Below, piece by piece: positions 1-50,069 of a DNA stretch of 50,069 nucleotides. Under the pieces are notes generated by a model. It did not search any database. It was given only the letters and a program-made list of their open reading frames with translations, and was not told the origin of the DNA. The position numbers and the translations under genes were made by a program. This DNA is from an uncultured Desulfosporosinus sp. (GTDB lineage: Bacteria > Bacillota > Desulfitobacteriia > Desulfitobacteriales > Desulfitobacteriaceae). The stretch spans positions 1 through 50,069 of the forward strand of contig CAKMJS010000087.1 of assembly GCA_927405585.1 (NCBI GenBank), given 5' to 3'. Every line of letters starts with the position of its first letter. The first letter of the stretch is position 1.

Positions 1-638
1 TACCCTTAGGTGCCGAAAAAAGACTGTCTAATTGCAAGAATTTAATTGGTGGTTTTTCCGACAATAGCGTTCTGATTAAAAGGATATTGTGTCGATATAT
101 AATGGAATAAAATGAAAAATATCAAAAAAAATGTATATTGAGAAAAACAATGTCAGGAGGAATTAATACTTTATCGGAGAATAAGCATCAATTGAATAGT
201 GTGAAAGTGTGTAAGTGGTAAAAATCTAGGAAGGCAAAATGAAAGGAAGACTATGAAGACTGTCTAATTGCAAGAATTTAAGAGAAAAAGAAAAAAGGGG
301 TGAGGACTTGAGAGTCAAAGGTAAAGTGATCTATGGAGGTAGTCAAATGAGAAATGCACGTCTGAAAGCAGGTATTGGTAGCCAAATAGAATTAGCCGAT
401 AGGGCTGGTATTTCGCCAAATATCAATCGTTGACCCCGTTCCAGATCACTGATGATATTTGGGGAAATACCAGCCCTATCGGCCAATTCTTTTTGGCTAC
501 CAATACCTGCTTTCAGACGTGCATTTCTCATTTGAATACCGCCATAGATCACTTTACCTTTGACGCTCAAGTCCTCACCCCTTTTTTCTTTTTCTCTTAA
601 ATCCATGCAATTAACCTTTTTTCGTCACCTAAGGGTAT
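1..638. repeat. Imperfect inverted duplication of a regulator gene start
   Basis: The stretch 274-425 reads as the near-exact reverse complement of 453-602, with a 27-base spacer (426-452). The match continues outwards: the first 12 bases of the window are almost the reverse complement of 627-638. In the left arm the match is interrupted at 45-255, and this 211-base stretch is bounded by a 25-base direct repeat (20-44 and 256-280). The arms therefore total about 190 bp, and both carry the 5' part of an XRE-type gene. The duplication probably arose by replication template switching or foldback; that is inference. Nothing recognisable is encoded in 45-255. Confidence 0.85.
343..606 (-). pseudogene. 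XRE-family helix-turn-helix regulator, broken 5' fragment
   Basis: The translation contains a typical XRE/Cro-C1 helix-turn-helix (residues about 26-58), including IGSQKELADRAGIS and the second-helix tail ISDLERGQR. After this point the frame runs into the inverted copy of itself and becomes antisense nonsense up to the stop. Full XRE regulators have at least 60-100 residues with an intact five-helix domain, so this one is truncated. The opposite arm has a matching stub on the plus strand at 347-433 (28 codons, ending after SPNIN). A TATAAT-like -10 for the minus gene lies at 637-642, just downstream of a LexA-like box. The pair is probably non-functional, although a short DNA-binding peptide cannot be excluded. 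Confidence 0.7.
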
Positions 639-660
639 TATAACGCAATCAAACCAATAA

Positions 661-672
661 GAACATACGTTC
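661..672. promoter_or_regulatory. LexA/SOS-like box
   Basis: GAACATACGTTC fits the Firmicute SOS operator pattern GAAC-N4-GTTC exactly. It lies about 20 bases upstream of the TATAAT-like -10 (637-642, minus strand) of the broken XRE gene, so it would overlap the -35 region. A damage-induced regulator of a former mobile element is a reasonable reading. The match is short and could be chance. Confidence 0.45.
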
Positions 673-817
673 CTAACGGTTCGACAAAATCTTGGTTATG
701 AAATCACACCTTGAAATGCTTGAGAAGATGCATTCTACTAAGCTTTTCAGACGTCGATCATTTCCGAAATATTTATATTTCGACAAATACTAGCAGGCTC
801 TGGGGATCCGTTGGGGA

Positions 818-1714
818 TTACTGTTGATATATGTAATCCTTTAATTTCCTTGGTCCTGCCAGTACTTCTCTGCCAATGAACATTGTGCCATTGTTCTTTG
901 TTTTGATATCCCATTTGACCAGAGTAATATTACCGTCTGCAATTTCAATTCCCGTTATACAGCGAGGATGGACACTACTTCCATCATTAAAATATTGGGG
1001 TTCACCCACTTCAGGAAACATAGGTCTATGAGTATGGCCGGCAATAAGCAAATGTTTTTCTCGCTTAACCCACTCAATAAGGGTTTTTTCTACCGCATCT
1101 TTTTTATCGTAATTCTTAGAGGTACTTGTAGGGTCATTTACGCCGAAGGACTCAAGAGGCCGCCATAAATACCTAACTAGAAATCTGCTTAATCGCCACA
1201 GCTCATAATCTAAGAAGCTTACTTGATGACCGTGGATCAAGAGTGTTTTTTGACCCGTCACCCTATGCTTTAAAACGAGTCCCTCATGAAGCTTAATATT
1301 CTCGAATAAAGGGATATTTATTTTCTCCCGTTCGTCATAGTATTGATACAAGTTGTTTCTCACAAATTGATCGTCTCTCTTAACCATATCATGATTTCCA
1401 TAAATCAAATACAGCCTATCGTCATTGAAAAACTTTGAAAGAAGCCAATAGACATGGCTATATTCGTAGATGATGGTGGAAAGTTTTTTATTCTTCCAAA
1501 GTTCGTCGCCATCACCAAGCTCTATATAAGTGTAATTTTCATGATAGTAATGGAATAACGCTGCAAAATAGAGATTTTGGTTGTTTGAAAAAGCATCTGT
1601 CCAGCCTCCATCACCCCTATGGACGTCACTCATTATTATAAGCCTGGAGGAATCGTCAATAGAAATTTCTTCTGCCGATTCAAAGACTTTAGAAATGCGT
1701 TTCAACTTATTCAT
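818..1714 (-). CDS. Calcineurin-like metallophosphoesterase
   Basis: The predicted protein has 298 residues and all blocks of the binuclear metallophosphoesterase fold in order: SDVHRGDG near residue 30, LGDGDELW near 70, YGNHDM near 105, HGHQ near 160 and AGHTHRP near 225. These supply the Asp, His and Asn ligands of two metal ions. The layout resembles the UDP-2,3-diacylglucosamine hydrolase/YbbF-like branch, but no lipid A is expected in this organism, so the substrate is unknown. No signal peptide or membrane segment is seen, so it should act in the cytoplasm. The start at 1714 was chosen over an upstream in-frame codon at 1759 because a G-rich ribosome binding site (minus strand, 1720-1726) precedes it. 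Its neighbours are unrelated and it appears to be transcribed alone. Confidence 0.8.
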   Translation of the reverse strand: MNKLKRISKVFESAEEISIDDSSRLIIMSDVHRGDGGWTDAFSNNQNLYFAALFHYYHENYTYIELGDGDELWKNKKLSTIIYEYSHVYWLLSKFFNDDRLYLIYGNHDMVKRDDQFVRNNLYQYYDEREKINIPLFENIKLHEGLVLKHRVTGQKTLLIHGHQVSFLDYELWRLSRFLVRYLWRPLESFGVNDPTSTSKNYDKKDAVEKTLIEWVKREKHLLIAGHTHRPMFPEVGEPQYFNDGSSVHPRCITGIEIADGNITLVKWDIKTKNNGTMFIGREVLAGPRKLKDYIYQQ

Positions 1715-1835
1715 TGTTACCCCCCTAAACAGAGAATTTTCATAGACAATATAGGCCAAGAGATATCCGTTAGGAACATTAAAGCTTCATTATTAAGCAG
1801 AATATCTGTAGTAACTTATAATATTGGATTAATAG

Positions 1836-1859
1836 AAAAAGGGTGCTTTATTAGCACCC
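1836..1859 (-). terminator. Hairpin with T-run on the minus strand
   Basis: GGGTGC (1841-1846) pairs with GCACCC (1854-1859). Read on the minus strand, the stem is followed by five T residues (1836-1840). It could end transcripts from the Fic gene, or act as an attenuator ahead of the metallophosphoesterase, whose start is about 120 bases further on. Confidence 0.5.
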
Positions 1860-1903
1860 TTGATTCGTCCAGAAGGTAAATTTGAATGACTCCATGTCAT
1901 ACG

Positions 1904-1946
1904 ACATAGCAAAGACCGATCAATTTGAGATCGGTCTTTGCTATGT
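1904..1946. repeat. Copy 1 of an 18-bp-stem hairpin
   Basis: An 18-base perfect stem (1904-1921 with 1929-1946) closes a 7-base loop, aatttga. A second copy with the same loop lies at 6101-6143. The stems differ by one T-A to G-C pair exchange that keeps pairing. There is no T-run behind it, so it is not a simple intrinsic terminator. Confidence 0.8.
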
Positions 1947-2040
1947 GCAGTACCACTGTAATGCAAAGGATCATTTAAATTGTCTAGAATTTAGGATAAT
2001 GTAGCTTGAAAATTTCTTCTTACTATCGTATGAGGTGAAA

Positions 2041-2277
2041 GTGCGTTAAGTTAGGAAATATAGAAGGAATATACTAGAAAATCGTAGAATATTAAATTAG
2101 CTCGAATACGGTTCAGTTAGCAGGAGGGTGCGTTTCATGTCAAAACCAAAAACTATTTTCGTGTCCTTAATTCTCGGCTTAGTTGTGGCTATCCTGATGC
2201 TGCCGACAAATATAGTCATCGGAGAGGTAATTCATTTTGGATACCTAACCAAATCAAAGAGACGTTTATTTTGGTAG
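2041..2277 (+). pseudogene. Truncated duplicate of the leader and signal peptide of the gene at 8822
   Basis: Positions 2041-2226 closely match 8729-8912, covering upstream region, ribosome binding site (2123-2129) and the first 30 codons. The ATG is at 2137 and the peptide begins MSKPKTIFVSLILGL, compared with MSKSKTIFVSVILGL in the intact gene. Similarity stops abruptly after the signal peptide, at about 2226, and the frame runs to a stop at 2275-2277 within the end of the antisense Fic gene. A secreted 46-residue peptide could be made, but this looks like debris from a duplication or from replacement of the rest of the gene. Confidence 0.8.
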
Positions 2278-3302
2278 ATCCGTTCCTTACCAAGTTTCTC
2301 CGAGACTAGAAAGCCTTCTCTTTCAAGTGCGGTAAGGTAATTGACAGAAGTTCGTCTCGACACGCCTAAACCTTCTTCAATATACTGTATTTTGGTATAA
2401 AACTCGTAGAACAGTAGGTCGATAAGCTCCCTCGAATATATTTTGGGGAGCTTATCTTTTATTTCAGCGGTCATAGCATCGACTTCTCTATTAATTCTTT
2501 TAACCAGAACCAAAGTCTCCTCAGAAGTTACCTCTATACCCTTCAGTATAAAAACAATCCAAGCCTCCCAGTTTCCTTCGGTCCTTACTTCCTGTAAAAG
2601 TGTATAGTATGCTGACTTATTGCGGATAATGTATCGGCTCAAATACAAAATTGGGCTATCCAACAATTCCTTTAGTACGAGATACAAAACATTAATAATA
2701 CGTCCTGTCCTGCCGTTGCCGTCATAAAATGGATGGATGCTTTCAAACTGATAATGGATCACAGCAAGTTTAATCAACGGGTCGATGCCGTCAAAATCTT
2801 CATTAACATACTTTTCAAGGTTTGCCATAAGCAATAGTAGTTTCTGCTCGCCGCTCGGTGGCGTATAAATGGTTTCACAAGTAGTCTCATTCATTAAAAC
2901 TGTGCGGGGTAATTTGCGAATACCAGCACGATTGTTTTCGATATGTTGTTGAATGTCCAGAATCATATTTGTTGTGAGCATTTCTCGTTTTTTTACCTGC
3001 TCATATCCATGCCATAGCGCAGTGCGGTAGCTTACGACTTCCTTTGCCGCGGGGTTCTTATATCCGGTCTGACAAATAGCTTTATATAACTCATCATGAG
3101 TCGTTATGATGTTTTCTATTGCGGAACTGTCCTTCGCTTCGTTAATGGTTATCGCATTTATTAATATATGCTTGTTGGGTATGGTATCCGCATATCCTTT
3201 AAGCTCTGCAAGTGCTCTATTTGTTTTTGCAAGTTGTTTTAGAACATATTTTGTTTCGAGTTCTGCATCGGGTGGTAATATAGGTAAATTATAGTCATTC
3301 AT
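2232..3302 (-). CDS. Fic family protein (probable AMP transferase) with C-terminal winged helix
   Basis: The 356-residue product carries the Fic catalytic motif HPFYDGNGRTGR at about residues 190-201; the His is the general base and DGN/R bind metal and phosphates. Near residues 59-64 it has the S-x-x-x-E-N inhibitory-helix motif of class II Fic proteins, so self-inhibition by the Glu is expected. An N-terminal Fic_N-like region precedes this, and residues about 290-350 look like a winged helix. This layout matches SoFic-type enzymes that transfer AMP to target proteins. The start at 3302 follows AGGAGG (minus strand). An upstream in-frame codon at 3371 lacks such a site. The target is unknown; it stands alone among toxin-antitoxin and mobile remnants. 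Confidence 0.88.
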   Translation of the reverse strand: MNDYNLPILPPDAELETKYVLKQLAKTNRALAELKGYADTIPNKHILINAITINEAKDSSAIENIITTHDELYKAICQTGYKNPAAKEVVSYRTALWHGYEQVKKREMLTTNMILDIQQHIENNRAGIRKLPRTVLMNETTCETIYTPPSGEQKLLLLMANLEKYVNEDFDGIDPLIKLAVIHYQFESIHPFYDGNGRTGRIINVLYLVLKELLDSPILYLSRYIIRNKSAYYTLLQEVRTEGNWEAWIVFILKGIEVTSEETLVLVKRINREVDAMTAEIKDKLPKIYSRELIDLLFYEFYTKIQYIEEGLGVSRRTSVNYLTALEREGFLVSEKLGKERIYQNKRLFDLVRYPK

Positions 3303-3426
3303 AGTACATGCCTCCTTTATATAGGCATTATATTTACATATTTTACCTATGTCAATATAACATATACACAATTATATACATTTATACCTACGTTCGCACA
3401 GAAAAAGCAACTATGTAACAAATAAG

Positions 3427-3894
3427 ATGCTTTTGAGCATCTTTGACATTCCCCTGGAAAAAGAAGTTGATCCCCAAAAGATGGACTTTCAGGAGGTTCA
3501 AGGACAGGAAGCAATGCTTGAGTATATTGTTATTGCGGCTGCTGGCGGCCACAATATACTAATGTTAGGCACACCTGGCTGCGGAAAATCGATGATCGCC
3601 AAGCGTATACCGACGATTTTACCAAGTATGACAGAGCAAGAAGCTCTCGAGGTAACAAAAATCTATAGCGTTGCAGGATTGATGCGTGGCAAGGGTCAGT
3701 TAATTAAGGATCGGCCATTCCGAGCACCCCATCACAACGCTTCTACGAATTCGTTGATTGGAGGCGGGAACAATGCTAAAGCCGGGGAAATTTCCCTTGC
3801 CCATAACGGTGTCCTATTCCTTGATGAGATTGCCGAGTTTGGCAAAAAGACACTGGAGGCCTTGCGTCAGCCCCGTGAGCGATTAGGACTCTAA
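3427..3894 (+). pseudogene. ComM/YifB-like Mg-chelatase AAA+ ATPase, internal fragment
   Basis: The 155-residue reading frame matches the ATPase core of ComM/YifB: Walker A GTPGCGKS, then [11 protein letters not shown], and Walker [12 protein letters not shown], ending in EALRQP. Intact family members have about 500 residues with an N-terminal Lon-like domain and a C-terminal Mg-chelatase domain; both are missing. There is no ribosome binding site before the ATG at 3427. Similarity is lost at about 3870, where the sequence changes to a small structured region (3899-3962). It is a relic. ComM proteins act as helicases in branch migration during transformation. Confidence 0.8.
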
Positions 3895-3898
3895 TTGT

Positions 3899-3962
3899 CG
3901 AGCGAACAGGGGGACCTCGGTGCCGCCTGACACCAACAGGAATATCCCCCCTCGTTCGGGTC
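3899..3962. repeat. Small nested hairpin at the end of the comM fragment
   Basis: An outer imperfect stem (cgaac plus a G run against a C run plus gttcg) encloses an inner stem, ggtg/cacc, around 3917-3932. The GC-rich block differs from its AT-rich surroundings and starts where comM similarity ends. It may be the end of a lost mobile element. No family was recognised. Confidence 0.35.
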
Positions 3963-3995
3963 AATCAAGGTCCTAGTAAATTGTTTTTAGAACGC

Positions 3996-4322
3996 TTATA
4001 GTTTTTTAAGGTCATTAATGAAATCCTCTGCAGTTCGAGGTGAGGAAGTTTGTCCAGTTTTTATTTCTTCATCAACTTCTCTTTCTTCAGCCTGCCATTT
4101 TTCAGTCCAAAACCAAGCTTGATCTTTGGGTACAGTTATAACTGGCCGAAGGATTAAGGCGCCATCATCTGTGATTTCATACCTTAGTTCTTCACCTTCG
4201 ACAACATTTACGTATTCGGTATATTCTCTGGGTATTGTAATTTGATTACGAGTTCGGACAGTAATCTTCTTAATTTTTTTTCTTAATATAGAGGATATAA
4301 GGGGGTGTTCCGTAGTTTTCAT
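3996..4322 (-). CDS. AbrB/SpoVT-type DNA-binding protein, orphan antitoxin-like
   Basis: The 108-residue protein has a swapped-hairpin AbrB/MazE-like domain at residues about 18-62, with the typical start KITVRTRNQITIPREY followed by V.EGEELRYEITDDGALILRP. The C-terminal tail is charged and ends DFINDLKKL, as in antitoxins that fold on a toxin. No toxin gene is adjacent: the next gene upstream on this strand belongs to a different, complete pair. It may be an orphan antitoxin or a small transcription regulator. A ribosome binding site (ggagatgg on the minus strand) precedes the ATG. Confidence 0.7.
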   Translation of the reverse strand: MKTTEHPLISSILRKKIKKITVRTRNQITIPREYTEYVNVVEGEELRYEITDDGALILRPVITVPKDQAWFWTEKWQAEEREVDEEIKTGQTSSPRTAEDFINDLKKL

Positions 4323-4404
4323 ACAATTACCATCTCCTTTTCAGATAATACGATAATCATATTATCTTACATTCAGATATATTATATCCTATTAGGATAA
4401 GTTT

Positions 4405-4450
4405 GAAGAGGACCTAGAGGACCTTGATACCAGGTCTCTAGGTCCTCTTC
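4405..4450. terminator. Long hairpin downstream of the toxin-antitoxin pair
   Basis: Positions 4405-4423 pair with 4433-4450 over 18 bases with one bulged G and a 9-base loop. It lies just past the stop of the toxin gene, read on the minus strand. The T-run is weak, so it may act as a terminator or as a transcript-stabilising hairpin. Confidence 0.5.
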
Positions 4451-4470
4451 AATGTGCACAAGGCTTATAT

Positions 4471-4779
4471 TTACAGGATGTGTGGGAAATCTTGTTTGCC
4501 GTGAAGCACACGATGAACTTCCACCGTGTTATCCTCCATGACTAGGATGTAGAACACTAGATAGGGATCTACAACGATCATGCGATAGCCCTGTCCAGCT
4601 ATCTTGATGTCCAATGGCACTGGATTCATGAGCGGAAAGTAAGCCAGCTTGCTTATGGACGCTTTTATATTTTCATACATTCTTATGGCGGCATCGGGAT
4701 TATCTATGCGAATATGCGCAACAATAGCCTTCATGTCATCTTGTGCAATCTGCATAATTTTAATTTTATAATTTGCCAT
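4471..4779 (-). CDS. RelE/ParE-family toxin
   Basis: The 102-residue protein has the size and pattern of RelE/ParE toxins: an N-terminal strand, a long helix pair (about residues 12-45) and C-terminal strands ending in GYRMIVVDPYLVFYILVMEDN and VHRVLHGKQDF. The R-x-L-H-G-K-Q-D ending is characteristic of this superfamily. RelE members cleave mRNA on the ribosome and ParE members inhibit gyrase; the sequence alone does not decide between them. The gene overlaps the upstream antitoxin by 14 bases, as expected for a co-translated pair. Expression should be repressed by the antitoxin-toxin complex at the promoter before 5038. Confidence 0.85.
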   Translation of the reverse strand: MANYKIKIMQIAQDDMKAIVAHIRIDNPDAAIRMYENIKASISKLAYFPLMNPVPLDIKIAGQGYRMIVVDPYLVFYILVMEDNTVEVHRVLHGKQDFPHIL

Positions 4780-5038
4780 GAGCCAACTCCTTTAGTTGGC
4801 TCATGGCTTCGTCGAAATCCAGCATAGGCACACCGTTAGCTTTCTGTAATTGTGCCTCCAGAAGCTTTTCGCGGATTTCCAGTGCCCGTTCTCGCTTCTC
4901 AAAAGCGTCTATACTCATCACGGTCAAATCACCTTCGCCGTTGACGGTAACATACACTGGCTCGCCTGTTTCATGACAGTACTTGGAGATCTTGCTATAT
5001 TCGTTTCGCAGTGAGGTGGACGATTTGATGGTTGGCAT
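4766..5038 (-). CDS. Phd/YefM-family antitoxin
   Basis: The 90-residue protein begins with a Phd/YefM DNA-binding fold: residues 1-50 with SSTSLRNEYSKISKYCHETG, then PVYVTVNGEGDLTVMSIDAF. The C-terminal half is helical and charged and would wrap the toxin. An AGGAGG-type site precedes the ATG, and the frame overlaps the toxin start by 14 bases. It neutralises the RelE/ParE-like toxin and probably autorepresses the operon. A 27-base piece of this gene (4942-4967) recurs with two mismatches at 6142-6168. Confidence 0.85.
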   Translation of the reverse strand: MPTIKSSTSLRNEYSKISKYCHETGEPVYVTVNGEGDLTVMSIDAFEKRERALEIREKLLEAQLQKANGVPMLDFDEAMSQLKELAHGKL

Positions 5039-5269
5039 ATCCTATTCCTCCTTTCAGATTGGATATATCATAATTATACTCATATTATACCTTAATAGTT
5101 TTAACCCAGTCAATTTTGCTTGAGCAAACCCGGTGGAATGCAGGACCGAACGGGATGAGAGTGGAGGAAATGTTATGAAAATTGAAAGTTCTATATTCTC
5201 ACAAATTTATAGAAGGTATTCTACATCTTTAGAATTATTATACCGATATATCGGTTAGGGGGTAAAATA

Positions 5270-5413
5270 TTGAGGATATTGAAAATGAAAAATTGGCTAT
5301 TCAAGTGGGAGTGGGTAATTCTAATCGGTCTAACAATTATCGCCTTTGTACTAGGATTTATCGGGTATTGCGAATTGCTCGTAGCACAGAACTTGCCTTT
5401 TTATAGATGTTAA
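5270..5413 (+). CDS. Possible 47-residue membrane protein
   Basis: A short frame starts at TTG (5270), seven bases after an AGGGGG-type ribosome binding site; an internal ATG is at 5285. It encodes one clear membrane segment (about residues 12-32, WVILIGLTIIAFVLGFIG) and a short tail ending PFYRC. A small hairpin (5443-5458) follows. Such one-helix peptides next to toxin-antitoxin genes may be type I toxin-like or may have no role. No homologue was recognised. Confidence 0.4.
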   Translation: MRILKMKNWLFKWEWVILIGLTIIAFVLGFIGYCELLVAQNLPFYRC

Positions 5414-5603
5414 ATCACTAAGCAATATTTATATATGATTCTGGTGCTGAAAGGCACCGATATTTGCTCCTTCACTTCACACAATTTGGTAAAATGTAGG
5501 AACTAACCACTTTTCTTTATCAAAATTCTCATGGGCAGAGTAGATATCGCTTGGTTATGGGTCTATACACCCAGTTTTCTTAACCTCTTCTGGTTTTTTG
5601 CTA

Positions 5604-6059
5604 TCAAATGGAGACAGGTATCCCTTGGTTGGCTGTGGATAATTTTTCGAGTACTTTTTTCCGGATATCTCCTCTAAAGAACCGAGCTAACTGCCGGAAA
5701 TTATGAGCTGTAATTTTGGCACCCAACACCAGTTTGCATTTTACAATACCTCGAACATTCAATTTATCCACGTTATGTGCTCGTTTTAACGCTGAGTTCG
5801 TTCCTTCAATCGCTGCTCGTTTACTCGTTGTTTCTTTTCGTTCTTCGCGATTGGTTATTTTCATGCGGCTCTCTTCTGAAGTCAATGCTTTTTGAGTCAC
5901 ATACAAAACGGTATCTTTCTTCTGAAACTTGACTCTACAATTTCCTTTGTGGGGGCATTCAAGACAGATCTTCAGTTGGAAATGAGCGCTTAATACGCCA
6001 CTCTTTTCATTAAAACTCGTTCGTAAGGGGGAATGGTTTGCCGGACAAAGAATGTATAT
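5604..6059 (-). pseudogene. IS1182-like transposase, C-terminal fragment
   Basis: The open frame continues upstream of the last usable start codon to about 6059 and gives about 150 residues. It contains a Cys cluster (C-P-A-N-H, then CLECPHKGNC) typical of the IS1182/DDE_Tnp_1_6 group, and then KRAAIEGTNSALKRAH, which carries the final acidic residue of the DDE triad. Full transposases of this group have about 450-550 residues, so the N-terminal two thirds are gone. No terminal inverted repeats were found. It is inactive. Confidence 0.75.
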
Positions 6060-6100
6060 TTCGAAAAAATACTAGGTACTTTGAAGGACTCCACGTCACG

Positions 6101-6143
6101 ACAGAGCAAAGACCGATCAATTTGAGATCGGTCTTTGCTCTGT
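6101..6143. repeat. Copy 2 of the 18-bp-stem hairpin
   Basis: The stem 6101-6118 pairs perfectly with 6126-6143 around the same 7-base loop as the copy at 1904-1946. The single difference between the two stems changes both partners (T-A to G-C). The upstream flank, ttgaa-gactcca-gtc, is also shared, but the downstream flank (6142-6168) is a piece of a Phd-type antitoxin gene. Confidence 0.8.
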
Positions 6144-6270
6144 GACGGTTACATACACTGGTTCGCCTTAAACTAATATACTAAATGTAGGAAAACGACA
6201 CTTGACGAAGAGTCGAATCTTATGTTTAGATATTATTTTATTTTCGACATATTAAATTAACAATTTGTGG

Positions 6271-6276
6271 TATAAT
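6271..6276 (+). promoter_or_regulatory. Candidate -10 box for the beta-helix gene
   Basis: TATAAT lies 40 bases before the start codon at 6311. No good -35 was found at the standard distance; TTCGAC at 6243 is too far away. Confidence 0.4.
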
Positions 6277-6310
6277 AGCCTATGTTAAAAAATGGAAGGG
6301 GAAATGTATT

Positions 6311-8497
6311 GTGAAGATTATGACAAAAATTGGTTTGGTAATGTTGGTAAGCTTAGTTATGCTATTTTCCATGATTGTGAGTATGCCAACTGTATGTAGT
6401 GCAGCAGATCCTACTACTACGATTTACGTGGATTCAACCGGGTCTGATTCAAACGACGGCTTAACTCCAGAAACAGCAAAATTAACCATCCAGGCAGCGA
6501 TTAATGCAGCATCTGTAGGAGACAGAGTTTATATTACAACAGGAACATATGAACTTGCTGCTACTATTAATGTGAATACGGCTAATATAACAATAAGTGG
6601 AGCAGGAAATGACTTAACAAGAATAATAGCACCACTATCGGGGTATGCCTTTAAGATTTCAGCAACGGGAATTACACTTCAGGGCATACAGCTAGAAAAG
6701 ACAAATAAAGTTAATCAAAATTTAATATATATCGGTGCAAATAATAGTACTATATCAAATAACATAATATTTGGTAAATATGTTTTAGGAGATGCAGACG
6801 TAAGCCGTGCACTTGAAATTGCAACTGGATTAACTGGTATTAATATTGAGAGAAATACTATTTATTCACTACGTCAACCAGCATATATAAATCCTGAAGT
6901 TGTAGCAAATATCAAAAACAATTATGTTTATGGAACTAAAGGTTGGGTTGTCGATGGAGCTAATATCACTTTTACAGGGAATACATGGGGTACTGGTTCC
7001 AATGCTAATTATATTGACATAGCTTTATTAAAACGTGCAATTACTGGTTATAACACATTATATTCAGACATTTCTGCTTTAAGTGACATCAACAACAATG
7101 CCGTGATTGAAGACCAGAGGGGCAATACTCCTCTCCTTTCGGATGTGTACATTAATTCAAGTGCACTAACAGGTGGAGATGGAACAAAGGGCAGCCCGTA
7201 TCCAAGTATTACCTCTGGTATCGCAAGGTCGGCTGTAGGCGGCACTATTAACGTCTCGGCAGGGCTATATAAAGAAGATGTAAATGTAAACAAAAAAGTA
7301 ACAATCATAGGGGCAGGGGCTATAAATACAACGATTGTTGCAACCAATGCAAGCAGTACTCCGTTATCAATTAATACAAACGACTCGACTATAAAGGGTT
7401 TCACAATAACGCATGATTATACAGCTACTGAACTTGATGCTTGGACTTTCAATAACAATGGTGTCATATTTAACCAAAATAGTAGTGGCAATACGCTAAG
7501 TGACTGTGTCGTTTCTCTTAATAGAAATGGTATATATTTAAACAACTCCCAAAATAACAAAATTATTAATAATAGCATAACCAATAACAGGACCGGCATC
7601 AATATGACTAACACCATTAATGGTACCCAGATAATAGGAAACACGATATCTAATAACTGGACAATTGGACTTGTTTTTTATAGCTTGGGAAGTGCAACAA
7701 ATTTGTCGACTGTTCAAGTTGCTGGCAATACTTTTGATCAAAACTGGTATTCTGAAATTCTGGTTAAGGATGCATCAAATGGGTCAGGTACTTTAGATGT
7801 ATCGAACAACATATTTAGCGATTCTCCTATAACATATTCTACATCATCCGATCCTAGCCTAAATGAACCTGGATTTGCTGGTCAAAAGCCTAATGTACCA
7901 AGTATAGGCGGTACAGAAACTAAGCCAGTAATAGACAGTCCAACATTACGTATTTATAATAGTGGATCGGTAATTCTTGAATATAATGAGGACATAGCCA
8001 ATAAAACAGTTGATGAAGGTAACCCGCTGACATTTACCACTATTGGGATGTACCCAGGCGGAGATGCCCAAAACTATTCAGTAACCGGCTTACCACAAGG
8101 AGCAATATTTAACAAGACCACAGGCGCTTTCGTTTGGACGCCCGGTTATACACAGGCAGGAATTTATATTGTTGACTTTGAGGTAAATGATGGTGGTTTT
8201 AAGTCCAGTGAGGAAATAACCATTACAGTTAATAACGTTACCCCAGAACAGTTACTGACAGAACTTACTGAGTATATTAAAGGTCTAAAACTGCAAGGTG
8301 GTATTGAAAACAGTCTTATAAGCACACTTGATAATGCGAAAAAATCACTCAGTAGTGATAAGAAGGCTGGCATTAATCAGTTATATGCATTCATTAATAA
8401 GGTCGAAGCTATTAGGGGAGGAAAACTTACAGAACAACAAGCTAAGACAATAATTGAAATGACTAAAGCTATAATACAAGTTAAATCGTTAGGATAA
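6311..8497 (+). CDS. Secreted right-handed beta-helix protein with Ig-like domain
   Basis: The 728-residue product has a signal peptide (residues 1-32, cleavage near CSAAD). Two parallel beta-helix regions follow, each opening with the wall-associated motif of pectate-lyase-like repeats: IYVDSTGSDSNDGLTPETA near residue 38 and a related opening near 279. NosD-like N-rich repeats continue to about 520. Residues about 560-645 resemble a putative Ig/cadherin-like domain (GLPQGAIFNKTTGAFVWTPG), and the last 85 residues form a helical module rich in Lys. It probably binds or cleaves polysaccharide at the cell surface; no catalytic residues can be assigned. The start is GTG after GGAAGGGG, with ATG at 6320 as an alternative. 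Its AT-rich, Asn/Thr-rich composition differs from its neighbours and suggests acquisition. Confidence 0.8.
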   Translation: MKIMTKIGLVMLVSLVMLFSMIVSMPTVCSAADPTTTIYVDSTGSDSNDGLTPETAKLTIQAAINAASVGDRVYITTGTYELAATINVNTANITISGAGNDLTRIIAPLSGYAFKISATGITLQGIQLEKTNKVNQNLIYIGANNSTISNNIIFGKYVLGDADVSRALEIATGLTGINIERNTIYSLRQPAYINPEVVANIKNNYVYGTKGWVVDGANITFTGNTWGTGSNANYIDIALLKRAITGYNTLYSDISALSDINNNAVIEDQRGNTPLLSDVYINSSALTGGDGTKGSPYPSITSGIARSAVGGTINVSAGLYKEDVNVNKKVTIIGAGAINTTIVATNASSTPLSINTNDSTIKGFTITHDYTATELDAWTFNNNGVIFNQNSSGNTLSDCVVSLNRNGIYLNNSQNNKIINNSITNNRTGINMTNTINGTQIIGNTISNNWTIGLVFYSLGSATNLSTVQVAGNTFDQNWYSEILVKDASNGSGTLDVSNNIFSDSPITYSTSSDPSLNEPGFAGQKPNVPSIGGTETKPVIDSPTLRIYNSGSVILEYNEDIANKTVDEGNPLTFTTIGMYPGGDAQNYSVTGLPQGAIFNKTTGAFVWTPGYTQAGIYIVDFEVNDGGFKSSEEITITVNNVTPEQLLTELTEYIKGLKLQGGIENSLISTLDNAKKSLSSDKKAGINQLYAFINKVEAIRGGKLTEQQAKTIIEMTKAIIQVKSLG

Positions 8498-8573
8498 CTA
8501 TAGTAGGGGGATTATGACGATCATCAGTTCGGTTCTAATTACTCAATGGATGAATTCGCTCAGCGCCACAATT

Positions 8574-8612
8574 TCAGTACTTTAACGTCGAGTTGGAGTA
8601 CTGATTTTTTTT
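8574..8612 (+). terminator. Intrinsic terminator
   Basis: TCAGTACT (8574-8581) pairs with AGTACTGA (8597-8604) and is followed by a run of eight Ts. It ends the beta-helix transcript. Confidence 0.75.
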
Positions 8613-8639
8613 GCATAATTTCGACGTCTTCTCCTTATT

Positions 8640-8821
8640 GATTTATACTTAAAACTGACCCCACTTTTCCGTGAATATTGACCCCCTCAAAATATGCTCG
8701 ACCACAATTCCTCCGTTTCCTCGGAATTGTGCTAAGTTAAGAAATATAGAAGGAATATACTAGCAAACGTAGAATATTAAGTTAGCTTGGATTCGGTGAA
8801 GTCAACAGGAGGGTGCGTTTC
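8640..8821 (+). promoter_or_regulatory. Leader of the FtsEX-like operon, duplicated at 2041
   Basis: From 8729 onward the leader matches the copy at 2041. It contains a candidate -10 (TATACT, 8756-8761) and the ribosome binding site AGGAGGG (8808-8814). A 9-bp palindrome (8703-8711 with 8723-8731) lies at the left edge of the duplicated block. The preceding text around 8653-8690, with two TGACCCC-type repeats, resembles ends seen on IS21-type elements, but this is a weak call. Confidence 0.5.
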
Positions 8822-9928
8822 ATGTCAAAATCAAAAACTATTTTCGTGTCCGTAATTCTTGGCTTAGTCATGGCTAGCTTGATGCTGCCTACAAATATAG
8901 TCGTCGGAGAAGAAGGTCCCTATGCAGAAATTCGAGAGAAAATGGCGAGTCTTTCTGAAGCGGAACAGGAGAGCCTGAAAAACCTCTTTATCTCGACGCA
9001 ACAGCTCGAAGAGCTGGAGAAAGAGGAAGCGAGGATGGCTCGAGAAATATCGCTTAGACATGGGGAAATCGAGGGTTTAAAAGTAAGCATAGCGGAAGAA
9101 GAAATCGCCTATACCAAAAAGAGGGAAGACCTTAAACAGGTGCTCAAGAGTTATCAGAGGATGGGGACAGGAACTTACCTGGAACTAATTTTGAATTCTG
9201 ACAGCTTAGCGATGCTGCTCAGGAGAGTTAATATCTTGAGAGATCTCACTCGTAACACGGGAAAGCTCATGGAGTTGATCGAGGACACTCAAATAACGCT
9301 GTCAACGGAAAAAACCAACCTGGCGGAGAAGCTTCGCTTGATCGAAGAGAGGCAACAACAGTTGCAAGCTTCCCTGACTAAGAAACAGCAATTGAGGGAG
9401 GAGCAGGAAAACTATCTAGCCTCCTTGAAGGATAAGAGAGAGTACTACCAGAAAAATTTGGCGGACTTAAAGCAAAATTGGGAGGCGGTAAAGACTTCTA
9501 TCCCAGCGATTATTCAAGAGCTTTCCAGTATCATTGATGAAGGAAACATTCCACTGGACCAGTTGAAGATCACCTTTAATCTAACGACAATTAAGGGTGC
9601 TATTGATGAAGAAACCTTTAATAATATTATTTCAGGAAATCCGCTGCTCCCTAAGATTAAATTTAGCTTCTATCCAGGTCGCGTGGAAATTAGCATGCCT
9701 GATCAAGAACTCGTTTTAGCGGGGCACTTTGTGATACTAGAGGCGCATACCATTAAATTTCAGGTGCAAGAAGGTAGCTTCTACGGAATACCTCTCGATC
9801 CGGGAGCTATCGAGGATCTGTTTCTTAAAGGGGACCTGAAGTTTGATCTTAAGCTCCCGATGAGCAACTACACTCTAGATTCTATCAACACAACAGAGGG
9901 AGCGTTGGAATTGACGATTAAATCGTAA
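8822..9928 (+). CDS. Secreted PcsB-like coiled-coil protein without peptidase domain
   Basis: The 368-residue product has a signal peptide (1-29) and a long two-part coiled coil (about 38-225). This contains YLELILNSDSLAMLLRRV, the conserved turn of PcsB/EnvC coiled coils that contacts FtsX. Instead of a CHAP or M23 peptidase, residues 245-368 form a beta-rich domain with the pattern of lipid-binding DUF2993/LmeA-like proteins (closing in a L.LP...L.S.....GAL.LT pattern). The genes for an FtsE-like ATPase and FtsX-like permease follow directly. By analogy the ABC transporter would change the coiled coil's conformation outside the membrane, but here towards a lipid- or envelope-binding domain. 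The ATG at 8822 is chosen because AGGAGGG sits 7 bases upstream. The domain assignment at the C-terminus is tentative. Confidence 0.7.
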   Translation: MSKSKTIFVSVILGLVMASLMLPTNIVVGEEGPYAEIREKMASLSEAEQESLKNLFISTQQLEELEKEEARMAREISLRHGEIEGLKVSIAEEEIAYTKKREDLKQVLKSYQRMGTGTYLELILNSDSLAMLLRRVNILRDLTRNTGKLMELIEDTQITLSTEKTNLAEKLRLIEERQQQLQASLTKKQQLREEQENYLASLKDKREYYQKNLADLKQNWEAVKTSIPAIIQELSSIIDEGNIPLDQLKITFNLTTIKGAIDEETFNNIISGNPLLPKIKFSFYPGRVEISMPDQELVLAGHFVILEAHTIKFQVQEGSFYGIPLDPGAIEDLFLKGDLKFDLKLPMSNYTLDSINTTEGALELTIKS

Positions 9929-9950
9929 AGGCTAGGAGGCATAAGCAGGC

Positions 9951-10625
9951 ATGACAATGATTGAAGCAAAAGGAGTTTGTTTGAGGTTTCCAAATGGAAC
10001 AAAAGCGTTAAAGGATATTGATCTATTCGTAAAACCGGGTGATATGGTCTATGTCACGGGACCTAGTGGTTCCGGGAAAACCAGTCTCTTAAAGCTCTTC
10101 ATGGGAATTGAGTATCCAACAAGTGGTTCACTCAAGGTGCTGGGGCAGACCATGATTCAAGGTCAGACCGCGGGCATCCGGAGACTGCGAACGATCATCG
10201 GACCGGTATTCCAAGAATTTAAACTCATAGACGGGAGAACCGTTACGGAAAATGTCATGTTGGGTATGCGTTTTCTCAATTTGACACAAGATCAATTAAT
10301 GGAAAATGCTCATCATGCCCTGCAAAAGGTGGGGTTAGAACATAAGGCCCATTCTCTGGTAGAAAACCTGTCGTGGGGGGAAAGTCAGAGGGTGGCGATA
10401 GCTCGGGCAGTGGCCCGGAAGCCAGTCTTAATCTTGGCGGATGAACCTACGGGTAATTTGGACAAGGCTAATGCTTTGAATATCTTAGAACTCTTGACGT
10501 CCTTTATCAATGACCAAACGGCTGTCATCATTACCACGCATGCTACCCATCTGATTGACGCGGAGAAACCCTGCAAGGTGATTCGGATGGACCAGGGAAG
10601 CTTGACTTGGGAAAGGCTGGGGTGA
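9951..10625 (+). CDS. FtsE-like ABC transporter ATPase
   Basis: The 224-residue protein is a single nucleotide-binding domain with Walker A GPSGSGKT (about 38-45), Q-loop in VFQEFKL, signature LSWGESQ, Walker B LILADEPTGNLD and H-loop TTHAT. The order and length match FtsE/LolD-type ATPases. The signature departs from the usual LSGGE by a Trp. It pairs with the FtsX-like permease that starts 8 bases after its stop. Together with the coiled-coil protein upstream it forms a mechanotransmission-type complex at the membrane rather than an importer. The start is ATG 9951; an ATG at 9957 is possible. Confidence 0.85.
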   Translation: MTMIEAKGVCLRFPNGTKALKDIDLFVKPGDMVYVTGPSGSGKTSLLKLFMGIEYPTSGSLKVLGQTMIQGQTAGIRRLRTIIGPVFQEFKLIDGRTVTENVMLGMRFLNLTQDQLMENAHHALQKVGLEHKAHSLVENLSWGESQRVAIARAVARKPVLILADEPTGNLDKANALNILELLTSFINDQTAVIITTHATHLIDAEKPCKVIRMDQGSLTWERLG

Positions 10626-10632
10626 ACTGAGC

Positions 10633-11535
10633 ATGAAGACTGTTTTTTTCAAGGCTGGCAATGCGGGCTACTTTCTAAACGAAGTCAAAACGATGATTCG
10701 GTTGAACGTGTTTTCGACGACGTTGACCATCTTGAGTACGGGCCTTATTTTTTATATTCTGGCCATGATCCTTTCCGGCTGGTGGGTAAGTAGTTATGTT
10801 ATAAAGGTCGTCCAAGGGGAGGCAGAAATTAACGTCTATTTAAATGAAGGAATTGTGAACAGCACCCCAGAGGTTCAGCTGATGATGGAACGGATTAATG
10901 GGATTGAGGGTGTGCGAGCGGTAAGGCTCGTTAACCAAGAGGAAGCCTACCAACGGATGGCGGAGGTTCTCGGGAAAGAAGCTAAGGTCTTAGAAAAGTT
11001 TGAGGAGAATCCCTTTAGCGCTTTTGTGGAGTTAAAAATCAATCTAGAAGCGATTGACTCAGTCCTAGACCAATTAAACCAGCTGGTAGGAGTTGAACAT
11101 ATTCGGGACAACCGAGACGTTTTGGATCGTCTTCGGCATATTGCTGGGGTGTTGCGACTGATAGGGATTCTGGTGGTCGTCGCGGTGGGTATATCGACCT
11201 TAGTCATCATATCTCATATTATTCGGCTGGGGATCGCTAATAATAAGGAGCAAATCAACACTCTGAGATTACTCGGTGCACCGGAACGGTTTATTGCCTT
11301 GCCCTTTCTATTAGAAGGATTGGTACTTACCCTAGGAGGAGGTATACTCGCCGTGGCCTTGGCAGCGTTTTCGCTCAACTACCTTTATGCTCAGCTAGCG
11401 GGCCCGCTACCCTTCATTCCGTTACCACCCCGGGAGGGCCTTGTAGCAGGTATGGGGATCGTGGTTCTGTCTCTGAGCGCGGTCTTGGGAATCGTCGGGA
11501 GCCTGCTCGGGCTGCCATCGGTAAAGAACGACTGA
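10633..11535 (+). CDS. FtsX-like permease
   Basis: The 300-residue protein has the FtsX layout: a cytoplasmic N-terminus, TM1 (about 25-48), a large extracellular loop (55-165) with AEINVYLNEG, then three further TM segments (about 175-200, 220-245, 265-290) forming the FtsX-fold domain. The motif EQINTLRLLGAPERFI is the conserved loop that couples to the ATPase. The extracellular loop would bind the coiled coil of the protein encoded at 8822. FtsEX controls cell-wall hydrolases in division. Because the partner here lacks a hydrolase, this copy may not be the division FtsEX. Confidence 0.85.
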   Translation: MKTVFFKAGNAGYFLNEVKTMIRLNVFSTTLTILSTGLIFYILAMILSGWWVSSYVIKVVQGEAEINVYLNEGIVNSTPEVQLMMERINGIEGVRAVRLVNQEEAYQRMAEVLGKEAKVLEKFEENPFSAFVELKINLEAIDSVLDQLNQLVGVEHIRDNRDVLDRLRHIAGVLRLIGILVVVAVGISTLVIISHIIRLGIANNKEQINTLRLLGAPERFIALPFLLEGLVLTLGGGILAVALAAFSLNYLYAQLAGPLPFIPLPPREGLVAGMGIVVLSLSAVLGIVGSLLGLPSVKND

Positions 11536-11620
11536 GCTGTTCTATGATTCGGAATTCTGATATACTCATCGTAATAGTAATCAACAACTTTCACTTAAAG
11601 GTTAGGAGAAAATCTAAAAA

Positions 11621-12262
11621 ATGAAAAAGAAATTTCTGATAATTGCAGGTATTGTGATCTTGATGATGGGTCTAGCTAGCTTTTGGGGATACAATAAATA
11701 TTTTGCGCCTGACCCCGAGGTCGAACAACAACTCACGGATCAGTTTGGAGAAGACTTTTTTAATTCGTTTGATGATGAAATAGTAGTTAATAATCCAGAA
11801 GCAGTTAAGAATGATGCCTTAGGTAACGAACAAAAACCTGATGATCCAATCATCGTACCTGTACCGGAAACGACACCTTCAACTCCAACTCCTGTGAATG
11901 GAGATATTGTGCCTGCACCGATAACGCAAGAGCAAATTAGTAATAAGTACAAGCCTCAGTTTACTCATTTGCAGAGTGTGGCCTTGAGCCGCTTAGAAAC
12001 TTTATATGCAGCTGCCATTCAGGAGTATACTCAGGGCAGTAAAGACGGCACATTGAGCCGATCAAAGCTGGCCCAAAAATATATTCAAGCTGGAACCATG
12101 CTAGAAGCTAACGTGGACAGCCAGTTTTATAGTGCCTTAAACACGATGGAGGCTGAACTGAGGGCTAATAATCTTTCCACGGATATTGTAGGGGTTACTA
12201 AGAGTGACTATGAAAAAGCTAAGTCCAGTATGCGATCACAGATGATGGCCAAAATCCTATAG
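11621..12262 (+). CDS. Membrane-anchored protein of unknown function
   Basis: The 213-residue product has one N-terminal hydrophobic segment (6-26), an acidic stretch (35-70), a Pro/Thr-rich linker (72-100) and a helical C-terminal domain (105-213) with no recognised motif. The N-terminus could be a signal peptide or an anchor; no lipobox is present. It follows the FtsEX-like genes by 85 bases in the same direction and is closed by a terminator, so it may belong to that operon. Such a linker often spans part of the cell wall. Confidence 0.6.
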   Translation: MKKKFLIIAGIVILMMGLASFWGYNKYFAPDPEVEQQLTDQFGEDFFNSFDDEIVVNNPEAVKNDALGNEQKPDDPIIVPVPETTPSTPTPVNGDIVPAPITQEQISNKYKPQFTHLQSVALSRLETLYAAAIQEYTQGSKDGTLSRSKLAQKYIQAGTMLEANVDSQFYSALNTMEAELRANNLSTDIVGVTKSDYEKAKSSMRSQMMAKIL

Positions 12263-12282
12263 ACTTCTGGTCATAGTTCATG

Positions 12283-12313
12283 AGACTATCTCTGCTTTTG
12301 AGATAGTCTTTTT
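12283..12313 (+). terminator. Intrinsic terminator
   Basis: AGACTATCTC (12283-12292) pairs with GAGATAGTCT (12300-12309), followed by five Ts. It closes the FtsEX-like operon. Confidence 0.85.
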
Positions 12314-12372
12314 GGTGCGCTGTAAATTTTCATGAGGAAAATGTCAATCGACAGGCTGGTTATAAGTTCATT

Positions 12373-12546
12373 ATGGAAACGATCAGCACTCAGATCGTGA
12401 TTAAATTATTACGGCAGTTGAGAAACAATATGCCGGTGCTACCAAGAGGATCAGAGCGATTTGTCAAGTACTCGTTGGGGCTTGTCTTAGCTATTTATTC
12501 GTCTATAGATATTGTTCATTTACATTGGTGGTCTTCACTGATGTAG
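12373..12546 (+). CDS. Possible 57-residue hydrophobic protein
   Basis: A short frame from ATG 12373 encodes METISTQIVIKLL at its start and a hydrophobic stretch (KYSLGLVLAIYSSIDIVHL) near residues 32-50. Only a weak ribosome binding site (acaggctgg) precedes it. It lies alone between a terminator and the promoter of the next gene. A sporulation-style small membrane protein or a chance frame are both possible. Confidence 0.3.
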   Translation: METISTQIVIKLLRQLRNNMPVLPRGSERFVKYSLGLVLAIYSSIDIVHLHWWSSLM

Positions 12547-12657
12547 AAAGACCGAGAAGTGGGTTAATTAGCCTACTAGGGCGAAAAATGATATAATAGT
12601 CTTACATAAAAGGGTGGAAGTAGCAATAATTTAGTAGATCGTGGGAGGATGGTTAGA

Positions 12658-12894
12658 GTGGATCATGAAACACGAGAGCTGTTAGGCAATATTATGGGCC
12701 TACTAGAAGTTATGAAGAAAGACATTAAAGTCATTAAACAAGATATCTACCTGATGAATTCTCGTCAAGAGGGTGCAAATCTTATGAATAGAGGGCTAGA
12801 AGAGAGCCGTCAACAGTTCAAGGCCTTAGAAGTGAAGAAATCTAGTTGTCCGACAGCAGTTAATGACCAATTAAAAATGAGTCGTCTAAAATAG
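12658..12894 (+). CDS. Small helical protein of unknown function
   Basis: The 78-residue product is predicted to be largely helical: residues 1-40 (LLGNIMGLLEVMKKDIKVIKQDIYLM) have a heptad-like pattern. The GTG at 12658 is preferred because GGGAGG (12643-12648) would be too close to the in-frame ATG at 12649. A TATAAT -10 sits at 12592-12597. It precedes the ribosomal protein operon but has its own likely promoter and is separated from it by the L21 promoter. No family was recognised. Confidence 0.5.
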   Translation: MDHETRELLGNIMGLLEVMKKDIKVIKQDIYLMNSRQEGANLMNRGLEESRQQFKALEVKKSSCPTAVNDQLKMSRLK

Positions 12895-12913
12895 AGAAAA
12901 TAGCGTGGACTGC

Positions 12914-12943
12914 TTGACAAATAATGTGCTCAGATGCTAAAAT
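12914..12943 (+). promoter_or_regulatory. Sigma-A promoter of rplU-prp-rpmA
   Basis: TTGACA (12914-12919) and TAAAAT (12938-12943) are separated by 18 bases. Transcription would begin near 12950, at the base of the probable L21 leader. Confidence 0.8.
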
Positions 12944-12950
12944 GTTTAAA

Positions 12951-13057
12951 TGTGGTGACTTCTCACCGCAACCGCTCGAATCAGGTATTAACTGGTTTTT
13001 TATTGCTTTAAAGCTTTAAAGGCCGACCTGCAATGGCGAGTCTAGGGCATGGGAGGT
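12951..13057 (+). ncRNA. Probable L21 ribosomal protein leader RNA
   Basis: The roughly 110-base untranslated leader starts with a small hairpin (ggtga 12954-12958 with tcacc 12963-12967) and holds further pairings before the GGGAGGTG site. Firmicute rplU genes carry an autoregulatory L21 leader in this position. The position and first hairpin fit; full agreement with the family model was not tested. Confidence 0.5.
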
Positions 13058-13065
13058 GTAATAAA

Positions 13066-13377
13066 ATGTACGCAGTGATTGAAACCGGTGGTAAACAGTT
13101 CCGCGTTCAAGAAGGCGACGTGTTTTACGTTGAGAAATTGGACTTTAACGTAGGAGAATTAGTGAAGATTGATCAGGTTCTTCTCGTGGAAAAAGACGGT
13201 GTGGTTAGTATAGGAACCCCAGTTGTAGCGGGTGCTACAGCAGTGCTGAAAGTTGTGGAGCACGGCAAAGGGGAGAAGATAATTGTCTTCAAATTCAAGG
13301 CCAAGAAGAACTATCGTAAAAAACAAGGACATCGACAACCCTACACAAAGGTTCTTGTCGAATCACTCCAAGCGTAA
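13066..13377 (+). CDS. rplU: 50S ribosomal protein L21
   Basis: The 103-residue protein begins [18 protein letters not shown] and ends in the basic tail [15 protein letters not shown], both diagnostic of L21. It binds 23S rRNA and contacts L20 in the large subunit. The start at 13066 follows GGGAGGTG; the in-frame ATG at 13033 lies inside the leader. The operon order rplU-prp-rpmA is the standard Firmicute arrangement. Confidence 0.97.
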
Positions 13378-13729
13378 GAGTCAAGGTGGCATTCGTTTCA
13401 TTAGTTGGGCGGATGAGCAAGGGCGAATACGTGGGTTTGAGTTGTCCGGACATGCAGGGTATGCAGATTCTGGCCAGGACATAGTCTGTGCGGGAGTTTC
13501 CGCACTGAGCATTGCAGCCGCGAATGGCTTAGAACATTTCTTATCGGTAGCTCCTAAAGTGGAAGTGGCTGAGGGACATCTCACCTGTGAGCTAGTTGGA
13601 CTATCAGAGCAAGACTTGGAAAAGGCTCAGTGGATTTTGCAAACTATGACGTTAGGCATTGAACAGATACAGACGACTTATGGTCAAGACTATATATTGA
13701 TAGATCGAAGGAGGTGGACTCCATGCTAA
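13355..13729 (+). CDS. prp: Ribosomal-processing cysteine protease Prp
   Basis: This YsxB-type protein removes the N-terminal extension of L27. The catalytic His and Cys are visible in [19 protein letters not shown], the family's active-site block. The start is uncertain: no ATG or GTG lies in a good position, TTG at 13355 has AAAGG just upstream and overlaps rplU by 23 bases, and ATT at 13400 has AGGTGG at a good distance. The stop overlaps the rpmA start (ATGCTAA). The gene product and its substrate are therefore translationally coupled. Family members have about 105-110 residues, which favours a start after 13380. Confidence 0.88.
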
Positions 13730-14037
13730 AAATGAATCTTCAACTCTTCGCCCATAAAAAAGGGGTTGGTAGCTCACGAAATGGTCGTGATAGCAACGCT
13801 CAACGTCTCGGTGTAAAACGTGGCGATGGCCAATTCGTCAACGCGGGTACGATTATCGTACGTCAACGCGGAACGAAGTTTCATCCCGCTAAAAACTGTG
13901 GTTTGGGTAAAGATGACACCTTATACGCTCTGATCACTGGTTATGTTAAATTCGAGCATAAAGATCGGAAGCGCAAACAAGTTAGTATTTATCCTGAGCG
14001 CCCAGTAACAGCAGCAGCACCAGTACTACAGTGGTAG
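13723..14037 (+). CDS. rpmA: 50S ribosomal protein L27
   Basis: The 104-residue protein starts [18 protein letters not shown]. The segment NLQLFA is the Prp recognition sequence, with cleavage after the Ala, so the mature L27 begins HKKG. The rest ([20 protein letters not shown]) is the canonical L27 fold near the peptidyl transferase centre. The start at 13723 is preceded by AAGGAGGTGG; an ATG at 13714 in the same frame is too close to this site. Confidence 0.97.
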
Positions 14038-14062
14038 TAACCCAATAAGCTGGATTCATTCA

Positions 14063-14087
14063 CCCCTGGGTTTTCCCAGGGGTTTTT
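14063..14087 (+). terminator. Intrinsic terminator after rpmA
   Basis: CCCCTGGG and CCCAGGGG (14063-14082) pair around a TTTT loop, followed by five Ts. A near-copy of this hairpin occurs at 38158-38180. Confidence 0.9.
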
Positions 14088-14115
14088 ATTCTTTCTATTT
14101 ACATATTAGGCCTAT

Positions 14116-14207
14116 AGCCGTAGGGGCAATTCATGAATTGCCGGACACGATTACCGTAAAAAAAGCCGTAGGGGCAATTCATGAATTGCCCGTACACGAT
14201 TACAGTA
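14116..14207. repeat. Two tandem palindromic REP-like units
   Basis: Two 43-44 base copies (14116-14158 and 14164-14207) each contain the palindrome GGCAATTCATGAATTGCC. They differ in a few bases only. The core resembles extragenic palindromic repeats found in many bacterial genomes. They separate the rpmA terminator from the spo0B-like gene. Confidence 0.8.
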
Positions 14208-14240
14208 GCCCGTACATGTGAGATTATTGTTGAGAGGAAA

Positions 14241-14756
14241 ATGATGATGTCAGAAGTTGAACACGTTCTTCTGTCCGAACTATTGCAGTGGTATAGTCTC
14301 CAGAGGCATGATTATCTGAATCACTGGCAGGTGATCATGGGGAATTTACAACTTAAGCAACCGGAGAAGGCCCTAGCTTATATGAGGGAGACAATCACAG
14401 TCCAGGAGCAAGAGCAAAAGATAGGACATATTCAGGAGCCGGCACTCGCGGCTGTACTATTAGGCTTAATGATTGGTTTTCGGCAGCAAGGGATCGCGGC
14501 GACGCTCGACTTTCCTGAGGGCATGAAAAAAGACGATTTTTGGCGTGAGCATTGGCGGGAAGAATATCTAGAGGGGTTATACGGGTACACTAGAGAATGC
14601 TTGGCAGAGTCTTCACAGTCAAGGGGACTATTAAACATAACGGCTGAAGTGTATTTGTACGAGGAATCGGGTGGATTGGCTTGCCAGGTTATCTTAGCGG
14701 ACGAGGAAACGACTCTCTTTGATAAACGGCTTAAGTTAGCCTTAAATGACGAGTGA
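14241..14756 (+). CDS. Spo0B-like sporulation phosphotransferase
   Basis: The 171-residue protein has a Spo0B-type helical hairpin at residues 8-60. In it, SLQRHDYLNHWQVIMGNLQL supplies the phospho-accepting His of the H-box (RHDYLNH). The C-terminal domain is only weakly ATPase-like, as in Spo0B. In Bacillus Spo0B passes phosphate from Spo0F to Spo0A, and its gene lies immediately before obg, as here. The start is one of three consecutive ATG codons (14241, 14244, 14247) after GAGAGGA; the upstream in-frame ATG at 14181 lies in the REP repeat. The position between rpmA and obg supports the assignment. Confidence 0.75.
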   Translation: MMMSEVEHVLLSELLQWYSLQRHDYLNHWQVIMGNLQLKQPEKALAYMRETITVQEQEQKIGHIQEPALAAVLLGLMIGFRQQGIAATLDFPEGMKKDDFWREHWREEYLEGLYGYTRECLAESSQSRGLLNITAEVYLYEESGGLACQVILADEETTLFDKRLKLALNDE

Positions 14757-14843
14757 AGAATCCCCTGCACAACAAATGGGGTATATGATAATTGGATAAT
14801 AATTGGATACTTTTTGAGATCTAACCGTTAAGGAGAATCAACT

Positions 14844-16118
14844 ATGTTTAAGTTTTATGATCAGGCCAAGATCTATGTTAAGGGTGGCGATGGCGGGGCA
14901 GGTGCTGTCGCTTTTCGCCGGGAGAAATACGTTCCTGAAGGTGGGCCGAGCGGTGGAGACGGCGGACGCGGGGGCAATGTTATTTTCATGGGGGATGAGG
15001 GCTTAAGAACCCTGGTGGACTTTCGCTATCAACGGCATTATAAGGGGAATCGTGGTGACCATGGGCAAGCGAAAAATTGCAGTGGCCGAAGCGGGGAAGA
15101 CATAATTCTGCGCATTCCGGTCGGCACGATTGTCTTTGATGATGGTACTGGGGAAACCCTAGCGGATATCACTGAGCATGGACAAAAAGTCGTGGTGGCA
15201 GCTGGTGGACGGGGAGGGCGAGGAAATGCTCGTTTCATGAGCAATACCAATAAAGCCCCGACCTTGGCTGAAAATGGAGAACCTGGGGTGGAGAACTGGC
15301 TTCGTCTGGAGTTAAAACTCTTGGCAGATGTCGGACTGGTGGGTTTCCCAAATGTGGGGAAATCAACGATTATTTCCCAAGTGTCCGCTGCTCGGCCGAA
15401 GATCGCCGATTATCACTTTACCACGTTGATTCCTAACTTAGGTGTGGTCGAGCTTGAGGATGGCCAAAGCTTTGTGATGGCCGATATACCGGGGCTGATC
15501 GAGGGTGCTCATTCGGGGGCTGGCTTAGGGCATGAATTTCTGCGGCATACTGAGCGTACACGCTTGCTCTTACACGTTTTAGATATCTCGGGGTCGGAAG
15601 AACGGGATCCGCTGGAGGATTTAAGGATTATCGAGGAAGAAATTCGCCTCTATAGTCCAGAGCTCGCGTTGAGACCGGTGATTATTGTGGCCAACAAAAT
15701 AGATATTCCGAGTGCTGAGGACCATCTACAACGCTTGAGGGAAGCGGTAGAGGATCGACACGAAATTTTCCCTGTGTCTGCAGCGACGGGGGAAGGGTTA
15801 AAAGCTTTAATGTATCGTATAGTTCAGCTCTTACCGGATACTCCAGTACCAGAGCTTCTCAAGGTTCCCGTGGAGCACCGGGTGACGAAAGCACAGTCGG
15901 ATAAGCGTTTTGAGATAATTAAAGACGAGGATCTCTTTATGGTTGTCGGTCAAGAAATCGAAAAGCATGTCAAGATGACCTTCTTCGAACGGGAAGCGAG
16001 TGTCTACCGTTTCCAGAACATCTTGAAAGCCATGGGGATCGATGAAGCGCTACGTGCCCAAGGGATTAAAGAAGGGGATAAAGTCGAGATCGGTGGCGTG
16101 AGGTTTGACTGGGTATAA
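14844..16118 (+). CDS. obgE: GTPase ObgE/CgtA
   Basis: The 424-residue protein has the glycine-rich Obg domain (1-158, GGDGGAGAVAFRREKYVPEG), the G domain (159-330) with G1 GFPNVGKS, G3 DIPGLIEGAH and G4 ANKIDIP, and a C-terminal OCT domain (345-424). Obg binds the large ribosomal subunit, couples assembly to GTP and ppGpp levels, and in spore formers is needed for the Spo0 phosphorelay. This fits its place after the Spo0B-like gene. AAGGAG precedes the ATG. Confidence 0.97.
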   Translation: MFKFYDQAKIYVKGGDGGAGAVAFRREKYVPEGGPSGGDGGRGGNVIFMGDEGLRTLVDFRYQRHYKGNRGDHGQAKNCSGRSGEDIILRIPVGTIVFDDGTGETLADITEHGQKVVVAAGGRGGRGNARFMSNTNKAPTLAENGEPGVENWLRLELKLLADVGLVGFPNVGKSTIISQVSAARPKIADYHFTTLIPNLGVVELEDGQSFVMADIPGLIEGAHSGAGLGHEFLRHTERTRLLLHVLDISGSEERDPLEDLRIIEEEIRLYSPELALRPVIIVANKIDIPSAEDHLQRLREAVEDRHEIFPVSAATGEGLKALMYRIVQLLPDTPVPELLKVPVEHRVTKAQSDKRFEIIKDEDLFMVVGQEIEKHVKMTFFEREASVYRFQNILKAMGIDEALRAQGIKEGDKVEIGGVRFDWV

Positions 16119-16212
16119 GAGTAATGGCTTAGTGGGCAATGGTATAGAAGTTTTTAGGGTTAACGATCTTGGGATAAATGGTATGTAGTAATGGTGTAGG
16201 GGGAAGAGTTAA

Positions 16213-16503
16213 GTGTTAACTGGTAAGCAAAAACGATATTTGAGAGCCATGGGTAATGAAATGGATCCGATCCAACAAGTCGGTAAGGGTGGAATTACAG
16301 ATGCTGTAATCACTCAAACTGACGAGACGCTCGAAGCTCGAGAACTTATCAAGTGTCGAGTATTACAAAATTGTTCAGAAGAACCCAAAATCGTAGCAAA
16401 GCAACTGGCTGAAGACGTTGAGGCTGACTTGGTACAAGTGATTGGGCGGAATTTTTTATTATTTCGGGCGTCCAAAGATAAGCCCATTATTGTACTACCC
16501 TAG
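16213..16503 (+). CDS. yhbY: YhbY-family RNA-binding protein (CRM domain)
   Basis: The 96-residue protein is a single CRM domain: LTGKQKRYLRAMGNEMDP at the start, VGKGGITDAVI as the GxxG-like loop, and VIGRNFLLFRASKDK at the end. YhbY associates with pre-50S particles. The GTG start follows GGGGGAAGAG. It is the last gene of the conserved Obg block and is followed by a terminator. Confidence 0.92.
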   Translation: MLTGKQKRYLRAMGNEMDPIQQVGKGGITDAVITQTDETLEARELIKCRVLQNCSEEPKIVAKQLAEDVEADLVQVIGRNFLLFRASKDKPIIVLP

Positions 16504-16538
16504 GGAGCTAGGTAGTTAGTAATAGTCTTTAATAACAG

Positions 16539-16585
16539 TCCCCAATAGATTGATGAGGTGTCATTAATTTGTTGGGGATTTTTTT
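16539..16585 (+). terminator. Terminator after yhbY
   Basis: TCCCCAA (16539-16545) pairs with TTGGGGA (16572-16578), followed by seven Ts. The loop is long (26 bases). Confidence 0.7.
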
Positions 16586-16850
16586 ATATTTAACGTATGC
16601 ATTATATTGCATTGATGCATGGACTTATTGTATACATAATTATGTAGAGAACATTTAAAATTATATGTATGATTCGACATATTTCTCTTGTAAGCTTGAA
16701 AGATAAAATGATATTATTGTAATAACTATAAAATATAAACTATAAAAACTTTATCTTTATAGTTATATAACTAAAGAATTATAGAACTGTAGAATTAACA
16801 TATAGTATCCGATATTAGATGTATATGGAAAGAGTAGTGAGGGGATATTT
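16586..16850 (+). other. AT-rich leader of the exopolysaccharide locus
   Basis: This 265-base stretch is very AT-rich, with many TATA/ATAA runs. No gene is seen. A weak TTGTAA/TATTAT pair with an 18-base spacer near 16688-16717 is the best promoter candidate. Such regions often bind nucleoid proteins. Confidence 0.3.
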
Positions 16851-18248
16851 ATGCATAGGTCCAATCAATTTGCTTATGCCAACCTAGTACAAGTTCAGAT
16901 CGATGTGTTTTTTTTGCTCTTGTCTTATGGTATAGCCTATTTTATTGCCAGCCAGCTAACGTCCTTGCGGGCGATTACGGATTATCTTTGGATCTTAACT
17001 ATTTTCATTCCCCTCTGGATTTCCATCATGGCGTTACGTGGAATGTATCATAAACTAACGTTCTTTTATCTTGACCGAGTTTTCCGTAATATTTTCATGG
17101 CTACCTTCGTTTCTGGCTTGTGTCTTGTGAGCCTGTTCTACTTTATCAAAGATGACAGTACCAGTCGGATATTAATGGCGGTTTTCATGGTGCTTTGTGT
17201 ATTGATCATGTTACTTGAACGGGGATTGCTTTTACTGTATAATCAGCGACCCAGTGTCAATGTGAATTACCCGCGGATTATTCTTGTCTGCTCACGTCAA
17301 ACTCAATTAATGTTTAAACGATATTTAAGTAGGACTCAAATTCGCTTCAATATTGTCGGTGTAATACAGGTCGGTGAAGGGGACAGGATTTCAGATGATC
17401 GGAATGTAGGGGATCTCCAAGATTTAGCCCAAATCCTTAAACATGAGGTTGTTGATGAAGTGGTTTTAGCTCTACCTAAGGATTATGAAGATGGAGTAGA
17501 TCAGTATGTCCGCCTATGTGAGAAAATGGGAATTACGGTACATTTGATCTTTAAACCCTACGATTTGCGGCTTGCCCATGTTCAGATTTCAATGTTTGGT
17601 CCTCTGCCGATGCTCTCGTTTAATACTGTAAATCTTAATCCTTATCAAAGTGTTGTGAAGCGAACTATGGATATTTGTGGAGCTATTGTCGGGATTGCTT
17701 TCACAATGGTCGCTGCTGTCGGTATAATACCGGCTATTTTGCTTGACTCCCGTGGACCGATCATCTTTAAGCAGATCCGGGTTGGGCTGTATGGTCGTAA
17801 GTTTGATTTCTATAAATTTCGCACGATGAGTGCTGATGCTGAGAATATGAAGGAAGAACTAAAGGCGCTGAACGAACACAAGGACGGTTTAATGTTCAAG
17901 ATTAAGGATGATCCCAGAGTTACCCGAGTTGGTGATTTTTTGCGCAAGACAAGTTTGGATGAATTGCCTCAGTTTTTCAATGTGCTAAAGGGAGATATGA
18001 GCTTGGTCGGAACGCGTCCCCCTACCTTAGACGAAGTTAAGTTGTATCACGTCGAACATCTGCGACGTATCAGTATTAAACCTGGTCTGACGGGGATGTG
18101 GCAAGTGAGTGGTCGAAGCGATATCACGGATTTTGAAGAGGTAGTGGCCTTGGATAGTTACTATATTGACAATTGGTCTGTCTGGCTGGACATCAGCATT
18201 TTATTTAAGACGATCTGGCAGGTCTGGGGCAGGAAGTCAGCTTATTAA
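16851..18248 (+). CDS. Undecaprenyl-phosphate sugar-phosphate transferase (initiating enzyme)
   Basis: The 465-residue protein has four N-terminal TM segments (about 15-120), a nucleotide-binding-like central domain and a C-terminal catalytic domain that starts with TM5 (about 270-300). It carries the conserved blocks IFKQIRVGLYGRKFDFYKFRT, SLDELPQF, GTRPP and GLTGMWQVSGRSD. This is the polyprenyl glycosylphosphotransferase family (WbaP/WcaJ/CpsE). It transfers a sugar phosphate from a UDP-sugar to undecaprenyl phosphate and starts each repeat unit at the inner membrane face. The sugar cannot be deduced. It is the first gene of the exopolysaccharide locus. Confidence 0.92.
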   Translation: MHRSNQFAYANLVQVQIDVFFLLLSYGIAYFIASQLTSLRAITDYLWILTIFIPLWISIMALRGMYHKLTFFYLDRVFRNIFMATFVSGLCLVSLFYFIKDDSTSRILMAVFMVLCVLIMLLERGLLLLYNQRPSVNVNYPRIILVCSRQTQLMFKRYLSRTQIRFNIVGVIQVGEGDRISDDRNVGDLQDLAQILKHEVVDEVVLALPKDYEDGVDQYVRLCEKMGITVHLIFKPYDLRLAHVQISMFGPLPMLSFNTVNLNPYQSVVKRTMDICGAIVGIAFTMVAAVGIIPAILLDSRGPIIFKQIRVGLYGRKFDFYKFRTMSADAENMKEELKALNEHKDGLMFKIKDDPRVTRVGDFLRKTSLDELPQFFNVLKGDMSLVGTRPPTLDEVKLYHVEHLRRISIKPGLTGMWQVSGRSDITDFEEVVALDSYYIDNWSVWLDISILFKTIWQVWGRKSAY

Positions 18249-18279
18249 GTACACTGCAAATTGAAAGATGAGGAATATT

Positions 18280-18951
18280 ATGACAGACTGGAAAAAGTAT
18301 TACAGAATGATTGTTAGAAAAAAGTGGATCATTATATTGATCACAGTGAGTTTTGTGTCGCTTGCCTCCTATGTCTCTTTATATATGATTGTGCCCCAGT
18401 ATCAGGCTAGTACCAGATTGTTTGTTTTGATCAATGGTCGGAATAGTAGTAATGAAATTACCTACGAGCAATTAATGTCAGGTCAATTATTTCTTAAAAA
18501 TTATAACGAACTGATTATGAGCCGGGCGGTTACTTCTGAGGTGATTAAAAACCTCAACTTAACTGGAATTACGGATGAAGAGCTGGCAGACAGAATTACG
18601 GTTGACTTACTTCCAGACTCTAGTATGATGCTAATCTCTGTGCAGCATGAAAGCCCTAGGACGGTTGTGGAAATTGCTAATGAAGTTAGTAATGTCTTTA
18701 TCCAAAAAGCGACGGAGATTCTAATGACCAGTAATGTAAGCTTAGTGGATAAAGCGATTAGCACTGAAAAACCTGTTTATCCACGACCGGTATTGATCAT
18801 CGGATTCAGTTTGGTGGCTGGAATTATGCTTTCACTTGGGCTGATTCTTGTGCTGGTCTATCTGGATGATACGATTGGACATCCGGAAGAAGTGGAAAAG
18901 AAGACGGGCATTCAAGTGATTGGAATCATCCCTGATATGAAAATTAGATAG
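18280..18951 (+). CDS. Wzz/CpsC-like chain-length and kinase-activator protein
   Basis: The 223-residue protein has a TM segment at each end (about 17-38 and 168-192) around an extracytoplasmic domain that begins PQYQASTRLFVL. This is the Wzz-fold of CpsC/YveK/CapA proteins. After TM2 a short cytoplasmic tail (HPEEVEKKTGIQVIGIIPDM) activates the separate tyrosine kinase. Its job is to set polymer length with the next gene product. The start at 18280 follows GATGAGG; the in-frame ATG at 18268 overlaps that site. Confidence 0.9.
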   Translation: MTDWKKYYRMIVRKKWIIILITVSFVSLASYVSLYMIVPQYQASTRLFVLINGRNSSNEITYEQLMSGQLFLKNYNELIMSRAVTSEVIKNLNLTGITDEELADRITVDLLPDSSMMLISVQHESPRTVVEIANEVSNVFIQKATEILMTSNVSLVDKAISTEKPVYPRPVLIIGFSLVAGIMLSLGLILVLVYLDDTIGHPEEVEKKTGIQVIGIIPDMKIR

Positions 18952-18960
18952 GGGTTTAGT

Positions 18961-19659
18961 ATGAGCAAACAAAAGGTTGATTTCACCGACTATTTGAACA
19001 CTCCGACCCAAGAAGCATATCGACTTCTTAGCGCAAATCTTGGTCTAAACAAGAAAATCTTAAAGGTAATTGCTATTATGAGCTTCAATCCGGGTGAAGG
19101 TAAAACCACCGTTGCGATCAACCTAGCGATCGCAGGCGCGAAATCTGGAACTAAAGTTTTGTATGTGGACGCAGATCTGAGGAAACCCAGACTTTTAAAA
19201 CGTCATGGAGGTCAAATGGGACTCACCGACTTTACAGATAAAATAGATTTACAGGACGTCATCTGCCAGACTGGTATCGAGAATCTAGACTTTGTTTCGT
19301 CAGGTAATGGATTTGTAGATCCTGTTGAATTTCTAAGTAGTGAAATTTTTGAACGATTCGTTGAAGCAGTCTCTAGTCGGTACGATAAAGTTATTGTAGA
19401 TTCGACTTCCTTGGGGGAGTGCGTTGATAGTGCCATTATCGCGTCCAAAGCATCGGGTGTTTTAATTGTCACTAGATCCCAGAAAACGAAGTTTAGGAAT
19501 ATTGAGTATATTAAATGGCAGATGAAAAACGTAGGGGCAAGTATTATTGGCATCGTGATCAATCGAGTTGAGAAAAGAGATTTCAAGTCCTATTTCGTGT
19601 TGAGTAATAATGAGAAGTATATAATAAAAAATCTTAAACAATTTAAGCTTAATACTTAG
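18961..19659 (+). CDS. CpsD/CapB-like bacterial tyrosine kinase, divergent
   Basis: The 232-residue cytoplasmic ATPase has Walker A in SFNPGEGKTT (about 42-51) and Walker A' in VLYVDADLRKPR. The Walker B region reads KVIVDSTSLGE instead of the usual DTPP. The C-terminal tail, where BY-kinases carry a cluster of Tyr for autophosphorylation, has only two nearby Tyr (SYF, EKYI). It should pair with the CpsC-like protein 9 bases upstream. It may be a weakly phosphorylated or non-cycling form; this is inferred from the short tail. Confidence 0.82.
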   Translation: MSKQKVDFTDYLNTPTQEAYRLLSANLGLNKKILKVIAIMSFNPGEGKTTVAINLAIAGAKSGTKVLYVDADLRKPRLLKRHGGQMGLTDFTDKIDLQDVICQTGIENLDFVSSGNGFVDPVEFLSSEIFERFVEAVSSRYDKVIVDSTSLGECVDSAIIASKASGVLIVTRSQKTKFRNIEYIKWQMKNVGASIIGIVINRVEKRDFKSYFVLSNNEKYIIKNLKQFKLNT

Positions 19660-19682
19660 GACAAAGGGAGGTCATATTAAGT

Positions 19683-20951
19683 TTGGAAAAACAAAAAATT
19701 TGTATTATCGGTTTAGGATATATTGGCTTGCCGACGGCCGTTATGTTCGCAACCCACGGTCATAAAATTATCGGAGTTGACTTGAATGAAAGTGTTATCA
19801 ATGCCCTCAAGGACGCTAAGAGTCTGATCAAAGAACCCTATCTTGACATTCTTGTCCAGGCAGCGGTGAAGTCGGGTAATCTGAAAGCTCAGGCTGTGCC
19901 AGAAGAGGCGGACGCTTTTATCATTGCCGTCCCGACGCCGATTAAGCAGGATAAGACAGCGGATTTGAGTTATATTGTGGCGGCAACCAAAGCTATTGTC
20001 CCGTATCTACGCGAAGGGAATGTCGTGATTCTGGAGTCGACCTCTCCACCGGGCACTGTGAATGAAATAATGGTTCCAATCCTTGCGCAATCCGGTCTGG
20101 ATATCGGTGTTCAACTGATGGTGGCCTACTCGCCGGAACGTGTCCTGCCGGGGAGAATCCTGATTGAATTGGTTGAGAACAACCGGATTGTGGGAGGAAT
20201 TAACCGGAAATCGGCGGAAATGGTCAGAGATTTATATCGAACTTTTGTCAACGGGGAAATCTATCTGACCGATCAAACAACCGCGGAAATGTGTAAGATC
20301 GTTGAGAACACGTATCGTGATGTGAATATTGCTCTAGCGAATGAATTAGCTATTATTTGTGAGCAAGAGGGTATTAATGCTTGGGAAGTTGTAGAGCTTT
20401 GCAACAAGCATCCGCGTGTTAATATCCATCAACCGGGTCCTGGAGTGGGTGGACATTGCATCGCGGTGGATCCCTGGTTTATTGTCGAGAAATACCCTGA
20501 AAAAACACAGATCATAGCCTTGGCTCGGCGAACAAACGATGCAATGCCTAAGTACGTGGCAGATAAGATTGACGCCATTCTGAAAAGTATCGTAGGTCTG
20601 AAAAAAGTCACAATTCTTGGCATTACATATAAAGCTGATGTAGATGATTTGAGAGAAAGTCCCGTTATACACTTGATGGAGTTATTACAGCATCGACAGG
20701 ATTATGTGATGAGCATTGTTGATCCTTATGTCAAAAGTAGTGACTATAATACAGAGGAACTTATGTTGGCAGCCACGGGGAGTGATCTGATTCTCCTAGG
20801 TGTAAACCACAAGGAATTTGCCTCGATCGACTTCAGAGCCGTAGCAGCCGTGATGAGGAACAAGAATTTTCTGGATACGAGAAGTTTTCTAAACGGAGAC
20901 GAGTTAGAGCGGTTGGGTTTCCATTATTTCCTTTTGGGTAGAGGTCAATAG
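19683..20951 (+). CDS. wecC: UDP-N-acetyl-D-mannosamine dehydrogenase (WecC-like)
   Basis: The 422-residue enzyme opens with the NAD-binding motif CIIGLGYIGLPTAV and has the catalytic Cys in GVGGHCIAVDPWF (about residue 258). The pattern TNDAMPKYVADKI is typical of WecC. It oxidises UDP-ManNAc to UDP-ManNAcA with two NAD. Related UDP-glucose and UDP-GlcNAc dehydrogenases are possible alternatives. The UDP-GlcNAc 2-epimerase that would supply the substrate is not in the window. The start is TTG 10 bases after GGGAGG. The product would give the polymer an acidic sugar, a natural substrate for the lyases encoded nearby. Confidence 0.88.
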   Translation: MEKQKICIIGLGYIGLPTAVMFATHGHKIIGVDLNESVINALKDAKSLIKEPYLDILVQAAVKSGNLKAQAVPEEADAFIIAVPTPIKQDKTADLSYIVAATKAIVPYLREGNVVILESTSPPGTVNEIMVPILAQSGLDIGVQLMVAYSPERVLPGRILIELVENNRIVGGINRKSAEMVRDLYRTFVNGEIYLTDQTTAEMCKIVENTYRDVNIALANELAIICEQEGINAWEVVELCNKHPRVNIHQPGPGVGGHCIAVDPWFIVEKYPEKTQIIALARRTNDAMPKYVADKIDAILKSIVGLKKVTILGITYKADVDDLRESPVIHLMELLQHRQDYVMSIVDPYVKSSDYNTEELMLAATGSDLILLGVNHKEFASIDFRAVAAVMRNKNFLDTRSFLNGDELERLGFHYFLLGRGQ

Positions 20952-21011
20952 ACATTCAACTTAAGTTAAACGAGTTCACAATAATTTGAATCCTTAATAG
21001 AGGAGAAAAAT

Positions 21012-23036
21012 GTGTTGATGCGCTTATTAAAGGTTATCATGAATCCCCAGTTTAGGTGGAACAATGTCGCTATGTGGAGAGCTTTTGGCGTTAAACTGTG
21101 CAACAAGATTCGAGTTCTGAGTGTTGGTCGGTTTGACAAGCTGCTCTATCGAACGAGGAGAACGAGAGATTTCAGTCACTTCAGCGTTGGAATGAATTTT
21201 TTTGAGGGCTTAGAGGATCGGGTGTCAATTATCAACCACTTTAAAACCCACACTTTCCTAAAGACACAGATTTTTCAGCAGGCAGAAAAAATTCTAAATC
21301 ATAATTTCAATTTGCTTGGGAGCGGTGAGGTTAAGCTCGGGAGTAAAATAGACTGGCATTGCGATTACAAGTCAGGCTACCGTTGGTCCCCAATATACTA
21401 TCAACTAATAAATATCGATACTACTAAGGTAAGCGGAGATAAGAAGGATAAGAAGGATAAGAAGGATAAGAAAGCAGACATCAAAGCTGATATCAAGGTG
21501 CCCTGGGAACTCTCGAGGCTTCAGCATTTGGTCGTTCTAGGACAGGCCTATTGGTTGAGCGACGATGAAAAATACACCCGGGAGTTTGTCGCGGAAATCC
21601 AGAACTGGATAGAAGAAAATCCTCCTGAAAAAGGGCTCAACTGGGTTAGTAGTATGGATATTTCCCTACGGGTGATAAGTTTGATCTTGGCCTATTACTT
21701 TTTCCGCGCATCACAGATTATTGAACAAGGTTTCTGGGATTCCTACTTTAATTTGCTGTATTACTCAGGTGTACATATTGAACAAAATCCTGAAGTTCGT
21801 TACGATGGCTATCGAAGTAATCACCATTTGACCAATTGCGCTGCCATGATTTGGTTAGGTCTATTCTTTGGGTGTTACAATAATAGAACCTTAAAATGGC
21901 TGAACTATGGTAGGGAGAATCTGTGCACTGAAATGGAACATCAGGTAAATCCTGACGGTGGGAGTTTTGAGGGATCGATAGCGTATCATCGGCTGGCCCT
22001 GGAAATTTTATTAGGGACGACGATTCTTGCCGAGAAAAACGGTTTGACTTTTTCGGAAGCCTACCGTTCTCGTCTCGCTAAGATGTGTGAATTCAGTAGG
22101 GATTACCTTAAACCGAACGGTATGGCGCCCCAATTTGGGGATGCTGACGACGGAAGGTTTTGGATTCTTAGTGGGTATGGAACGGATGATATGCGTGACC
22201 ATCGGAGTCTTTTGGGGATCGCCGCGGAATACTACCAGCGGAAGGATTTCTGGGAAATAGCTGAAGATCGGTTTCTGGATACTCTGTGGCTTTTCGGACG
22301 CTACAAAAAACCAGATAGGACGGTAGTGTCCTATCCGGAATTAATGAGTTATCCAGCTACTGGCTTTTATATTCTCCGAAAAGATGAAGTGTTTCTAATG
22401 CTTAAGTGTGGTAAGATCGGACAGAAAAATTTTGGAGGGCATGACCATAATGATCAGTTGAGTTTTGAACTCAATATCAGGGGGGTTGATCTGATCATCG
22501 ATCCTGGTTCGTATGTGTATACGATGGATAAGGATTTAAGACAGCTCTTTCGGTCAACGAAGTACCATAATGTTTCCCAGGGTGGGATCCTGGAGCAAAA
22601 CATCATTAAAAATGAAGGCTTGAACGATTTGTTTATCCTCTATAGTCACAATCCAGGGATTTGTTCTCGCTTTGATCAGACCGCGGCTGGAGATGTGAAA
22701 TTTACGGGACATATTACGCTGGGGGGGACGGAGATTCACTATAGGCGCTTTGTGGAGCTGATGACTTCTGAGAAACGGATCGATATTATCGATGAGTTGA
22801 GGGGGACATCAGAAGGGGGTACTTGTAGAGTACATCTTGCTAAGGATGTGCAAGTGGAGTGGCTTGGGGATAGAATGGTTAACCTCCGGTGTGAGCATGT
22901 ACAGATTAGACTTGAAGCGGATATGCCGATCCGCGCTGAACCAGGCATGGTCTCACCCAGTTATGGAATAAAGCACGAGGCATTAATTTTAAGTTGGGAT
23001 TTTCAAGGTCAAACACAGTTTAGAATCTATTATTAA
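21012..23036 (+). CDS. Heparinase II/III-family protein
   Basis: The 674-residue protein has an alpha/alpha-toroid N-terminal half (about 90-420) and a C-terminal beta-sandwich (about 440-670). Conserved family blocks include YRSNHHLTN (His and Asn), DPDGGSFEGSIAYHR-like sequence near 315, and FGGHDHNDQLSFEL (His metal/catalytic site) near 475. Heparinase II/III enzymes cleave uronic-acid polymers by beta-elimination. In exopolysaccharide loci they can trim or release polymer. No signal peptide is obvious, which is unusual. A Lys/Asp repeat encoded by four 9-base units (21438-21473) is inserted near residue 145. The start is GTG after GAGGAG. Confidence 0.85.
   Translation: MLMRLLKVIMNPQFRWNNVAMWRAFGVKLCNKIRVLSVGRFDKLLYRTRRTRDFSHFSVGMNFFEGLEDRVSIINHFKTHTFLKTQIFQQAEKILNHNFNLLGSGEVKLGSKIDWHCDYKSGYRWSPIYYQLINIDTTKVSGDKKDKKDKKDKKADIKADIKVPWELSRLQHLVVLGQAYWLSDDEKYTREFVAEIQNWIEENPPEKGLNWVSSMDISLRVISLILAYYFFRASQIIEQGFWDSYFNLLYYSGVHIEQNPEVRYDGYRSNHHLTNCAAMIWLGLFFGCYNNRTLKWLNYGRENLCTEMEHQVNPDGGSFEGSIAYHRLALEILLGTTILAEKNGLTFSEAYRSRLAKMCEFSRDYLKPNGMAPQFGDADDGRFWILSGYGTDDMRDHRSLLGIAAEYYQRKDFWEIAEDRFLDTLWLFGRYKKPDRTVVSYPELMSYPATGFYILRKDEVFLMLKCGKIGQKNFGGHDHNDQLSFELNIRGVDLIIDPGSYVYTMDKDLRQLFRSTKYHNVSQGGILEQNIIKNEGLNDLFILYSHNPGICSRFDQTAAGDVKFTGHITLGGTEIHYRRFVELMTSEKRIDIIDELRGTSEGGTCRVHLAKDVQVEWLGDRMVNLRCEHVQIRLEADMPIRAEPGMVSPSYGIKHEALILSWDFQGQTQFRIYY
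21438..21473 (+). repeat. Four 9-base tandem repeats inside the heparinase gene
   Basis: The unit gataagaag is repeated three times, plus a fourth ending in aaa. Each unit adds three residues (DKK), giving a highly basic linker. Because the unit is in frame, copy-number changes would only lengthen or shorten the linker. Confidence 0.85.
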
Positions 23037-23084
23037 GGGACGCCTAATATGTAGCTGCGATGTAATTCCTAGATGAGGGATAAC

Positions 23085-23789
23085 TTATAACATTTGTCTT
23101 AGAAAGCTCATACCAGCATGAATAAGCACTCTGCTAGACTTGAACATTTCTGAGATTTGAAAAAGTATCAGGAAAGATATTGCGTAAAAAAGACTTGGTT
23201 TTGATTGACTCAAGAGTAGGATCGGTATAGAAATCTTGTTTATCATAAGTCTTTGATTTCCTATCCAACCAATGACTAAACCTAAAAATGCTCCGCTGAG
23301 AATATCAGTCGGGTAATGTAACCCTAAATATATCCTTGGTAGAGCAATAAAAACCGTCGTATAGATCAACGCAAATATCCCGAATTTTCGTGAAGCAAAT
23401 AATAATCCAATCGAAAGAGTATAAAATAAGACGGCATGATCACTTGGAAATGCGCTCCAACTTTCTAACGACTCTATATCTGATCCATAAGGAAGCACGA
23501 AATTCAAAACCTCTTCGTGAATGGGTCTTAAGCGAAACGGTAGTGTTAACGCCAATCCTCTTGCTAATAACATCGCAAAAGGGCAACAAACTATTGTAGC
23601 TATTATATGCTTACGGGCGTCAGATTTGAGTTCATCATCTTGAAACCATAACCACACCAAAATTGTGGAGACAACACCGCCCTTCAGGAGACTACTTGCA
23701 GCAACAAATTGGAGTGTTTTGTCAAAGAACCACGAATGCTGAGAAAATTGATTTAGAAAATGAAGAATTGTTGAATCGAATGAATTCAT
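23085..23789 (-). CDS. PAP2-family phosphatase (undecaprenyl pyrophosphate phosphatase-like)
   Basis: The 234-residue membrane protein has about six TM segments and the three PAP2 motifs: LPFRLRP, SAFPSDHA (usual form PSGH) and RIYLGLHYPTDIL. The catalytic His residues are present. Such enzymes remove phosphate from lipid carriers (BcrC-type) or phosphatidic acid. In this locus, recycling of undecaprenyl pyrophosphate after polymer transfer is plausible. It is the only gene of the locus on the opposite strand. The start at 23789 lies 11 bases after GGAGG; an upstream codon at 23816 is possible. Confidence 0.85.
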   Translation of the reverse strand: MNSFDSTILHFLNQFSQHSWFFDKTLQFVAASSLLKGGVVSTILVWLWFQDDELKSDARKHIIATIVCCPFAMLLARGLALTLPFRLRPIHEEVLNFVLPYGSDIESLESWSAFPSDHAVLFYTLSIGLLFASRKFGIFALIYTTVFIALPRIYLGLHYPTDILSGAFLGLVIGWIGNQRLMINKISIPILLLSQSKPSLFYAISFLILFQISEMFKSSRVLIHAGMSFLRQML

Positions 23790-24006
23790 CTTTTTTAACT
23801 CCTCCATTACTTCCATATATTTCGTATGTTTTGAAGTTTTAGTGTTCTAATTTAAAAATTAACAGAAGTAAAGGGAAACTGGTGCAAATTAACGTCATAA
23901 AAATATTCTTATATAGGAAAATTGTAGCAAGGTATTCATTATCTGTCAATGGTTAAACACCGGGGTCAGTAGCATGTCGGTATGTAGCATTTTTGGAGGG
24001 AATCTC

Positions 24007-25053
24007 GTGAAAGTTGGCTTAATCGGTCCTTTTCCACCTCCACGCGGTGGCGTTTCTGTTCATTTATCGAGATTGGCAGAAACACTGATTGATCAGGGAG
24101 TTATGGTTAAAGTATTCAAATCCAATAGGGGAGAGAACGGTGGCGGAAGAGTAAGAAGGAAACTAAGCCATCTCCTTTGGTTGCTGCAATTATCTGCCGG
24201 TGCTCGGTTAGATATTCTCCATATCCATGTCAGTGAGTGGCGAGAGCGGGCACTGATCATTTTTTTGGCCCGAAGGCGTAAAATCAAGACAGTTGTTACT
24301 TTCCACAGTCTGCGCGATGAGTTAAGTGAAATGACGGTTTGGCAAAAACGTTATGTTTCCTATGTGGTAAATCACGCGGATCATCTTATTGCTGTCGGCG
24401 CTAATGAAGAACGCAAATTAACTAAGCAAATTAAGGGTGTTGCGCCCGTATCTGTCCTGCACACCTTTATCCCTCCTCGCCGGATTGATACAGAAATTCC
24501 TGATAAGATAGTGGAATTTATGCAAACCCATGAACTAATTATTTCCGCTAATGCGTCCAACATGGACTTTTATCAAGGTCAAGACACTTATGGGCTTGAT
24601 ATGCTGGTAGAGTTATGCGGACGTATACGTGCTCATATTAAGGTTGGATTCGTCTACTGTCTGACTCAAGTGACAGATCAAGAGTATTACAACAAAATTC
24701 AGGCTAAAATCAAAGAGCTTAACCTCGAGGACGAGTTTTTAATTGTCTTAGACAATCTCGAGCTTTGGCCTGTTTTAGAAAAAAGCCATATTTTCATCAG
24801 ACCGACCTGCACGGATAGTTATGGCGTGTCGATCGCGGAAGCGCTTACCTTAGGTATCCCCAGTCTAGCCAGTGATGTCTGCCAAAGACCGGAAGGAACA
24901 ATTCTATTTCGAAATCGAAATCGTGAAGATTTATACGCCAAAGTATGTGAAATTATCCAGAATTACGATCAGTGTAAAGCTAGGGTGCAAGAACTGGAGT
25001 TTGAAAACTGTGTGCCAGCGATTCGCGATATTTACCATAAACTGCTTTCATAA
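24007..25053 (+). CDS. Glycosyltransferase, GT-B fold (GT4-like)
   Basis: The 348-residue protein begins VKVGLIGPFPPPRGGVSVH, the Gly-rich N-terminal loop of GT4 enzymes. Near residue 275 it has PTCTDSYGVSIAEALTLGIP, the acidic EX7E-like site that holds the nucleotide sugar. It should act on the cytoplasmic face, adding one sugar to the lipid-linked unit. The GTG at 24007 follows GGAGGG by 6 bases; an in-frame upstream codon at 23974 has no such site. Donor and acceptor are unknown. Confidence 0.85.
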   Translation: MKVGLIGPFPPPRGGVSVHLSRLAETLIDQGVMVKVFKSNRGENGGGRVRRKLSHLLWLLQLSAGARLDILHIHVSEWRERALIIFLARRRKIKTVVTFHSLRDELSEMTVWQKRYVSYVVNHADHLIAVGANEERKLTKQIKGVAPVSVLHTFIPPRRIDTEIPDKIVEFMQTHELIISANASNMDFYQGQDTYGLDMLVELCGRIRAHIKVGFVYCLTQVTDQEYYNKIQAKIKELNLEDEFLIVLDNLELWPVLEKSHIFIRPTCTDSYGVSIAEALTLGIPSLASDVCQRPEGTILFRNRNREDLYAKVCEIIQNYDQCKARVQELEFENCVPAIRDIYHKLLS

Positions 25054-25159
25054 TAGACGGCTGCATCTTCACATAAATAATCACTTGAGTAAATTCTCTA
25101 ATATTGATTGTGGTAAATCTCTCATAACTTAGTTATGGAAGAGGGAGAGGCGAAAACCC

Positions 25160-26302
25160 TTGCAACAACGCAAAAAACTGCTGATCTGTGACTTTGCAGA
25201 ATACAACTCAAAACTTTTTAAGCTTGGTAATTATCATTTTTGCAATTGCTTTGTGCAGGATGGATATGAAGCGTTGTGGATGTCGAACGCATTTAACCAT
25301 TTAATATATTTTAAAGACCAAGAAGACTTTCATTTTAAAAAGAGCATTTCCTCAGCGAAACGACATCCGTTGGCAGATCATATCTATGGGTTTGCCCCTT
25401 ATTCTTATCGGCTATATGGAAATTATGCTTTTTCCAAGAATTCCAGACTAATTACTCGTATGGCAAAAACTATTGTGCCAAATATCTGGAAAAGTTTAGA
25501 GAAAATGAATTTTCTTGAGGTGGATGTACTTTGGATTTCCAATCCCAAAGCTTACTGGTTGACGAAGGTAGTAAAGTATAAAAAATTAATTTATCGTATT
25601 GCTGATGATTACAGTCAATTTGCTGAGTTCCCTAATATCGCCAGAATTGACGAGCTTTTGATTAAAAGCGCAGACAGTGTGATCATTGCCTCCAGTACAC
25701 TTGAACAACATGTGCTTAAGTGTGGAAAAAAGCCAGTTCTTCTCAGTAATGGTGTTGAATTCGAGCATTTCAACAAAACCGATGTGGCCTGCCCAGTGGA
25801 GTATCAGGAAAATGATCGCCAGCGAATTATTTATATTGGAGCTCTTAGGCACTGGTTCGACACCGAACTGATAGAGAAACTAGCTCATCAGTTGGATGCG
25901 GACATTTATCTGGTGGGCAAAGTCGAGACAGACCTATCCAGCCTAGAGAAATATGCTAATGTTCATATTTTAGGCTCACGCTCCTATGAGTTTCTTCCAG
26001 GCTATTTGAAGTATGCGGACGTTGCCTTGATCCCTTTTATCAAGAATTGTCTGACAGACTCGGTCAGCCCGATCAAACTCTATGAGTATTGTTCGGCGGG
26101 TGTTGCCGTCGTCTCAACTAATCTGAGGGAAACGTCCCAGCAGAAGGCGCCGATTTGGATTGCCGAAAGTCATCAGGAGTTTATTGCTGGAGTTAGACAT
26201 TATCTGACTCAGGGCTTTGATCGTTCAGAATTAAGGGCCTATGGGATGCTCAATTCTTGGGATAGTCGTTACGAACTGATGAAAAAGCTCTGTCTGGGTT
26301 AA
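25160..26302 (+). CDS. Glycosyltransferase, TuaH-like
   Basis: The 380-residue protein has a divergent N-terminal domain, then RIADDYSQFAEFPN (about 142-155), SADSVIIASSTLE, LLSNGVEFEHF, IIYIGALRHWFD and PIKLYEYCSAGVAVVST near residue 305. This resembles the teichuronic acid transferase TuaH and other GT4-like enzymes. It probably adds a sugar to the growing repeat unit. The TTG start lies 9 bases after GGGAGAGG. The gene is in the same direction as the preceding transferase. Confidence 0.82.
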   Translation: MQQRKKLLICDFAEYNSKLFKLGNYHFCNCFVQDGYEALWMSNAFNHLIYFKDQEDFHFKKSISSAKRHPLADHIYGFAPYSYRLYGNYAFSKNSRLITRMAKTIVPNIWKSLEKMNFLEVDVLWISNPKAYWLTKVVKYKKLIYRIADDYSQFAEFPNIARIDELLIKSADSVIIASSTLEQHVLKCGKKPVLLSNGVEFEHFNKTDVACPVEYQENDRQRIIYIGALRHWFDTELIEKLAHQLDADIYLVGKVETDLSSLEKYANVHILGSRSYEFLPGYLKYADVALIPFIKNCLTDSVSPIKLYEYCSAGVAVVSTNLRETSQQKAPIWIAESHQEFIAGVRHYLTQGFDRSELRAYGMLNSWDSRYELMKKLCLG

Positions 26303-26326
26303 AGGCAAGACCGGAGGGATATTTTA

Positions 26327-27004
26327 ATGTTCTTAAAATTGCGATTGATGGTGTTTAAGATGGCTGTAAAGATAAGCAACCACCCTAGTATTAAGGAGCT
26401 TTATTTCAAGGGTTCCCCAACTCTTAAACAGGTTGCTATTACTTTTGATGATGGTCCAGATGATGTCTTCACCCCTCAGATACTGGCGGTGCTTAAACAA
26501 TATGAAGTTAAAGCTACTTTTTTTTTAGTTGGGAAAATGGCTTTGAAATACCCTGATGTCGTCAAGCAAATTGCCAGTGAAGGTCATGTTATTGCAAATC
26601 ATACTTGGAGTCACTCAAGGATGTTCGACCTGAATTCAGAACAAATCGGGAAAGAGGTTACGAGTACAGAAGATATATTATTCAAAACCATAGGAGTGCA
26701 TACCACATTATTTCGTCCACCCTACGGTATTATTACTCTTCCAATGTTAAAAGCCTTAAATAAATTAGGGTATAAAACGGTTTTCTGCTCCGTTGATACT
26801 CGGGATTGGGCCGGTATTTGCGTTTCTGAAATTGTCGATAATGTGAGAAAGAATATTAGACCAGGAGGGATCGTACTTCAACATTCCGCTAGCCATGAGG
26901 GGATAGATGTCAGTAATACCATCCATGCCCTGCCCGAAATCTTAGAACTGCTACAAAATAAAGGCTATACTGTCGTTACAGTACCACAACTCCTTGGTTT
27001 ATAG
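26327..27004 (+). CDS. Polysaccharide deacetylase (NodB domain)
   Basis: The 225-residue protein is a CE4 NodB domain: motif 1 ITFDDGPD, motif 2 ANHTWSHS (two His metal ligands), motif 3 LFRPPYG, motif 4 DTRDWAG and motif 5 IVLQHSA. These residues hold a divalent metal and remove N-acetyl groups from GlcNAc-type sugars. There is a hydrophobic N-terminal stretch but no clear signal peptide, so its site of action is uncertain. It may deacetylate the exopolysaccharide or peptidoglycan. A purine-rich site (GGAGGG) precedes the ATG. Confidence 0.92.
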   Translation: MFLKLRLMVFKMAVKISNHPSIKELYFKGSPTLKQVAITFDDGPDDVFTPQILAVLKQYEVKATFFLVGKMALKYPDVVKQIASEGHVIANHTWSHSRMFDLNSEQIGKEVTSTEDILFKTIGVHTTLFRPPYGIITLPMLKALNKLGYKTVFCSVDTRDWAGICVSEIVDNVRKNIRPGGIVLQHSASHEGIDVSNTIHALPEILELLQNKGYTVVTVPQLLGL

Positions 27005-27094
27005 GATTTTCATGATTAAATTTTTGTGAGAAAGTACTAAGGTTATAAAGATAATAAATTAGATAAAATAATCTAAAAGTAGGTAAATTATGTA

Positions 27095-27123
27095 TTGACT
27101 TTGACAAATTTTATTGCTAAAAT
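27095..27123 (+). promoter_or_regulatory. Promoter of the c-di-GMP-controlled lyase gene
   Basis: TTGACT (27095-27100) and TAAAAT (27118-27123) are separated by exactly 17 bases. The transcript would start about 30 bases before the first riboswitch. Confidence 0.75.
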
Positions 27124-27158
27124 AAGGACAATCAACCTTAGAGTTGTAGAAGAATTTT

Positions 27159-27231
27159 AACCGATAATGGCAAACTTGTCGAAAGGCAAGGACGCAAAGC
27201 TAAAGGGCCTGAAATGGCAGCCAGCTACCGA
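27159..27231 (+). ncRNA. Cyclic di-GMP-I (GEMM) riboswitch, first of a tandem pair
   Basis: The core pattern ggcaaac..gtcgaaaggc..gGACGCAAAGC is followed by gggcctgaaatggcagcc and agctaccg. These are the conserved GNRA-like tetraloop/receptor and ligand pocket elements of the GEMM-I aptamer. A second copy with near-identical core follows 55 bases later. Between them lies only a weak AT-rich hairpin, not a convincing terminator. Confidence 0.9.
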
Positions 27232-27285
27232 AGATAAAATTTTTTTATTTTGTCCATTCAACGGATCGTAGTTAATTCACATTAT

Positions 27286-27366
27286 TCGCTTCTCAAGCGA
27301 TAAAGGCAAACCTGTCGAAAGGCAGGGACGCAAAGCTAAAGGGCCTGAAATGGCAGCCAGCTACCG
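27286..27366 (+). ncRNA. Cyclic di-GMP-I (GEMM) riboswitch, second of the pair
   Basis: The core sequence from 27304 repeats the first aptamer with only a few changes. The P1 3' strand (ctaccg, 27361-27366) runs directly into the ribosome binding site AAAGGAG (27367-27373), with the ATG at 27382. This spacing implies that ligand binding controls access to the translation start of the lyase gene. Confidence 0.92.
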
Positions 27367-27381
27367 AAAGGAGAACTAAGT

Positions 27382-28335
27382 ATGAAAAAGGTAATTGTAT
27401 TTGTTGTATTAGCATCTTTGATAGGTTTAGAGAGTAACGCTACTATAGCGTCTGCTGCCCAATATAAGCAACGGACGGAGATACATAAAAAGGCTTCGAC
27501 AAGTACTCAGGTTCCTACCCCAGTTCCGGTTCCCGCTCCAACCCCAGTTCCAGTCGTGGCTCCAATACCGGCTCTGGCACCAGCGGTAACTCCAACTCAG
27601 TATTACTTAGCTCCAGAAAAATGGCTTGAATTTCTAGACGGCTCAACAGAAATTTGGCGTAAAAATATGGCAAATGATAATTATTCAGGGTTAGTATCCG
27701 ATAAATATTCAATAGATGGAGTACCTGCCTATCGTTTCGAACTGCGCAAAGGTGATCCACTGGTCTGTGACGGTAGTCGCTCCGATATTGAGAACAAGGC
27801 AGAACCAGCTGCAGAAGAACACACGTATAAATTTAGCAGTTTACTCCCTGATGGAGGGGACGAAGATTTTGCCCTTGATCCAGATTCAGATGATATCATT
27901 GCACAATGGCATAACACGCCTGATCCTGGTGAAGAATGGACCAACCCACCGCTTTCTCTACATGTCCAAGGTGACGGACATTATTATATTTGTCGTTCTT
28001 GGGATGAAGATCCCATAACAACTAGCAAGAAAATGCGTGCTGAAGGGAAAAAGGAAGCGCATGATCTAGGGCACTATGAGGGAGACAAAGGGAAATGGGT
28101 TGAGTGGACATTCCAAGTAAAATGGGGATGGCTTCCTGAGCATAATCCTACGATTAGAGTATACAAAAATGGCATCATGGTTTTAGAGGTAAAGGATAAG
28201 CCTAATACAACTAACGACCAAAAAGGGGTCAATATGCAATTTGGTCTTTATAAGTGGGAGTGGGGTCATCCTGAAGTCGGTCAATCAATTCTCTCACGAC
28301 GCGTGGTCTATTTTAATAATGTTTATATAATATAA
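27382..28335 (+). CDS. Secreted heparin-lyase-I-like polysaccharide lyase
   Basis: The 317-residue protein has a signal peptide (1-27), a Pro-rich linker of repeated P-x-P and V-P-x-P steps (about 40-72), and a jelly-roll domain (80-317) of the Polysacc_lyase (PF14099) type. Conserved blocks are YRFELRKGDP, GGDEDFALDP, IAQWHNTPDPGEEW and WTFQVKWGWL. Such lyases cleave uronic-acid-containing polymers outside the cell. A close paralogue is encoded at 37164. Two c-di-GMP riboswitches precede the gene, so the lyase level follows the signal that also controls biofilm and motility. Probably it trims or releases the exopolysaccharide made by this locus. Confidence 0.85.
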   Translation: MKKVIVFVVLASLIGLESNATIASAAQYKQRTEIHKKASTSTQVPTPVPVPAPTPVPVVAPIPALAPAVTPTQYYLAPEKWLEFLDGSTEIWRKNMANDNYSGLVSDKYSIDGVPAYRFELRKGDPLVCDGSRSDIENKAEPAAEEHTYKFSSLLPDGGDEDFALDPDSDDIIAQWHNTPDPGEEWTNPPLSLHVQGDGHYYICRSWDEDPITTSKKMRAEGKKEAHDLGHYEGDKGKWVEWTFQVKWGWLPEHNPTIRVYKNGIMVLEVKDKPNTTNDQKGVNMQFGLYKWEWGHPEVGQSILSRRVVYFNNVYII

Positions 28336-28368
28336 TAAAACCACTTACCAGTTACAAGTTACAAGTTA

Positions 28369-28412
28369 CAGAAAATCTGACGAAGCTGCATTCGTCAGAT
28401 TTTCTGTATTTT
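28369..28412 (+). terminator. Strong terminator after the lyase gene
   Basis: Positions 28369-28384 pair perfectly with 28391-28406 (16 bp, 6-base loop), followed by tattttc. An 8-base unit, gttacaa, is repeated just before it (28351-28370). The remaining 185 bases up to 28597 hold nothing recognised. Confidence 0.8.
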
Positions 28413-28597
28413 CATACTAAAGTCATGGGCTATCAATTTGAGGATAAATAGTTGCTGAAGAAAAATAGGACTTATTGACGCAATTCGTAATCAATGACAT
28501 ACTTACTAAGTAATAGTAAAGTAGATTCGTAGGTGACGAGTCAAACTAACGTGGATGTCTATCTCTGGTTAAGTATTAATAAGGCGGATATAGATGA

Positions 28598-30052
28598 TTG
28601 ATGGAGACAACTAAACTGGCAAAACACGGTTTGATTTACAGCGTTACCTCCATTATGGCACAGGCTGTGTCCTTGTTCATGGTGCCTGTATATACCAAAA
28701 ATATGAGTTTGGAACAATATGGTCATTATAATCTTTTGATTTCGGTTCAGACGTTGTTGGCCATCGTTATAACTTTGGGAATCTATTCTGGACTGACACG
28801 TTTTATCAATGAGTTTGAAGATAAAAATAGATCGAAAAACATAGCATTAACTTTTTCATTGGTTTGGGGCGTATTGATGTGTCTTATTTTTGCCTATTTC
28901 GGTTCCTACATTTATAATTTAGTATTTCCCGGTGACACTAGCGGTGGTTATTATCTTAATTACATTGTCATAAGTTCTGTGTTGCTCTGTCTGATAAGCA
29001 TTTATAACTCGTACTATACCATGCTGTACAGGTCCAAGCTTGTGAGTTTGATCAATTTTTCGAGAGTGGTTCTTATGCTACTCTACTCAGCTTATTTTGT
29101 CATGGTTAGGAAAGAGGGCGTGGATGGTGCCTTATTGGCTCAATTGTTGGCGTTCGCGACTGTATTAATTGGATTATTGATCTATGATCGGAAAAACTTC
29201 CGATTCGTAATAGCTGTGAAAGAGCTAAACTTGATGTTGAAATATGGGGTCGGTTTGTTGCCGGGTCAAGCATCTGCCTGGGTCTATACCTTAATTGACC
29301 GTTATTTCATCAAGACTATGCTTGGACTGCAGCAAGTTGCCATTTATTCCATGGGTTATCGGATCGGGATGATGATGGAACCAATTATTCTTATGCCTTT
29401 CAAAGCAGTATTTACACCCTTTAAATATTCAGTTTATAAAGAGGAAGATGCGCCGGAAAGGATTCGAGAAATCTATGTTTATTATAATTTTTTTGGTTGG
29501 TTTTGCATTTTGGGATTTTCAGTTTTTGCTAAGCCTGCCATAGACTTGCTGTCAACACCGGAATACAGTGAAGCGTTCACAGTTGTTCCCTTGATTGTGT
29601 TTTCCTATTTTCTGAGTGGCCTTGGTGAGTTTTATTCACTGGGTATCCATATTAAAAACAAATCATTGGTTAACTCATATATCCTTTGCGTTGGGGCGCT
29701 GTTTAATATTCTACTAAACATTGGCTTGATACCATTATTAGGCATTATGGGCGCGGCGTTGGCCACGGTGTTGAGCTATTTGCTAATGAATGGGTTGTAT
29801 TTTTGGATAGGAAAGAGATATTTTGATTTAGGTCTGGAGTTTTTTAGACCGTTTAAAGGGGGTCTCTTGTTCTTAGGATTGTATGGTATCTATTTATCCT
29901 CTTGCCGACAGATTAACAATTTGTGGTTTGACTTTCTCTGTGCTACTCTGCTGTGTTTAGTGTTCATCTTTTTTGGGGTTCTGATGCGCTTGGTTCCACG
30001 AGAAGTTGCTAAGACCATGCTTTTGCAGTTGGTTCGGAAAATCGGAAGGTAA
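28598..30052 (+). CDS. Oligosaccharide flippase, Wzx/MATE-like
   Basis: The 484-residue integral membrane protein has about 12-14 TM segments and the polysaccharide biosynthesis flippase pattern (start KHGLIYSVTSIMAQAVSLFMVPVYT-like; central YTLIDRYFIKTMLG). It moves lipid-linked repeat units across the cytoplasmic membrane. The start is uncertain: TTG 28598 and ATG 28601 are adjacent and the nearest GGCGGAT site is a little far. It stands directly before the polymerase gene, as in Wzx/Wzy systems. Confidence 0.9.
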   Translation: MMETTKLAKHGLIYSVTSIMAQAVSLFMVPVYTKNMSLEQYGHYNLLISVQTLLAIVITLGIYSGLTRFINEFEDKNRSKNIALTFSLVWGVLMCLIFAYFGSYIYNLVFPGDTSGGYYLNYIVISSVLLCLISIYNSYYTMLYRSKLVSLINFSRVVLMLLYSAYFVMVRKEGVDGALLAQLLAFATVLIGLLIYDRKNFRFVIAVKELNLMLKYGVGLLPGQASAWVYTLIDRYFIKTMLGLQQVAIYSMGYRIGMMMEPIILMPFKAVFTPFKYSVYKEEDAPERIREIYVYYNFFGWFCILGFSVFAKPAIDLLSTPEYSEAFTVVPLIVFSYFLSGLGEFYSLGIHIKNKSLVNSYILCVGALFNILLNIGLIPLLGIMGAALATVLSYLLMNGLYFWIGKRYFDLGLEFFRPFKGGLLFLGLYGIYLSSCRQINNLWFDFLCATLLCLVFIFFGVLMRLVPREVAKTMLLQLVRKIGR

Positions 30053-30170
30053 AAGAAGTTGGAGGTAAGTAGAGCGGGTGAGTTGGGAAAACAATACCTG
30101 TTCAGAACAATTAGTTGACATCAAAGTTATGAACGGACTGTATGCTTGATTTAGGTGGAGGGTTTTACTT

Positions 30171-31472
30171 ATGCTGATCGCTCAGATAAAAAAAATAATA
30201 GCCTCAGATCAAGCTATCGTTCCTTTGTTGCTTTGTACGGCCTTTTCTCTGTTTTTATTCAATGTATCATTTCGAACCATATTTAATGAAGGGAGTATCA
30301 ACTCATCTTACAATCTATTGTTTATTATTTTTGGATTATTAGGCATTGCCGTTTTTATGCTCAATCAACTTGTTGATATTGGAATCGTGTTCTTGACTAG
30401 TGCTTTTTTTGGTGTGACGATCTTTACAGTGATCTACGGAGGGCAAGATTCCTTCCAAATTTCTATCATACCATCCATGGTTATGCCGTTTTTATTGCTG
30501 GGTTTTAGAGTGCCTGAAACAGCGTTTAATACCTTTTTAAGGATATTTATCAAGGTTTTTAGTCTAGTTGTCATTATTGTTGTGATAAGTGGGATTGGTG
30601 ATTATGTATCTAATAAAAGTCTTCAAGTCTATTTTGCCCAGCATATTTTTAGTAACGAACTAGCACGCTTAGTTAATAACGAACTATCCTATGGCATATA
30701 TAGGTTATTTTCCGTTTTTGGGCATCCCCTCTCGAATACCTGGTATGTATTAGCCTTTTACGCGTTAAATATTCTTTACAATCGGTATTATAGGCAATTG
30801 ATTAATGAATATCTGCTAATCCTGGTGACATTGATCGGACTTCTCCTATGTGGCAGTCGAACAGGATTGATTATTGGCTTGTTTATGATTTTATTCTTAA
30901 ACAATATCAAGCATAAACTTCCCTTTTATGTGTTGCTTTCAACATTTTGTACAGGAATAGTCATAACCCCTTTTTTCCAAGAGAATATGATGAGACGGTT
31001 TTTCATCGGTTCGAATACTGGTAATTTCAGTGGAGGTAGAAATGAGGCTCTTTATCGGGTTTTTAAGGGGTTTGTCGAACAACCGGATTTTTTCATAGGG
31101 GGTGGCCTATCTTCCTCACGCCAAATTACCTTGAATATGGTAGGCGTAATCAACAGTTTCGAATATCCGAGTGTGATGTTTGCCTATGACTTTGGGATAT
31201 TAGGGACAATCCTTATCTATTTGCTAATCTTGATAATACCGGCCTTAATTTTCTTAACTAATAGAACTTATTTTTTATTAATAACTTTCTTGATGCTATC
31301 AGCTTACATGAATGGATTTAATGCTTTGGCCAGTTACACAGATCATATGGGGCAGTTATGTTTCTTGACGATGGTTATGCTGAATATGTCATATATAGTT
31401 AGAAGAAATCGGGACGAAGCATTGGCTAAAGAGTGTGAGTCTGACATTATAAATAATGTGTTGGGGGGGTAG
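30171..31472 (+). CDS. O-antigen polymerase/ligase-like (Wzy) membrane protein
   Basis: The 433-residue protein has about 11-12 TM segments and a short extracytoplasmic loop with RLFSVFGHPLSNTW and later GRNEALYRV, features of the Wzy/WaaL family. It would join flipped repeat units into polymer on the outer face. Sequence conservation in this family is low, so the call rests mainly on topology and on its position after the flippase. GGAGGG precedes the ATG. Confidence 0.8.
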   Translation: MLIAQIKKIIASDQAIVPLLLCTAFSLFLFNVSFRTIFNEGSINSSYNLLFIIFGLLGIAVFMLNQLVDIGIVFLTSAFFGVTIFTVIYGGQDSFQISIIPSMVMPFLLLGFRVPETAFNTFLRIFIKVFSLVVIIVVISGIGDYVSNKSLQVYFAQHIFSNELARLVNNELSYGIYRLFSVFGHPLSNTWYVLAFYALNILYNRYYRQLINEYLLILVTLIGLLLCGSRTGLIIGLFMILFLNNIKHKLPFYVLLSTFCTGIVITPFFQENMMRRFFIGSNTGNFSGGRNEALYRVFKGFVEQPDFFIGGGLSSSRQITLNMVGVINSFEYPSVMFAYDFGILGTILIYLLILIIPALIFLTNRTYFLLITFLMLSAYMNGFNALASYTDHMGQLCFLTMVMLNMSYIVRRNRDEALAKECESDIINNVLGG

Positions 31473-31476
31473 CGAA

Positions 31477-32310
31477 ATGTACTTGGTGAGTGTGATTATT
31501 CCCTACTATAACAGGGGAGAGACGTTGCCACGCGCTTTGGATTCAGTGCTTGCCCAGACCTTAAAGGACTTGGAGATCATTCTAGTGAATGATGGCTCGA
31601 CTGATCAGAGTGAACAAGTAGTTGAAGACTATATCAGGCATCATCAGAACGCTCGCTTTAAACATCTGACTCAGGTGAATCTCGGGCCTTCAGTCGCTAG
31701 GAATGAGGGGGTGCGTCAGGCTCAGAGTAAATATATCGCATTTTTAGATTCAGATGATTCTTGGGAACCGACAAAGCTTGAAGTTCAGATCGATTATATG
31801 GAGAAAAATCCGGATATCGCAATCACAGGCACGAATTACTGCATCGTTAAAGATCATAAATGGCCTAGATATCCTCTTAAACCAGAGATGCTTGAGGCGA
31901 ACTATTATCGCATGTTGTTCAAGATCGTCTTTGTGGCTACGACGGTAGTTATTCGTAGCAACGTTTTTCTACGAGAAAATCTTTGGTTTAGGGTAGGGAA
32001 GGAACAAGGGGAGGACATTTTATTATTTCTTCAAATCCTCAGACGTCATCGCGGGGTCAGGTTTTCCACTCCACTAGCAACGATATTTAAACTCGATTAT
32101 GGAGAAAAGGACTGCTTAACCAGCGATTTGAGCAAACTTCTAGAGTGTGAGCGTGAGAATCTGAGAGTATTGTACTCAGAAAATGGCCAAAGTGATAAAA
32201 AGATTAGCCGCCTTTTATTTTTCGTATTGCATTATTTTTATTTCCTTAAGCATGTTAAGAGGGTGCTTAAAAATCGCTGGAATACAAGAAAATATGGGGA
32301 TAGACATTAA
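31477..32310 (+). CDS. Family 2 glycosyltransferase
   Basis: The 277-residue protein has a GT-A fold: VSVIIPYYNRGETLPRALDS at the start, ILVNDGSTD near residue 35 and AFLDSDDSWEP (the DxD metal site) near 85. It transfers a sugar from a nucleotide donor to the lipid-linked unit. A short hydrophobic stretch near the C-terminus may bind the membrane. The ATG at 31477 follows GGGGGGG; the polymerase stop lies 5 bases upstream, so the two genes are co-transcribed. Confidence 0.88.
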   Translation: MYLVSVIIPYYNRGETLPRALDSVLAQTLKDLEIILVNDGSTDQSEQVVEDYIRHHQNARFKHLTQVNLGPSVARNEGVRQAQSKYIAFLDSDDSWEPTKLEVQIDYMEKNPDIAITGTNYCIVKDHKWPRYPLKPEMLEANYYRMLFKIVFVATTVVIRSNVFLRENLWFRVGKEQGEDILLFLQILRRHRGVRFSTPLATIFKLDYGEKDCLTSDLSKLLECERENLRVLYSENGQSDKKISRLLFFVLHYFYFLKHVKRVLKNRWNTRKYGDRH

Positions 32311-32501
32311 ATGTAATTAAATTATTAATGTATTTATTTGTATAAATTAAGAAAAAGAAAAGGTATTATCTTATTAGATGTAGAATCATTTTGATTTAAC
32401 AATTAGTGTACAACTAGTTAGACTGCGATAAGTTGAACTAAAGTTAAACACTACCTTAACATCGAGACTATGGTGATAAGTCGGATGAGGAGTACCCTCT
32501 T

Positions 32502-33350
32502 ATGAAGATTTTCCTAACAGGTGCTAATGGTCAGCTTGGGAGAGAAATAAATAAACAATTTCAAGAGAATTATCAACTGATATTGCTGGATAGACAGACC
32601 TTGGATATTACGGATTTCAAGAGTGTTGAAACAATGGTCAAGGATATCAAACCAGATATTGTAATTAATGCTGCTGCCTTCACTAAGGTAGAGGAGGCGG
32701 AAGATCATCCGGAGAAGGCTTATCAGGTAAATACGATCGGTGCGCAAAATCTAGCCATAGTATGTAAAAGAAATCTGGCGAAATTAGTGCACTTGAGCAC
32801 GGATTATGTATTTGATGGCACTAAGGCTGAACCTTATGACGAATTCGATCCTTCATATCCGTTATCTGTCTATGGTAAAAGCAAGCTCTGGGGCGAAAAG
32901 TTAGTGGAGCAGGCGGGAGGTAATCACTTTATACTTCGCACTTCCTGGCTCTATGGAGAAGGCAATAATTTCGTCCGAACTATGCTTGGGTTAGCTGATC
33001 AACGAGATACTATTTCTGTGGTTGCTGACCAGTATGGTACACCGACCTACACTAAAGACTTAGTGTGGGTGATTGAAAGATTGATGCAGACAGATTTTTA
33101 TGGTATTTACCATGCTTCAAACAAGGGCAGCACCACCTGGTTTGAGTTTGCTAAGACGATATTTGCCCTGTCAGGGAAATCAATAGTGGTAAAACCTCTC
33201 GTTACGGATAATTATCCTCTAAAGGCTGTTCGGCCAAAGTATGCAGTTTTAGACAATAAATTATTGAAATTACGCGGTCTGGATATCATGCGTCCCTGGG
33301 AAGAAGCACTCAAGGACTATATAGACTCAACTTCAGCACATACTAAGTGA
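32502..33350 (+). CDS. rfbD: dTDP-4-dehydrorhamnose reductase
   Basis: The 282-residue SDR enzyme has the NADPH motif GANGQLGRE at residue 7, STDYVFDG, the catalytic YGKSKLWGE (Tyr-x-x-x-Lys) near 128 and RTSWLYG. It performs the last step to dTDP-L-rhamnose. It is first of four consecutive genes (rfbD-B-A-C) that make the complete pathway. Confidence 0.94.
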   Translation: MKIFLTGANGQLGREINKQFQENYQLILLDRQTLDITDFKSVETMVKDIKPDIVINAAAFTKVEEAEDHPEKAYQVNTIGAQNLAIVCKRNLAKLVHLSTDYVFDGTKAEPYDEFDPSYPLSVYGKSKLWGEKLVEQAGGNHFILRTSWLYGEGNNFVRTMLGLADQRDTISVVADQYGTPTYTKDLVWVIERLMQTDFYGIYHASNKGSTTWFEFAKTIFALSGKSIVVKPLVTDNYPLKAVRPKYAVLDNKLLKLRGLDIMRPWEEALKDYIDSTSAHTK

Positions 33351-33388
33351 ACTTGTTCAACTAAACTTAGACGGAGGATCGTTTCATT

Positions 33389-34417
33389 ATGAAGACTTGG
33401 CTTGTTACTGGGGGGGCTGGTTTTATTGGTAGCAACTTTGTCAGGTATGTTCTAAAAACGGATGCTGTTAGAGTTGTTAATTTGGATGCGCTTACGTACG
33501 CTGGAAATATGGCTTCCTTATCAGAGGTGCTGAGAGATTTGAAGCATATTTTTGTAAAAGGGGATATTGCAGATAAGTCTTTAGTTAAGGAACTACTGAA
33601 GCAGTACAAACCCTGCACCGTGATAAATTTTGCAGCGGAATCTCACGTTGACCGTTCTATTGAGGGTCCTGCGGAGTTTATCCAAACTAATATTGTGGGT
33701 GCTTTTGAGTTGTTGGAAGAAGTAAACACTTACTGGCATGGGTTAGGAACTGCTGAGAAGGAAAGTTTTCGTTTTTTGCAGGTGTCGACAGATGAGGTTT
33801 ACGGTTCGTTGGGTTCGACAGGTTGCTTTAGCGAAAATACCCCCTATGCGCCTAACTCGCCCTATGCTGCCTCCAAGGCTGCCGCAGATCATCTGGTTCG
33901 CGCCTATAACCATACCTATGGGTTACCTACCTTAACTACGAATTGTTCGAATAATTTCGGACCGTATCAGTACCCAGAAAAGCTAATTCCTTTGGTCGTT
34001 ATGAAGGCTCTTGAAGGTCAGCCTTTACCTGTTTATGGTGACGGCAAGAATATTCGTGATTGGCTCTATGTGATAGATCACTGCAGCGCACTTCATTCGG
34101 TAATCGAGCTGGGAAAGATCGGACAGACCTACAACATTGGTGGAAATAATGAGTTAACAAATCTTGAAGTTGTCCAGGCGCTATGTGATTTATTGGATGA
34201 AATGTCCCCAAGAAATGACGGTGGAAGTTATCGGCAACAGATAACGTTTGTTAAAGATCGTCTTGGTCATGACCTGCGTTATGCTATTGATTCGGCTAAA
34301 ATCCAAACTGAGCTAGGCTGGAAACCTGTTGAAAGTTTTACTTCAGGCTTGCGTAAAACCATTCAGTGGTACTTAGATCATAGAAAATGGTGTAATAGCG
34401 TCTGTGAGGAGAGTTAG
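33389..34417 (+). CDS. rfbB: dTDP-glucose 4,6-dehydratase
   Basis: The 342-residue extended SDR has [12 protein letters not shown] at residue 7, [21 protein letters not shown] and the [10 protein letters not shown] active-site block. It removes water from dTDP-glucose to form the 4-keto-6-deoxy sugar. The ribosome binding site is ACGGAGG. Its stop lies 10 bases before the GTG of rfbA. Confidence 0.96.
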
Positions 34418-34427
34418 GGGGTTAATT

Positions 34428-35309
34428 GTGAAAAAAGGAATTATACTGGCTGGTGGTACGGGTACCCGGTTATACCCCCTTACTATTGCGGTAAGCAAGC
34501 AGCTGATGCCAATCTATGACAAACCGATGATCTATTATCCCTTGAGTACCTTAATGTTGGCAGGCATTACCGATATTTTAGTAATTACAACACCACTAGA
34601 CCAGTATTTATTTCAAACCTTATTAGGAGACGGAAGTCAATTGGGAATCAGTATCCAATATGCGGTTCAGCCGTCTCCTAATGGTCTGGCGGAAGCTTTT
34701 ATGATTGGCCGTGGCTTTATCGGTCAAGATAGTTGTGCGCTTATCTTAGGGGATAACATATTCCATGGTCATAATTTGACAGAACATCTCCTGAGGGCAG
34801 TTGGTCAGGACGATGGTGCAACTGTGTTTGCGTATCGAGTCAGCGATCCGGAACGGTATGGAGTGGTGGAGTTTAATAGGGATGGACGAGCTATCAGTAT
34901 TGAGGAAAAACCTACGAAGCTAAAATCCAGCTATGCAGTTACGGGTCTGTATTTCTATGATAATAGCGTCATTGATATTGCTGCGAGTCTAAGCCCTTCC
35001 GCTCGGGGAGAATTGGAAATCACGGACGTGAATAAGGTCTACCTTGCAGCTAATAAATTACGAGTGGAAGTCTTAGGTAGAGGTTTTGTATGGCTGGATA
35101 CAGGAACTCACAGCTCACTTTTTCAGGCCTCAGACTTTATTGAAGTTATCCAGAGACGCCAAGGCTTAAAGGTGGCATGTCCAGAGGAGATTGCTTATCG
35201 GAAAGGATTTATTAATGCCGAGCAACTTCTGAGATTGGCTGAGTCGTTGAAGGATAACGAGTATGGGCGATATTTAATAACTGTCGTCGAGGAGGGTGCG
35301 CTTTTTTGA
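34428..35309 (+). CDS. rfbA: Glucose-1-phosphate thymidylyltransferase
   Basis: The 293-residue enzyme opens with [17 protein letters not shown], the nucleotidyltransferase signature, and has [11 protein letters not shown] and GDNIFHG further on. It makes dTDP-glucose from dTTP and glucose-1-phosphate and is feedback-inhibited by dTDP-rhamnose in studied members. The GTG at 34428 follows TAGGGGG; the in-frame codon at 34404 overlaps rfbB. Confidence 0.96.
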
Positions 35310-35863
35310 AGATTATTCAGACCAAACTTCCTGAAGTAATCATCATAGAACCCCAAGTGTTTGAAGATACTCGTGGTTTCTTCATGGAAACATGGAACCA
35401 GTTCCGTTACGCTGAATACGGCCTGCCTACCAATTTTGTGCAGGATAATCTATCCTATTCTAGCAAAGGGGTATTGCGGGGTTTGCATTTTCAAAATCCA
35501 GAAGCACAGGGAAAATTAGTCTATGTCTTAGAGGGTGAGATTTGGGATACTGCTGTTGATATCCGCATCGGTTCGCCTACCTTTAGGCAATGGGTTAGTG
35601 TAGTTCTTTCGGCTGAGAACCGACGACAATTATATATCCCCGCAGGTTTTGCCCATGGTTTTTACGTAACGAGTGATAAGGCTCTTTGTGCCTATAAATG
35701 CACAAATTTATATAATGCTCAAACGGAGTGCGGGATCATTTGGAACGATCCAGATCTAAATATTGAGTGGCCAATAGATTCATTGAAGTTATCAGAAAAG
35801 GACCAGAATTACCCGAGATTAAAGGATATGGATCCTCATTTGTTGCCCCAATATCATCAATAG
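35306..35863 (+). CDS. rfbC: dTDP-4-dehydrorhamnose 3,5-epimerase
   Basis: The 185-residue cupin enzyme contains [19 protein letters not shown] (catalytic His) and AGFAHGFYV. It epimerises C3 and C5 of the keto sugar. The start is TTG, overlapping the rfbA stop by 4 bases, with GAGGAGGGTG upstream. This overlap shows translational coupling. Confidence 0.95.
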
Positions 35864-35959
35864 CATACCAATCGTAATTTTATATCCAGAGTTTGCGAAT
35901 TACTAATGTAATTTAACTCTATTTACGATAATGTGTATAAAAGAAGGGTAGCGCGTGAA

Positions 35960-37135
35960 ATGCATGTTTTTATTATTGGGTCAAAAGGCATACCTGCCGA
36001 ATATGGTGGATTTGAGACGTTTGTCGATAAACTAACAGCAAGTAGACAAAATGTCAATATTCAATATCATGTCTCTTGTAAATCAGACGAATTCGGAGAG
36101 TTCGAGTACAATAATGTTCGCTGTTTTAAAGTAAAGACACCAAATATCGGTAGCGCAGCAGCGCTATGGTATGATATATTGAGTTTATGGACTTGTTATG
36201 GCTATATTAAAAGACATAACCTAAAGGATTGTATTATTTACATACTAGCTTCACGGATTGGGCCTTTCCTTGCCATCTTTAAACCGAAATTACGAAAACA
36301 TAATATTAAGATATATGTAAATCCTGATGGTCATGAATGGTCAAGAAGCAAATGGAATAAAGTAATTAAATGGTATTGGAAGTTTTCTGAACGTTTAATG
36401 ATCATTTACTCAGATCTGATTGTCTGTGATTCCAAGGTTATTAAAAGTTATATTGATAAAGAGTATGCAAGGTTTAATAAAAAAACTGTTTTCATTCCCT
36501 ACGGTGCAGATAATAGATCTCAAACTGAGGAAAAGCCTGATCAGTTTAACGCCTGGAAAGCTAAATTTAAGATAAGAGATTCTTACTATCTGATAGTTTC
36601 GCGTTTTGTTCCAGAGAATAATTATTGCCTGATCATTAAAGAGTTTATTGCATCGGCTGTGGATAAAGAGCTAGTTATAGTTTCCAATGTCAGTGATAAT
36701 AAGTTTTATCGGGATTTGCTGAAAAAGACAAACTTTTCTTCGAATTCTTCTGTTAAGTTTATAGGGACTGTCTACGACCAGATGTTGTTGACTAGCATTC
36801 GTCAAAATGCCTTTGCCTATCTTCACGGTCATGAAGTAGGGGGAACCAATCCATCGTTATTAGAGGCAATGGCTAACACTAAACTCAATTTAGTATATGA
36901 TATCTCCTTTAACAGGGAGGTGGCGGAGGATGCAGCTGTCTATTTTACTAAGGAAGAAGGCTCGTTAACTCAATTATTCCATGAAGTAGAGGTTCTTACA
37001 GCAGATCGAATTAAGGAGCTTGGTGATCTGGCGAAAAAGAGGATTCTCGATTTTTATTCTTGGGATGAAATTATCAAACAGTACGAATTATTATATCAAA
37101 ATGAGTTTCTGAATTATAAGCAAATTTCAAAATAA
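35960..37135 (+). CDS. DUF1972-type glycosyltransferase, probable rhamnosyltransferase
   Basis: The 391-residue protein starts MHVFIIGSKGIPAEYGGFET, the hallmark of the DUF1972/Cps2T group, followed by NPDGHEWSRSKWN and a GT4-like half with GGTNPSLLEAMA. Studied members of this group add L-rhamnose to the first sugar. Its place right after the rhamnose pathway supports this. The ATG at 35960 is chosen; an upstream GTG at 35933 is in frame but has no site. Confidence 0.85.
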   Translation: MHVFIIGSKGIPAEYGGFETFVDKLTASRQNVNIQYHVSCKSDEFGEFEYNNVRCFKVKTPNIGSAAALWYDILSLWTCYGYIKRHNLKDCIIYILASRIGPFLAIFKPKLRKHNIKIYVNPDGHEWSRSKWNKVIKWYWKFSERLMIIYSDLIVCDSKVIKSYIDKEYARFNKKTVFIPYGADNRSQTEEKPDQFNAWKAKFKIRDSYYLIVSRFVPENNYCLIIKEFIASAVDKELVIVSNVSDNKFYRDLLKKTNFSSNSSVKFIGTVYDQMLLTSIRQNAFAYLHGHEVGGTNPSLLEAMANTKLNLVYDISFNREVAEDAAVYFTKEEGSLTQLFHEVEVLTADRIKELGDLAKKRILDFYSWDEIIKQYELLYQNEFLNYKQISK

Positions 37136-37163
37136 TAATTTTCTTATTGTTAGGAGAATTAGT

Positions 37164-38030
37164 ATGAAAAAGATTACCGTGGTTTTTATTCTAACCTTAG
37201 TGATTATTTTTGCCATAGATATTACTCTTAAAAACCTAGAAACGGATGGAGCTCCCCCACTGGAAGGGGTTATTGCTTCTACGACTCTAAGTGTCTCCGA
37301 ACAAGCTCCCTTGCAAGGTGGAAGTTTTGAAGAATGGCTGGGCAATAGTTGGTATCGTGAGATGCCCGACACAACCTATTCCGGTACAATGTCTAATACC
37401 TACACGCTAGATGGAAAACCATCGTTACGTTTCGAATTACGAAAATCGGATCCAAATGTCAATGGTAACAAACGTTCTGCAATTGCCATTGCGAAGCGTG
37501 AACAGCCCTTAGAGGAACATATCTATTCTTTTAGTACGCTTCTTCCTAAGGGTGGGGACGAAGATTATGGGATTGATCCTGCAGGATCCGAAATTCTTGC
37601 TCAATGGCAAAACGTACCTGATCCAGGCGAAGTTTGGGGAATGCCTGCGCTTGCCTTGCTCCTAGATCCCGATGGATCATATTACTTATCGCGTGTCTGG
37701 GATGATGCAGCGATTTCAACCCGCGATGATATCCTTAAAAAGGGTCAGCGTGTTCATTATAATTTAGGGTCATGGGTAGAGGATAAAGGCAAATTTGTTA
37801 ATTGGACGTTCCACGTGAAATGGGGATGGCTGGCGTCGCATGAGCCCCTACTTGAAATATATAAGGATGGAGTAGAACTTCTAGATTTGAAGGGTCTTCC
37901 CAATAAGACTAATGATCAACTGGGAGTTTATTTGAAACTCGGAGTTTGTAAATGGAATTGGGCGCAACCTGATGATAAATCTGTGCTTACCAAACGAGTT
38001 GTTTATTATAATAATGTGAGCATTAACTAA
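37164..38030 (+). CDS. Second heparin-lyase-I-like polysaccharide lyase
   Basis: The 288-residue protein has an N-terminal hydrophobic signal/anchor (3-24), a short linker and the same lyase domain as the protein encoded at 27382: RFELRKSDP, GGDEDYGIDP, LAQWQNVPDPGEVW and WTFHVKWGWL. It lacks the Pro-rich linker and has no riboswitch. The two paralogues bracket the assembly genes. Expression here should follow the biosynthesis operon, in contrast to the c-di-GMP-controlled copy. Confidence 0.85.
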   Translation: MKKITVVFILTLVIIFAIDITLKNLETDGAPPLEGVIASTTLSVSEQAPLQGGSFEEWLGNSWYREMPDTTYSGTMSNTYTLDGKPSLRFELRKSDPNVNGNKRSAIAIAKREQPLEEHIYSFSTLLPKGGDEDYGIDPAGSEILAQWQNVPDPGEVWGMPALALLLDPDGSYYLSRVWDDAAISTRDDILKKGQRVHYNLGSWVEDKGKFVNWTFHVKWGWLASHEPLLEIYKDGVELLDLKGLPNKTNDQLGVYLKLGVCKWNWAQPDDKSVLTKRVVYYNNVSIN

Positions 38031-38494
38031 CGGTAACGTTGTGACTGCGTATAAGTTCTATCATGGGAGGACTTTACTCGGTAAACTTGCGCTCAAAATT
38101 ATTAAGAAAGATAATAAGGATTTGTAATTTGGTAATGCTATAAGTTGTTGCTATTTTACCCTTGGGTTTTCCCAGGGGTTTCATATTGTTTGCCATGCGT
38201 GTTACCACCATGATAAAGTGGTGACAATCGTGGCCAAAACTATGCAATAGCTCGGATCGTTCTTTTCGGGTCAAGGGCAAGGGGTGATCATAATCCAACG
38301 AGTGATATCGATGGCTTGCAATGCTCAGCGACAGAAATTCAACAGCACAAATTTACAGTGAGCAACTGGCGATGAAGATATGTCATAATATTCAAGAGAA
38401 GTATGTCATTGCACTTGCGAATTTGCTCGAACAAATCAAAAGAAGGCTCTTTGAGTGATGTTCGAGACGGTAAGTTCCTGAGGAGGGATAGTGG
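38031..38494. other. Intergenic region with terminator-like and imperfect hairpins
   Basis: Between the lyase and the sigma-54 activator this region holds a terminator-like hairpin (38158-38180) that is almost the same as the one after rpmA, and a 44-base imperfect hairpin (38192-38235, gccat...gtggc outside, ttaccac/gtggtga inside). A 45-codon frame at 38321-38458 (start MLSDRNSTAQ) has no ribosome binding site and was not called as a gene. Confidence 0.5.
38158..38180 (+). terminator. Terminator-like hairpin ending the exopolysaccharide locus
   Basis: cccttggg and cccagggg pair with one mismatch around TTTT, followed by ttt. It closely resembles 14063-14087. Confidence 0.6.
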
Positions 38495-39934
38495 ATGGGT
38501 AGCGCTGAGGAGTTGCGCAAAAAAGTACAGATATATGAGACGATTCTTAACACTATCCATGAGGGGGTCTTAATTACTGACCCATCAGGACATGTCCTAT
38601 TCTATAACCGGGAGATCGCGGTGCTAGAGGGTTTAGAGCCGGAGGATGTCATCGGAAAACATCTTTCAGAGATCTACAGCCAAGCTCCGGGTACTAGTGA
38701 GCATTTGAGGGTCTCGCGGTCGTCCAAACCACTTGGGGAAAGGTATCAGAAGTATTTTACACGCAAAGGTCTCGAGGTTCACTTGGTTGCCAGTACGGTT
38801 CCGGTGTTAGATAATGGCGAGTTATTGGCCGTGTATTCCGTGTGCCGTGAGGTGACTCATTTGAAGGAAATGTTGCTGCGTACTATGCAACTGCAAGATA
38901 ATAAATCGGATTCGCTAGAAACGGGGAAAAAGCAGGGAGTGTATAACCCAAGGGCACACTTTACCTTCTCGGATATTATCAGTAAAAGTCAGGCGATGGA
39001 ATCAGTCATTAATGGGGCTAAACGCGCCATGATGAGTTCCGCTAATATATTAATTTATGGAGAAACGGGGACTGGTAAAGAACTTATCGTCCAGAGTATC
39101 CATAATGGTGGTCCTCGTAAACGGCACCCTTTTGTGGCCATCAATTGTTCTGCGATTCCGGAAAACCTTTTGGAAACGATGTTGTTCGGGGCGGTAAAGG
39201 GTGCGTACACCGGGGCTGTCCCTACTACGGGGCTGTTCGAATATGTCGATGAAGGGACCTTGTATCTGGACGAAATTAATTCGATGAGCATTGGACTTCA
39301 AGCGAAGCTCTTGCGGGCTCTTCAAGAACGGAATTATCGCAAGGTGGGAAGTGTGACGGAAATCCCTCTGCATTGTCGGATTATCAGTTCCATCAACCTT
39401 GATCCCATCACTTGTCTGGAAAAAAAGCTTTTGCGAGAGGATTTATTTTATCGCTTATCCGTCATTTCTTTGACGATTCCTCCTTTACGCGAGCGAAAAG
39501 AGGATATTTCGTTATTAACCGAGTTTTTCATCAAAAAACACGCTCCAAAAAACCCGTCCAAGAAACTCAAGGTAGAGCAGGAATTGGCCCAAGCATTTCG
39601 GGACTACCGCTGGGCAGGTAATATTCGGGAGCTAGAAAACGCTGTTGAGAGCATGATCTGTATGTCGGGAGATGACTCGTGCTTGACACGAGAGCACCTG
39701 CCGATCTATTTGAAGCAGCTAATGGAGCGGAATTTGAGAGAGACTCAAAAGGACAGGAATCAGGCCCCGCATAGTTCATATTTAAAAAATCCAGAAGATG
39801 CTAGTGTCACGGAGGCTCTGAAGAAACATCGAGGCAATCTTAGTCGTGCCGCTAAGGAACTGGGTATTCTTCGGCAAAGTCTGCAATACCGCATTAAGAA
39901 ATTCGGTATCGATGTGGAGCAATTTCGTCAGTAG
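38495..39934 (+). CDS. PAS domain sigma-54-dependent activator
   Basis: The 479-residue protein has an N-terminal PAS domain (about 10-115), an AAA+ domain (about 165-395) with Walker A GETGTGKE, the sigma-54-contact loop GAYTGA, Walker B GTLYLDEINS and an Arg finger region, and a C-terminal Fis-type helix-turn-helix (HRGNLSRAAKELGILRQSLQ). The layout is that of RocR/MopR-like enhancer-binding proteins. It should bind upstream of the -24/-12 promoter at 40124 and activate the mttB operon. The PAS ligand is unknown. The ATG follows AGGAGGG by 8 bases. Confidence 0.93.
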   Translation: MGSAEELRKKVQIYETILNTIHEGVLITDPSGHVLFYNREIAVLEGLEPEDVIGKHLSEIYSQAPGTSEHLRVSRSSKPLGERYQKYFTRKGLEVHLVASTVPVLDNGELLAVYSVCREVTHLKEMLLRTMQLQDNKSDSLETGKKQGVYNPRAHFTFSDIISKSQAMESVINGAKRAMMSSANILIYGETGTGKELIVQSIHNGGPRKRHPFVAINCSAIPENLLETMLFGAVKGAYTGAVPTTGLFEYVDEGTLYLDEINSMSIGLQAKLLRALQERNYRKVGSVTEIPLHCRIISSINLDPITCLEKKLLREDLFYRLSVISLTIPPLRERKEDISLLTEFFIKKHAPKNPSKKLKVEQELAQAFRDYRWAGNIRELENAVESMICMSGDDSCLTREHLPIYLKQLMERNLRETQKDRNQAPHSSYLKNPEDASVTEALKKHRGNLSRAAKELGILRQSLQYRIKKFGIDVEQFRQ

Positions 39935-39936
39935 CA

Positions 39937-39989
39937 AGGTGCAAACATAAATGTGCAATGCAAATTTTGCAGGGGGTTATTTTGCACCT
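39937..39989. promoter_or_regulatory. Candidate upstream activator site
   Basis: AGGTGCAAA (39937-39945) and TTTGCACCT (39981-39989) are perfect inverted half-sites. Between them lies a second palindrome, TGCAAATTTTGCA (39959-39971). The region is about 140-190 bases before the sigma-54 promoter, the usual distance for an enhancer-binding protein. Confidence 0.6.
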
Positions 39990-40039
39990 AGTTGTGAAGT
40001 ATTATTCTTGTATATTGGTTCCTTGGAGCTACTTAATGC

Positions 40040-40088
40040 GGAAAAAAGGCTAGAAAAGTCCGAAAACGACTTATTCTAGCTTTTTTTA
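40040..40088 (+). terminator. Terminator after the activator gene
   Basis: A-rich gctagaa on the left pairs with ttctagc followed by seven Ts; the inner part also pairs (aagtc/gactt) with one bulge. It separates the activator from the operon it controls. Confidence 0.75.
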
Positions 40089-40123
40089 CTTCTATAGAGC
40101 CGGGGAACCCCTATTGCCTTACT

Positions 40124-40138
40124 TGGCACAATATTTGC
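40124..40138 (+). promoter_or_regulatory. Sigma-54 (-24/-12) promoter of the mttB operon
   Basis: TGGCAC, five bases (aatat), then TTGC matches the consensus TGGCAC-N5-TTGC exactly. It lies 103 bases before the chosen start of the first MttB-like gene. Confidence 0.92.
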
Positions 40139-40240
40139 AATATTAAGAAAGCAAGCTACTTTGGTTAGAGTTTAGCTGTAAGAATTTTTAGAATTAGTAG
40201 TTATGCAGGTAATCAAAGCGATAAAAGGGGGATGCTTTTC

Positions 40241-41680
40241 TTGAAAGTCAACATGAGCACACAAACGACGGTCGGACTCAATTTGCTGTCTGAGGGACAG
40301 ATCGAAGAAATACATTCAGCAACACTTCAAGTTCTCCAGAGTGTCGGAGTAGAAGTGTATGAAGAAGAGGCGCTGCAATTAATGAAAGACGCTGGTGCAG
40401 ATGTTGAAGGGACTCGGGTTAGGATTCCTGTCTGGCTGATTCAACAAGCGTTGGCTAGTGCTCCTAAGTCGGTAACTCTTTATAATCGAGCTGGGAAGCC
40501 TGCTTGTGTTTTAGAAAAGGGGAGAATTTACTATGGGTCGGGATCCGATACTCCCTATACGATTGATATAGATACTGGAAAACGCCGTTTGGCCACGACG
40601 GCAGATGTTGAAAATGCTGCGAAACTGGCGGATGCCCTGGAACATATTGATTTTGTAATGTCCTTAGGTCTTGCCTCAGATTCACCGACAATGGGGTCAG
40701 ATGTTTATCAATATCAAGCAATGATTAAGAATACTCACAAGCCAATCTTGGTTACGGCCCATGGTAAACAAGGGATGTTGGATATTCATGAGATTGCCTC
40801 GATGGTGGCAGGCGGAGATCGTGAACTGAGATTGAAGCCTTCCTTTGCTTTGTATAACGAGCCCAGCTCTCCGCTTTTACATTCTAAAGATGCCCTAGAA
40901 AAGCTCTTGGTCTGTGCTGAGTTAGAGATTCCTATGATCTACGTACCAGCAACCATGCTCGGAGCGACTGGACCGGTGACACCTGCTGGAGCGCTGGTTG
41001 TAGCAAATGCTGAACAACTTTCCGGCTTGGTGATTCACCAGTTAAAGAAGAAGGGGGCTCCCTTTATTTATGGAGGCGGAACTCCGCCGATGGACTTAAA
41101 GACCTTTATTTGTTCCTACGGCTCTCCACAAAGAGACTTAGGGTGTACTTCCCTGGTGAAAATTGGGCAGTATTACGACCTGCCGACCTTCACAACCGCG
41201 GGGTGCAGTGATGCTCATGCCTTCGATCAGCAGGCAGGCGCTGAGGCAGGCTTTAATCTCCTTATTTCGGGTTTGGCAGGAGGGAATCTGATTCATGATT
41301 CCGGTTATATCGGAATTGGAATGACTTCCTCGCTGGAGATGCTAGTGCTTTGTGATGAAACTGCGAATAATGTGAAATATTACCTGAGAGGCGTGGAAGT
41401 CAACGCTGAAACGTTAGCCGTCGAAGTGATTAAAGCTGTGGGACCAGGCGGTAATTTCCTTTGCGAAAAGCATACGATGGATCATTTCCGAAAGAATCGA
41501 GTGGACACAAAGGTGCTTAATCGGTTAAACGTCGATCATTGGGAAGCGGCTGGTTCCAAAACCTTCGGCGAGTTAGCGAATGAGAGGGTGAAGAAACTCC
41601 TCGCAGAACACAATGTAGCGCCCTTGCCTGAGGATGTGCTCGCAAGAATTAATGCTGTTGTGCTTAAGGAGAGGAAGTAA
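40241..41680 (+). CDS. MttB-family corrinoid methyltransferase, non-pyrrolysine
   Basis: The 479-residue protein is a TIM-barrel MttB homologue: N-terminal HSATLQVLQSVGVEVYEEEA, YGSGSDTPYTID near 105, and GGSPxxD-like blocks further on. No in-frame TAG is present, so it belongs to the glycine betaine (MtgB)-type branch that transfers a methyl group from a quaternary amine to a corrinoid protein. No corrinoid protein or activator is encoded in the window. TTG 40241 is preferred over ATG 40232, which is too close to the AAAGGGGG site; ATG 40253 is too far. It is the first gene behind the sigma-54 promoter. The substrate is unknown. Confidence 0.85.
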   Translation: MKVNMSTQTTVGLNLLSEGQIEEIHSATLQVLQSVGVEVYEEEALQLMKDAGADVEGTRVRIPVWLIQQALASAPKSVTLYNRAGKPACVLEKGRIYYGSGSDTPYTIDIDTGKRRLATTADVENAAKLADALEHIDFVMSLGLASDSPTMGSDVYQYQAMIKNTHKPILVTAHGKQGMLDIHEIASMVAGGDRELRLKPSFALYNEPSSPLLHSKDALEKLLVCAELEIPMIYVPATMLGATGPVTPAGALVVANAEQLSGLVIHQLKKKGAPFIYGGGTPPMDLKTFICSYGSPQRDLGCTSLVKIGQYYDLPTFTTAGCSDAHAFDQQAGAEAGFNLLISGLAGGNLIHDSGYIGIGMTSSLEMLVLCDETANNVKYYLRGVEVNAETLAVEVIKAVGPGGNFLCEKHTMDHFRKNRVDTKVLNRLNVDHWEAAGSKTFGELANERVKKLLAEHNVAPLPEDVLARINAVVLKERK

Positions 41681-41682
41681 GG

Positions 41683-43326
41683 ATGAACTCGAGCAACACT
41701 CGTGATGCTTTGCTAGGTGCGGATAGTACGGATAGTCTGGTACTCACAGGACAGGATTTAACATTAGGTGATGTCGTACGTGTGGCTAGATTATCCGAGG
41801 GTCAAGAGGATTTTCCACAGGTCAGTCTAGATCCACTCGCCCGTGAGCAATTGGTTAAAGTTCGCGAATACATCGATAAGAATTGGTTAGGCGCGGATGC
41901 CCCTATTATTTATGGGTTTAACTCTGGGGTGGGCAAGCTAAAAGATACTCATATTGCGCCTGAGGAAAATGATTTATTTCAAAGGCTGATGATCGAGTCC
42001 CATTGCTCAGGGATTGGGGACGCGGCTAGCGAGGAAGTGGTCCGGGCGACTATGCTGATGCGGGCCAATTCCTTGGCCAAAGGGGTTTCTGGGGTGCGTG
42101 TGCAAGTCGTGGAACGCTTATTGGAAATGCTCAACCGTGGGGTTCACCCGGTCGTACCAATCTTAGGGTCTGTGGGCGCAAGTGGAGATTTGGCACCGCT
42201 GGCTCATTTAGTCTCGGCGCTCGTGGGACATCCGGAAGCAGAAGCCTTTTACAAGGGCAAGCGTTTGACGGCTCAGGAGGCTCTTACCCAGGCAGGGATG
42301 GAACCGAGTTTCGAAATGAAATCGAAAGATGTCCTCGGTATGATTAATGGGTGCACGTTTACGTTGGGGTTCGCAGTGCTCGCGGCACATGATGCTCGCC
42401 GAGTGACTAAGCTGGCGGATGTCGCCTGTGCTTTAAGTATGGAAGCGATGCGGGGCGAGATGGGTGCCTTTGACCCTAGAATTCAAGAAGCTCGCAATCA
42501 TCCCGGTCAAATACGGGCAGCGGAAAATATCCGCCTACTCCTAGAAGGAAGTCAGTGGACGACGGATGAGGCTCGCAAAATCTTATTAAAAGATGAAGTG
42601 CGCTCCGGGGACTGGCAACCGAGGGTTCAGGATGCCTACTCGTTGCGCTGTGTACCTCAAGTTCACGGAGCGGTGCTCGATGTCTTGGAGTTTGTCGAAC
42701 AAATTTTAGTACGTGAGGCCAATGCGGCCACAGATAATCCGCTGATGTTCAAAGAAGAAAATGGCGAATATGTGGGCTTTAGTGGCGGAAACTTCCATGG
42801 AGAATATCTGGCGTTTGCGATGGACTTTTTGACAATCGCCGTTCACGAATTAGGGGATATTTCTGAGAGGCGTAGTGCGCGCTTATTAGATCCGACGATG
42901 AGCTACGGCTTACCTCGCAATCTGGTGGGTACGACGGTGGGGCTCAATACGGGCTTTACGTTAGCTCAGTGCTCTGCGGCGGCATTGGTCAGTGAGAATA
43001 AAACCTTATGTTTCCCGGCCAGTGCGGATTCGATACCGACGAAGAGCAACCAAGAAGACCATGTTTCGATGTCGACTTGGGCCGCCCGTAAGGCCAGATT
43101 AGTGATTCCCAATGTATTTAAGATCCTAGGGATTGAGATTCTCTGTGCGGCGCAAGGCATTTCCTGTGCTGAACCTCAGCTTTCTGGCTTGCACTTGGCC
43201 CCTAACATGCAAAAAGTGTATGATCGCTTGCGAGAAGATATTCCGGCTACCGGAGATGATCGCTATATGAATAAACAAATGCGCTTGGCGATAGCCCTTG
43301 CAGAAGCGGATGCTTTCTTAAATTAG
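41683..43326 (+). CDS. Aromatic amino acid lyase, histidine ammonia-lyase-like
   Basis: The 547-residue protein has the MIO-forming Ala-Ser-Gly (ASGD, residues 166-169), IYGFNSGVG near 76, QDAYSLRCVPQVHG, SGGNFHGE and SNQEDHVSM, all family blocks. The pair Ser-His at residues 106-107 (IESHCSG) matches the histidine-type selectivity position. Members deaminate histidine to urocanate, phenylalanine or tyrosine. The gene starts 3 bases after the first MttB gene and is followed by a second MttB gene, which is unusual. The N-terminus is longer than in HutH (about 510 residues). No urocanate hydratase is present. A role on N-methylated histidine or another aromatic betaine is inferred. Confidence 0.9.
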   Translation: MNSSNTRDALLGADSTDSLVLTGQDLTLGDVVRVARLSEGQEDFPQVSLDPLAREQLVKVREYIDKNWLGADAPIIYGFNSGVGKLKDTHIAPEENDLFQRLMIESHCSGIGDAASEEVVRATMLMRANSLAKGVSGVRVQVVERLLEMLNRGVHPVVPILGSVGASGDLAPLAHLVSALVGHPEAEAFYKGKRLTAQEALTQAGMEPSFEMKSKDVLGMINGCTFTLGFAVLAAHDARRVTKLADVACALSMEAMRGEMGAFDPRIQEARNHPGQIRAAENIRLLLEGSQWTTDEARKILLKDEVRSGDWQPRVQDAYSLRCVPQVHGAVLDVLEFVEQILVREANAATDNPLMFKEENGEYVGFSGGNFHGEYLAFAMDFLTIAVHELGDISERRSARLLDPTMSYGLPRNLVGTTVGLNTGFTLAQCSAAALVSENKTLCFPASADSIPTKSNQEDHVSMSTWAARKARLVIPNVFKILGIEILCAAQGISCAEPQLSGLHLAPNMQKVYDRLREDIPATGDDRYMNKQMRLAIALAEADAFLN

Positions 43327-43363
43327 AAGTGGGAGTCTCACGATTGGATTAAGGAGTGAAAGA

Positions 43364-44791
43364 ATGAAGCCTTGGGTGGAAGTGCTTTCGTCACAAGAAC
43401 TTGAGCAAATTCATGCGGCAACGGTGGAAGTGCTGGAGACCGTCGGCGTCGAATTTCAACAGGATGAAGCGTTAGCTGTCTGGAGAGCAAATGGGGCTCG
43501 CGTAGAAGGTAGCCGTGTCTATTTGTCCCAGGCTTTGCTTTCTCGAGGGTTAGACACTGTGCCGGAGCGATTTCTCTTAGAAGCGAGAAATCCTGCGCGT
43601 TCAGTATGGATTGGAGGCGGGGAAACGGTTTTTGGTCCACCCGCGGGGTGTATCTATGTGCAGGACTTAGGAACGACTCGGCGCCGGGCGACAAGGGAAG
43701 ATTATGCTCGTCTCGTGCGCATCCTCCACCAGAGTTCACACTTTAGTACCAACGGAGGCGGAATCGTCATTCCGGATAACCCGGATCTCACAGAGCTGGA
43801 AAATTTCACATGGCTGGCGCTGGCAGGGCACTGGTATTCCGATAAACCTCAGATGGGTTTGAATTTTGGAGGAGAAATCTCCCAAGTGACACTGGACTTG
43901 AGCGAGATAGTGTTTCAGGGGCGTCCGGGCTATCATGTGCTAGGGACGGTCAATCCCGATTCACCGTTAATGTATTCGAACACGATGCTCAAGAGTCTGT
44001 TTTTATATGCTCGCGCAGCGCAACCGCTGATTTTCGCCCCGTGCAGCATGGCGATGGCGACGAGTCCGGCTACCTTGGCGGGAACCTTGGTCGTGAACAA
44101 TGCTGAGGTGTTGGCAGGTTTAACGCTTGCCCAACTGATTAATCCCGGCACTCCCGTGCTTTATGGAAACACTTCAACAATTTCTGACATGCAAACCATG
44201 GCGATTGCCCTGGGGGCACCTGAGCTGGCACTATTGGTGAGCGCAGTTAATCAGCTCGCTCGTTACTATAAGTTACCGTCACGCACGGGTGGGGCCTTGA
44301 CGGATGCAAAAACGCCGGATATCCAGGCGGGCATGGAGTCAATGCTCTCGATGGTGGCCACTGTGACCGGTCACACGAGCTTGGTGATGCATTCAGCCGG
44401 AATCCTGGACTCCTTTCTGACCCTTTCCTATGAGAAATTAGTGATGGATGAAGAGGTCGGAGGAATGGCTCGACGCTTTGACCGAGGGCTGCTGGTTAAT
44501 CAAGACTCCTTAGCTGTCGCTGAAATTCAGGCTAAAGGTCCTGGAAGTCATTTCTTAGATACCGACCATACCTTGCAGCATTTTAAGCAAGAATTCTGGA
44601 GGCCAAAAGTGTGTGATCGCCAGGTGTACCAACCGGAGCGGGACTATACTGGGTATAGTTTAGAACGGGCAAAAAAGGTGTGGCAAGGTAGACTTGCCGA
44701 CTATACACTGCCGTTAATGCCCGCGCTGGTTAAGCAAGAATTGTTACGTTATTACAGGAATAAGTTTGACTCTGACCCGAACCTGGAGTGA
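43364..44791 (+). CDS. Second MttB-family methyltransferase, non-pyrrolysine
   Basis: The 475-residue protein is a distant paralogue of the enzyme at 40241: IHAATVEVLETVGVEFQQDEA at the start, FGPPAGCIYVQDLG near 90 and TGGALTDAKTPDIQAG near 310. There is no in-frame TAG. The two MttB proteins differ strongly in sequence, which suggests two substrates or two successive demethylations, for example tri- to di- and then monomethyl forms. The start follows GGAG in the same operon. The corrinoid partner must be encoded elsewhere. Confidence 0.83.
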   Translation: MKPWVEVLSSQELEQIHAATVEVLETVGVEFQQDEALAVWRANGARVEGSRVYLSQALLSRGLDTVPERFLLEARNPARSVWIGGGETVFGPPAGCIYVQDLGTTRRRATREDYARLVRILHQSSHFSTNGGGIVIPDNPDLTELENFTWLALAGHWYSDKPQMGLNFGGEISQVTLDLSEIVFQGRPGYHVLGTVNPDSPLMYSNTMLKSLFLYARAAQPLIFAPCSMAMATSPATLAGTLVVNNAEVLAGLTLAQLINPGTPVLYGNTSTISDMQTMAIALGAPELALLVSAVNQLARYYKLPSRTGGALTDAKTPDIQAGMESMLSMVATVTGHTSLVMHSAGILDSFLTLSYEKLVMDEEVGGMARRFDRGLLVNQDSLAVAEIQAKGPGSHFLDTDHTLQHFKQEFWRPKVCDRQVYQPERDYTGYSLERAKKVWQGRLADYTLPLMPALVKQELLRYYRNKFDSDPNLE

Positions 44792-45118
44792 ACTCGTTTC
44801 GCATCAACAGATTATTAAATCCAAGGGAAAACTCCACTGCGGAGGTTGGACTCTATCCCCTCCGAAGTGGTGGATCGAGTACAGTCACGGTTTCTAGAAG
44901 TGTAATTCTTAGGATTGGATGAATAAAGAGGCATTAATTTTCAAATTTATAGAATTAAGAGATTGTCTTACGCAGGAAATGTGGTTAAAGTTGCCGAAAG
45001 TACAAAGTACAAAGTGCTAACTGAACGTTGGAAGTAGGGTGCGCTCTATATCAAGGGAGATTACGGTCAAATCTATGTGAGTGTTTTGTAGGATAGTGAA
45101 CGATGGGAGGAATGGCGA
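44792..45118 (+). other. Intergenic region before the transporter genes
   Basis: It holds an 11-of-12 bp hairpin (44834-44845 with 44859-44870) without T-run, a degenerate copy of a 30-base repeat (44895-44925) and a short direct repeat, agtacaa (about 44999-45014). No promoter was recognised, so the transporter could be read through from the mttB promoter. Confidence 0.4.
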
Positions 45119-45775
45119 GTGACCTTAAAGGATTTCCTGAATTTTCTCAACAAAAATACGGAGACGATTATCGAATATACTGGAAATCACTTTACGCTTG
45201 TCTTGTCAGCGGTGATTATTTCCCTAGTGATCTGGGTACCGGTCGGCTTATTGTTGACCAAAAGCGATAAATGGGCTGCTAGGGTCTTGGGTCTGGCCAA
45301 TACAATTTTTTGTATTCCCAGTTTATCGATGTTCGCGATTTTAGTAACTATCCCGGCCTTCGGTTTAGGTCGGAAGTCCGCTTTGTTTGCTTTAATTCTG
45401 TATGCGATGATGCCCTTGATTCGTAGTGTTTATGACGGGGCTAAAAACGTCGATCGCAGTGTCATCGAAGCGGCAAGGGGGATGGGAATGAGTACAGCGA
45501 GGATCTTACGTGAAATTCTCGTACCGCTCGGTATGCCGATTATCTTCGCTGGTTTTCGCGTCACGGTGGTCATGACGACGGGTATCGCTGCCATTGCAAC
45601 CTATATAGGAGAACGCAATTTAGGGCGCTTTATTTCAGAGGGGCTTATCCGTTCAAACACTCCTATGATGGTTACCGGAGCTCTGATTATCTCGGTGATT
45701 GCTATCGGTTTAGACACGATCTTGGGGCTGATCGAGAAATCGATCGTTCCCAAAGGCTTAAGAATTAACCGCTAA
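45119..45775 (+). CDS. Betaine/choline-type ABC transporter permease (OpuBB/ProW-like)
   Basis: The 218-residue permease has 5-6 TM segments and the EAA loop EAARGMGMSTARILREILVPLG, which contacts the ATPase. It belongs to the OpuB/OpuC branch, in which two different permeases form the channel. The GTG start follows GGGAGG. The second permease is encoded at 46953. Confidence 0.9.
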   Translation: MTLKDFLNFLNKNTETIIEYTGNHFTLVLSAVIISLVIWVPVGLLLTKSDKWAARVLGLANTIFCIPSLSMFAILVTIPAFGLGRKSALFALILYAMMPLIRSVYDGAKNVDRSVIEAARGMGMSTARILREILVPLGMPIIFAGFRVTVVMTTGIAAIATYIGERNLGRFISEGLIRSNTPMMVTGALIISVIAIGLDTILGLIEKSIVPKGLRINR

Positions 45776-45836
45776 CGTCATCTTATATATGAAGGTTTAA
45801 CTGAGATCAGGATAAAGTTTCCAGAGGGGGAGTTTG

Positions 45837-46952
45837 ATGATTGAGCTTAAGCAAATCACGAAGCAGTACCTAGGTCAAGCAATGCCAGCAGTGGAGAACT
45901 TATCTCTTTCCATACCTGAAGGAGAGATATGCGTATTAGTAGGTCCCTCGGGCTGCGGAAAAAGCACGATACTGCGCATGATTAACCGAATGATCGAACC
46001 GACGTCTGGGACGGTCACCATTAAAGGAGAAGATGTATCGAGCACGGACTCGGATCAGCTAAGGATGGGGATTGGCTATGTTATCCAGCAGATTGGCCTT
46101 CTACCGCACCGTACGATCGCTGAAAACATTGCCATCGTGCCCCGCTTATATAAATGGCCCAAGGAGAGAATTGCTAAACGTGTCGACGAGCTGATCGTGA
46201 TGATGGGGCTTGACTTGGAAAAGACACGGGGAAAATATCCGTCTCAGCTAAGTGGTGGGCAAATGCAACGAGTCGGTGTAGCACGAGCTATGGCGGTTGA
46301 TCCTCCGATCATGCTGATGGATGAACCCTTCGGAGCGGTTGATCCGATCGCACGAAATCATTTGCAGGATGAATTACTGCGTCTGCAAAAGGAGATTAAG
46401 AAGACGATCGTCTTTGTGACCCATGATATTAATGAAGCCATTAAGATGGGAGATAATATTGCCATTTTCGATGCTGGAAAGCTAGTTCAATTTGGAACGC
46501 CAGAAGAGATTCTCACAAATCCTAAGAATTCCTTCGTCGAAAACTTTATTGGGCATGATCGAGTGGTTAAAAAATTGAATCTGTATCGTGCTGACGATGC
46601 CATGCAACCGGTCGGGTGTCTGGTCAAAGAGTCAGACTTACAGAGTGCCGGACAGAGGATGAAGGACGCTGGAACTGAGGTGGCGTTCCTCTTAAATGAA
46701 GTGGGTCAACGGTTGGGGCATCTGACCTTCGCCGAGTTTGAAGCAGGTAAGGGGGATCTGGAGGGACTAAGGAAAAAGGTTCTACGCACTGAGAAGGCCT
46801 TTGTCCAAATATCGACCTCTTTACCCGATGCACTCTCGTTGTTGCTGGAATTTGACTCGGATTATCTGGGAATTTTGAAGGGCGATGAACTCTGTGGAAT
46901 GCTTTCCTTCAAAGATATTCGGAAACATGTGTACCGTAAGGACGGTGAGTAA
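45837..46952 (+). CDS. Betaine/choline-type ABC transporter ATPase (OpuBA/ProV-like)
   Basis: The 371-residue protein has Walker A GPSGCGKST (about 35-43), signature LSGGQMQRVGVARAM, Walker B IMLMDEPFGAVDP and a C-terminal CBS-like pair (about 250-365) typical of osmotically gated ProV/OpuA ATPases. It powers uptake through the two permeases. The ATG at 45837 is 6 bases after GAGGGGG. It shares its operon with both permeases and the binding protein. Confidence 0.92.
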   Translation: MIELKQITKQYLGQAMPAVENLSLSIPEGEICVLVGPSGCGKSTILRMINRMIEPTSGTVTIKGEDVSSTDSDQLRMGIGYVIQQIGLLPHRTIAENIAIVPRLYKWPKERIAKRVDELIVMMGLDLEKTRGKYPSQLSGGQMQRVGVARAMAVDPPIMLMDEPFGAVDPIARNHLQDELLRLQKEIKKTIVFVTHDINEAIKMGDNIAIFDAGKLVQFGTPEEILTNPKNSFVENFIGHDRVVKKLNLYRADDAMQPVGCLVKESDLQSAGQRMKDAGTEVAFLLNEVGQRLGHLTFAEFEAGKGDLEGLRKKVLRTEKAFVQISTSLPDALSLLLEFDSDYLGILKGDELCGMLSFKDIRKHVYRKDGE

Positions 46953-47597
46953 ATGAGTTGGGAGAATTTCAGGTTTGCCCTATTCGAAAAGGCACCCGAA
47001 GCTTTATTTGAGCACTCGATGATCGTTGTGATTACGATAACCATTGCGATTCTGATTTCCGTCCCGCTGGGAGTATTATTAACGCGTCCCAAGTACAAAG
47101 GGTTAGGGTTAGTTACCCTTAACGTGTTGAATGTGCTGCAAGCGATTCCGGGGTTGGCGATTATTGCTTTAGCGTTACCGATCTTGGGTCTGGGAATGAA
47201 ACCTGCCGTCGTGGCGTTGCTCTTTCAAAGTCTGTTGCCGATCGTCCGAAATACGATTGCTGGCTTGATCGGGGTCAGTCCGGATGTGAAGGAAGCGGCT
47301 TGCGGGATGGGGATGTCGCAACGGAGAATTCTGTTAGAAGTAGAAATTCCGCTAGCTATGCCGATCATTCTGAGTGGTATCCGAACGGCCACGGTATATG
47401 TCGTGAGTATAGGTACCCTAGCTGCTCTGATTGGGGCAGGCGGTTTGGGTAATTTAATTATGGGAGGCTTGGCGCTCTTCCGGCCAGAATACTTGCTGGT
47501 GGGAGCAGGGCTTGGGGCGATTATGGCGATTACCTTGGAGCGAAGTTTAAGTTATCTGGAGCGTCGGATCACTCCTCCAGGTATGAGGGTTTCGTAA
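46953..47597 (+). CDS. Second betaine/choline-type permease (OpuBD/ProW-like)
   Basis: The 214-residue membrane protein has 5-6 TM segments and the EAA loop EAACGMGMSQRRILLEVEIPLA. It starts directly after the ATPase stop (TAAATG overlap region), so it is translationally coupled. Together with the permease at 45119 it forms a heterodimeric channel. Confidence 0.9.
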   Translation: MSWENFRFALFEKAPEALFEHSMIVVITITIAILISVPLGVLLTRPKYKGLGLVTLNVLNVLQAIPGLAIIALALPILGLGMKPAVVALLFQSLLPIVRNTIAGLIGVSPDVKEAACGMGMSQRRILLEVEIPLAMPIILSGIRTATVYVVSIGTLAALIGAGGLGNLIMGGLALFRPEYLLVGAGLGAIMAITLERSLSYLERRITPPGMRVS

Positions 47598-47640
47598 CTA
47601 GTTCTATAACTGGTTCTATAACTAGTTCATAACTGGTTCC
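47596..47640. repeat. Four short direct repeats after the permease gene
   Basis: About 12 bases (aactagttctat or aactggttctat) occur four times in a row, alternating A and G at one position. Each contains a small palindrome (aactagtt or aactggtt). The block lies at the start of the 245-base gap before the binding-protein gene. Confidence 0.8.
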
Positions 47641-47842
47641 ACTACGATGGACATTGAATGCGTGGTCCCACTCCCACACCCATTCCCACACTCAAAGTGG
47701 AAGTATTTAGAAGTGGGAGTTTAACGATTGGATAAAAACCTGCGAATTATGTTGGAAGGAGGGGGATCAAGGGTAAGGGATTGAGGGGTATTAAGACTTA
47801 AATGAGATGCGTAAACACGTATTAGATGGAAGGAGTATGGAT

Positions 47843-48808
47843 ATGAAAAAGAGATTATCATTAGGCATAGTTGTGGCCTTGTCTCTCGCCTTAGCTTTTG
47901 GGGGAGTAATAGGATGCGGTGCAAAGCCAGCACCAAAACCAGCTGAGACCACACCACCTGCTGCGACTGACGTAGCTAAAAAAGGACCTACGATTAAGAT
48001 TTCATCCAAGACCTTTACAGAAGCGGCACTCCTAGGAACAATGAGCCTGCAATACCTTAAAGGGCTCGGGTACCCTGTGGAAAATAAAATGGGACTTGGA
48101 GAATTGGCCGTCATTAGACCAGCTCTGACTTCAGGACAAATCGATCTTTATTGGGAGTACACTGGTACAGGCGTGATCAACTTAATGGAGCATGCCCCTG
48201 TGTTTGAGGCCGAAGAGAGCTATAAACTTATTAAAGAGTGGGATGCTAAGAACAATATCGTATGGCTGGATTATGCTCCTTTGGATGATACCTATGGGAT
48301 TGTAGTCCGCGGAGATGTCGCTGAAAAATATAAACTAAAAACAATCTCGGATTATGTTGCCCTTGCTAATAAAGGTGAAGGCTTGAAATTCATCGGCTTC
48401 CCTGAGTGGGAAGGAAGAGCGGATGGATTGCCATCTTTCGAAAAGACTTATGGTTTCAAAATGCCTAAAGCTGATTATGTCAATGTCGCAATGGGCCTAA
48501 ACTATGAGACTCTGGCTGCCAAAAAAGGAGATCTGGCCCTGGCGTTCACGACAGAACCAAGAATTATCACGGATAAGCTCGTCATGCTCGTCGACGATAA
48601 GAAAGCATTCCCTGTTTATAATGCTGCTCCTGTCGTAAGAAAAGCAATTGTTGATGCCTATCCTACATTGGCTGCTGATCTTAAAAAATTAAGTTCGCTG
48701 CTCGACACTAAGACCATCACAGAATTGAATAGGCAAGCAGACGTTGAGAAGAAGTCTGTTGAGGAAGTTTCCACGACGTTCTTGAAGAGTAAGGGTTTGT
48801 TGAAGTAA
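47843..48808 (+). CDS. Substrate-binding lipoprotein of the betaine-type transporter (OpuBC/OpuCC-like)
   Basis: The 321-residue protein has a lipoprotein signal peptide with lipobox VIGC (Cys at about 23) and then an OpuAC-type domain: KISSKTFTEAALLG near 55, LGELAVIRPALTSGQIDLYW and EYTGTGVINLM. It should capture the quaternary amine outside the membrane; Tyr and Trp residues form the cation-binding cage in known members. ATG 47843 is preferred because AAGGAG lies 7 bases upstream; the ATGs at 47837 and 47807 are less well placed. It completes the transporter operon. Confidence 0.9.
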   Translation: MKKRLSLGIVVALSLALAFGGVIGCGAKPAPKPAETTPPAATDVAKKGPTIKISSKTFTEAALLGTMSLQYLKGLGYPVENKMGLGELAVIRPALTSGQIDLYWEYTGTGVINLMEHAPVFEAEESYKLIKEWDAKNNIVWLDYAPLDDTYGIVVRGDVAEKYKLKTISDYVALANKGEGLKFIGFPEWEGRADGLPSFEKTYGFKMPKADYVNVAMGLNYETLAAKKGDLALAFTTEPRIITDKLVMLVDDKKAFPVYNAAPVVRKAIVDAYPTLAADLKKLSSLLDTKTITELNRQADVEKKSVEEVSTTFLKSKGLLK

Positions 48809-48862
48809 GCGACTTGAAGAGAGAAGAGGTGCGATTGCGGGTCGTAAGGCCGGTTCTGCTGG

Positions 48863-49081
48863 GGAGGGTCCGCGATCACACTTGTTCAGCCATGCGATTG
48901 TCGTGCCAAACTAAGGCTTTAATCCTTAATGGAAGCGGGCAGGGTTCCCGGCAAATGCGACATCCTTGTCGCAGTGCCGGCGGGAAACGTCCTTGTTTCC
49001 CGCCCTGCCGATGAGAGGGATTAAAGCCGAGTTTGACTACGACGCACGCATAGGCTTCTCGCCGTGTGATTGCGACCCTCC
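48863..49081. repeat. Palindromic unit 1 of a tandem array
   Basis: The 63-base left arm (48863-48925) is about 75% complementary to the right arm (49018-49081). The apical part carries two further hairpins: gcgacatcc/ttgtcgc (48957-48972) and ggcgggaaac...gtttcccgcc (48979-49004). Open frames on both strands are by-products of the palindrome. A linker with two smaller hairpins (about 49096-49140) follows. Confidence 0.85.
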
Positions 49082-49163
49082 TGCTTTGCGGGTCCTGGAC
49101 CGGGACTTGCTCAAGCAAGTCGGCACCTCTGTATCGGTGCTGCGCCGGAGGCTGGGTCCGCCG

Positions 49164-49380
49164 GGAGGGTCGAGATCACACTTGTTCAGCCATGCGATTG
49201 TCGTGCCAAACTAAGGCTTTAATCCTTATGCAAGAGGGCAGGATTCCCGGCAAATGCGACATCCTTGTCGCAGTGCCGGCGGGAAACGTCCTTGTTTCCC
49301 GCCCTGCTTTTAGTAAGGGATTAAAGCCGAGTTTGGCTACGACGCACGCATAGGCTTCTCGCCGTGCGATCACGACCCTC
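49164..49380. repeat. Palindromic unit 2 of the array
   Basis: This unit is almost identical to unit 1, with the same arms and the same two apical hairpins. The following linker (49381-49517) has the same stems as the first linker (ACTTGC/GCAAGT and GCACC/GGTGC) but with longer loops, plus two copies of ggggacggttct (about 49407 and 49479). Confidence 0.85.
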
Positions 49381-49517
49381 GGGCTGGCAGGATCTAGAAC
49401 GGGAGTGGGGACGGTTCTTACTTGCATATTCTAGCAAGTCGCACCTATCTCTTGGTACTTACCGTAGGGTGCGGGAGAGGGGACGGTTCTCGCTTGCATC
49501 CTTGGGAGGGTCCGCCG

Positions 49518-50069
49518 GGAGGGTCGAGATCACACTTGTTCAGCCATGCGATTGTCGTGCCAAACTAGGGCTTTAATCCGTATGCAAGAGGGCAGGGCGA
49601 AACACGGATGAGTGTTTCGGCAAATGCGACATCCGCTGGCCATGGACGGCCGAGTGTCCCTGTAGCCATGGACGGCGAGAAGGGACCTTGTCGCAGTGCC
49701 GGCGGGAAACGTCCGTAAGCAGAATGAGATGTTGTCGAAGATAGCCCAACCGTTCTTCGTTCCGTTTCGAATCCAAGCCCGGGACGCAGTGTCACACGAG
49801 TGCGACGTCTTTACGTAAGCCGTTTAGCAAACTTCCGTGTAAGTGACCCCATATACGGGGCTGAGCACAGGACGTGCGAAGCCGGCAACTGAGTCAAGGA
49901 AGGCGAATTTGACGGGGACCCCGCTCCCACTTTAGGAGCTTACACGGTTAGTTTGCTCGGCGTCGTAAGTACCGAGCGCTGTGTCACACAAGTCCCGGGC
50001 TTGGATTCGAAACGGAACGAAGAACGGTTGGGCTATCTTCGACAACATCTCATTCTGCTTACGGACGTT
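49518..50069. repeat. Palindromic unit 3, with hairpins inserted in its loops
   Basis: The left arm is nearly identical to units 1 and 2. Three loops are altered. The first contains cgaaacac...gtgtttcg (49598-49619). The gcgacatcc/ttgtcgc hairpin has about 53 extra bases (49635-49687) with two copies of gccatggacgg. The ggcgggaaac hairpin contains a 362-base palindrome whose 78-base arms (49708-49785 and 49992-50069) are perfectly complementary. The right arm of the unit lies beyond the window. Confidence 0.85.
49826..49957. other. Structured core of the largest palindrome
   Basis: A closing stem, agcaaac plus ccgtgtaag (49826-49843) with cttacacgg plus gtttgct (49939-49957), encloses several small hairpins: cccc/gggg, gcac/gtgc, gtcaa/ttgac and ggggacccc. 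It reads like a compact folded RNA or DNA. It was not matched to a known family. Confidence 0.5.

Follow-up and report, generated by a model that had tools for sequence, protein, structure and literature searches.

The window, that is, the whole stretch of DNA analysed here (50,069 nucleotides), is the complete contig C87 of an uncultured Desulfosporosinus sp. (G000:C87:1-50069), whose genome comprises 4.48 Mb in 181 contigs. Towards its right end it carries an opuCC-like gene (47837-48808, + strand). This ORF matches Pfam OpuAC (PF04069, E 1.8e-51), the substrate-binding domain of a glycine betaine transporter; its closest relatives belong to Desulfosporosinus, and homologues were found in 21 loci. 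An array of palindromes sits 3' of the stop codon. It is made up of unit 1 (48863-49082, - strand), linker 1 (49083-49162), part of which resembles sequence in other loci, unit 2 (49163-49382, - strand), linker 2 (49383-49516) and unit 3 (49517-49714, - strand), followed by a 362-base hairpin. We refer to the element of units 1-3 as U and to a sister element within the 362-base hairpin as I; each is about 220 nt long. Units 1 and 2 are complete, while unit 3 reaches no further than its tip 1. Elsewhere in the window, two tandem c-di-GMP-I-GGC riboswitches are located at 27160-27233 and 27296-27369 on the + strand.

The earlier note had described three tandem units with shared arms, and an 89-nt repeat family at 48854, 49154 and 49508 bore this out. 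The higher GC content that it had assigned to the array was likewise found (0.576 at 49001-50000 vs. 0.351–0.534 in the remaining 1-kb steps of the window). Unit 1 folds into a long hairpin with two apical hairpins, as had been proposed, and its folding energy of -121.4 kcal/mol was equalled by none of 200 shuffled sequences (-71.7 ± 4.6 kcal/mol, z -10.9). On the - strand, its tips read CAAGGACG (tip 1, 48988-48995) and CAAGGATG (tip 2, 48961-48968), an assignment based on the sequence and on the tip statistics given below. The idea that the linker hairpins behave like the units did not hold up for linker 2, whose fold barely beats shuffled sequences (z -1.5, 16 of 200 equally good).

The U element proved to be a genus-wide Desulfosporosinus repeat that matches the Rfam family TwoAYGGAY (RF01731, clan CL00106). 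With a gathering score of 43, unit 2 lies above the threshold (49191-49352, 46.6 bits, E 1.7e-4) and unit 1 just below it (42.7 bits); the I element of the window scores 29.6 bits, which is below the threshold, and an I copy at G000:C112 reaches 48.3 bits. The host element family is thus already known and can be called TwoAYGGAY-like. U and I share with TwoAYGGAY the two apical hairpins, the A(N)GGA(Y) tips and the long stem. They differ in that they are dispersed, with up to tens of copies per genome, lie mostly antisense to genes and have tips that carry modules, three traits for which we found no description in those parts of the open-licence literature that our searches reached.

A search of the genome and its relatives, which the earlier note had suggested for the shared arm block, returned many copies. 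Our own genome yielded 97 BLAST matches to the array region, a figure that counts the window itself and the pieces of composite copies. At E ≤ 1e-10, U matches occur in 21 and I matches in 27 of the 28 genus genomes (own genome included), and a single genome can hold up to tens of copies (0–63 U and I matches in the genus genomes with csrA). For further analysis, 120 regions of relatives, 32 regions of our own genome and the window supplied 147 copies of near full length, 71 of U and 76 of I. We excluded copies that covered less than 88% of the query, exceeded 112% of its length or ran off the end of a locus, and loci L067 and L068 were omitted because L186 and L099 occupy the same places; one duplicate U row was removed, leaving 70 of the 71 U copies in the alignment. 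The sample is incomplete, since the copies of the relatives were picked by hand and are mostly the best among the matches listed.

Each element, whether U or I, has two apical GGA hairpins, and 279 of 292 tips follow the consensus CA(N)GGA(X)G, in which N is an optional free base and X is mostly C or T/U. The A-GGA portion is nearly invariant across the tips, with N free. Among the pairs of the consensus stems that are at least 80% Watson-Crick, 32 of 68 in U and 23 of 66 in I show a change on both sides that preserves Watson-Crick pairing, and on the tree these pairs underwent 82 and 59 changes, respectively, from one Watson-Crick pair to another. Such compensatory changes support the earlier suggestion of a folded DNA or RNA with selected stems. 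Which strand would fold is less clear. Read on the GGA strand, the same pairs changed to GU more often than to AC (69:39 and 59:39 on the tree), but no clear excess appears when all pairs are counted (95:102 and 103:105 alignment cells, 72:58 and 80:71 events). Folding stability favours the GGA strand in just 27 of the 71 U copies and 15 of the 76 I copies; once the tips are neutralised, it does so in 27 of 67 (P 0.08) and 13 of 69 (P 2e-7). The strand evidence is split, with folding energy and GU/AC changes pointing in opposite directions.

The earlier note had proposed that the array grows by insertion of palindromes into palindrome tips, and had named three loop positions of unit 3 at which this should have happened. 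Two of these stood up. Tip 2 of unit 3, GCGACAAGGATGTCGC, is divided as GCGACAAGG and GGATGTCGC by a module of 51 nt (49635-49685), which we call D' and which accounts for the change that the earlier note had put at 53 bases. It is a double hairpin that carries the same kind of tips as its host in reverse orientation, so that its own GGA tips lie on the + strand, and it has CC on both flanks (GG on the - strand). A 22-nt hairpin (49598-49619) stands in place of a few bases and has close parallels in L040 and L041. The third change, the 362-base hairpin, is poorly supported as an insertion, as discussed further below.

Growth by tip insertion is well supported, mainly by copies elsewhere in the genus. 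A pattern search of the fetched loci, which demanded a GG...GGA junction and a complementary stem and left the length and identity of the insert free, recovered D' at an ANGG|GGA junction in 19 non-redundant cases from 10 genomes and 9 host stems. The inserts measured 51 nt in 12 cases, 50 nt in one, 86 nt in four, and 139 and 147 nt in one each; those of 86 nt consist of the 51 nt of D' and a 35-nt hairpin in the module's own tip. Either tip of either element can serve as host, and two I copies of genome G004 have D' in both tips. Another module, C, follows CA(A/T)G in all 13 rows and in several hosts, including the tip of a D module. The deepest nest that we saw has three levels, with C inside D' inside an I element (L201). 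In addition, 45 of the 55 internal ends (positions 60–150) of the partial U matches among the matches listed fall into two tip windows that cover 19 of 91 positions (binomial P 7e-22, an optimistic value, since pieces at contig ends were kept and both halves of split copies were counted).

Hosts with and without inserts could also be compared behind the same gene, after grouping copies by the 450 nt that precede them. We used only I groups as examples, since the 450 nt before arrayed U copies can themselves hold repeats. In one group, module B is present in L044 and absent from L093, L096, L129, L130 and L171, the last of which is about 37 nt longer than the remaining copies; in a second, it is present in L041 and absent from L109, L112, L134 and L148. 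In a third, L201 (genome G001) has D' in both tips and L025, L124, L142 and L145 have none. This third group represents an I element that lies behind one gene in five genomes; in L145 that gene encodes the SRP protein Ffh (Pfam SRP54).

Several counts speak against a uniform picture. By eye, 12 of 26 D' BLAST rows lie in U or I tips, the remainder being longer forms or fragments elsewhere. Module A sits at a hairpin base and module B after GGAC in tip 1, and each of the two may be one old event that was copied many times; the 35-nt module and others have no single common cut. The GG repeated on both sides of D' in the 19 cases may be a target-site duplication such as a MITE would leave, or it may belong to the module. 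Nesting might also arise without a dedicated enzyme, if SbcCD-like nucleases opened the tips, or replication stalled, and nearby hairpins were then joined in or copied by template switching. Such a process would agree with the observation that the exact cut differs by module (C between two Gs, D' after GG, B after GGAC) and that some modules replace host sequence instead of being inserted into it (L043, L047, L051). It does not readily explain why D' shows one and the same junction, and one basic length, at 9 different host stems. We consider this route unlikely and prefer insertion directed to the tips.

The 362-base hairpin contains the I element's left flank (49723-49771, + strand), the I-type element itself (49772-49996), which is oriented oppositely to the units and whose GGA tips (+ strand) occupy 49868-49874 and 49895-49902, and a perfect inverted copy of the left flank (49997-50069). 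Its 78-base arms are indeed perfect in the text, and the extra arm starts at the end of the I element's own outer stem. The right arm extends to the final base of the contig, which stops at 50069, the last base of the window, ahead of the predicted return to the interrupted unit. Contig C151 of the same genome (L034) terminates in a perfect fold-back of 136 nt, and exact stretches of 141 nt are common to some other contig ends. Given the position of the 78-nt arms at a contig end and the fold-back of C151, we read the outer arms as a probable fold-back copy, made either in vivo or as a library artefact. That these arms, and these only, are an assembly artefact is fairly likely, as right arm and contig finish together, C151 ends in its own fold-back and some other contig ends have the shared 141-nt stretches. 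However, a fold-back duplication in vivo would give the same picture, and just these two of 35 contig ends from several genomes fold back perfectly on themselves.

Relatives offer a simpler origin for the I element. In Desulfosporosinus sp. BRH_c37 (L068), an I element adjoins a U copy behind the same opuCC gene, and the window's I aligns with it over insert positions 16-288 (L068:7696-7971), left flank included. With this orthologue next to U, unit 3 may be merely broken at tip 1. The I of the window is probably the opuCC locus's own copy, in which case no insertion into unit 3 is required. U followed by I is also found at the opuCC locus of D. fructosivorans (L067), where alone of the two module A is present; L069, L078, L080 and L081 have neither element at this locus. 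A different large hairpin (GACTTAGC...GCTAAGTC) lies behind opuCC in L069 (10920-11400) and L080 (10930-11700), and that of L069 holds a hairpin resembling module A, which is missing in L080.

Most copies lie at the end of a gene or a short way past it. A naive ORF caller (not annotation) served for both the orientation and the stop codon counts. In 126 of the 143 copies for which it made a call, the gene 3' of the GGA strand is encoded on the other strand; among the 117 copies with both neighbours called, 69 are antisense to both, 34 lie between convergent genes, 11 are sense and 3 divergent. The stop codon of the upstream ORF falls between -5 and +20, counted from where the element begins, in 45 of the 76 I copies and 21 of the 71 U copies, without such a peak at the other element end. 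For I, it is mostly found at -3 (17 copies) or at +10 (14 copies), and at +10 the element itself supplies the TGA. Ten such upstream genes, chosen by hand, were compared with Pfam; each matched a family, nine of them above the cut-off, and the matches include SRP54 (Ffh), HemN_C, a class I tRNA synthetase and a cell-wall hydrolase. Orientation was also compared with the replication strand at 18 loci: the copy at L115 follows its gene and not the contig majority, and L158, L156 and L165 are exceptions. The anchoring to stop codons is odd and calls for an explanation via the mRNA or via selection.

One such explanation is a 3'-UTR element, in which the strand co-directional with the gene would fold past the stop codon and influence the mRNA at its end, in its stability or in its translation. 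The stop codon peak, the Pfam matches of the ten upstream genes, the one main polarity and the presence of I after one and the same gene in as many as seven genomes all agree with it, as does the fact that the mRNA strand is the more stable fold in I. For ERIC elements, PMC2229807 describes action on mRNA that depends on orientation, including effects on mRNA stability. On the other hand, the GU changes in the best pairs favour the opposite strand, and copies that follow one gene in different genomes resemble each other no more closely (mean 0.861) than do other copies from different genomes (0.857), which fits turnover or conversion better than a locus-specific function. Copies within one genome are more similar to each other (mean 0.901, n=43). 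Such a pattern could mean that insertion has struck the same sites more than once or that copies convert one another within a genome. A role in the 3'-UTR is conceivable, but we regard it as doubtful.

A second possible function concerns CsrA, the protein that CsrB sequesters. The CA(N)GGA(X)G tip looks like a CsrA-type docking site, and binding of CsrA to the tips is plausible from their sequence. The GGA strand might be transcribed as a sponge, with the paired ANGGA hairpins sequestering CsrA and nested modules adding or removing sites. Like CsrB-type sponges, which have several GGA hairpins in one RNA, the elements have more than one (two per element), and E. coli CsrB (RF00018) belongs to the same Rfam clan, CL00106, as RF01731. 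Our genome encodes a CsrA of 77 residues adjoining FliW (Pfam). The near invariance of A-GGA with a free N and the excess of GU over AC changes among the best pairs also favour a sponge. In genome G023, where no csrA was detected, the sole full-length I copy (L219/L226, G023:C129:21015-21227) has the tips CACAAAAATGTG and CCAAGAATGG, in both of which GG is lost, while its stems are kept.

Several observations do not fit a sponge. The GGA strand is antisense to the adjacent gene in most copies and rarely the more stable fold, the GU excess vanishes over all pairs, and D' goes in reversed and divides the host tip. The csrA-less genomes G024, G004 and G012 retain intact tips in full or long copies. 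Co-occurrence with csrA is weak: RF01731 matches were found in 34 of 69 genomes of the class with csrA and in 2 of 13 without (P 0.03), and in the genus the csrA-less genomes have 5, 5, 1 and 5 U and I matches vs. 0–63 in the others (P 0.014), comparisons that are confounded by completeness, since two of these four genomes are less than 80% complete. In addition, G015 gives three csrA matches but lacks both U and I matches. We regard the sponge as a tentative and rather unlikely explanation. CsrA binding had been proposed for TwoAYGGAY before (PMC4333381), and the accessible part of that 2014 paper presents CsrB-like RNAs of Firmicutes as predictions only. For this phylum, U and I supply candidate CsrA-binding elements in large number and with much natural variation. 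It would be an improbable coincidence of roles that one tip, CA(N)GGA(Y)G, is both a CsrA site and the docking site for tip-directed insertion, so that sponges anchored behind stop codons keep growing by the recursive capture of further CsrA hairpins.

The constant junction of D' makes an enzyme that recognises hairpin tips the best inference, in line with this part of the earlier note, although our searches of the genus did not turn up the enzyme and the candidates considered do not track the elements. Y1_Tnp gave no match in the element-rich genomes G022 (85% complete) and G027 (99% complete), which led us to reject a Y1 transposase as mobiliser. IS607 insertions use a GG target (PMC6188088). 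IS607 TnpA scored above the cut-off in just 3 of 28 genomes (G000, G013 and G020), which do not include the D'-bearing genomes G001, G004, G005, G006, G008, G017, G018 and G021, and was likewise rejected; G001 has IS607 TnpA pieces below the cut-off, and weaker serine recombinase matches are common in the genus. A parental transposon for D' was not found in the genus genomes.

Taking as directly observed the family, its stems, tips and insertion points, their recurrence and the antisense placement, we favour the reading in which non-autonomous mobile palindromes of Desulfosporosinus have clustered to form the array, with modules inserted recursively into hairpin tips by a putative tip-directed enzyme (probability about 0.6). 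In U and in I, a long stem bears a pair of hairpins with CA(N)GGA(X)G tips; both elements lie at or near the 3' ends of genes with the GGA strand mostly antisense, and small hairpin modules (C, D' and others) enter the tips of U, of I and of one another. C and D' use fixed junctions and bring along further tips of this type, so that growth is recursive. A recombinase or transposase acting in trans would carry out the insertion on recognising extruded hairpin tips that have a GG core. Within a genome, the elements would spread or become homogenised, and binding of CsrA to the tips may form a second layer. We regard recursive tip-directed insertion as a real process in a repeat or RNA family that is known but poorly understood. 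Across a genus, several modules recursively use one fixed insertion point in tips, and this points to an enzyme that senses the structure of DNA or RNA in addition to its sequence. As far as our searches show, the listings and abstracts of the open-licence literature describe neither fixed-junction nesting at CsrA-like tips nor anchoring at gene ends.

Other mobile palindromes share single features with this system. The GC clusters of yeast mitochondria (GC42) are likewise short palindromes that move, in their case into a 2-nt target (AG), and clusters merge and are shuffled (PMC4478555); genome type and target differ from those of the U and I modules, and in the text accessible to us we did not find clusters entering the hairpin tips of another element at set positions. 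REP/REPIN sequences mobilised by RAYT are non-autonomous hairpin repeats as well, but U and I are larger, and the Y1 transposase was not found in the element-rich G022 and G027. ERIC, NEMIS/Correia and YPAL are stem-loop elements of about 100–200 nt that are able to act on mRNA; several of these families have TA duplications at their ends, and what sets U and I apart is the nesting in tips. The small dispersed repeats of cyanobacteria are similar in that very small mobile repeats have been reported within hairpins.

The left borders of the I elements deserve a brief description. Truncated starts precede the full copy in many copies. In L098, L101, L102, L103, L106, L114 and L120, a partial element start, GGGACTTGTGTGA or a sequence near it, lies directly before the full I and ends in TGA. 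Left of many I elements (L048, L050, L051 and others) we observed short tandem repeats, for example (CGTTCTC)n, together with the hairpin GACGGTGCACATGAAATGTGCCGTC.
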